DNA from: an uncultured Bacteroidales bacterium
GTDB taxonomy: Bacteria > Bacteroidota > Bacteroidia > Bacteroidales > UBA932
Direction of reading: 5' to 3'
DNA: 35,518 nt
NCBI GenBank assembly: GCA_944323775.1
Contig: CALUTT010000025.1
Location: 1-35,518 of the forward strand
Part shown: one piece after another, positions 1 through 35,518 of the stretch
Position numbering within the stretch: position 1 is the first letter of the stretch
How the letters are laid out: each line of letters begins with the position of its first letter
The notes under the pieces: generated by a model
What the model saw: only the letters and a program-made list of their open reading frames with translations
Told to the model about the DNA's origin: nothing
Database searches by the model: none
Made by a program: the position numbers and the translations under genes

Positions 1-455
1 AGCCTACCGAGAAGATGTACGAGATGCTGGAACTGGTATGCCCCCTGCTTCCCTGCGGTGCGCCGCGCTATCTTATGGGAGTCGGCACTCCGGCCAACAT
101 CCTTGAGGGCATCGACAGGGGAGTGGACATGTTCGACTGCGTGATGCCTACGCGGAATGCCCGCAACGGCATGCTTTTTACATGGGACGGAGTCATGAAC
201 ATGCGCAATGCCAAGTGGGCGCGGGATTTCGGCGAGATAGACCCGCGGGGGACTTCCTTTGTGGACCACAGGTACAGCAGGGCATACCTGCATCATCTCT
301 TCAAGTCCGGAGAGATGTTCGCGGCAATGCTCGCTACGGAACACAACCTGGCTTTCTATCTCGACCTGGTGACTCAGGCGAGGGCCCATATCGCAGCCGG
401 AGATTTCCACGCATGGAAGTCATCTGCGGTTGAAAATGTCAGCCGCAGGCTGTAG
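1..455 (+). CDS. tgt: Queuine tRNA-ribosyltransferase, C-terminal part (5' end outside window)
   Basis: C-terminal ~150 residues of tRNA-guanine transglycosylase, which exchanges G34 of GUN-anticodon tRNAs for the queuosine precursor base. The reading frame is open from the first full codon at position 3, so the start lies upstream. The conserved stretch DCVMPTRNARNG holds the catalytic-site Asp and the tRNA-contact region, and the family-typical YSRAYLHHL and HNLAFYLDL segments follow. The CxCxxC zinc ligands that bacterial Tgt normally carries just before YSRAY are absent: the aligned stretch reads GTSFVDHRYSRAY, although the later His is kept. From memory other Bacteroidota Tgt proteins share this pattern, so it is probably a lineage trait and not a defect. 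The gene ends 15 bp before the LPS permease gene, suggesting cotranscription. Confidence 0.95.
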   Translation, partial: PTEKMYEMLELVCPLLPCGAPRYLMGVGTPANILEGIDRGVDMFDCVMPTRNARNGMLFTWDGVMNMRNAKWARDFGEIDPRGTSFVDHRYSRAYLHHLFKSGEMFAAMLATEHNLAFYLDLVTQARAHIAAGDFHAWKSSAVENVSRRL

Positions 456-470
456 AGATTCCTTGACCGG

Positions 471-1547
471 ATGAAAAAGATCGACCTGTACATATCACGG
501 AAGTTCATCCTGACTTTCTTCATGTCCCTGTTGCTGATAATAGGGATAGTGATAATATTCGACATATCGGAGAAGATAGGCTATTTCGTGAAGAACAACG
601 CCCCTCTCAAGGCTGTCATCTTCGACTACTACCTGAACTTCATACCGTATTTCGTGAACATGTTCTCGCCCCTGTTCGTCTTCATTACGGTAATCTTCTT
701 CACGTCCAGGATGGCGGCGAACTCCGAGATAATAGCCATACTTTCCGGCGGAATCAGCTATCGCAGGATGCTGATGCCCTATGTCTTCTGCGCAGCGCTG
801 ATCGCGCTGCTCTCGCTGGTGCTCAACCTGTATGTGATACCGAATTCCAATGCGACGAGAATAGAGTTCGAGAGCAAGTACGTCAAGACGTCCAGCACGA
901 CGGTTCGGAATATCCATTATCAGACCGCGCCCGGGCAGTACGTGTACATAGAGTCGTTCAGCCGCTGGAACAATACCGGATACAGATTCACGATAGAGGA
1001 TGTCAGGGACGGCCGCCTTGTCAAGAAGGTAAGCGCCGAGAGCGCCGTGTGGGACAGCACGGCCGCAGGATGGAAACTCAGGAAGGTCTTTACCAGATAC
1101 TATTCCGAAGGCCTGTCGGACAGGGTGGAGTTCCGTGAAAACATTGACACTGTCATAGCTCTGACCATCAAGGACCTGTTCAACAACGAAAAGACGGTCG
1201 AGACGCTGCCTATCAAGGACCTGAACGATCTGATCAGGACCCAGGCGATGCGTGGGGACTCGAATGCTATGTACGCCAAGATCGAGAAGAACAGACGCTA
1301 CGCGCTTCCGTTCTCCGCAATCATACTTACCATAATGGGCGTAAGCCTTTCATCAAGGAAGAAACGCGGCGGAATAGGTTGGAACATAGGCATAGGCATA
1401 GCCCTGGCCTTCTCATATATCCTTTTCCTGCGTTTCAGTGAAATGTTCGTGTATACGGATACACTGCCGCCCGGAATAGCTCTTTGGATTCCGAATGTGC
1501 TGTTTGCGGTGGTCGCGGCAGTCCTGTACAGGCTGGCACCCAAATAA
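471..1547 (+). CDS. lptG: LptF/LptG-family LPS export permease (YjgP/YjgQ)
   Basis: A 358-residue inner-membrane permease of the LptB2FG lipopolysaccharide extractor. Membrane segments are visible near residues 14-35, 55-78 and 100-122. A hydrophilic beta-rich periplasmic region (about 130-260) follows, then three C-terminal segments (about 275-357), which is the LptF/G architecture. The short cytoplasmic loop SSRKKRGG before the last two helices is typical. The start is the ATG 15 bp after tgt. Position immediately after tgt is a common Bacteroidota arrangement. LptF and LptG cannot be separated by eye; the symbol is the customary one for this locus. Confidence 0.85.
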   Translation: MKKIDLYISRKFILTFFMSLLLIIGIVIIFDISEKIGYFVKNNAPLKAVIFDYYLNFIPYFVNMFSPLFVFITVIFFTSRMAANSEIIAILSGGISYRRMLMPYVFCAALIALLSLVLNLYVIPNSNATRIEFESKYVKTSSTTVRNIHYQTAPGQYVYIESFSRWNNTGYRFTIEDVRDGRLVKKVSAESAVWDSTAAGWKLRKVFTRYYSEGLSDRVEFRENIDTVIALTIKDLFNNEKTVETLPIKDLNDLIRTQAMRGDSNAMYAKIEKNRRYALPFSAIILTIMGVSLSSRKKRGGIGWNIGIGIALAFSYILFLRFSEMFVYTDTLPPGIALWIPNVLFAVVAAVLYRLAPK

Positions 1548-1562
1548 ACCAGAGACGACGAT

Positions 1563-1997
1563 ATGAAAGTAAAGGTAATAAATCGCAGCTCCAACGCCCT
1601 TCCGGAGTATGCGACGGCATTTTCCGCCGGGATGGATGTCAGGGCGGACAATTCAGAACCCATTGTGATCCCTCCTCTTGGAAGAGCACTCGTGCCGACT
1701 GGGCTCTTTCTCGAGATACCTTCGGGATACGAAGTGCAGGTACGCCCCCGCAGCGGCCTTGCCGCAAAAAAGGGAGTCACCGTACTGAATGCGCCGGGGA
1801 CAATCGATTCGGACTACCGTGGAGAGGTGTGCGTGATACTTGTTAATCTCGGAAGCGAGGACTTTGTCGTGGAAAGGGGCGAGAGGATAGCACAGCTTGT
1901 GCTTGCCCGTCACGAAACGATAGAATGGGAATGCGCGGGCAGCCTTTCCGGATCGGAACGCGGCGAAGGCGGATTCGGAAGTACTGGCTCGAAGTAA
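1563..1997 (+). CDS. dut: Deoxyuridine 5'-triphosphate nucleotidohydrolase (dUTPase)
   Basis: A 144-residue trimeric dUTPase hydrolysing dUTP to dUMP and pyrophosphate, which keeps uracil out of DNA and feeds dTMP synthesis. All five family motifs are visible in order: [24 protein letters not shown] (with the catalytic Asp and the Tyr that gates uracil), ERIAQLV, and the Gly-rich C-terminal arm [11 protein letters not shown] that closes over the nucleotide. Length is normal for the family. The start ATG lies 15 bp after the permease stop, so it is probably in the same transcript, with murF 20 bp further on. Confidence 0.97.
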
Positions 1998-2017
1998 TCA
2001 CAGGAGAATTGAAGCAT

Positions 2018-3373
2018 ATGGATATCGCTGAACTTTACGGGATTTTTTCATCCTGTGGCTGCAGGGTGGCTACCGACAGCCGCAAGATCGAGGGCGGAGA
2101 ACTGTTCTTCGCACTGAAGGGAGAGAATTTTGACGGGAACGACTATGCCCTCAAGGCTCTGGGGAACGGGGCTGCATGGGCGGTTGTCGATACTGACCGT
2201 ATATCCGGAGACAGGGTCATCAGGGTCGCGGACTGTCTTCAGACCCTTGGCGCCCTGGCGGCTTTCCACCGCACGCATGTCGCCGGCGGCAACCTGAAGG
2301 TTATTGCTCTGACCGGGACCAACGGCAAGACCACGACCAAGAATCTCATTTCCCTGGTGCTCGGCACCAGGTATCGGGTGACTGCCACGCAAGGCAATCT
2401 AAACAATGATATCGGTGTGCCGCTGTCGGTGCTCTCTGTTCGTGAGGACACTCAGATTGCCGTCATTGAAATGGGTGCAAGCCATCCGGACGACATCGAG
2501 AAACTTGTACGGGTCTGCATGCCGGACTACGGGCTTGTGACCAATGTCGGCAAGGCCCACCTTCAGGGCTTCGGCTCTCTGGAGGGTGTGCTTGAGGCCA
2601 AGACGGCTCTGTACCGCTACCTCGGAGCGCACAGGGGGTCCCTGATATTCCTTAACGAGGATGACCCCATGCTGAGGCAGAGGGCTGCACTGGAGCCGTG
2701 CCACTGTTTCGGATACGGCCTTGAATACCAGCATGCCAGCGTGCTTCCCGTGGATGGGATGCATCCTTTCCTGAGGCTCTCTCTGGACGGCCGGACTGTC
2801 AGCACCAAACTGGTCGGCTCCTACAATGCCGACAATGTACTCGCAGCGATAGCCGTAGGGGACTATTTCGGTGTGCCCAGGGACGAGTCAGTGGCCGCGA
2901 TAGAGAGTTTCGAGCCCGGGAACAAGCGCTCGCAGATGCTCCGCACAGACAGGAATGTGCTTATCGTGGATGCATATAACGCAAACCCCTCTTCCATGGA
3001 GGCGGCCCTGAAGAATTTCGCGTCGGCGGTTTCGGAGCGCAAGCTCGCGCTGCTCGGAGAGATGCGCGAGCTCGGGGCGGACTCCCTCGGGGAGCACGCC
3101 CGCGTGCTGCGCACGCTGCGCTCCCTGGATATCCCTGCGATCCTGGCCGGCGAACAGTTCCGCCTGGCTCTGGACGATTGCGGATTCAGGTATACGGCGA
3201 TACTCCCTGACGGAAGCGCCGGGAGTGGGCCAGGAGACTCACGGGACTTCATCTGGGCGCCTGATTCACCTTCTATCGCCGCATTTCTCCATGCGAATCC
3301 CGTGAGCGGGACCTTGATACTTGTAAAAGGTTCCCGGGGCGTGGAGATGGAAAAGGTGATCCCTTCCCTGTAG
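2018..3373 (+). CDS. murF: UDP-N-acetylmuramoyl-tripeptide--D-alanyl-D-alanine ligase
   Basis: Last cytoplasmic amino-acid ligase of peptidoglycan precursor synthesis, adding D-Ala-D-Ala to UDP-MurNAc-tripeptide. At 451 residues it has the usual MurF length. The Mur-ligase P-loop GTNGKTTTK is at residues 100-108, followed by QGNLNNDIGVPL, which distinguishes MurF from other Mur ligases, and VIEMGASHPDDI. The C-terminal domain contains VDAYNANPSSMEAAL. The frame is open upstream to 1925 inside dut, but the ATG at 2018, preceded by AGGAG at 2002-2006 and starting just where homology begins (MDIAELYGIF), is the supported start. It closes the tgt-lptG-dut-murF run. Confidence 0.96.
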   Translation: MDIAELYGIFSSCGCRVATDSRKIEGGELFFALKGENFDGNDYALKALGNGAAWAVVDTDRISGDRVIRVADCLQTLGALAAFHRTHVAGGNLKVIALTGTNGKTTTKNLISLVLGTRYRVTATQGNLNNDIGVPLSVLSVREDTQIAVIEMGASHPDDIEKLVRVCMPDYGLVTNVGKAHLQGFGSLEGVLEAKTALYRYLGAHRGSLIFLNEDDPMLRQRAALEPCHCFGYGLEYQHASVLPVDGMHPFLRLSLDGRTVSTKLVGSYNADNVLAAIAVGDYFGVPRDESVAAIESFEPGNKRSQMLRTDRNVLIVDAYNANPSSMEAALKNFASAVSERKLALLGEMRELGADSLGEHARVLRTLRSLDIPAILAGEQFRLALDDCGFRYTAILPDGSAGSGPGDSRDFIWAPDSPSIAAFLHANPVSGTLILVKGSRGVEMEKVIPSL

Positions 3374-3407
3374 GCCCTCCTCCCGCCTCTGCTATCCGTA
3401 TTAAACA

Positions 3408-3466
3408 TCTTTACAATCTGTGTAAAGATTCTTTACAGAGAGCAGTCTTTCGGTTTCTCGTAAAGT
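3408..3466. promoter_or_regulatory. Cluster of TCTTTACA/TGTAAAGA inverted repeats upstream of the efflux operon
   Basis: Three exact copies of an 8-mer occur within 30 bp in alternating orientation: TCTTTACA at 3408-3415, TGTAAAGA at 3421-3428 and TCTTTACA at 3430-3437. A diverged fourth, CGTAAAGT, lies at 3459-3466. The first and second form an inverted pair with a 5-nt gap, the second and third a pair with a 1-nt gap. The cluster lies between murF and the tolC-type gene, where the promoter of the efflux operon should be. Reading it as a regulator binding array is inference; overlapping alternative RNA hairpins are another possibility. Confidence 0.5.
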
Positions 3467-3476
3467 ATTGACAGAT

Positions 3477-3508
3477 AACATCTTGCGTGTTGTGGCACGC
3501 AAGATGTT
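3477..3508 (+). terminator. Perfect 13-bp hairpin: murF-run terminator or efflux-operon leader stem-loop
   Basis: AACATCTTGCGTG (3477-3489) and its exact reverse complement (3496-3508) enclose the 6-nt loop TTGTGG. It sits 104 bp after murF and 54 bp before the tolC start. What follows, TTCCATATTG, is only weakly T-rich, so it is a poor intrinsic terminator on the plus strand. It could instead be a 5' leader structure or a large operator. Confidence 0.5.
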
Positions 3509-3561
3509 TCCATATTGTGCGGCGATGGTCCGAAATACAGCCCGTTGCCATAGAACAGAAT

Positions 3562-4938
3562 ATGGAGTTTCATAAGAGAGTGTCATTAACAGGAGCGTCA
3601 GTCGTGGCGCTGCTGGTGTCCGTCAGCCTCGCGGGGGAGGAACCCCGGGTCTATACGCTGAAGGACTGCATGGAATATGCCGTCGAGAGTTCGGCCGACA
3701 TGCGGATACGCAAGACGGAGGAGGATGACGAGCGGATAGCCAGGAGGGACGCCATCCTACAGGCATTCACGCCGCAGGTCAGCGCCTATGCCTATGCGTA
3801 TTCCAATTTCGGAAGGACCGTCGACCCCGAGACCAACACATACATATCGACCACATCCTTCAACAATGCGTACTCGCTCAGCGCGGGGATAGTGCTGTTC
3901 GACGGCTTCAGCGCCGTCAACAACATGAGGATTGCAAGGACAGCCCAGGCGATGGGCTACAGCAAGGAGGCGCAGCTCAGGGACAAGATATGCCTTGCCA
4001 CGATGGAGGCGTACTGCAATGTCGTCTATTATACCCGTCTTTCCGAAATCATCGGGGCTCAGGTCGAGACGGCTTCCCAGACTCTCGACCTGGTGGTCAG
4101 GCAGGAAGAACTTGGAATCAAGGGATATGCTGACGTGGTCCAGGCCAGGGCAGATGCCGCCGACATGGAATACCGCAAGGTCGAGGCCGACAACAACCTC
4201 AAGGACGCCGTCATAGTGCTCAAGGACGTGATGTTCTGGCCTCTGGACGAGGACCTGCAGATCGACATGTCCATTGCAGACGGCATGCTTGCCCCCTCGG
4301 GAGTCTCCGGCACGGACTCGTTGTCCGTCATCATAGAGACGGCGAAGAACAACGTGCCTGCATTGCAGATTGCCAGAGGCGACTTGCAGACTGCCCAGTT
4401 CAGGCTGAACACGGCAAGATGGCAGACAGTTCCGAGCCTTAGCATTTCAGGAGGGTGGAGTACAAGCTACTATACATATCCAGGCCAGAAGGGGTATGTG
4501 CCGACACCTTTCTGGACTCAGTTCAGCGACAACAGCGGAAGGTACTTGCAGCTGTCTCTGAGCATCCCCATTTTCGACCGTCTGTCCAGACGTTCCGACA
4601 TTGCAAGGAAAAGGAACGAGTATGTCAGGGCTGAAACGGAACTTGAACGCAAGGAGAGGGAGGTCGAGGCTGAAGTCATGAGGGCGGTTCAGGACAGGGA
4701 CGGAGCCATGGCCGCATTCATGCAGGCAGACAAACGTGCCCAGGTCCAGAAGGAAGCCTTTGAGCTTAACTCAAAGAAACTCGAGCAGGGGCTCATCTCT
4801 GCCATCGAGTACAAGACATCGTCCGAACAGTACCTCGCCGCCATGGCGGAAAGGCTGAACGCATTGCTCAAGTACGGCATCAAGAACAGGGTGGTGGCTT
4901 ATTATGCCGGCACCGGTTATCTGCAGCAGGAATATTGA
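3562..4938 (+). CDS. TolC-family outer membrane efflux channel
   Basis: A 458-residue outer-membrane channel subunit for the tripartite exporter encoded by the next four genes. A signal peptide is visible at residues 1-25 (KR, then a hydrophobic run, cleavage near SLA-GEE). Two outer-membrane-efflux repeats follow: the first contains YTLKDCMEYAVE and a beta-hairpin around SFNNAYSLSAGIVLFDGFS, the second has RYLQLSLSIPIFDRLSRRSD. Long heptad-rich helices lie between them, as in TolC. The frame is open back to a GTG at 3487, but that would place charged residues ahead of the signal peptide and cover the hairpin, so the ATG at 3562 is preferred. The adaptor gene follows after 20 bp. Confidence 0.92.
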   Translation: MEFHKRVSLTGASVVALLVSVSLAGEEPRVYTLKDCMEYAVESSADMRIRKTEEDDERIARRDAILQAFTPQVSAYAYAYSNFGRTVDPETNTYISTTSFNNAYSLSAGIVLFDGFSAVNNMRIARTAQAMGYSKEAQLRDKICLATMEAYCNVVYYTRLSEIIGAQVETASQTLDLVVRQEELGIKGYADVVQARADAADMEYRKVEADNNLKDAVIVLKDVMFWPLDEDLQIDMSIADGMLAPSGVSGTDSLSVIIETAKNNVPALQIARGDLQTAQFRLNTARWQTVPSLSISGGWSTSYYTYPGQKGYVPTPFWTQFSDNSGRYLQLSLSIPIFDRLSRRSDIARKRNEYVRAETELERKEREVEAEVMRAVQDRDGAMAAFMQADKRAQVQKEAFELNSKKLEQGLISAIEYKTSSEQYLAAMAERLNALLKYGIKNRVVAYYAGTGYLQQEY

Positions 4939-4958
4939 AAATAAGGAATCAAGAACAT

Positions 4959-6224
4959 ATGGACAAGGTTATTGAAAAGAAGAAGGGTATTTCCAGGGCA
5001 TTCACCCGCAAGGCGTTGCCTTGGTGGGGTGCGGCGATCGCGCTCGCGCTGACCATATGGCTTATCGTGCGTCCGGACCAATCCGTGCTCAGGGTAGACT
5101 CCGCCACGCTGAGGTTTTCGGATGTGGTTTCGGGTGAATTCAACGACTACATACGCATAAGCGGCCAGGTGCAGCCGATGACAACCATACAGCTGAGCCC
5201 TCTTGAGGGCGGAGTGGTCGAGGAAATAATGAAGGAAGAGGGCAGCCACGTGCGTAAAGGAGACGAGATACTGAGGCTGAGCAACCAGAATCTCGACATG
5301 CAGATCCTCAATTCGGAAGCCGAGCTTGCCGAGAAGGAGAATCTGCTGCGCAACACGATGATATCGATGGAGCAGCAGAAGCTCAGCGTCAGGCAGGAGA
5401 GGATGCAGCTGCAGATTGATGTCAGGAGAGCGAAGAGGGCGTACGAGCAGCAGAAGGCCCTCTATGAGGACAGGCTGGTAGCCAAAGAGGAATGGCTGAA
5501 GGCTGAAGAAGACTACACGCTCGCGAAAGACAAGCTGGAACTCGTCACTGAACGTGAAATCCAGGACAGCCTGTACAGAAGCGTGCAGATTGACCAGATG
5601 GAGACAAGTCTGGAGAGCATGAAGCTGAACATGCAGATGATACGCAAGAGAAAGGATGATCTGACCATAACATCTCCTATAGACGGAGAGCTCGGACTGC
5701 TGGACGCAGTGCTGGGCGAGTCCATCTCGGCCGGGTCCAGGATCGGCCAGATCAATGACCTGAGCAGCTACAAGATTGAAGCCCAGATAGACGAGCATTA
5801 CATCGACAGGGTGACGGAAGGGCTTGCCGCGGATTTCGAGAGGCAGGGAGAGACCTTCCATGCAGTGATCAGGAAAGTCTATCCTGAAGTGCGCGACGGC
5901 AAGTTCAAGGCTGACTTCAAGCTGACCGGCAGACAGCCGGACAATATGAGGACAGGCCAGACCTGCTATCTCAACCTGCAGCTCGGACAGCCGGAGGAAG
6001 CCGTGATGATCGAGAGGGGGACTTTCTACCAGCAGACCGGAGGACGATGGATCTATGTGGTTTCACCGGACGGATCGAGGGCCGAGAAGCGTGAAATCAG
6101 AATAGGCAGGCAGAACCCCCAGTACTATGAAGTGCTGGACGGTCTCGAGCCGGGCGAGAAGGTCATCGTATCCGGGTACGACAATTTCGGAGACAACGAC
6201 GTGCTTCTGTTCAAGGACAGATAG
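4959..6224 (+). CDS. HlyD/RND-type periplasmic adaptor (membrane fusion protein)
   Basis: A 421-residue adaptor linking the inner-membrane ABC permease to the TolC-like channel. One N-terminal membrane anchor (about residues 22-38) follows a basic cytoplasmic tail. Next come a lipoyl-type half (IQLSPLEGGVVEEIMKEEG), a long charged coiled-coil hairpin (about 100-225), the second lipoyl half (ITSPIDGELG), and a beta-barrel and membrane-proximal region ending GLEPGEKVIVSGYDNFGDND. The ATG at 4959 has AAGGA 11 nt upstream; a TTG at 4935 overlapping the tolC stop is a less likely alternative. Substrate cannot be inferred. Confidence 0.9.
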   Translation: MDKVIEKKKGISRAFTRKALPWWGAAIALALTIWLIVRPDQSVLRVDSATLRFSDVVSGEFNDYIRISGQVQPMTTIQLSPLEGGVVEEIMKEEGSHVRKGDEILRLSNQNLDMQILNSEAELAEKENLLRNTMISMEQQKLSVRQERMQLQIDVRRAKRAYEQQKALYEDRLVAKEEWLKAEEDYTLAKDKLELVTEREIQDSLYRSVQIDQMETSLESMKLNMQMIRKRKDDLTITSPIDGELGLLDAVLGESISAGSRIGQINDLSSYKIEAQIDEHYIDRVTEGLAADFERQGETFHAVIRKVYPEVRDGKFKADFKLTGRQPDNMRTGQTCYLNLQLGQPEEAVMIERGTFYQQTGGRWIYVVSPDGSRAEKREIRIGRQNPQYYEVLDGLEPGEKVIVSGYDNFGDNDVLLFKDR

Positions 6225-6263
6225 ACCGGCAGGTATTGTTTTATTTTAGGTATTACAAGGTAT

Positions 6264-8612
6264 ATGATTCCAAGATTCAGCAGAAACAGGATATTCCCCA
6301 CAGTCCTGAATGTGACAGGTCTTACGCTGGCTTTCTCAGTGTTCATGATACTTTCGGTCCAGGTAGCTTATGATACCGGATACGACTTGAACTATCCTGA
6401 TGCGGGCAAGATAGTGCGCATGGAATATTCAGACCCGACGAGTCCGGGTATATATTCCGTCCATCTGTCAAGGCCTGTGATCGAGTATGTCAAGAGCAAC
6501 ATCCCTGAGGCCGAAGCCGTGTCGTGCTACAATTACTACAAGGGCTCTCAGATTTCGATGGTCGAGGAAGGATCTGACGGGTCGGGAATAACACTCAGGA
6601 TTGCTGCGAGTGACTTTGACCTGCTGAATGTGTTTCCGTTCAGCATTGTAGAGGGTGACACTTCGGCGTTCCATGCTCCGATGACAGCGATTATATCTGA
6701 GAAAGGCGCCAGGAAGCTCTTCGGCGAGAGTTCCCCTGTCGGCAAGGCGGTCAGGGAGGACTATCCAGGGTCGAATCCTTACCGTATCGTGGCGGTGTAC
6801 AGGGATTTTCCTGACAATTCGAGCGTGGACAACGAGATTATTGTCAATCTCGGCAATACCAACATGGAAGACTGGTCGGAGTGGAGTTTCACATGTTACA
6901 TGAAGCTTGTCTCCAGGGACGTGTCGTCTGAGACTCTGGACCAGATAAAGTCGCTCATGTATGGAGAGAGTATGTCCGAGGGGGCTGATGTCAGGTTTGT
7001 CCCCCTGCATGACGCCTATTTCGAGAAGGACGTCCGCTCGGACAACATGGCCAAGGGCAACCTCACGTCTACCATAGCCCTGATGAGCATTTCGGTACTT
7101 GTACTGGTCATAGCGATAATCAACTTCATAAATCTTGCGATGGCCTCGACCCAGTTCACCATCAAGGGCATAAACACCAGAAGGGTGCTGGGCTCGACAC
7201 GTTCGCGCGAGATTGCACGACAGCTTGCCGGGGCGCTGGTGCTCGTGCTTGTCTCGTTCGCTCTGAGCGTCGCCGTAATGTCTGTCGTCGCGACTTCGTC
7301 ATTTGCCTCGTATGTGTCCGGGTCGCTGAAGGTGGCCGACAACATACCGGTCCTCCTGACCGGTCTGGGAGTCGCGGTGCTCACCGCCATTGTGTCCGGG
7401 ATACTGCCCGCAAGGTACAGTACGTCCTTCAATCCTGCACTGGTCCTGAAGGGGTCCTTCTCGCTGTCGGCGAGCGGACGCAGGCTGCGCACGGTGCTTG
7501 TAGGTTTCCAGTACATGGTGTCATTCGTGCTGATTCTCTGTGCCCTTTTCATAACAGTCCAGATCAGGTATATGAAAGGCCATGACATGGGCTTCGACCG
7601 CGACAACGTCCTGGAATTCTACGTAAGCGACAGGATAGGCGAGAGCCGCGAGACGTTGAAGCAGATGCTTATGGATGATCCCGACATCGAGGACGTCACC
7701 TTTGCGGGGAACAGTCTTGTGTCCATGAGCACGATGGGATGGGGACGTGCGTACCAGGGAGAAAGGGTCCAGATGGACTGCATTCCCGTTGACCGCAATT
7801 TCATTTCGTTCTTCGGCATGTCGATAAGCCAGGGCCGTGATTTCAACGAGACGGATGACCTGAATCCGGCAGGGACTTTCATAGTGAACGAGGCTTTCAT
7901 GGAGAAATATCCTTTTCTGAGGGTAGGACTCAAGTTTACCGGCCATCAGAGTGACGACATGCCGGCCGAGATTGTCGGCGTGGTCAGGAACTTCAACTAC
8001 CTGCCTCTGCAGTATGGCATCTCGCCGCTCGTACTGTATGACTTCGGCTCCGACCCGTGGTGGCCTCTGACAGTAGGCTATGCCAGGGTCAACCCCGCCA
8101 AGGCAAAGGAGGCGGCAGACTTCATCCGCTCCAAGTGCCAGGAACTCGATCCTACATTCGACGTGTCGAACATGGGCCTGGGTTTCATGGATGAGGGCAT
8201 AGGCCGTCTGTACGAAAGCGAGGACCATCTGAACAGGCTGATTACCACTGCGGCCCTGATCTCCCTTCTGATATCTATAGTCGGCATCCTCGGTCTCGTG
8301 TATTTCGAGACCCAGTTCCGGAGAAAGGAAATAGCGCTGCGCAGGGTGCACGGTGCCCAGGTGAACGAGATACTCCTGATGATCAACCGCTACTATCTGA
8401 TTATCACAGCCTTCTGTTTCGCCGTAGCCGTTCCTGTCTCAGTGTGCATAATGCGGATGTGGGTGTCAGGATTCACATATCAGAGCAGGATCCCTGTGTG
8501 GATCTTCCTTGGCGCACTGCTGTCAGTGAGCATCGTTACGACAGTGACCGTCACACTCGAGTGCCGCAGGACGGCGCTTCTCAATCCGGCTGAATCCCTG
8601 AGGAATGAATGA
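6264..8612 (+). CDS. MacB/FtsX-like ABC transporter permease (first of two)
   Basis: A 782-residue permease with duplicated architecture. A TM helix (about residues 13-32) leads into a MacB-type periplasmic domain and three TM helices (about 275-390). A linking TM (QYMVSFVLILCALFITVQI) leads into a second periplasmic domain and three C-terminal helices, ending in the family signature LLNPAESLRNE. Conserved FtsX-domain segments are visible (INFINLAMASTQFTIKGINTRRVLGSTR and RKEIALRRVHGA). It carries no ATPase domain; the partner ATPase is encoded next. The ATG at 6264 follows AAGG. With the second permease it probably forms an asymmetric heterodimer, exporting through the adaptor and TolC-like channel encoded upstream. 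Confidence 0.9.
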   Translation: MIPRFSRNRIFPTVLNVTGLTLAFSVFMILSVQVAYDTGYDLNYPDAGKIVRMEYSDPTSPGIYSVHLSRPVIEYVKSNIPEAEAVSCYNYYKGSQISMVEEGSDGSGITLRIAASDFDLLNVFPFSIVEGDTSAFHAPMTAIISEKGARKLFGESSPVGKAVREDYPGSNPYRIVAVYRDFPDNSSVDNEIIVNLGNTNMEDWSEWSFTCYMKLVSRDVSSETLDQIKSLMYGESMSEGADVRFVPLHDAYFEKDVRSDNMAKGNLTSTIALMSISVLVLVIAIINFINLAMASTQFTIKGINTRRVLGSTRSREIARQLAGALVLVLVSFALSVAVMSVVATSSFASYVSGSLKVADNIPVLLTGLGVAVLTAIVSGILPARYSTSFNPALVLKGSFSLSASGRRLRTVLVGFQYMVSFVLILCALFITVQIRYMKGHDMGFDRDNVLEFYVSDRIGESRETLKQMLMDDPDIEDVTFAGNSLVSMSTMGWGRAYQGERVQMDCIPVDRNFISFFGMSISQGRDFNETDDLNPAGTFIVNEAFMEKYPFLRVGLKFTGHQSDDMPAEIVGVVRNFNYLPLQYGISPLVLYDFGSDPWWPLTVGYARVNPAKAKEAADFIRSKCQELDPTFDVSNMGLGFMDEGIGRLYESEDHLNRLITTAALISLLISIVGILGLVYFETQFRRKEIALRRVHGAQVNEILLMINRYYLIITAFCFAVAVPVSVCIMRMWVSGFTYQSRIPVWIFLGALLSVSIVTTVTVTLECRRTALLNPAESLRNE

Positions 8613-8665
8613 TCCGGACATCGGCAATTGACAATTAATACAAATAACAATAAAAATAAAGGATT

Positions 8666-9346
8666 ATGATCAAAGTTACAGATTTGTGCAAGGTCTTCCG
8701 CACTGAAGAGATAGAGACGACTGCACTTGACAATGTCTCATTCGAAATCAAGGACGGAGAGTTCGTGGCCATCATGGGTCCTTCCGGATGCGGGAAATCC
8801 ACCCTTCTCAACATCCTCGGCCTGCTGGACAACCCTACCAGCGGAAGCTACGAACTGCTCGGACAGGAAGTAGCCAGGCTGAAGGAGAAAGACCGCACCA
8901 AGTTCAGGAAAGGCAACATTGGCTTCGTGTTCCAGAGCTTCAACCTGATAGACGAACTGAATGTCTATGAGAACGTGGAACTGCCTCTGCGTTATCTGAA
9001 TATCAGTGCGTCGGAGAGGAAGCGCAGGGTTACCGAACTTCTCAAGAGGATGAATATCAGTCACAGGGCGCAGCATTTCCCGCAGCAGCTTTCCGGAGGT
9101 CAGCAGCAGAGGGTGGCGATAGCCAGGGCGGTAGTCTCGAACCCCAAGCTGATTCTTGCCGACGAGCCTACGGGCAACCTCGACTCCAAGAACGGAAAGG
9201 AGGTGATGGACCTGCTTTGCGAACTAAATGGCGAAGGGACCACGATAGTTATGGTGACGCACTCCCAGAAGGACGCTTCTATGGCGCAGAGGACCATTGA
9301 CCTCTTCGACGGCAAGATCGTCAGTGATGTCAAGAACGAACTCTGA
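8666..9346 (+). CDS. ABC transporter ATP-binding protein, LolD/MacB type
   Basis: A 226-residue stand-alone nucleotide-binding subunit. Walker A GPSGCGKST is at residues 38-46, the Q-loop Gln at 90 (FVFQSFNLI), the ABC signature LSGGQQQ at 142-148, Walker B LILADEP at 162-168 followed by TGNLD, and the switch His at 199. The whole pattern matches the LolD/MacB/FtsE branch that energises mechanotransmission-type permeases. It is flanked on both sides by FtsX-like permease genes, so one ATPase most likely serves both. The ATG is preceded by AAAGGA in an A-rich 53-bp spacer. Confidence 0.96.
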   Translation: MIKVTDLCKVFRTEEIETTALDNVSFEIKDGEFVAIMGPSGCGKSTLLNILGLLDNPTSGSYELLGQEVARLKEKDRTKFRKGNIGFVFQSFNLIDELNVYENVELPLRYLNISASERKRRVTELLKRMNISHRAQHFPQQLSGGQQQRVAIARAVVSNPKLILADEPTGNLDSKNGKEVMDLLCELNGEGTTIVMVTHSQKDASMAQRTIDLFDGKIVSDVKNEL

Positions 9347-9369
9347 GTCCATGTGATAAAACATCCGTC

Positions 9370-11697
9370 ATGCATATTATACGTAGCATACTTGTACTTT
9401 TCCGGCGTTTCTCCCTGCTGATGACGTTGAACGTGTCGGGGCTTGTCATAGCGTTCTGTGCTTTCTTCGCCATAATGGGCATGGTAGACTACGAGAACAG
9501 CTATGACAGTTCCTACCCGGAGAGCGAGTGCATTTTCCGCGTAGACCAGACTGAGGCTGACGGGGTCTTCCGCTCCGTACTGCCTCCGGGTTTTGCCGAT
9601 GCCGTGGCTCACGGCTCCCCGCACATAGTCGCCGGGGCGCTGTGGTGTCCCTTCTCCGGAGAGCAGTATATAGTCGTGACTGACGATATGGGCCAGGAGC
9701 ATGGCTTCAAGCTTGAGATGAACAATGTCACGAGCGGTATACTGGATGTATTCGGGATCGAGACGGTGGAGGGAGACCGCCATGCCCTCGAGGAGCCGGA
9801 TAAGGTGGCTATACCCCTCAGTATCGCGAGGAAGCTGTTCGGAAACAGCCCGGCCGTAGGAAAGCACCTGGAGGTGCGTTCCGCTTCCGGCTTCGTCAGT
9901 GAGACTGACTGGACCGTGGGTGTGGTTTACCGTGACGTTCCGGAGAACTCGCAGATGCGCAACAACATACTCGTCCCTCTGCCGGACTTCTTCCTGCAGA
10001 TCTTCGGCGCGAGCAACTTCCTGTGCTATCTCAGGCTCGACAGCCCGTCGTCTGCCGCTCAGGTTGCGTCCGACTTCAACTCATCTTTCGATTTCAGCCA
10101 TTTCCCGAACCTTTCCAAGGTGACCCTGACGCCGGTGAGGGACATCTACTACCTTGAGGAGGGGAGCGATTCTCGCATTTTCCGCAGCGGCAGCAAGGCA
10201 AGGACGGATATCCTCGTCGCAGTGGCTATCCTGATACTTCTGGTCGGCACTTTCAATTTCACCGACTTCTATGCGGCGCTGGTGCCTTCCAGGCTCAGAA
10301 GTATCAATACCATGAAGGTGTTCGGGGCTTCCGGGAAGAGGGTCTCTTGCGGCATCTTGCTGGAAACGGCCTTCCTGAGCCTTGGGGCATTCGTGCTTGC
10401 CTGTCTGATAATGTATTTTGTCTTTCCGGCATCAGTCTCGCCCAGAGTGCTTGCTCTGAGTTTCTGCGCCGCTCTTCTGTGCGGAGTCCTCTCCGGGGTG
10501 TATCCCGGACTGTTCGCAACTTCTTTCCAGCCGGCCGCTGTGCTGCGAGGCGGGCACGGAATCCCTGCCGCCGGGAGGGTGCTGAAGACCTGCCTGCTCG
10601 TGCTTCAGCTGGCCGTGTGCATGGCAATGCTTAGTTTCGTGGTTTTCACCCATTTCCAGAACAGGATGATGATGACCATCGACACGGGATTCGACAAGGA
10701 CAGGCTTGCCGTCGTTGATTTGCCTGTCAGCATGGTCCAGTCCGGAGGAGAGTCGTTCCGTAACGAGGTGATGAACTTCGCCGGTGTCGAGGATGTCGCT
10801 TTCGCCTCCGAGATTATCGGAAGCCAGGAGACATACATGACTGAGTCCCTGGAGTGGCGCGGGACCGAGTTCGGGGCCTTTCTTGTATACTGTTCCGGCA
10901 ATTTCCTGAGCACTGCAGGAATACGCATGGTCGAAGGGGATACTCTGACGTTAAATGATGTCGGCAAAATCGTGATGAACGAGGACGCGAGGAAGAAGTA
11001 CGGCCTCCAGACCGGGCCTTTCCCGGGACTCGAGATATGGGCGCTTGACGGACGCAGTGCCGAACTTGCAGGATTCTGTGACAACGTACGTTTCTCCTCC
11101 ATGCGCCATGAGGCCATGCCGCTGTGCTTCTGCACCCTTCCTCCGGAATCCGGATACTACAGTGTCGCGTATGTAAGGATGAGCGACGGTGCTGACAGGC
11201 AGGCTGTGGCTGACCATATCAAGGATGTAGTTTCCGGCATTGATCCTGCATATCCGTGCGAGGTCCTCTTCTATGACGGAATCCTGCAGGACCTCTATTC
11301 GAGGGACCTGACCTTCGGAAGGACTGTGACCCTGTTCTCGGTTCTGGCGATGGTGCTGGCTTTGCTCGGAGCTTTCTCGATGGTAATGTTCGATTCCCAG
11401 TACAGCCGCCGGGAGTATGCACTCAGGCGAGTCTACGGGTCAAGTGTAAGTGCCGCGGTGGCAATGATGGACCGTAAGTACGCGCTGCTCACGCTTCTCG
11501 CGTGCATCTTCTCAGTGCCGCTTTCGTGGATTGCGGTCAGGATGTGGCTCGACAGGTTCGTGATCAGGGTCGGCATATCATGGTGGGTGTTCGCCGCATC
11601 TTTCGCCGTGGTGCTGGTCCTCACTCTCGCGACGGTTTCTTACGTGAGCTTCCGCTCCGTGCGTGCTAATCCTGCCTCAGTGCTGAGGGAGGAGTGA
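9370..11697 (+). CDS. MacB/FtsX-like ABC transporter permease (second of two)
   Basis: A 775-residue paralogue of the permease ending at 8612, with the same order: an N-terminal TM (MTLNVSGLVIAFCAFFAIMG), a periplasmic domain, three TMs, a linking TM, a second periplasmic domain and three TMs, ending RANPASVLREE. Both also share a Y..SYDxxYP-like segment after the first TM. Sequence similarity is clearly partial, so the duplication is old. The central FtsX region (FNFTDFYAALVPSRLRSINTMKVFGAS) is intact. It is the last gene of the efflux operon and ends 12 bp before the convergent AraC-type gene. Confidence 0.9.
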   Translation: MHIIRSILVLFRRFSLLMTLNVSGLVIAFCAFFAIMGMVDYENSYDSSYPESECIFRVDQTEADGVFRSVLPPGFADAVAHGSPHIVAGALWCPFSGEQYIVVTDDMGQEHGFKLEMNNVTSGILDVFGIETVEGDRHALEEPDKVAIPLSIARKLFGNSPAVGKHLEVRSASGFVSETDWTVGVVYRDVPENSQMRNNILVPLPDFFLQIFGASNFLCYLRLDSPSSAAQVASDFNSSFDFSHFPNLSKVTLTPVRDIYYLEEGSDSRIFRSGSKARTDILVAVAILILLVGTFNFTDFYAALVPSRLRSINTMKVFGASGKRVSCGILLETAFLSLGAFVLACLIMYFVFPASVSPRVLALSFCAALLCGVLSGVYPGLFATSFQPAAVLRGGHGIPAAGRVLKTCLLVLQLAVCMAMLSFVVFTHFQNRMMMTIDTGFDKDRLAVVDLPVSMVQSGGESFRNEVMNFAGVEDVAFASEIIGSQETYMTESLEWRGTEFGAFLVYCSGNFLSTAGIRMVEGDTLTLNDVGKIVMNEDARKKYGLQTGPFPGLEIWALDGRSAELAGFCDNVRFSSMRHEAMPLCFCTLPPESGYYSVAYVRMSDGADRQAVADHIKDVVSGIDPAYPCEVLFYDGILQDLYSRDLTFGRTVTLFSVLAMVLALLGAFSMVMFDSQYSRREYALRRVYGSSVSAAVAMMDRKYALLTLLACIFSVPLSWIAVRMWLDRFVIRVGISWWVFAASFAVVLVLTLATVSYVSFRSVRANPASVLREE

Positions 11698-11709
11698 TTG
11701 AAGAAAAGG

Positions 11710-12522
11710 TTACCACTGGCCGGAATTCCGGTAGTGTCCGGGAGTCTGGCCGGTGTGCAGCCTGAAATACTGGACAAGGGCTGACGGAGTGCTGAAGTTC
11801 AGCGCTTCGGAAATCTGAAGCACTGTAAGGTCGCTTGTTCTCAGCAGGTTCTTTATTTCGAGGATGACGGCTTCATCCATCCACTGCTTAGCGCTTTTGC
11901 CTGTTATCTGGAGTATGGCCCTGGACAGGTATTTCGGCGTCACGGACATCTTTGCGGCGTAGAACCTTATCTTTCTCTCGACTTTGTAGTGTCTTGAGAG
12001 CAGTGCGAAGAATTCGTCGGAAATCCTTTCGTTGCTCCCTGCCATTCTGAGGTCACGCCCGTTGCCGTGTCTGGCGTAAATGTTGCCGAGCCGGTAGAGC
12101 AGGGCGAATGTCAGGGATTTCGAGACCTCCTCTCCGAATGGGGATTCCTGCTCGTCTTCACTGCGCAGCAGCACCGAATATATCTCCTGCAGCGCATCCA
12201 TGTCCTTGTCTCCCGCCTCGACCACTGGTCTCTGCCTGGCGTTCGAAATCAGGTCGGTGTCGAAAGGCGAGGGGAGTTCCATGACGGTCTCTATCGGGAC
12301 TGACAGCAGCAGCTTCCATCCCTTTTCCGGCCTCAGGTCGCGGTCGGGTTCTATCCCTGGAGTCAGGACCAGAATGTCCCGCTCTCCGAGGCTGTATTGC
12401 AGCCCGTTGATTCCTACCGGACCGCAGTTCTCGGCGGGAACTGCAAGTATCAGTCTCCTGTCCTTTTCCTTCTGGCTGGAAGTAATGCTATTTAAGGAAA
12501 TATTTGACATTTTAAAGCACAT
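11710..12522 (-). CDS. AraC-family transcriptional regulator
   Basis: About 270 residues. The C-terminal ~100 residues form a double helix-turn-helix AraC domain: FYAAKMSVTPKYLSRAI is the first recognition helix region, and DLTVLQISEALNFSTPSALVQYFRLHTGQTPGHYR is the canonical second half with its PxxYR ending. The N-terminal part is a cupin-like sensor region (PVGINGLQYSLGERDILVLTPG) with no recognisable ligand motif. The start is uncertain: ATGs at 12522 and 12510 are both possible, neither with a ribosome site, and the frame runs back to a TTG at 12534. It is divergent from the Ca2+-ATPase gene (57 bp apart) and convergent with the efflux operon, so either could be its target. Confidence 0.88.
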   Translation of the reverse strand: MCFKMSNISLNSITSSQKEKDRRLILAVPAENCGPVGINGLQYSLGERDILVLTPGIEPDRDLRPEKGWKLLLSVPIETVMELPSPFDTDLISNARQRPVVEAGDKDMDALQEIYSVLLRSEDEQESPFGEEVSKSLTFALLYRLGNIYARHGNGRDLRMAGSNERISDEFFALLSRHYKVERKIRFYAAKMSVTPKYLSRAILQITGKSAKQWMDEAVILEIKNLLRTSDLTVLQISEALNFSTPSALVQYFRLHTGQTPGHYRNSGQW

Positions 12523-12552
12523 TTTTGTTATCAAAAATCGTGCTTGCAGCCT

Positions 12553-12560
12553 TACATTTG
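12553..12560 (+). promoter_or_regulatory. Bacteroidetes -7 promoter element for the P-type ATPase gene
   Basis: TACATTTG matches the TAnnTTTG consensus exactly and lies 19 nt before the ATPase ATG, giving a short leader. No TTG is found at the expected -33 distance, so the match rests on the -7 box alone. Confidence 0.55.
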
Positions 12561-12579
12561 CGCCTGAATTTTTTGAACG

Positions 12580-15183
12580 ATGAACAATATACCGAACACC
12601 GACCCGGTCAAGGGTCTATCGTCAGCCGAGGCCAGGCAGCGGCTGCAGCGTGACGGCTACAATGAATTCGAGAAGACAAAGCATACGACGCTCTTCCAGA
12701 AATTCATCAGCCAGTTCAAGAGTTTCATGATCATAGTGCTGATCGTAGCCGCAATCATATCCGGAGTTACCGGATATATCAACGGCGAGGGTGTCACCGA
12801 TGCGGTGATCATCCTGGTTATCCTGATTGCCAACGCGATAATCGGCATGCTCCAGGAATCCAAGGCTGAAAAGTCCCTGGATGCCCTCGAGAGGATGTCG
12901 GCGCCGCACTGCAAGGTCATCAGGGACGGTTCGATGAGCGTCATAGAATCCAGGGAGCTTGTCGTGGGCGACATCGTCTCCATAGAGACCGGCGACAGCG
13001 TCCCTGCCGACCTGAGGCTTCTTGAATCTGTGAACCTGAAAGTCCAGGAGGCTGCGCTCACCGGGGAGTCTGTACCTGTCGAGAAGGACGCCGGGGCGGA
13101 TGTCCCGGACAACGCGCCTGTCGGAGACAGGGTCAACATGGCCTACAGTTCTTGCAGCGTCACGTACGGACACGGAAAGGGAGTCGTCGTGGCTACGGGA
13201 ACCAGGACCGAGGTCGGGAAGATAGCTTCCATGATCCAGTCTGTCCCCGACATGAGGACTCCGATGCAGGTGCGTCTCGACAAGCTCGGACAGACGCTTG
13301 CCGTAGTCTGCCTGGTCACTTGTGTGCTGATACTCGCTATCGGACTGCTGTACGGACGGAACCTGATGGACATGTTCATGACTGCAGTGTCTCTTGCCGT
13401 CGCCGCAATCCCCGAGGGGCTTCCGGCAGTGTCTACCGTTGTCCTCGCCCTTGGCGTACAGAGGCTTGCAAAGCAGAATGCAATAGTCAGGAACCTTCCT
13501 TCCGTCGAGACTCTGGGCAGCACGACCGTGATCTGTTCCGACAAGACCGGTACCCTCACCCAGAACAGGATGACTGTCACGGGCCTGTACACCGAAGGGA
13601 GCCTGCACGAGATGGGATACGACAGCCCTGTTGTGAGGGAAATGCTTAAGGTGTCGATACTTGCCAACGATGCTGTCCTGAAAGCCGGAGAAGGGGAGTC
13701 CAGGACCATCGGGGACCCTACCGAGACGGCCCTGCTCGATGCCGGCCTGAAATACTCAATGGACAAGAACGAGATACTCGAGGGTCTGCCAAGAGTCGGT
13801 GAAATACCCTTCGATTCCGAGAGGAAACTTATGACGACCGTCCACCCTCTTCCCGACGGGACATTCCTCGTGGCCGTCAAGGGCGGTCTTGACGAGCTGC
13901 TCGGCTGCTGCACTCACATTGAAGAGGGCGGCGGAGCACGTCCGATAGAGATAGACGACCTTTCAAGGATACATGAAGCCAATCTCCAGATGGCATCGCG
14001 CGCGCTGCGTGTGCTTGCGGTGGCATCAAAGACCGTGAAGGACCTTCCTGCAGAGATGACACCTGCGAATCTTGAGAAGGATCTCACTTTCCTCGGGATG
14101 GTCGGCATGATTGATCCTCCCCGCGAGGAGGCCAGGGTTGCCGTGGCAAAGTGCAAGGCTGCCGGAATCAAGCCTGTGATGATCACCGGTGACCACAAGA
14201 TCACGGCCGGGGCGATTGCCTCCAGCCTCGGGATAATGGAAGAGGGAGACAAGGTCCTGACAGGCGCCGACGTCGAATCGATGACAGATGACCAGCTGCG
14301 CGAGACGGCTTCAGACGTATCGGTATTCGCCCGTGTCGCACCTGAGCACAAGGTCCGTATCGTCAAGGCCTTCCAGTCCCGTGGAAATGTAGTCGCCATG
14401 ACCGGGGACGGAGTTAATGACGCCCCTGCCCTCAAACTTGCCGACATAGGCGTCGCAATGGGCATCACCGGTACTGACGTTGCCAAGGAAGCCGCAGACG
14501 TGGTGCTTGCTGACGACAACTTCGCGACGATAGTGTCTGCTGTCGGGGAGGGCCGCAGGATATTCGACAACCTGATGAAGTCTATCCAGAAGATGATTTC
14601 GACCAATCTCGGAGAGATAGTGCTGCTGTTCATCGCCGTTCTGTGCAATTTCGACATGCCTCTGCTGCCGATCCAGCTGCTTTTCATCAACCTTGTCTGC
14701 GACAGCATACCTTCGCTTGCGCTCAGTGTCGACCATGCCGACAAGGACATCATGAACAGGAAGCCGGTCCGTCCGGGACAGGGGATATTCACGAGGCTGT
14801 TTACCGTGAGGGTCACAATCCAGGCCCTGATAATAGGCCTTGCGACGCTTGCCGCATATTTCATCGGCCTTCAGGGCGGCATTGACGATGCCAGGACGAT
14901 GACCTTTGCGGTGATGATATTCTCGCAGTTCACGATTATATTCAGCATCAGGTCCGGCAAGAACTGGTTCGGCTACAAGATGTTCACCAACAGGTGGCTC
15001 TGGCTCACCATTCTGGTGGTATTCGCACTTACGCTTTCCGCCCTGCTCGTGCCCGAGATGCAGACTCTTCTGAGGCTTGCTCCCCTTGACGGAAAGCAGT
15101 GGCTCTATGTTGCCATCCTTCCTGTAGCCGTGCTGGCTCTGAGCGAGGTGACGAAATTCTTCACGAGGAAGATCCCCAACTGA
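12580..15183 (+). CDS. Cation-transporting P-type ATPase, Ca2+ type (P2)
   Basis: An 867-residue pump of the P2 family, predicted to export Ca2+ from the cytoplasm. It has an N-terminal cation-ATPase domain, the M4 motif AAIPEGLPAV (E279), the phosphorylation site SDKTGTLT (D321), the actuator LTGES, and the hinge TGDGVNDAPALK (about 608-619). M5 keeps ISTNLGEIV and M6 NLVCDSIPSLAL, so the Asn/Glu and Asn/Asp pairs that form Ca2+ sites in SERCA are present, with Cys where SERCA has Thr. M8 has SQ where SERCA has a Glu. Family membership is secure; ion specificity is inferred from these residues. It is divergent from the AraC-type regulator and convergent with the dehydrogenase-AlaX gene, 7 bp away. 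Confidence 0.92.
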   Translation: MNNIPNTDPVKGLSSAEARQRLQRDGYNEFEKTKHTTLFQKFISQFKSFMIIVLIVAAIISGVTGYINGEGVTDAVIILVILIANAIIGMLQESKAEKSLDALERMSAPHCKVIRDGSMSVIESRELVVGDIVSIETGDSVPADLRLLESVNLKVQEAALTGESVPVEKDAGADVPDNAPVGDRVNMAYSSCSVTYGHGKGVVVATGTRTEVGKIASMIQSVPDMRTPMQVRLDKLGQTLAVVCLVTCVLILAIGLLYGRNLMDMFMTAVSLAVAAIPEGLPAVSTVVLALGVQRLAKQNAIVRNLPSVETLGSTTVICSDKTGTLTQNRMTVTGLYTEGSLHEMGYDSPVVREMLKVSILANDAVLKAGEGESRTIGDPTETALLDAGLKYSMDKNEILEGLPRVGEIPFDSERKLMTTVHPLPDGTFLVAVKGGLDELLGCCTHIEEGGGARPIEIDDLSRIHEANLQMASRALRVLAVASKTVKDLPAEMTPANLEKDLTFLGMVGMIDPPREEARVAVAKCKAAGIKPVMITGDHKITAGAIASSLGIMEEGDKVLTGADVESMTDDQLRETASDVSVFARVAPEHKVRIVKAFQSRGNVVAMTGDGVNDAPALKLADIGVAMGITGTDVAKEAADVVLADDNFATIVSAVGEGRRIFDNLMKSIQKMISTNLGEIVLLFIAVLCNFDMPLLPIQLLFINLVCDSIPSLALSVDHADKDIMNRKPVRPGQGIFTRLFTVRVTIQALIIGLATLAAYFIGLQGGIDDARTMTFAVMIFSQFTIIFSIRSGKNWFGYKMFTNRWLWLTILVVFALTLSALLVPEMQTLLRLAPLDGKQWLYVAILPVAVLALSEVTKFFTRKIPN

Positions 15184-15194
15184 GACAGTCTCAG
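15180..15194. repeat. 15-bp palindrome spanning two convergent stop codons
   Basis: CTGAGACAGTCTCAG is a perfect 7-bp inverted repeat around a single central base. It contains the TGA of the P-type ATPase and, on the other strand, the TGA of the dehydrogenase fusion. With no loop it cannot form an ordinary terminator hairpin. Confidence 0.45.
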
Positions 15195-16675
15195 TCAGCG
15201 AGGACTTTCCATCTGACTCTCCATACGCCGTCGGCATAACTGTGGCTCAGTATCCTGAACCCCTTTATGTCGGCGGTGTTGCTTACATGCGAGCCAATGC
15301 ATGCACAGGCATCGTAGTCTCCGATCCTGACTATCCTTATCGTGTCTGGCGCATCAGCAGGGAGTTTGCCGAGGTCCACGAAGGCTGCGGCCTTGTCCTT
15401 GGGAACGAATTCGATGCTGACGTCGAGCCCCCTGCGTATGACTTCGTTCACGCTCTCCTCAATCCTTGAGACCTGGTCTTCGGACGGACAGGCGTCAAGC
15501 AGGTAGTCGCACTTGCTTTTCTTGCGCTCGATGTGAGCGTTGCGCGAGCGGGGGCAGCCGAACATCTTGACCATGGTTGCGTTGAGGATATGCTCGGCCG
15601 TATGTGCCGGCTCGAACTCCCGCTTGTTGTGAGGGGCGGGACTGCAGTCAACCGCGATTTTCATCACGCCGTCGGCCCGGCCCGAGAAGACTTCGTATGC
15701 CTTGTCTATTTCAGCCAGGGCGAAGCGTCTGGTAATCAGAGGTGTGGCGTCAAGCCTGCCTTCCGCTATCAGACGGAGAATCTCGTCGCAGTGGCAGGCA
15801 TCGACCCCTCCGGTCTTGAATACCAGGTTCTTTCCGTACATGTCAGGCAGAGGCAGGGTCTGGGCGTTCTCGTACATCGCGATTATCGCGACGGTCGCGT
15901 TCGGCCTTGCGCACTGCCATGCGAGCCTGAAGCTGCCGTCAGTCCCTGCGGCCTCGATGACCGAGTCGGCTCCTCCGTGTGCGCTGTTCGATAGGACGGT
16001 TTCGAGGCAGTCGTCCGGTCCGGTCACGATCACGTCAGGATAGTGTGAGCGCACGAAATCCCTTCTCCATGGGGATTTCTCGCAGACGATTATCCTTGCG
16101 GGCCTGTGCAGCATTGTGCACAGGAGGGTGCAGATTCCTGCCGGTCCGGCGCCGATTATCAGCACGGTGTCGCCTTCAGTGATGTCAGCGATGTCAGCCG
16201 CCCAGTATCCTGTGGACAGCAGGTCCCCCGTAAAGAGAGCCTGTTCGTCGCTGACTGTCGGCGGGATATGGTTGAGGCCGTTGTCGGCCATGGGTATGCG
16301 CACATATTCAGCCTGCCCTCCGTCGATGCGGCAGCCCACTGACCATCCGCCTTCGGGGGAACTGCAGTTGTTCACGTGGCCGCTGCGGCAGAAGAAGCAC
16401 TCCCCGCAGAAAGTCTCTACATTGACGCTGACCCTGTCGCCCCGGCGGAATCCGGTGACCCCACGCCCTGTCTCTTCGACTACGCCGACCATTTCATGCC
16501 CGAGAGTGACGCCATTGACGGCCCTCGGAACATTGCCGGCCATAATGTGGAGGTCGCTGGTGCAGATGCTCGAGAGGGTGACGCGCACTATGGCGTCTGT
16601 ATCCTCGAGAATTGCGGGCCTTGGTTTCTCGCAGAGTTCGAGACGGCCTGTATCCCTGAATGTGTATGCAAGCAT
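15191..16675 (-). CDS. Zinc alcohol dehydrogenase fused to an AlaX-like alanyl-tRNA editing domain
   Basis: A 494-residue two-domain protein in one uninterrupted frame. Residues 1-344 form a zinc-dependent medium-chain dehydrogenase: catalytic Zn ligands C38, H60 and E61; structural Zn cysteines C90, C93, C96 and C104; dinucleotide motif GAGPAG at 175-180. Residues ~350-494 match the second additional domain of AlaRS/ThrRS and the small AlaX proteins. The zinc motif HTAEH (H358, H362) is later completed by CIGSH (C459, H463), within the typical DYDACACIGSHVSNT context. AlaX proteins hydrolyse Ser- or Gly-tRNAAla in trans. Both active sites look complete. The start ATG lies 2 bp after the stop of the ProXp-ala gene, so the two are translationally linked. 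Substrate of the dehydrogenase is unknown. Confidence 0.88.
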   Translation of the reverse strand: MLAYTFRDTGRLELCEKPRPAILEDTDAIVRVTLSSICTSDLHIMAGNVPRAVNGVTLGHEMVGVVEETGRGVTGFRRGDRVSVNVETFCGECFFCRSGHVNNCSSPEGGWSVGCRIDGGQAEYVRIPMADNGLNHIPPTVSDEQALFTGDLLSTGYWAADIADITEGDTVLIIGAGPAGICTLLCTMLHRPARIIVCEKSPWRRDFVRSHYPDVIVTGPDDCLETVLSNSAHGGADSVIEAAGTDGSFRLAWQCARPNATVAIIAMYENAQTLPLPDMYGKNLVFKTGGVDACHCDEILRLIAEGRLDATPLITRRFALAEIDKAYEVFSGRADGVMKIAVDCSPAPHNKREFEPAHTAEHILNATMVKMFGCPRSRNAHIERKKSKCDYLLDACPSEDQVSRIEESVNEVIRRGLDVSIEFVPKDKAAAFVDLGKLPADAPDTIRIVRIGDYDACACIGSHVSNTADIKGFRILSHSYADGVWRVRWKVLAD

Positions 16676-16677
16676 GG

Positions 16678-17199
16678 CTAGTATAATTTTATGTATTCAT
16701 AGCTGTTCCCGACGCATTCCAGATAACGTCCGAAATCCTTGTTGGATATCACGACGGTCCCGCGGCAGTCATTCGGGTGGAACGAAAGGGTTTCGGCATT
16801 TCTGAGGTTCTCGTCGAGAAAAAGGTGGACATGGTTTCCTGTGTCGTTTATCAGGCCGAACGGAGAGACGCTCCCTGGCTCGAGTCCCAGGTATCGCATC
16901 ATCCTCTCGGCAGACGCGAAGGAGAGCTTGCCGCATGAGGGCAGCCCTCGCGACACGAGGGACTCCTTGAGTCTGTGCTCGAGTTCATGGATGTCGAGGT
17001 CATGGTCGCAGTCGAAGCAGACCAGGTAATGTCTGTCTCCCTTGTGATTGCGGAAGAACAGGTTCTTGCAGTGTACGCTGCCGTCATCTCTCCACCAGTG
17101 CTTTGCTTCTTCGATTGTCTTGCCCTCGGGGTGATTGTAGCAGCTGAACGGTATTCCATGTTCCGTCAGGTAGCTGAGTACTGTTTCCTGTCGTGTCAT
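16678..17199 (-). CDS. ProXp-ala / PrdX-type Ala-tRNA(Pro) deacylase (YbaK family)
   Basis: A 173-residue YbaK/INS-domain protein, predicted to hydrolyse Ala-tRNAPro made in error by prolyl-tRNA synthetase. The conserved catalytic-type Lys is K45, in VHCKNLFFRN. The segment HYLVCFDCDHDLDIHELEHRL, the loop GSVSPFGLIND (family GxxxPFG) and the HVHLFLDENL strand are all typical of the PrdX/ProXp-ala subfamily and less so of the Cys-deacylase YbaK branch. The start chosen is the ATG overlapping the glycerate kinase stop (ATGA, 17199-17196); an upstream ATG at 17229 would add ten unsupported residues. Its immediate neighbour also carries a tRNA-editing domain. Confidence 0.9.
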   Translation of the reverse strand: MTRQETVLSYLTEHGIPFSCYNHPEGKTIEEAKHWWRDDGSVHCKNLFFRNHKGDRHYLVCFDCDHDLDIHELEHRLKESLVSRGLPSCGKLSFASAERMMRYLGLEPGSVSPFGLINDTGNHVHLFLDENLRNAETLSFHPNDCRGTVVISNKDFGRYLECVGNSYEYIKLY

Positions 17200-18251
17200 C
17201 TTATTGTGTCCTTTATCTTTTCCGCCCATGCGAGCAGGTTCTCCCTTGCGGTCTCGGGCCTTACGGCGATAGTCTCGTCCATCCAGTCGGGAGTCACTGC
17301 ATCCACTCTTGCAAAGCCTGCCGCTGCCAGTTCTTCCCTGTCATCGACCTTCCCGGCGACAAGCCACACGGGTATGTCCATCTGTCTTGCTGCGGAGAGA
17401 ACTCGCAGCGGGAGTTTGCCCATCAGGGTCTGTCTGTCGGCATGGCCTTCGCCAGTTATCACCAGGGAGGCGCCGGCAAGGCACTCCGTGAATCCGGCGA
17501 GTTCGAAGAGCAGGTCGGCCCCGGAGCGCACGGTAGCGCCGAGATACTGCATGAAAGCATATCCAAGCCCTCCTGCGGCTCCCGCACCGGGATTCCTTGA
17601 GCAGTCCTTCCCGAGCCTTAGCGCCGAATCCTGTGCAAATCTGACGGCTCTCTGCTCAAGCAGTCCGACGACCTCGGGGCTCGCCCCTTTCTGAGGACCG
17701 AATACCATGGCGGCGCCACGCGGCCCGTACAGAGGGTTGTCGACGTCGCAGGCGAGAGTGAAACTGCAATTGTCCGGAAGGCCATCAGGACGGAGCTCCG
17801 AAAGAGCCCTGAGCATTCCGGTCCCCGCATCGCTTGTGCCGCTTCCGCCAAGTCCTATGATGAAACTGCGGCAGCCGCGTGCTACCGCGTCAAGAATCAG
17901 TTCTCCGACTCCGTAGCTTGTAGCAGCCAGCGGATCGAGCTCCTCCCTGGACATAAGAGCCAGCCCGCAGGCCCGTGCCGTCTCTATTACGGCAGTCCCG
18001 TCAGGAGCAATGCCGTAGCATGCTTCGACAGGACGCATCAGAGGGTCGTGTACAATTGCCGATACAGGTCTTGCGTGCATCGCCCGGCAGAAGGCTTCCA
18101 GCATGCCGTCGCCGCCGTCAGACATCGGTACTGAAAGCACGTCGTGCCCCTGGCTTTCCAGCGCCGAGCCAAGAATTGACTCTACTGCAACTGAACCGAG
18201 ACACCCCTTGAAAGAGTCTGTCGCCAGGATTATTCTTTTAGTTTCTTGCAT
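17196..18251 (-). CDS. Glycerate kinase (GarK/GlxK family)
   Basis: A 351-residue ATP-dependent glycerate kinase, phosphorylating D-glycerate to a phosphoglycerate. N-terminal ILATDSFKG, then SDGGDGMLEAF, the Gly-rich LGGSGTSDAGTGMLRAL (the family's characteristic loop) and GAAGGLGYAF are visible, and SLVITGEGHADRQTLMGK near the C-terminus is diagnostic. Length is slightly shorter than the usual ~375. The start overlaps the end of the metallo-hydrolase gene by 14 bp, and its stop overlaps the next gene in ATGA, so four genes form one coupled transcript. Whether it makes 2- or 3-phosphoglycerate cannot be read from sequence; this family usually makes the 2-isomer. Confidence 0.93.
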   Translation of the reverse strand: MQETKRIILATDSFKGCLGSVAVESILGSALESQGHDVLSVPMSDGGDGMLEAFCRAMHARPVSAIVHDPLMRPVEACYGIAPDGTAVIETARACGLALMSREELDPLAATSYGVGELILDAVARGCRSFIIGLGGSGTSDAGTGMLRALSELRPDGLPDNCSFTLACDVDNPLYGPRGAAMVFGPQKGASPEVVGLLEQRAVRFAQDSALRLGKDCSRNPGAGAAGGLGYAFMQYLGATVRSGADLLFELAGFTECLAGASLVITGEGHADRQTLMGKLPLRVLSAARQMDIPVWLVAGKVDDREELAAAGFARVDAVTPDWMDETIAVRPETARENLLAWAEKIKDTIR

Positions 18252-19074
18252 TTCCTTCCTGGATGAATCCGGGAACGGGGAAGTGCATGCCGGCCATCAG
18301 GAGACCTTCATCAGAGGCCATGCGCAGCAGGCTGCGTCTTGCCGATACTGCCTTTTCCTTGTCCATGTCGAATCCTGCGCAGTATTCGTTGTGGTCCATC
18401 TGAAGGGCCACTCCGTGCATCAGGTCACCTACGACGAGAAGTTTCCCGGCCCTGTATGCGGTGTGTCCGGGCGTATGCCCGGGAGCATCGACGGCCAGTA
18501 CGTTCCCGGGAAGCGTATCCCCGAATTCGAACAGATGGATTTTGCCTTCGTAGGCAGCGGCGATGCTCTCGATCTGGGATGACTGTCCGTCCTGCATGCT
18601 GCTCCATGCCATGTATTCCGGATATGAGATATAGACCTTGGCATTGCCGAACACTGCGGAACTGTCAGACAGCATTCCGCCGGTATGGTCGCCGTGAAGG
18701 TGGGTCAGGTATATAAGGTCAATGTCGTCAGGAGAAAGTCCCAGAGAAGAGAGCCCGCTGAGCAGACGGCTGTCCGCGGCACCGAGCCCTGTGTCGAACA
18801 GTATCCTAAGTCCGTCGGTTTCAAGCAGGAAAGTCCCAACACTCGCAGGGATTCCGTCTTCAAGCCCGAGTTCAGATATCAGGCTGTCAGGAGCGCTGAA
18901 AAGAGAGGCCGGCATCAGCCGCGGCTCGGCGTTGTCACGAATCCATGTGACTTTCATGCCGTCAAGTTCGACTGTCTTTACAAACTGGTCGGAGTCTTTC
19001 TGTCCGCTGCAGGAACTGGCTGCAAGCGCTGCGGCAAGCGTCATTGCGGCCGCTTGGATGAATCTTCTGTGCAT
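18238..19074 (-). CDS. Exported metallo-beta-lactamase-fold hydrolase, probable lipoprotein
   Basis: A 278-residue protein with an N-terminal signal sequence (MHRRFIQAAAMTLAAALAASSC) whose Cys 22 could be lipidated, although the -3 residue is Ala and the lipobox is imperfect. The metallo-beta-lactamase motif HLHGDH is present, with later ligands in PGHTPGH, VGDLMHG and GMHFPVP, giving a complete di-metal set. Overall the pattern resembles the AHL-lactonase-like and other small-molecule hydrolase branches (GTFLLETDGLRILFDTGLG). Substrate is unknown. It is the first gene of the four-gene operon and overlaps glycerate kinase by 14 bp, with a promoter-like region immediately upstream. Confidence 0.88.
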   Translation of the reverse strand: MHRRFIQAAAMTLAAALAASSCSGQKDSDQFVKTVELDGMKVTWIRDNAEPRLMPASLFSAPDSLISELGLEDGIPASVGTFLLETDGLRILFDTGLGAADSRLLSGLSSLGLSPDDIDLIYLTHLHGDHTGGMLSDSSAVFGNAKVYISYPEYMAWSSMQDGQSSQIESIAAAYEGKIHLFEFGDTLPGNVLAVDAPGHTPGHTAYRAGKLLVVGDLMHGVALQMDHNEYCAGFDMDKEKAVSARRSLLRMASDEGLLMAGMHFPVPGFIQEGNARN

Positions 19075-19102
19075 AGTGGTCGTTGTTTTTCGAGTCAGAA
19101 GG

Positions 19103-19132
19103 TAAAGTTAGTGATTTTTGCTCACTAACAAA
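19103..19132 (-). promoter_or_regulatory. Candidate promoter with palindromic spacer for the metallo-hydrolase operon
   Basis: On the minus strand, TTTG (19132-19129) is followed by an 18-nt spacer and TAACTTTA (19110-19103), a -33/-7 pair with one mismatch in the -7 box. The spacer is bounded by an 8-bp perfect inverted repeat, GTTAGTGA and TCACTAAC (plus-strand 19107-19114 and 19122-19129). Its arms reach into both boxes, the position expected of a repressor operator. The same dyad could instead be a weak terminator for the upstream HdeD-like gene. Confidence 0.4.
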
Positions 19133-19166
19133 ACATGATCTCACTGTGCACAGAAGCCGAAAACTG

Positions 19167-19766
19167 TTACCTGCCCCAGTCTATCCTGGAGAAGTCCTTG
19201 TGAATGTCCTTAAGTCTGAATGAGACTGCAGCGGCGAGGATTCCCATTACAATGAGTGCGGTACCTGTGAGCGCTACCACGACGCCCATGCCGAATCCGA
19301 ACGGCTTGACAAGAATCAGCACCGAAATGATGAGCAGCAGTATTCCTGACAGCATTGTCCAGCCTGCCCCCTGAACATTCATGGCCCTGAGGTCGCTTGC
19401 GAATCCGATAGTCATGAAACTGTGGTACAGCATGAAGATTCCGAGCATCACGGGCAGCAGAACCAGGGTCATTCCGGGATAGCAGCAAAGCATGAGTCCC
19501 AGAATCAGGTCGGCAATGCCGCCGACAATCGAATATCCGCGCATCATGAACCAGTTGCGGCTTGTGCTTGCGACAACGAGCTCGACAATGCCGCTGACCA
19601 GCATCAGGATTCCGAACATTACGCTGAGCGTAAGATAGCTTTCCGCCGGGCGGCAGAATACTATAATGCCTCCTGCAATGAGAAGCAGCCCGGCAACAAG
19701 GAACAACCACCAGTGGCGCACCGCTTTTCCGGCGCTGGCGACTATTTTTTCAATGAAAGTTTCCAT
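19167..19766 (-). CDS. HdeD-like (DUF308) membrane protein
   Basis: A 199-residue integral membrane protein with about six hydrophobic helices (roughly residues 18-36, 43-64, 73-95, 98-120, 127-150 and 155-178). The DUF308 repeat pattern is clear: RPAESYLTLSVMFGILMLVSGIVELV and a second unit beginning RGYSIVGGIADLILGLMLCCYPGMT. HdeD in E. coli is linked to acid resistance, but the biochemical role of the family is unknown, so no function is assigned. It stands alone between the copper module and the metallo-hydrolase operon; no good promoter match was found in the 96 bp upstream. Confidence 0.88.
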   Translation of the reverse strand: METFIEKIVASAGKAVRHWWLFLVAGLLLIAGGIIVFCRPAESYLTLSVMFGILMLVSGIVELVVASTSRNWFMMRGYSIVGGIADLILGLMLCCYPGMTLVLLPVMLGIFMLYHSFMTIGFASDLRAMNVQGAGWTMLSGILLLIISVLILVKPFGFGMGVVVALTGTALIVMGILAAAVSFRLKDIHKDFSRIDWGR

Positions 19767-19862
19767 AACAGTATTATTAACTTGTCAATGCTGGTCAGTC
19801 CTGCAAAGTGCATGCAAATCCATGTTCTGCCTGAATATCATGCCATTTTGTCAGCTGCGGAC

Positions 19863-20081
19863 TCAGTCCTGCATATCTGAAATCCGGTAGTCCCCGGCAT
19901 TCTCGCTGATGGCACGCTGGAGTTCCTCCGTCGGTTTCGTCTTCCCGTCCGTAAATTCAACCTCGGCCACCGGAGGGTCGAGCGTTACGCTGGCCTTTAC
20001 CCCGTCGATCGAGTTGAGCGCCTTCTCGACATGCATGCGGCAGTGGCCGCACATCATTCCTTCAATTCTGTACTTTTTCAT
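19863..20081 (-). other. Possible internally initiated CopZ-like chaperone within copA
   Basis: The last 72 codons of copA begin with ATGAAAAAG and encode a free-standing-size HMA domain ([15 protein letters not shown]). The preceding ~45 bases (ACACAGACAATAGACATAAACACAAAAAG-like, A-rich and almost free of G) resemble an intergenic leader more than coding DNA. Internal initiation yielding soluble CopZ is possible but not shown; no strong ribosome site is present. Confidence 0.35.
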
Positions 20082-22406
20082 TGTCTTTTTGTGTTTATGT
20101 CTATTGTCTGTGTTGTGGGTAATGTCTTGCTCTGAGGCTGAGAGCCTTTTCCTTCCGAGCCTGAGGCTGTTGCATACTACGCTGATGCTGCTCAGCGCCA
20201 TTGCTGCGCCACCGATCGCAGGGTTGAGCAGGAACCCGTTGACTGGATACAGAACCCCGGCTGCAATCGGAACGGCAATCAAATTATAGAAGAATGCCCA
20301 GAAGAGGTTCTGCCTTATTGTCCTTACTGTCATGGCAGACAGGGATATCATCTGGGGAATCTTCAGGAGGTCGGATGAGAGTATCGTTACCATGGCAGCG
20401 TCCATGGCCATGTCGCTGCCGTGGCCCATCGCTATGCTCAGGTCCGCCTGGGCGAGGGCGGCAGTATCGTTGATACCGTCACCAGCCATTGCCACTACAT
20501 GCCCTTTGTCCTGAAGTTGCCTGATGAAGGATATCTTGTCTTCCGGCAGGACAGAGGCGCGGTAGGAGCGTATCCCGCATCTGGATGCAACCGCCTTTGC
20601 GGACGCTTCGTTGTCGCCTGTAAGCATGAAGACTTCTATGCCCATGTCCTTCAGCTTTCCGACTGCCTCCGCCGAATCTGGCTTCAGCGTGTCTTCGACT
20701 GCAAATGCGGCGAGGACGGACCTGTCGTCAGAGAACCATACCACTGTCCTGGCTTGATGTTCCCATTGTGAGGCCAGTTCCTCAAGCTCCTCAGGTATGG
20801 TTATTCCGGCGGAGCAAATCATGGACCGGTTTCCTGCAAGGTATTTCACTGCGCCGCATATTCCCGTGACGCCATGTCCCGGCACGGCCTCGAAAGATTC
20901 TACGGCGCAGGTCCCGTCCACTCCGGGAAGCGCGTCAAGATACTCGCCGACTGCCCTTGAGAGGGGATGCTCTGATTTCTTTTCGAGCGAAAGCATTATG
21001 CCGGCTTTGGAAGGGTCTGCCCAGCGTGCTTCCGTGACTCTCGGACGGCCTTCCGTCAGAGTGCCTGTCTTGTCAAGGACCACGGTGTCCACCTTCCGGG
21101 CGGTCTCAAGGCTTTCAGCGTCCTTCACGAGTATTCCGTTCCCGGCTCCTTTTCCTATTCCGACCATGATGGCGGTCGGGGTCGCGAGTCCCAGTGCACA
21201 GGGGCAGGCTATGATCATCACAGTCACCAGGGCAAGCAGCCCGTGGGTGAAACCGTTCTCCGGGTCAAGTACGATCCAGCAGATGAACGATACCAGAGCT
21301 ATCCCTATGATAACAGGCACGAAGACCGCGGCGACCCTGTCCACGAGCTTCTGGACAGGTGCCCTGCTTCCCTGCGCGTCCTGGACCATGCGGATGATGC
21401 CTGAGAGCATCGTGTCGTCTCCAGTCCTGTCGGCTGTCATCAGCAGCGCTCCTCTCTGGTTTACCGTGCCGGCAAACACCCTCGCTCCAGGCTTTTTCTC
21501 CACGGGAACGGGCTCTCCGCTGATCATGCTCTCGTCTACGTATGAATTCCCGAAAGTCACCACACCGTCTGCGGCAATCCTCTCGCCTGGGCGGACGACT
21601 ATGGTGTCTGAAGGTCTTATGTCAGAGATGCCGACTGTCTTTTCACCTTCCGGGGTTTTCAGGGTTACAGTTTTGGGACGCAGGCCGGCCAGTTTGCGGA
21701 TGGCGCCGGAAGTGTTCCTTTTTGCCTTGTCCTCGAGCAGCCTTCCGGCAAGTATGAACGCGATTATCGTCGATGACGACTCGAAATAGACGTGAGGCTC
21801 GATTCCGCGGGACAGCCAGAATTCAGGGAAAAGCATGTTGAATACGCTGAACAGCCAGGCTGTTCCCGTGCTGCATGCGACAAGGGTGTCCATGTTGGCG
21901 CCGCCATGTCTGGCCTGTTTCCATGCACTGCTGAAAAAGCCTCCGCCAAGCCAGAACACCACCGGCGTGGAGAGTGCGAACAGCAGGTATTTCATCCATG
22001 GGACATCCATGAAGACCATGCCGAGCACCATGGTCGGCACTGCAAGCGAAAGCGCGGCTATGGTCTTTCTCTTCAGGCTTTCATAGTGCTTTTCATGAAG
22101 CCTTGCGGCCTCTTCATACATGTCTTCCTGCCGGATATTGGAGGTGAGGTCCGGTGCGGCGCCGTCGGGGACAATAAGATCGTATCCGGCATCCTGCACA
22201 GCCTTGCGCAGAGATTCCGGCGAGCATCTGGAGGGGTCGAATTCCACCAGTGCGGTTGCAGAGGCATAGTTCACGTTTGCCTGTGAAACTCCGTCCTGCC
22301 TGTTGAGGGTCTTGTCTACCCTGGCCGCACATGACGCGCAGCTCATCCCCACGACAGGGAAAGTCATCCTGACTTTGTCTTCCGGTCCGTTACATTTCAT
22401 TTCCAT
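19863..22406 (-). CDS. copA: Copper-exporting P1B-type ATPase with C-terminal CopZ-like domain
   Basis: An 847-residue Cu+ pump. The N-terminal HMA domain has GMSCASC (C23, C26); the CPC metal-transport motif is at 401-403, the phosphorylation site DKTGT at 445-449, the P1B signature SEHPLSRAV follows, and the hinge is [10 protein letters not shown]. Normal CopA proteins end shortly after the last helices; here the frame continues through a polar linker (about 755-775, [16 protein letters not shown]) into a second complete HMA domain, 776-847, with GMMCGHC. That domain begins with Met and looks like a former separate CopZ chaperone. The start codon lies four bases after a TATATTTG box. The upstream HMA-AraC regulator gene is 54 bp away on the same strand. 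Confidence 0.94.
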
Positions 22407-22410
22407 GATG

Positions 22411-22418
22411 CAAATATA
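22411..22418 (-). promoter_or_regulatory. -7 promoter element immediately before copA
   Basis: TATATTTG on the minus strand fits TAnnTTTG exactly and is separated from the copA ATG by only CATC. A transcript starting at the usual distance would begin at or near the start codon, implying a leaderless or near-leaderless copA mRNA. Two ATGGAA direct repeats (22434 and 22450, 16 bp apart, plus strand) lie just upstream and could be AraC-type half-sites. Confidence 0.5.
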
Positions 22419-22460
22419 GCGAAGCGGAATGCTATGGAATTATACAATCATGGAAAAAAC

Positions 22461-23033
22461 TTACACCTTGTCAAGCGGAATCAGCGGCTTTACCTTCAGG
22501 GCCTTGAATTCCCTAGGGGTCAGGCCTGTAACGCCCTTGAACTGGGAGCTCAGGTGTGCCGGGCTCGAGAATCCCATCGAGTCGGCGATTTCGCTTACGC
22601 TCATCTCGCCGTATGCGAGCAGTTCCTTGACTTTCTCGATGCGCTGGACTATGTAGTATCTTTCGATGCTCATGCCTTTCACCGAGGAGAAGAGCTTGCT
22701 CAGGGAACTGTAGTCGGAGTGGCACCTGCTGGAGAGATATTCCGACAGATTCACCTTGCCGGGAATCTGCGTCTGCGAAGACTGGACAAGTTCAATGACG
22801 GCAGTACATATGCGTTCCACGGTTCTGGAACGGCGGTCATCAATCAGTGCGAAGCCATATTCCTCGAGTCTTGCGCGCAGCTGATCTTTCGTGTCTGCGT
22901 CGAGGCTGCCTTCGACCACCGCGGTTCCGAGCTCAATCCTGAGAGGTTTCAGCCCCAGGTCTTGAAGTATCTTGCCTACCGCCATTATGCAGCGGTTGCA
23001 TACCATGTTCCGTATATGTATCTCTGCCGTCAT
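22461..23033 (-). CDS. HMA-AraC fusion regulator, probable copper-responsive activator
   Basis: A 190-residue protein that joins a heavy-metal-associated-like N-terminal domain (about 1-70, MVCNRC with C12 and C15) directly to an AraC DNA-binding domain (about 85-185). The AraC part has LSEYLSSRCHSDYSSLSKLFSSVKGMSIERYYIVQRIEKVKELL followed by MSVSEIADSMGFSSPAHLSSQFKGVTGLTPREFKAL, both helix-turn-helix units intact. It lies between the small exported protein (15 bp upstream) and copA (54 bp downstream). The architecture suggests metal binding and DNA binding in one polypeptide, with copA the obvious target; this is inference. Its HMA part is diverged outside the CxxC, so metal identity is not certain. 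Confidence 0.85.
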   Translation of the reverse strand: MTAEIHIRNMVCNRCIMAVGKILQDLGLKPLRIELGTAVVEGSLDADTKDQLRARLEEYGFALIDDRRSRTVERICTAVIELVQSSQTQIPGKVNLSEYLSSRCHSDYSSLSKLFSSVKGMSIERYYIVQRIEKVKELLAYGEMSVSEIADSMGFSSPAHLSSQFKGVTGLTPREFKALKVKPLIPLDKV

Positions 23034-23048
23034 CCGGTTTCCGTCTGA

Positions 23049-23384
23049 TTACTTTTGTTTCTCGGCGTTGGCTTTCAGCCTTGCCTTTGTCTGCTCGACT
23101 GTCTCGCCTTCTTTTCCGAAGAGCCTGGAGGTCATCGTGTCGCTTACGTTTTCGAAGCCCTTGACGGCTCCTTCTTCAATTGCCTTGTAGCCTTTTACTA
23201 CACCGTTTTCAATCCTTTGATAGCCTTCCCTGGTATGGTTCGCTATCGATTCGAATACACCCTGTTTTGTCATTGTTGAATCGTTTTTAGTTATGTTGAT
23301 ACTTTTTTCCGGAGTCTGTGCCGATACCGTAGTCCCCGTCATGAGGAGAGCGAGTATCAATGTTGTCTTTGTCATCATTTTCAT
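23049..23384 (-). CDS. Small exported helical protein upstream of the copper regulator
   Basis: A 111-residue protein with a clear signal peptide (MKMMTKTTLILALLMTGTTVSA, cleavage near SAQ). The mature part is charged and helical, with short internal repeats: EGYQRIENGVV, KGYKAIEEGAV, KGFENVSDTM, ending in GKEGETVEQTKARLKANAEK. This repeat family is widespread in gut Bacteroidota and Firmicutes without a known function. It contains no Cys and one His, so direct copper binding is not evident. An internal ATG at residue 38 would yield a cytoplasmic form lacking the signal peptide, and homologous proteins I recall often lack one. It lies 15 bp before the HMA-AraC gene and is probably cotranscribed with it. 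Confidence 0.8.
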   Translation of the reverse strand: MKMMTKTTLILALLMTGTTVSAQTPEKSINITKNDSTMTKQGVFESIANHTREGYQRIENGVVKGYKAIEEGAVKGFENVSDTMTSRLFGKEGETVEQTKARLKANAEKQK

Positions 23385-23400
23385 GTCCTTTTACTGGGCA

Positions 23401-23408
23401 CAAAAATA
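23401..23408 (-). promoter_or_regulatory. -7 promoter element for the copper module
   Basis: TATTTTTG on the minus strand fits TAnnTTTG and lies 16 nt before the ATG at 23384, with AAAGGA in between (a usable ribosome site). No clear -33 TTG was found. Confidence 0.5.
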
Positions 23409-23496
23409 CAGGGAATTATTCTTGTTTTTCGGGATAAAGTCTGCGATTACTGGGGAATTTTACGTATTTGGTAGATTTAAACGGTATTCATCAGTG

Positions 23497-23913
23497 TCAT
23501 TTTGCCAGCATGACTATGCTGCCGCATGTTATCAGAAGCGCTCCTATGACGACCCTCACAGTGAGCTGTTCCTTGAGAAATATGCACGAGAGGATGATCG
23601 TGATCACGACGCTGAGCTTGTCGACCGGAGCCACGCGCGATGCGTCTCCGCTCTGGAGGGCCTTGAAATAGAACAGCCAGGAGAGTCCTGTGGCGATTCC
23701 GGAAAAGATAAGGAAAAGCCATGTGGTGTGCGGGATGTTCCTGATTTCGGAGATATGCTGCCCTGATGCGGCGATTCCCCAGGTGATTACCAGTATGACG
23801 GCTGTGCGTATTGCGGTGGCAAGGTCAGAGTTGATGTCCTTGACGCCCAGCTTTGCCAGAACCGCCGTGAGGGCGGCAAAGAATGCCGAAAGAAGCGCGT
23901 AGTATTTCCACAT
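23497..23913 (-). CDS. Short EamA/DMT-superfamily transporter (single EamA domain)
   Basis: A 138-residue membrane protein with about five hydrophobic helices, equal to one EamA unit. Full-length DMT transporters have two, so this form must dimerise or belongs to the one-domain EamA group of ~140 residues. The typical C-terminal signature APVDKLSVVITIILSCIFLKEQLT...GALLITCGSIVML is present. It starts 10 bp after the lipoprotein stop and is the last gene of a three-gene run with the flavin reductase. Substrate unknown. Confidence 0.88.
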   Translation of the reverse strand: MWKYYALLSAFFAALTAVLAKLGVKDINSDLATAIRTAVILVITWGIAASGQHISEIRNIPHTTWLFLIFSGIATGLSWLFYFKALQSGDASRVAPVDKLSVVITIILSCIFLKEQLTVRVVIGALLITCGSIVMLAK

Positions 23914-23923
23914 GTCAGGGTAA

Positions 23924-24286
23924 TTATTGTTCGTATTGTTTCCTCGAGTATCTCCTGGTGTCGCCCTGACCGGAAAGTACCAGGCTGTCTGCCGTCAACT
24001 TCTCTATCTTCATCGTGTCCCGGAAATCAATGGTAATGCCGTTGCCGATACTTTTTCCGTGCAGGATAAGCGTTTCACCGTCAAGGTCCCAGCCTTCATA
24101 GAGCAGCGTGGCCATGTTCACCGATGACGCCTTGCCGTCCGGTTCAAGCCTTAGTCCCTGAATCTCTGTCTCCGCCCCTGGGATCGGCTGTACCCAGGTG
24201 CCCTCTATGCCGGGCTCGCCCGAGCATGCGGACAGGAGGGCCGGAACAATCGCGGCAAGCACGGATGTAGTCATTCCTTTTTTCAT
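23924..24286 (-). CDS. Lipocalin-like lipoprotein of unknown function
   Basis: A 120-residue protein with a lipoprotein signal peptide ending in the lipobox LLSAC (Cys 21). The remainder is beta-rich: IEGTWVQPIPGAETEIQGLRLEPDGKA, then DLDGETLILHGKSIG and DTMKIEKLTADSLVLSG, the alternating pattern of Bacteroidota lipocalin-like domains (often starting with a GxW-type strand). No ligand is known. It lies between the flavin reductase gene (12 bp away) and the EamA gene (10 bp away), so the three are likely cotranscribed. Confidence 0.8.
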   Translation of the reverse strand: MKKGMTTSVLAAIVPALLSACSGEPGIEGTWVQPIPGAETEIQGLRLEPDGKASSVNMATLLYEGWDLDGETLILHGKSIGNGITIDFRDTMKIEKLTADSLVLSGQGDTRRYSRKQYEQ

Positions 24287-24298
24287 GACTAAACAGGT

Positions 24299-24856
24299 TT
24301 ATTTGAGTTCCCTGCCGCAAGAAAAAGCATCGGCTACCTTGCCTCCGAGTTCGATGTACGAGTTGCCGGCGGGGTCGAAAGTGATGGGACGCAGCTTGGA
24401 CGGGTCAATCCTTCCGTCGGTGAGAATACTTTCGTCAGCTGAAATGTTGACAATACGGCCTACAAGACTGCAGCTTTGTTCATCGTACGAGACAAGTTCA
24501 CATTCCAGGGCCATCGGCAGTTCGTCGATAAGAGGCGCGTCGACATGAGAAGACCTGCTGGCGTGGAACCCCGACTTGGCGAACTTGTCTGGTTCCCTGT
24601 TGCCGGATACGATGCCGACGTAGTCACATGAGCGTACAGTGTCTGCGGTGCCCATGCTTACGGTGAAAGCCTTGCGGTCAAGGATGTTCTGTGTGGTCAG
24701 GTGGCCTCTTGAAAGGCATATGCAGATGCTCTCGTCAGTGAAAATGCCGCCCCATGCGGCATTCATCGCATTCGGCCTGCCCTGTGCGTCGTATGTAGCG
24801 ATTATCAGCACCGGCATGGGGTAGAGCCAGCTCTTTGGTCCGAAATCCTTTTTCAT
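24299..24856 (-). CDS. Flavin reductase-family (FMN-binding split barrel) protein
   Basis: A 185-residue FMN-binding split-barrel protein. It begins with the family pattern PMPVLIIATYDAQGRPNAMNAAWGGI, followed by SICICLSRGHLTTQNILDRKAFTVSMGTADTVRSCDYVGIVSG, where the Thr and N/R residues typically contact flavin phosphate. The family includes NAD(P)H:flavin oxidoreductases and related electron carriers; a precise reaction cannot be given. First gene of the minus-strand run continuing with the lipoprotein and EamA genes; divergent from obg. Confidence 0.9.
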   Translation of the reverse strand: MKKDFGPKSWLYPMPVLIIATYDAQGRPNAMNAAWGGIFTDESICICLSRGHLTTQNILDRKAFTVSMGTADTVRSCDYVGIVSGNREPDKFAKSGFHASRSSHVDAPLIDELPMALECELVSYDEQSCSLVGRIVNISADESILTDGRIDPSKLRPITFDPAGNSYIELGGKVADAFSCGRELK

Positions 24857-24875
24857 GGCATTTGTAGAATTTCCG

Positions 24876-24906
24876 CGAATTTATGTATTCCGGGCAGAAT
24901 TTGCAA
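24876..24906 (-). promoter_or_regulatory. Candidate promoter for the flavin reductase run
   Basis: On the minus strand a TTG is followed after 20 nt by TAAATTCG (24883-24876), one mismatch from TAnnTTTG, at the spacing used by the Bacteroidetes primary sigma factor. The ATG at 24856 lies about 20 nt downstream. Confidence 0.4.
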
Positions 24907-24958
24907 GTATGGCAGGCATGCTGGTTCCGGCCATTCAGCACAGTTCAATATATTTTCC

Positions 24959-24966
24959 TATCTTTG
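24959..24966 (+). promoter_or_regulatory. -7 promoter element for obg
   Basis: TATCTTTG matches TAnnTTTG exactly and lies 18 nt before the obg start codon. The bases upstream are AT-rich but show no clean -33 TTG. Confidence 0.55.
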
Positions 24967-24984
24967 CCGCGTTAAAACCAGATT

Positions 24985-25977
24985 ATGCCAGACAGCAATT
25001 TCATAGACTATGTCAAGATATACTGCGCCTCCGGTCACGGGGGAGCAGGTTCGGTGCACCTGCACAGGGCCAAGTATGTCCCGAAGGGAGGCCCTGACGG
25101 CGGTGACGGGGGCAGGGGAGGCCACATTATCCTGAGGGCCAACCCGCAGTTCTGGACTCTGATCCATCTGAAGTACCGCAAGCATATCAAGGCGGAGGAC
25201 GGAGAGAAGGGAGGAAGCGCAAACCGCACCGGCAAGAACGGGGCCGACATTGTGCTTGACGTTCCGGTCGGGACTGTGGCCAGGAACGGTGAAACCGGAG
25301 AGGTTCTGTTCGAGATGATGGAAAGCGGCGAGGAGCGCATTCTCTGCAAGGGAGGGCGCGGAGGCCTCGGCAACAGCAATTTCAAGACATCTACGCTTCA
25401 GACCCCCCGCTTCGCGCAGAGCGGAGAAGAAGGCGAGGAGGGTGTCTACATCCTTGAACTCAAGCTGCTTGCCGATGTGGGTCTGGTCGGGTTCCCCAAT
25501 GCCGGCAAGTCGACCCTTCTGAGTGCCGTGACTGCAGCCAAGCCTAAAATCGCCTCATATGCATTTACGACACTGGAGCCGAATCTCGGGATAGTGAGCT
25601 ATCATGACGGCCGTTCTTTCGTCATGGCCGACATCCCGGGCATAATAGAGGGGGCCCACGAAGGCCGCGGCATAGGCCTTAGATTCCTCAGGCACATAGA
25701 GCGCAACTCCGTGCTGCTGTTCATGGTGAGCGTGGAGGAGGATGACATCGCCGCCGCATACAGGACGCTGCTCTCCGAACTGAAGCAGTACAACCCTGAA
25801 CTGCTTGCCAAGCAGAGGGTCCTTGCCGTTACCAAGTGCGACCTGATCGATGCACAGATGAAGAAGGAGATCCGCCCGCACCTGCCGCGCAAGATACCTT
25901 GCGTGTTCATATCCTCCGCTACAGGAGAAGGAATAGAAGAACTCAAGAACAGGCTTTGGGAGGCTTTGCAGAAATGA
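24985..25977 (+). CDS. obg: GTPase Obg/CgtA
   Basis: A 330-residue essential GTPase involved in 50S ribosome maturation and stress signalling. The N-terminal Obg fold (about residues 1-158) shows its Gly-rich loops (GGPDGGDGGRGGHI and CKGGRGGLGNSNF). The G domain follows: G1 GFPNAGKST at 169-177, G3 DIPG, G4 as TKCD (usually NKxD) and G5 SSATGEG. There is no C-terminal OCT extension, as in other Bacteroidota. The start ATG follows a -7 box. The next gene overlaps its stop codon. Confidence 0.97.
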   Translation: MPDSNFIDYVKIYCASGHGGAGSVHLHRAKYVPKGGPDGGDGGRGGHIILRANPQFWTLIHLKYRKHIKAEDGEKGGSANRTGKNGADIVLDVPVGTVARNGETGEVLFEMMESGEERILCKGGRGGLGNSNFKTSTLQTPRFAQSGEEGEEGVYILELKLLADVGLVGFPNAGKSTLLSAVTAAKPKIASYAFTTLEPNLGIVSYHDGRSFVMADIPGIIEGAHEGRGIGLRFLRHIERNSVLLFMVSVEEDDIAAAYRTLLSELKQYNPELLAKQRVLAVTKCDLIDAQMKKEIRPHLPRKIPCVFISSATGEGIEELKNRLWEALQK

Positions 25978-26564
25978 ACGGATTCCTCGAGACCCTGGAG
26001 CTGGCCGACAAGAACGCCACGCTCGCCCTGAATTCACTGCATTGCCCAGTCAGCGATTTTGTGTGGCAATGCTTTTCCGATAAGCTGCTGTGGGTCCCGC
26101 TGTACCTTGCGGTGCTCGTGTTCCTGTTCCTGCGGCTCGGCCCGAAAAAGGCTGTGGCGGTGACGCTGGCATGCGTACTTACCGTGCTGGTGTGTGACCA
26201 GCTGGCAAACTTCACGAAAGAGTATTTCGCCAGGTTCCGTCCATGCTGGGACGACTATATGGTTTCCGGCGGGCTGCGCCTGCTTGAAGACAAGGGGAAC
26301 ATGTACGGCTTCTACTCGGCGCATGCGGCGAACGCTCTGGGCTTTGCCGTGTGCTCTGCATTGGGATTCAGGCTGGACCGCAGCCGCAGCTACCGTCCCT
26401 ACGGGATATGCATCTGCGCATGGGGAATACTCGTCGGCCTGAGCCGTGTTTTCGTCGGCAAACATTTTCTCGGGGACGTGCTGGTCGGTTTTGCAGTCGG
26501 CGCTCTTGTCGGCTGGGCCATGGCGTCTCTTGCCTCGCTTGCCGCAAGGGCTCTGAAGCTATAG
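25974..26564 (+). CDS. PAP2-family membrane phosphatase
   Basis: A 196-residue integral membrane phosphatase, probably acting on a lipid phosphate such as undecaprenyl or phosphatidyl phosphates. The three PAP2 motifs are present: KEYFARFRP (KxxxxxxRP), YSAH (usually PSGH) and SRVFVGKHFLGD (SRxxxxxHxxxD), interspersed with about five TM helices. The start is the ATG overlapping the obg stop (ATGA at 25974), matching homologue starts; the open frame extends upstream inside obg but is not meaningful there. It overlaps the convergent lipid kinase gene by 6 bp. Confidence 0.92.
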   Translation: MNGFLETLELADKNATLALNSLHCPVSDFVWQCFSDKLLWVPLYLAVLVFLFLRLGPKKAVAVTLACVLTVLVCDQLANFTKEYFARFRPCWDDYMVSGGLRLLEDKGNMYGFYSAHAANALGFAVCSALGFRLDRSRSYRPYGICICAWGILVGLSRVFVGKHFLGDVLVGFAVGALVGWAMASLASLAARALKL

Positions 26565-27512
26565 CCCGGGACCTCTGATGACGTTTATCTTTTCTCCGGT
26601 AACCTCCAGGCTGAGAGGGAGGCGGCCGATGATTTCTCCGTCTAGTTCGACTATGTCAGTCGAATTCATGCTTAGCGGGACGACTTGCAGACACTTGCAG
26701 CGCCCCGTAATGGTGTACGGACATTTGTCCATGGTACCGGTGAAGAGCCTTCTCGCCTGGATTGCAAGGGTCGTTACCGGCAGCTTCGGTATTATCAGAT
26801 AATCGAGCAGGCCGTCATCGGGACAGGCAAGCGGGACCTGTCTCATCCCGCTCCCGGAATATTTACCGTTCCCGAAGCCTATGGAGTAGCACTTGCCGCT
26901 GAAGACAGTCTTTCCGTCCGCGACTACAGCCACGTCGAGCGCGCTGGTGTTGAAGACTGTGTGGACAAGCGCGTTGAGGTATATCAGCTTGCTGCGGCGG
27001 CCGCTTTCCTTTTCCGCATTGACTCTGCGGCATATGTGGGAATCAAACCCGACTCCGCCCACATTGGCCATGTAGGCTCTCTTGTCATCGGCGCAGCGTG
27101 CCTCGATAATATCCATCTGGAGGGTGTCGCCCTTGCCCAGCAGCTCAAGGGCCTTCATCGCGTCGCAAGGTATCCCGAGGGACTTGATCCAGTCGTTGCC
27201 GGAACCTATCGGGATTACCGACAGGCAGAAGTCGGCCGGAGAAGCTCCGTTCTCCTCGCACCATCGGCATATTCCGTTGAAGGTTTCGTGCAGTGACCCG
27301 TCGCCTCCTACGGCGATTATCTTCCTGTATCCCTTGCGTGCGGCCTTGATGGCAAGCTGCGTGGCGTGACGTTTGTGGTCGGTGAGTGCCGTGACGAAGG
27401 GGATGCCGTCCCGTTCCAGCTTCTTTTCAGCAGGCAGCCATTTTCTCATGGTCTTGCCCGAACCGGCACGTGGATTGACTATGAAGTAACAAGAGTTTTT
27501 CGGGTCTGACAT
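26559..27512 (-). CDS. Diacylglycerol/lipid kinase family protein (DagK/YegS-like)
   Basis: A 317-residue soluble lipid kinase of the DAGK catalytic-domain superfamily, transferring phosphate from ATP to a lipid alcohol. It shows FIVNPRAGSGKT, the GGDGSLHETFNGI nucleotide-binding motif, PIGSGNDWIKSLG and PDDGLLDYLII, all in the expected order. The start is the ATG at 27512 (MSDPKNSCYF); the open frame continues far upstream but runs antisense through parA. The -7 box TACATTTG ends four bases before this ATG. Convergent with the PAP2 phosphatase, whose reaction is chemically opposite, although a shared substrate is not demonstrated. Confidence 0.9.
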   Translation of the reverse strand: MSDPKNSCYFIVNPRAGSGKTMRKWLPAEKKLERDGIPFVTALTDHKRHATQLAIKAARKGYRKIIAVGGDGSLHETFNGICRWCEENGASPADFCLSVIPIGSGNDWIKSLGIPCDAMKALELLGKGDTLQMDIIEARCADDKRAYMANVGGVGFDSHICRRVNAEKESGRRSKLIYLNALVHTVFNTSALDVAVVADGKTVFSGKCYSIGFGNGKYSGSGMRQVPLACPDDGLLDYLIIPKLPVTTLAIQARRLFTGTMDKCPYTITGRCKCLQVVPLSMNSTDIVELDGEIIGRLPLSLEVTGEKINVIRGPGL

Positions 27513-27516
27513 ACTG

Positions 27517-27524
27517 CAAATGTA
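27517..27524 (-). promoter_or_regulatory. -7 promoter element for the lipid kinase gene
   Basis: TACATTTG on the minus strand, separated from the start codon by only CAGT. A transcript begun at the normal distance would start at or next to the ATG, as for copA. Confidence 0.5.
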
Positions 27525-27536
27525 CGGATATTTTAT

Positions 27537-27544
27537 TACATTTG
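27537..27544 (+). promoter_or_regulatory. -7 promoter element for parA
   Basis: TACATTTG on the plus strand, 19 nt before the parA ATG, with AACAGGAAT providing a weak ribosome site. It is divergent from, and only 12 bp away from, an identical box serving the lipid kinase gene. Confidence 0.55.
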
Positions 27545-27563
27545 TAGTCTTTAGAACAGGAAT

Positions 27564-28340
27564 ATGGGAAAAGTCATTGCTATTGCGAACCAGAAGGGAG
27601 GAGTCGGGAAAACCACGACCGCAATCAATCTTGCCGCGTCTCTGGCGGTTCTCGAAAAGAAGGTTCTGATCATAGATGCAGACCCTCAGGCCAATACGAC
27701 TTCCGGGCTTAACTTTTCGCCTGACAATGACCAGAAGCGCACCCTCTATGAGGTGATGATAGGTCAGATTGACGTTACGGATGCCCTTATCCAGACCGAG
27801 ATGGACAACCTGCACATGATCCCTTCCCACATCAACCTCGTCGGTGCGGAGATAGAGCTGCTGAACTTTCAGGACCGTGAATCGGTGATGAAGAACGCTC
27901 TTGCCCCGATCAGGGACAATTATGACTACATCATCATAGACTGCTCCCCGTCGCTGGGAATAATCACGATCAACTCCCTTACGGCTGCCGACTCTGTTAT
28001 TATACCTGTCCAGCCGGAGTTCTTCGCGCTCGAAGGTCTTGGCAAGCTGCTTCAGACAATCAAGATCGTTCAGAGCGAGGTCAATACCTCCCTTCAGATC
28101 GAGGGCTTCGTGGTCACCATGTTCGACGGCAGGACAAGGGTGCACTCCCAGGTGCTCGAGGAACTGCGCGACCATTTCAAGGACATGGTATTCAAGACAG
28201 TCATCCAGCGCAACATCCGCCTCAGCGAAGCTCCCTCTCACGGGAAGCCTATTATCCTGTATGACATTATGTGCAACGGTTCCAACAACTACCTCAACCT
28301 TGCGAGGGAGGTGATGGAGCACAACGGAGAAAAGATATGA
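27564..28340 (+). CDS. parA: Chromosome-partitioning ATPase ParA/Soj
   Basis: A 258-residue Walker-type ATPase of the chromosomal Soj group, moving ParB-parS complexes over the nucleoid. The deviant Walker A KGGVGKTT is at residues 11-18 (both signature lysines present), Walker A' LIIDADPQANTTSGL follows, and Walker B is YIIIDCSPSLG. Its small size with no N-terminal HTH places it in the chromosomal Soj class and not the large plasmid ParA class. Its stop overlaps the parB start (ATGA). Confidence 0.96.
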   Translation: MGKVIAIANQKGGVGKTTTAINLAASLAVLEKKVLIIDADPQANTTSGLNFSPDNDQKRTLYEVMIGQIDVTDALIQTEMDNLHMIPSHINLVGAEIELLNFQDRESVMKNALAPIRDNYDYIIIDCSPSLGIITINSLTAADSVIIPVQPEFFALEGLGKLLQTIKIVQSEVNTSLQIEGFVVTMFDGRTRVHSQVLEELRDHFKDMVFKTVIQRNIRLSEAPSHGKPIILYDIMCNGSNNYLNLAREVMEHNGEKI

Positions 28341-29281
28341 GCAAGATACAGAGAGGATTGGGAAAAGGAGTCGGGGCCATTTTCTCTGAGGTCCCGGGAG
28401 CCGACCAGCTGCGCAAGCCGGTCGGATACGTCAACAAGGAGGTAGTCGGAACCCGGGGTGTTCGCGAGAATACCGCGGACATTCTCCGCATACCTGTGGA
28501 CATGATAGAGCCGAACCCCTTCCAGCCGCGAATGTCGTTCGACCAGGCTTCCCTCGAGGAACTCGCCTCGTCCATCCGTACCCTTGGGCTGATCCAGCCG
28601 ATAACCGTGCGCCGGATTACGGACAACCGCTATCAGATAATAAGCGGCGAGAGGCGCTACAAGGCGTGCCGTATGGCCGGCTTTTCAACGGTCCCGGCCT
28701 ATATCAGGGATGCCAACGACCAGGGCATGCTTGAGATGGCTATCGTCGAGAACGTCCAGAGGGAGAACCTCGACCCCATAGAGCTTGCACTCAGCTATCA
28801 GAGGCTCATTGACGAGTGTTCTCTGACCCAGGATACCCTTGCGGACAGGGTAGGCAAGAAGAGGGCGACCGTGGCCAACACGATCAGGCTGCTCAAGTTG
28901 CCGGCAAAGGTCCAGCATGACATCAAGGTCGGTCTTCTCAGCGCAGGACACGCGAAGGCGATTCTTGCGGTTGACGACCCCAAGCTGCAGGAGCAGCTCT
29001 GCGACCTGGTTATCCGTGACGGGATGTCCGTCAGGGAACTCGAGGCCCTGGTGCGCAAGGTGCTCGTCGGCCCGGCAGCCGCCTCGGCCAAGAGCGTGCG
29101 CAGGCAGCAGCAGGAGCTCCCGGAGGACTACAGGCGCATCCTTGAGCGTGTTGGAAAGTACTTCGCGAGCGAGATTTCACTCAAGAGAAGTCCTTCCGGA
29201 AAAGGTACGATGACGATCAGGTTCAATTCCGACGATGAGGTCCGGGCCTTTGTCAAGGCCTTGGATGAAAAGCAGTTCTGA
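28337..29281 (+). CDS. parB: Chromosome-partitioning protein ParB/Spo0J
   Basis: A 314-residue CTP-dependent DNA clamp that loads at parS. The N-terminal ParB domain has IEPNPFQPRMSFD, the box SGERRYKACRMAG that binds CTP, and IVENVQRENLDPIE. The central HTH is TQDTLADRVGKKRATVANTIRLLKLP. The C-terminal dimerisation segment is KGTMTIRFNSDDEVRAFVKAL. The start is the ATG overlapping the parA stop at 28337; the open frame extends back to 28271 inside parA without homology. No parS-like palindrome was seen in the window. Confidence 0.96.
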   Translation: MSKIQRGLGKGVGAIFSEVPGADQLRKPVGYVNKEVVGTRGVRENTADILRIPVDMIEPNPFQPRMSFDQASLEELASSIRTLGLIQPITVRRITDNRYQIISGERRYKACRMAGFSTVPAYIRDANDQGMLEMAIVENVQRENLDPIELALSYQRLIDECSLTQDTLADRVGKKRATVANTIRLLKLPAKVQHDIKVGLLSAGHAKAILAVDDPKLQEQLCDLVIRDGMSVRELEALVRKVLVGPAAASAKSVRRQQQELPEDYRRILERVGKYFASEISLKRSPSGKGTMTIRFNSDDEVRAFVKALDEKQF

Positions 29282-30183
29282 TGGAAAGACGTCTCCGGTT
29301 CGTGCTGCTGACGCTTGCGGCCTTCGCGGCTGCGGTCTCTTTTGCGCCCTCCGCTTCCGCACAGTTCCGGGAGGAGGCGTTCACCCAGCAGTACAACTCT
29401 GACGTATCTGACCAGAACGATTCGGTCGAGGTACTTTTCTCGTTCAAGGAATATTTCGGAGGCCTGGCACACAAGAACGATCTCAAGATAGGCAACATGT
29501 TCGCCGGGTCGATGGTCTTCGTCGGAGGCAATCAGATCTACAACCGCCAGTACTGGAAACTGCCCATAGTCTACGGGACCATCGGTGCCGGTCTTGGCGG
29601 CGGATTCTATTTCCGGAACAAGGGAGACACCAGGGCTTCCACCCTGTGTTTCATAGGGGCCGGTGTAGCCTACTGGGCTACCATGATGGATGGCGTGATC
29701 AGCTACCGTCCCAACGATTATCCTCATGCCGGCAAGGCTACTCTCTATTCCCTGCTTGTTCCCGGTCTGGGACAGATATACAACAAGGAATACTGGAAGG
29801 TCCCCATCTATGTCGGCGGCATGGTGGCGGGTCTGCATTACTATTTCACCTTTTCGAAGAATTTCGAGCGTTTCCGCTCGATTTATATTGAGGCGAGTGC
29901 GGCGGGATCTGCTTATGACGGGCCTTTCACGGCTGAACAGGCCCTCTACTACCGTAACATATACCGTCGCTACAGGGATTACTCTCTGCTGGCAACGGCT
30001 CTGGTCTATGTTTTGCAGATTATAGACGCGAATGTATTTTCATACATGCACGACTTCGAGGTTAACGATGACATTTCGATGAACATGGGCCCGGCAGTTC
30101 TGATTCCTGACAACCAGTTTGCCGGTGTCGGACTTTCCGGCGGGAATGTAGGAGTCGGCATCAGACTTGGAATCAAATTTTGA
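29281..30183 (+). CDS. DUF5683-type exported/membrane protein after parB
   Basis: A 300-residue protein with a signal peptide (residues 1-27, ending SASA-Q). The body carries hydrophobic segments and a near-duplicate motif: IYNRQYWKLPIVYGTIGAGLGGGFYF (about 86-111) and IYNKEYWKVPIYVGGMVAGLHYYFTF (about 166-191). This matches the Bacteroidota family DUF5683, consistently encoded between parB and mltD; its role is unknown. The start codon overlaps the parB stop by one base (TGATG). The C-terminus ends GVGIRLGIKF, a beta-strand-like, outer-membrane-style terminus. Confidence 0.87.
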   Translation: MERRLRFVLLTLAAFAAAVSFAPSASAQFREEAFTQQYNSDVSDQNDSVEVLFSFKEYFGGLAHKNDLKIGNMFAGSMVFVGGNQIYNRQYWKLPIVYGTIGAGLGGGFYFRNKGDTRASTLCFIGAGVAYWATMMDGVISYRPNDYPHAGKATLYSLLVPGLGQIYNKEYWKVPIYVGGMVAGLHYYFTFSKNFERFRSIYIEASAAGSAYDGPFTAEQALYYRNIYRRYRDYSLLATALVYVLQIIDANVFSYMHDFEVNDDISMNMGPAVLIPDNQFAGVGLSGGNVGVGIRLGIKF

Positions 30184-30185
30184 CA

Positions 30186-31808
30186 ATGATCGGGAAAACA
30201 ATATTGCCGCTGCTTGTCCTGCTTTGTGTCCAGACCGGGTCAAGCGCACAGAACTTCAGGTTCTCTGACCTGTTCAACCGTCCGACGCGCAAGATTCTTC
30301 TTGCCGAGAACGAGACGCTGAGATTCAACCTCGATTCGCTTCAGGCTCTGGTCGACAGCCTTGAACAGAGACGCTACCTGGAGGACAGCGTCCTCGTAAG
30401 CCTGATAGAGGGGAACGAGCCGGATGTCCCGGAGCTCGAGTTCGAATACTCTCCTGAAGTTACCGACAGTCTGCTGCAGCTGTGGTACCGCAGTTCCGTC
30501 ATCAGCGACTTCGACACCGTACACGAGTATGACATGGACTCCGTGCGCTTTACCTCAAACGTGTCGGACAGCGTGATGATGCAGAGGCTTGCCGACATGA
30601 ATTCGTTCATCTCGCTTCCTTTCAACGAAAACGTCAAGAACAACATAATTCTCTATTCCGAGAAAATGGACGAGAGGATGGGGCGCGTGCTCGGCCTGAG
30701 CCAGTACTATTTCCCTATTTTCGAGGATGTCCTCAGCAAGTATTCCCTCCCGCTCGAGCTCAAGTACATGGCAGTCGTCGAATCCATGCTTAATCCTACG
30801 GCCACTTCACGTGCCGGGGCGAAGGGAATATGGCAGTTTATCTATTCCACGGGGCGCAGCTACGGCCTTGAGATCAACTCATACGTGGACGAGCGTATGG
30901 ATGTCGAGAAGGCTATGGATGCCGCGGCAAGATACCTCGAGGATGCATACAGGATCTTCGGCGACTGGACCCTTGCCATGAGTTCATACAACTGCGGAGC
31001 CGGCAATGTCTCGAAGGCGATCCGGCGTGCCGGAGGGAGCATGGACTATTGGGACATCTATCCTTATCTTCCAAGGGAGACCCGTGGGTATGTGCCTGCC
31101 TTTGTCGGCGTGATGTATGCGATGACTTACTACAAGGAATACGGGATCGAGCCTCAGGATGTCGGGATGCCCGCAAGGACTGATACCTTCGAAATCAGGA
31201 AGAACCTGCATTTTCGTCAGATCAGCGACGTGGTGGGGGTTCCGATTCAGGATCTGGAGAATCTCAATCCCCAGTATTTCAATGATATAATACCCGGTGC
31301 CAATCACAGCTACATTCTCAAGCTGCCTTCAAGCTGGACCACCGCATTCCTCGATACGGATCAGGATTCCCTGTATAACTACAAGAAGGATTCGCTCTTC
31401 AGCGCGAAGGTGATAAGGGACGTGCACAATTCCGGAAAGAAAGGCTCGCAGAACCGCATTGCGTACAAAGTCAGGAGCGGGGACTATCTCGGCAAGATCG
31501 CCGGACGCTACGGTGTCAGCGTCAGCCAGCTGAAGAAATGGAACAATCTCAGGTCATCCGACATACGCGCAGGGCAGACTCTGTACATATACGGTGCATC
31601 GCCGTCAGCCTCGAAGTCCTCTTCTTCCGTTTCAAAGTCTCCGTCATCCTACAAGACGGGGTCATACTATACTGTCAAGTCCGGAGATTCCCTGTACAAT
31701 ATCGCGAAACTCTACCCCGGAGTTAGCGCCGAGAACATCAAGGAGGCCAACGGCCTGAAAAACGACAGGATACGTCCCGGCCAGAAACTTAGGATCCCTC
31801 TGCCCTAA
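30186..31808 (+). CDS. mltD: MltD-like membrane-bound lytic transglycosylase with LysM repeats
   Basis: A 540-residue exported murein lytic transglycosylase. It has a signal peptide (1-21, ending SSA-Q), a coiled-coil-like N-terminal stretch (about 40-75), and the goose-lysozyme/SLT domain (about 170-290) with the catalytic Glu at 199 (MAVVESMLNP) and SRAGAKGIWQFI plus SSYNCGAGN. A diverged LysM-like segment (LHFRQISDVVGVPIQDLENLNPQ) precedes two canonical LysM domains at 425-470 and 494-540, joined by a Ser-rich linker. The ATG at 30186 is preferred to the TTG at 30180. It completes the parA-parB-DUF5683-mltD operon and its stop codon overlaps the convergent aldehyde dehydrogenase stop. Confidence 0.92.
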   Translation: MIGKTILPLLVLLCVQTGSSAQNFRFSDLFNRPTRKILLAENETLRFNLDSLQALVDSLEQRRYLEDSVLVSLIEGNEPDVPELEFEYSPEVTDSLLQLWYRSSVISDFDTVHEYDMDSVRFTSNVSDSVMMQRLADMNSFISLPFNENVKNNIILYSEKMDERMGRVLGLSQYYFPIFEDVLSKYSLPLELKYMAVVESMLNPTATSRAGAKGIWQFIYSTGRSYGLEINSYVDERMDVEKAMDAAARYLEDAYRIFGDWTLAMSSYNCGAGNVSKAIRRAGGSMDYWDIYPYLPRETRGYVPAFVGVMYAMTYYKEYGIEPQDVGMPARTDTFEIRKNLHFRQISDVVGVPIQDLENLNPQYFNDIIPGANHSYILKLPSSWTTAFLDTDQDSLYNYKKDSLFSAKVIRDVHNSGKKGSQNRIAYKVRSGDYLGKIAGRYGVSVSQLKKWNNLRSSDIRAGQTLYIYGASPSASKSSSSVSKSPSSYKTGSYYTVKSGDSLYNIAKLYPGVSAENIKEANGLKNDRIRPGQKLRIPLP

Positions 31809-33172
31809 CCGAGTATCATCCGTATGAGCTTCATGAACCTGTAGGGAGGATAACGGAACGGAAGGTCGCTGCCTGCGGGGGATGAAAGTACCGTCTTGCG
31901 GTGAGAGAAGGCGAGAAAGCTGTCTTTTCCGCGGTAGCAGCCCATTCCGGATTCTCCGATGCCTCCGAACGGAACGCCGCTGCACGCGATGTGCATGATG
32001 GTGTCGTTCACGCAGGCGCCGCCGCAGCGCAGGCTTCTTACGAATTCATTGCCACGGGAGGTCTCTCCGAAATAATACATTGCAAGCGGACTTGGTCTCG
32101 ACGCTATGAATTCCCTTACGTTTTCAAGGGAGTCGAACTCCACAAGAGGCAGGACAGGCCCGAAAATCTCTTCGTTCATGACTGCCGACTGCATGTCGCT
32201 GGGAGCGACGAGTGTCGGTTCGATGAATCTGGTGTTCCTGTCGCAGCGTCCTCCGCAGATAATGCGTGAAGAGTCGATGTAGGACTTGATCCGGTCGAAA
32301 GCCTTCTCGTTGACTATCCTCGTGTAATAGGGACTTTCCAGGACGTCCTGTCCGTAGAGCTGCGTGAGCGCTTCCTTGAAACTGGCGATGAACTCATCCT
32401 TGATGGAGCTGTGGACCATCAGATAGTCCGGCGCTATGCAGGTCTGTCCCGCATTGAGCGCCTTGCCCCACGCTATCTTCCTTGCCGACGCCTTGAGGTC
32501 CGCCCCTGTGTCGACTATGCACGGACTCTTGCCTCCGAGCTCCAGTACTACAGGCGTCAGATGTGATGCGGCGGCCTGCATTACGACTCTTCCGAGCGAC
32601 GGGCTTCCCGTAAAGAAGATGATGTCGAATTTCTGCTCGAGAAGTTCCGCATTCACCTCCCTGTGGCCCGACAGGGCGGCTATGTATTCGCTGCCGAATG
32701 TCTCAGACACCATCCTACAGAGTACGGAAGACACTTCGGGGACAAGAGGGGAAGTCTTCAGGACGGCAGTGCAGCCGGAAGAGATGGCCCCGACCAGAGG
32801 ACACAGCAGCAGAAGCACCGGGTAGTTCCATGGTGCCATTATCAGTGCGTTGCCGAGTGGTTCGCATACGACCCTTACCGAAGACGGCATGACGGCCGGT
32901 GATGGGAAAACCTTCTTTTCCCTGGTCCATGACCCGAGCTTGCGCAAGTGTGTGTCAATCTCGGACCGCAGTATGCCGATTTCTGTCATGTACGCCTCTT
33001 CCCGGGACTTGTGAAGGTCCTTTTCGAGGGCTTCATACAGACGGTCTTCCCATTTGGTCAGGGCCGAGTCAAGTTCGCGAAGCATTCTTTTCCTGAACGC
33101 CGTGTCAAGAGTCTGTCCGGAGGCGAAGAATTTCCTTTGGGACTCGATGGTTGCAGCTATCTGCATAGTCAT
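31805..33172 (-). CDS. Aldehyde dehydrogenase, class-3-like
   Basis: A 455-residue NAD(P)+-dependent aldehyde dehydrogenase, oxidising aldehydes to acids. The catalytic general base E211 (LELGGKSP) and nucleophile C245 (NAGQTCIAPDYL) are present, with FFTGSPSLG as the dinucleotide-contact segment and EEIFGPVLP near the C-terminus. The length of ~455 and the absence of an N-terminal extension fit the class 3 (fatty aldehyde) branch. The ATG at 33172 is used; another at 33166 is equally possible. rarA ends 6 bp upstream, suggesting cotranscription. The physiological substrate is unknown. Confidence 0.93.
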   Translation of the reverse strand: MTMQIAATIESQRKFFASGQTLDTAFRKRMLRELDSALTKWEDRLYEALEKDLHKSREEAYMTEIGILRSEIDTHLRKLGSWTREKKVFPSPAVMPSSVRVVCEPLGNALIMAPWNYPVLLLLCPLVGAISSGCTAVLKTSPLVPEVSSVLCRMVSETFGSEYIAALSGHREVNAELLEQKFDIIFFTGSPSLGRVVMQAAASHLTPVVLELGGKSPCIVDTGADLKASARKIAWGKALNAGQTCIAPDYLMVHSSIKDEFIASFKEALTQLYGQDVLESPYYTRIVNEKAFDRIKSYIDSSRIICGGRCDRNTRFIEPTLVAPSDMQSAVMNEEIFGPVLPLVEFDSLENVREFIASRPSPLAMYYFGETSRGNEFVRSLRCGGACVNDTIMHIACSGVPFGGIGESGMGCYRGKDSFLAFSHRKTVLSSPAGSDLPFRYPPYRFMKLIRMILG

Positions 33173-33178
33173 GTGGTT

Positions 33179-34483
33179 TTATTTCTTGCCGTAATACTTT
33201 GGCCAGCAGCTCTGGAGGTATTCCTTCATGCTGTCTTCATGCCTGTTTGGCTGAGGGTCATAGAAAACCTTTGACCTCAGAGTGTCCGGCATGAATTCCA
33301 GGTCGGCGAAGTGGCCCGGATAGTCGTGCGCATACCGGTAGCCGTCCGAATAGCCCAGCTCCGACATGAGTTTCGTGGGAGCGTTGCGCAGGTGCAGAGG
33401 CACCTGGGCAGTCGGGTCGCGTCGTGCCTGTTCGAGGGCCGCGTCGATTGCCAGATATGCAGAATTGCTCTTCCTGGATGACGCGAGGTAAATCGCGCAT
33501 TCCGAGAGCGGTATGCGTGCTTCTGGCATTCCTATGTTGTGGACTGTCTGGAACGTAGCGTTTGCAAGAAGCAGGGCATTCGGATTGGCCAGGCCTATGT
33601 CTTCCGCGGCCAGGATGCACATCCTTCTTGCGATGAAAAGCGGGTCTTCTCCTCCGTCCAGCATCCGGGCCATCCAATAGACGGCTGCGTTCGGGTCTGA
33701 TCCTCTCACGCTCTTGATGAACGCGGATATCAGGTCATAGTGCATCTCTCCGTCCTTGTCATAGACCGCGACTCCCTGCTGGAGACATCTGGTCACGGTC
33801 TCGTTGTCTATGACAACCTTTCCCGATGCAGGCTGTGAGTCGACCACGAGCTCGAGGATGTTGAGCAGCTTGCGGGCATCACCTCCGCTCTGGCGGAAAA
33901 TGGCTTCCGTCTGGCGTACTTCGATGTCGCGGGCCGACAGCAGCTTGTCTTTGTGTATGGCGTTCATCAGGAGAGTCTGTAGGTCTGACGCATCGAGGCT
34001 CTTGAGAATGAATACCTGGCACCGCGACAGGAGGGGAGTGATGACCTCGAAAGACGGGTTTTCGGTCGTCGCTCCGATGAGTATCACGGTGCCCGTTTCC
34101 ACTGCACCCAGCAGGGCATCCTGCTGAGCCTTGTTGAAGCGGTGTATTTCGTCAATGAACAGTATCGGGGCGCCACTTCCGTTGAAAAGGTTCCTGGACT
34201 TGGCCCCGTCTATGACATCGCGTACATCCTTGACGCCTGCGCTGACGGCAGACAGGGTATAGAAATCCCTGTCAAGCGTGGTGGATATGATTCTCGCAAG
34301 AGTAGTCTTGCCGACGCCGGGAGGCCCCCACAGTATGAAGGAGGTCAGATTCCCGGAGTCTATCATCTTGCGCAGTATGCAGCCTTCTCCCACAAGATGT
34401 CTCTGGCCCACGTAGTCAGACAGAGACTTCGGTCTCATGCGTTCCGGAAGCGGTGGAAGGAGCCTGGTCTGAGCCTCAGACAT
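33179..34483 (-). CDS. rarA: Replication-associated recombination protein A (MgsA/RarA, AAA+ ATPase)
   Basis: A 434-residue AAA+ protein related to clamp-loader ATPases and human WRNIP1, acting at stalled replication forks. Walker A GPPGVGKTT is at 53-61, Walker B LFIDEIHRF near 112-120, sensor 1 GATTENPSFEV, and the RarA-specific C-terminal part contains SVRGSDPNAAVYWMARML and YDGYRYAHDYPGHF-like sequence. Length is normal. It lies 6 bp after the stop of the GNAT-like gene in the same direction and 6 bp before the aldehyde dehydrogenase, a tight minus-strand run. Confidence 0.96.
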   Translation of the reverse strand: MSEAQTRLLPPLPERMRPKSLSDYVGQRHLVGEGCILRKMIDSGNLTSFILWGPPGVGKTTLARIISTTLDRDFYTLSAVSAGVKDVRDVIDGAKSRNLFNGSGAPILFIDEIHRFNKAQQDALLGAVETGTVILIGATTENPSFEVITPLLSRCQVFILKSLDASDLQTLLMNAIHKDKLLSARDIEVRQTEAIFRQSGGDARKLLNILELVVDSQPASGKVVIDNETVTRCLQQGVAVYDKDGEMHYDLISAFIKSVRGSDPNAAVYWMARMLDGGEDPLFIARRMCILAAEDIGLANPNALLLANATFQTVHNIGMPEARIPLSECAIYLASSRKSNSAYLAIDAALEQARRDPTAQVPLHLRNAPTKLMSELGYSDGYRYAHDYPGHFADLEFMPDTLRSKVFYDPQPNRHEDSMKEYLQSCWPKYYGKK

Positions 34484-34489
34484 CTCTTG

Positions 34490-35518
34490 TCACTTTTTCT
34501 TGTATTCGAGTTCGCGAATGTACGAGCGGCGGCGCTTCTTCTGTTCGGGATTGTAGGCCTTGAACTGGTTCTGGTTCTTGACGTTGGTCTCCAGAATGGC
34601 ATTTGTTTCGGCCCATTTCATTCCGGCAAGAGTGAATTTCCTGAACAGGTCGACCATCACAAGGGAATTGAGTCCGGAATTCTGGTATTCGGGCTTCACT
34701 CCTACAAGCAGCATCTCGACGCCATCCTCGCGCTTGATGAACAGCGACCTGAGCAGGTACCACCATCCGAACGGGAAGAGTTTTCCTCTGGACTTCTGGA
34801 GCGCCCTCACGATTGACGGCATGGTTATGCCGAAGGCGACAATCTCGTTGTCCTCGTTCCTTTCGACAACACTGACGAAGTTCAGGTCGAGTATCGTAAG
34901 GTAGAATCCGAGATATTTGTCTGCCATGTGGTCAGGAAGCACCGTGAAGTTATACAGGTCCTTGTAGCACTCGTTGATTATCTTGAAGATCTTGTGACCG
35001 TAGTCCTCTTCCTTAATGATTTTCCTTGTGAGGTTGCGTACATGGACGTTCGCCCTCTCGCTGAGCACCGCTGACACCCTTTCAACCTTGTCCGGCAGTT
35101 TTTCGGGAATCGTTATCACGTACTCGATCCAGTCGGCGTCCTTGCGGAATCCCATGTTCTCGATGTGCGTGACATAGTAAGGGTGATTGTATATAAGGGC
35201 CATAGTGCTGAGCTGGTCGAATCCCTCTATCAGGAGTCCCTCCGGGTCGAAATCCGTGAAGCCGAGAGGGCCGACGATAGATTCCATGCCGTACTGGCGG
35301 CCGAACTCCTCTACCTTTGCCATAAGCGCTGATGACACTTCGGTGTCGTCAATGAAGTCGTACCATCCGAAACGCACTTCCTTGTGGTTCCACTGCTTGT
35401 TGGCGAGGTGATTGACTATTGCGGCGATCCTGCCTGCCGGCTTGCCGTCCTTGTATGCGAGATATAACTTTGAGTCGCAGAATTCCTGAGCGGCACCTTT
35501 CTTCTGGTCAAGGGTGTC
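34490..35518 (-). CDS. GNAT-like conserved protein, partial (5' end outside window)
   Basis: The frame stays open to the window edge, so at least 342 residues are present and the N-terminus is missing. The visible part begins DTLDQKKGAAQEF and continues with LAYKDGKPAGRIAAIVNH and then VRFGWYDFIDD, a pattern of the ~370-390-residue GNAT-fold family (YghO-like) common in Bacteroidota, in which an internal acetyltransferase-like unit is followed by a second half (VGVKPEYQNSGLNSLVMVDLF). No substrate is known and catalytic residues cannot be judged by eye. The C-terminus is strongly basic (EQKKRRRSYIRELEYKKK). Upstream of rarA. Confidence 0.75.
   Translation of the reverse strand, partial: DTLDQKKGAAQEFCDSKLYLAYKDGKPAGRIAAIVNHLANKQWNHKEVRFGWYDFIDDTEVSSALMAKVEEFGRQYGMESIVGPLGFTDFDPEGLLIEGFDQLSTMALIYNHPYYVTHIENMGFRKDADWIEYVITIPEKLPDKVERVSAVLSERANVHVRNLTRKIIKEEDYGHKIFKIINECYKDLYNFTVLPDHMADKYLGFYLTILDLNFVSVVERNEDNEIVAFGITMPSIVRALQKSRGKLFPFGWWYLLRSLFIKREDGVEMLLVGVKPEYQNSGLNSLVMVDLFRKFTLAGMKWAETNAILETNVKNQNQFKAYNPEQKKRRRSYIRELEYKKK

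Follow-up and report, generated by a model that had tools for sequence, protein, structure and literature searches.

The window analysed here is a stretch of 35,518 nucleotides from the draft genome of a gut bacterium of the genus Cryptobacteroides (Bacteroidales; 1.71 Mb in 35 contigs, 94.5% complete). The genus name comes from sequence identity, since loci from genomes of this genus match named Candidatus Cryptobacteroides records base for base (L094 and L016, for instance, agree at 4029 of 4029 bases). The window carries, on the reverse strand at 15191..16675, an open reading frame of 494 codons that runs from an ATG without an internal stop and, judged by the frame itself, by Pfam and NCBIfam matches and by codon usage, encodes a zinc alcohol dehydrogenase (ADH) followed by an AlaX-S-type aminoacyl-tRNA editing domain. 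When the two halves were searched against Pfam, a check proposed in the sequence-only reading of this DNA, ADH_N (residues 25-129, 5.6e-25), ADH_zinc_N (residues 192-284, 2.3e-08) and tRNA_SAD (PF07973; residues 446-487, 4.2e-11) all scored above the Pfam cut-offs. Together with the metal ligands described below, the 494-residue frame and these matches bear out that reading's central observation, namely that a single frame joins a complete zinc dehydrogenase to a complete AlaX domain. Codon-usage scores prefer the fused frame in 17 of 17 blocks, the margin being narrow in block 181-210. Over residues 335-352 the fused frame scores 0.30 against -0.82 and -0.80 for the others, so that no frameshift is visible by codon usage at the junction. 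A search of the bacterium's own genome found a match over both halves at a single place.

The fused gene is the last member of a tight same-strand cluster that reads, in order, a metallo-beta-lactamase-superfamily protein (18238..19074, reverse strand; PF00753, 9.7e-19), a glycerate kinase that lies in the overlapping part of the cluster (17196..18251, reverse strand; PF02595, 8.9e-107) and a ProX-type (tRNA_edit) aminoacyl-tRNA deacylase (16678..17229, reverse strand; PF04073, 1.1e-21), which ends 2 nt before the start of the fusion. ProX, too, acts in tRNA proofreading. A conserved operon with ProX or glycerate kinase was considered but found no support: ProX is found in 35 of 79 genus genomes and in the 34 others its place is not beside AlaX, making this neighbourhood unique to the present genome among the 35, and no glycerate kinase was found at the fetched loci, many of which have short flanks, except at the fusion's own locus (L001). 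Homologues of the metallo-beta-lactamase-fold protein lie near ADH genes in Prevotella (L048, L072 and L073), on the opposite strand and tail-to-tail; L157 and L024 gave further matches. A role in defence was likewise set aside, the lone PADLOC match being a weak one to mad2 (3.4e-4) that covers residues 158-210 only. As a separate observation, no gene for a D-aminoacyl-tRNA deacylase (DTD, PF02580) was found in this 94.5%-complete genome (G000), and 68 of the 79 genus genomes searched have one.

The dehydrogenase part occupies residues 1-345 (15641..16675, reverse strand) and includes a GAGPAG NAD(P) loop; its limits follow from Pfam, conservation across 103 aligned rows, PDB matches and stand-alone relatives, the last of which match the fused protein from residue 1 to about 342-345. 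Its closest solved structures are PDB 5yln (2.6e-65) and 4cpd (7.6e-50), and the nearest Bacteroidales ADH relatives are 62-71% identical to it. With these proteins it shares a complete domain, both sets of zinc ligands and the GxGPxG cofactor loop, and the presence of the GroES-like and Rossmann domains with the zinc-ligand residues places it among the zinc medium-chain ADHs. Residues C38, H60, E61 and D151, which we take to be the catalytic zinc site, and C90, C93, C96 and C104, presumably the structural zinc ligands, are kept in 97% or more of the 103 rows. None of the 25 NCBIfam families listed for this half reached its cut-off, and two specific identities, L-threonine 3-dehydrogenase (TDH model, 128 bits against a cut-off of 458) and scyllo-inosose dehydrogenase (IolM model, 138 bits against 450), fell short of their curated cut-offs.

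Besides its C-terminal AlaX, what sets the fused protein apart from other zinc medium-chain ADHs is the alteration of 17 of 186 near-invariant columns, H46A, S48N, G293A and D295H among them, with the zinc ligands all intact. This makes it the most deviant of the 103 rows (the next worst has 8 altered columns), and its end branch in a tree measures 1.04 against a median of 0.11, its placement being unsure. Such changes could possibly reflect a new substrate or relaxed constraint, and the altered columns and the branch length together suggest that the ADH half may be changing function or may be under relaxed constraint. Elsewhere, an ADH of the same type (G1076, L247:1301-2803, reverse strand) bears at its C-terminus an unrelated stretch of about 150 residues that has no Pfam match at E 0.01.

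The AlaX-S-type part spans residues 346-494 (15194..15640, reverse strand), as delimited by Pfam, NCBIfam and a profile of 56 AlaX rows. The NCBIfam models AlaXM (7.7e-21) and AlaRS (3.5e-20) both match within residues 352-488 and both score below their whole-protein cut-offs. The 56-row profile matches Pyrococcus horikoshii AlaX-S (1v4p/1wxo) nearly end to end at 1.4e-13, with AlaRS editing domains next. The zinc ligands H358, H362, C459 and H463, correctly picked out by the sequence-only reading, are invariant in all 56 rows and align with H9, H13, C116 and H120, given as the AlaX-S zinc ligands in PMC3680381. The editing part lacks an extra N-terminal domain of the AlaX-M/L type: AlaX-S is matched from its residue 7 to residue 150 of 157, and the AlaXM model only from position 97 of 234. 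The limits of 350-494 first proposed for this half were nearly right and the assignment to the SAD/AlaX family holds; most matches to stand-alone AlaX begin at about residue 348. Only 3 of 67 near-invariant columns are altered here (fifth of 49 rows), but the branch is again long, at 0.51 (median 0.11).

In its near full-length match, its H-x3-H and C-x3-H ligands and its size of about 145 residues, this half resembles both P. horikoshii AlaX-S and the stand-alone AlaX proteins of Bacteroidales, from which it differs in hanging on the C-terminus of a dehydrogenase; with tRNA_SAD and the HxxxH and CxxxH ligands present in a protein that does not stand alone, it is an AlaX domain and not a free-standing AlaX. 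An identity of the fused protein as AlaRS was rejected, no synthetase domain lying in the frame. The one further AlaX-like match in the genome falls in a 909-aa frame on contig C22 that fits AlaRS. A stand-alone AlaX gene was not found elsewhere in this 94.5%-complete genome. A review (PMC11295145) describes AlaX-S as hydrolysing only Ser-tRNA(Ala), without tRNA specificity, and by analogy of type the AlaX half likely hydrolyses Ser-tRNA(Ala). The earlier view that AlaX normally occurs alone or within AlaRS holds with a known exception, since PMC3680381 describes an AlaX-like domain joined to tryptophanyl-tRNA synthetase in apicomplexans. That alveolate fusion (Plasmodium and others) likewise places an AlaX-type domain on an unrelated catalytic domain. 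There, according to the same paper (PMC3680381), the zinc ligands are lost, AlaX is N-terminal, a 72-residue linker separates the parts and a tRNA-binding role is proposed, whereas the Cryptobacteroides fusion has intact ligands and no linker.

At the junction (residues 343-349, DCSPAPH; 15629..15649, reverse strand), as judged by the termini of stand-alone ADHs and AlaX proteins, the usual C-terminus of an ADH passes straight into the N-terminus of an AlaX (HNK...). The conserved part of stand-alone ADHs stops at the equivalent of about residue 342-345, after which comes a variable tail that can reach about 16 residues. What the sequence shows is one coding frame with complete domains, retained metal ligands and no linker.

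To ask how widely this arrangement occurs, we searched with the full-length protein for genomes that hold both halves in one frame. One was found among 61 and one among 400 genomes of the genus, one among 393 of the order, one among 269 of the family and one among 298 genomes of relatives; these sets overlap, and the sole positive each time was the fusion's own genome. Up to three candidates per genome were scored in the 400-genus and 393-order searches, and up to five in the 298-relative and 269-family searches, so that a second-ranking AlaX may be missed and the counts of ADH/AlaX co-occurrence given below are lower bounds. An AlaX profile run against 257 genomes of the phylum found AlaX in 33, the longest frame besides the fusion being 318 aa, with four AlaX frames of 238-318 aa left unread. 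All 80 genome-contig loci drawn from the matches listed (of 569 relatives) cover the ADH half, and the DNA fetched for them gave no AlaX match. Among 61 matching phage records none covers more than 80% of the query, the best three matching the ADH half (one of them to residue 370); one IMG/VR contig matches residues 1-328, and the viral contigs searched do not contain the exact DNA of the junction. With the fusion's own genome alone positive in the genus, family, order, relative and phylum searches, we dropped the idea of a conserved architecture. A keyword search of the literature found no paper describing AlaX joined to a dehydrogenase, and the ADH-AlaX architecture appears unreported in the literature searched.

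The explanation that we favour, at a probability of roughly 0.6, is a lineage-specific end-to-end fusion in one Cryptobacteroides species that yields two independent enzymes on one chain. An ordinary Bacteroidales zinc ADH gene would have ended up immediately before the only AlaX found in the species and in the same reading frame, and the loss of the intervening stop codon would then have left a single frame. Its product would most likely be one polypeptide with two enzymes side by side and no catalytic link between them: an NAD(P)-dependent zinc dehydrogenase, and a putative AlaX-S-type trans-editing hydrolase that would clear mischarged (Ser-)tRNA. We infer translation as one chain, the retention of both activities, their independence and their substrates. 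In favour of this account, both halves are common as stand-alone genes, and the conserved regions of these end or begin at the junction; the absence of the fusion from the other genomes searched, the varied partners of AlaX described below, the different extension of the G1076 ADH, the well-kept columns of the AlaX half and the lack of a second AlaX gene in this genome point the same way. Against it, the evidence comes from one draft assembly, the one genome of the species; the deviant ADH half, the long AlaX branch, a possible internal start at Met338 and the three genomes with neighbouring AlaX and ADH genes, taken up below, also count against it.

That dependence on a single draft in 35 contigs, together with the failure to find the fusion in any other assembly searched, leaves room for a base-calling or assembly artefact, in which the organism itself keeps the two genes apart and a stop codon was lost, or contigs were misjoined, in the draft. 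We regard this as unlikely. GC3 and codon usage run smoothly across the junction, the joint falls at the natural ends of both proteins with no frameshift, and the gene lies 15 kb inside its contig among closely packed same-strand neighbours. As a measure of how often such joints arise in these drafts, four control families were read in 79 of the 81 AlaX-bearing genus genomes (G211 and G226 left out). Joined frames numbered 0 of 69 for DTD, 1 of 35 for ProX, 0 of 75 places for SmpB and 1 of 73 places for peptidyl-tRNA hydrolase (PTH), only 2 of 252 in total, the frames read being the longer ones (ProX above 212 aa, SmpB above 223 aa, and PTH above 241 aa plus one shorter). In the ProX case the deacylase shares a frame with a family 2 glycosyltransferase, as identified by Pfam (G204, L164:1727-3259, reverse strand). 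In the PTH case (G146, L233:161-1201, forward strand) a PTH without its first residues is joined to foreign sequence near the start of a contig; this is probably an assembly chimera, and to that extent it lends the artefact some weight.

Other joints of the same AlaX family bear on how the fusion should be read. A hand count gave 86 AlaX places in 81 of the 400 genus genomes, and 5 of the 86 (4 of 85 without the present fusion) are joined to a recognisable partner. In frame and end to end with their neighbours are a GNAT-AlaX (L119, G302), whose GNAT part has no Pfam match and matches PDB 2pc1 at 4e-23, an alpha/beta hydrolase-AlaX (L121, G272), a TIGR04076-AlaX (L131, G374) and an AlaX followed by an N-terminal fragment of MetH (L120, G385); an alpha-amylase-AlaX (L139, G725) occurs in a single-contig genome from a different family of the order. 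These joints differ from the present fusion in their partners, and three of them (L119, L121 and L139) keep at the joint a methionine like that of an AlaX start, which L131 does not and which the present fusion has not retained. Fourteen other genus places with frames above 200 aa were read, two of which (G177 and G065) have a long frame beyond a stop; in the order sample one joint, the alpha-amylase-AlaX, was read and two 223-aa frames were left unread. Since the partners differ among the joints, the choice of partner is not specific. The surroundings of AlaX genes are varied across the genus. A rough ORF call, with L115 and L128 counted as one place, shows that at 17 of 49 loci the AlaX match is preceded on the same strand by a gene ending no more than 55 nt away, a closeness that would make AlaX fusions easy to form. 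We also considered whether AlaX is unusually prone to fusion. Within the genus, with the present fusion left out, the excess of AlaX joints over the controls is suggestive (Fisher p 0.037); it is gone when 75 AlaX places from other genera of the family are added (4 of 160 against 2 of 252, p 0.21; the four longest of the added frames were read and hold no joint, and four of 202-213 aa were unread), and we drew no firm enrichment from these numbers.

The sequence-only reading had proposed that a natural fusion links the dehydrogenase's substrate or redox state to quality control of alanine charging. A broader form of this idea is that the ADH's metabolite or redox state influences the mischarging of tRNA(Ala), or that the pair deals with a shared stress; the fusion would then have made permanent a partnership formed elsewhere by two genes. 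The sole result to favour such a functional tie comes from three Cryptobacteroides genomes (G299, G377 and G393; L127 5362-6869, L128 5321-6825 and L129 5905-7406), in which AlaX lies directly upstream of the ADH, in the reverse of the fusion order and with either a gap or an overlap of 2 nt, and it makes a weak case. The ADH type is present in 42 and AlaX in 81 of the 400 genus genomes, with both in at least 11, so that of these at least 11 one has the fusion and three have the tight AlaX-then-ADH pair. A quick tree puts the paired ADHs in a six-row clade (SH-aLRT 96) that excludes the fused ADH, and this, with the reversed order, makes the two arrangements look independent, although the fused ADH is a long branch whose placement is unsure. 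The pairs of G299 and G393 are syntenic and represent one event; those two genomes differ from G377 in their flanks, and a weakly supported AlaX tree sets G377 apart from them. By a rough binomial estimate, two independent chance adjacencies among the 36 sampled both-gene genomes would have a probability of about 0.002, rising to about 0.06 if G377 shares the ancestor of G299 and G393, which would leave one event besides the fusion that prompted the search.

Set against this, adjacent ADH and AlaX genes were found in none of 16 family and none of 9 order genomes with both genes (the order ADHs being at least 62% identical), co-occurrence in the genus is not above chance (at least 11 of 400; Fisher p 0.31), and AlaX is joined elsewhere to unrelated partners. 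We therefore think coupling of this kind rather improbable. The same reading had named beforehand, as an outcome that would refute it, an occurrence of the fusion in only one assembly, and that is the outcome of the genus, family, order and relative searches. With a single occurrence in one draft and AlaX joints to varied partners, the proposed link between redox state and alanine charging is left unsupported. A further possibility, which we consider unlikely, is that the long chain is made but that an internal ATG, for instance Met338 (15662..15664, reverse strand), also or even chiefly yields free AlaX: this codon lies 11 residues before the conserved HNK, close to where stand-alone AlaX proteins have a methionine (about 8-9 residues before), and AlaX-start-like methionines are kept inside the joined frames of G302, G272 and G725, but since stand-alone ADHs have Met or Ile at the equivalent place, Met338 belongs to the ADH.

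The local joining of two ordinary genes stands as our preferred account. A far bolder and improbable possibility is a recurring Cryptobacteroides ADH/AlaX module with at least two origins, once as an AlaX-ADH gene pair and once as an ADH-AlaX chain, in which a metabolite of the ADH would cause or report mischarging with serine and which, with ProX and glycerate kinase, would form a cluster for serine/glycerate metabolism and the clearing of mistranslation. Were such a module real, central metabolism would be connected with tRNA proofreading, and the unusual changes in the fused ADH would reflect a new substrate. The simplest account is that neighbouring genes were joined at tolerant ends, leaving two independent enzymes on one chain. 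What we see looks like a real but local event, and not like evidence of metabolism controlling proofreading. The varied partners of AlaX warn against taking any one fusion as a functional partnership, and they indicate that a small editing domain can be attached to quite different enzymes with its active-site residues intact.
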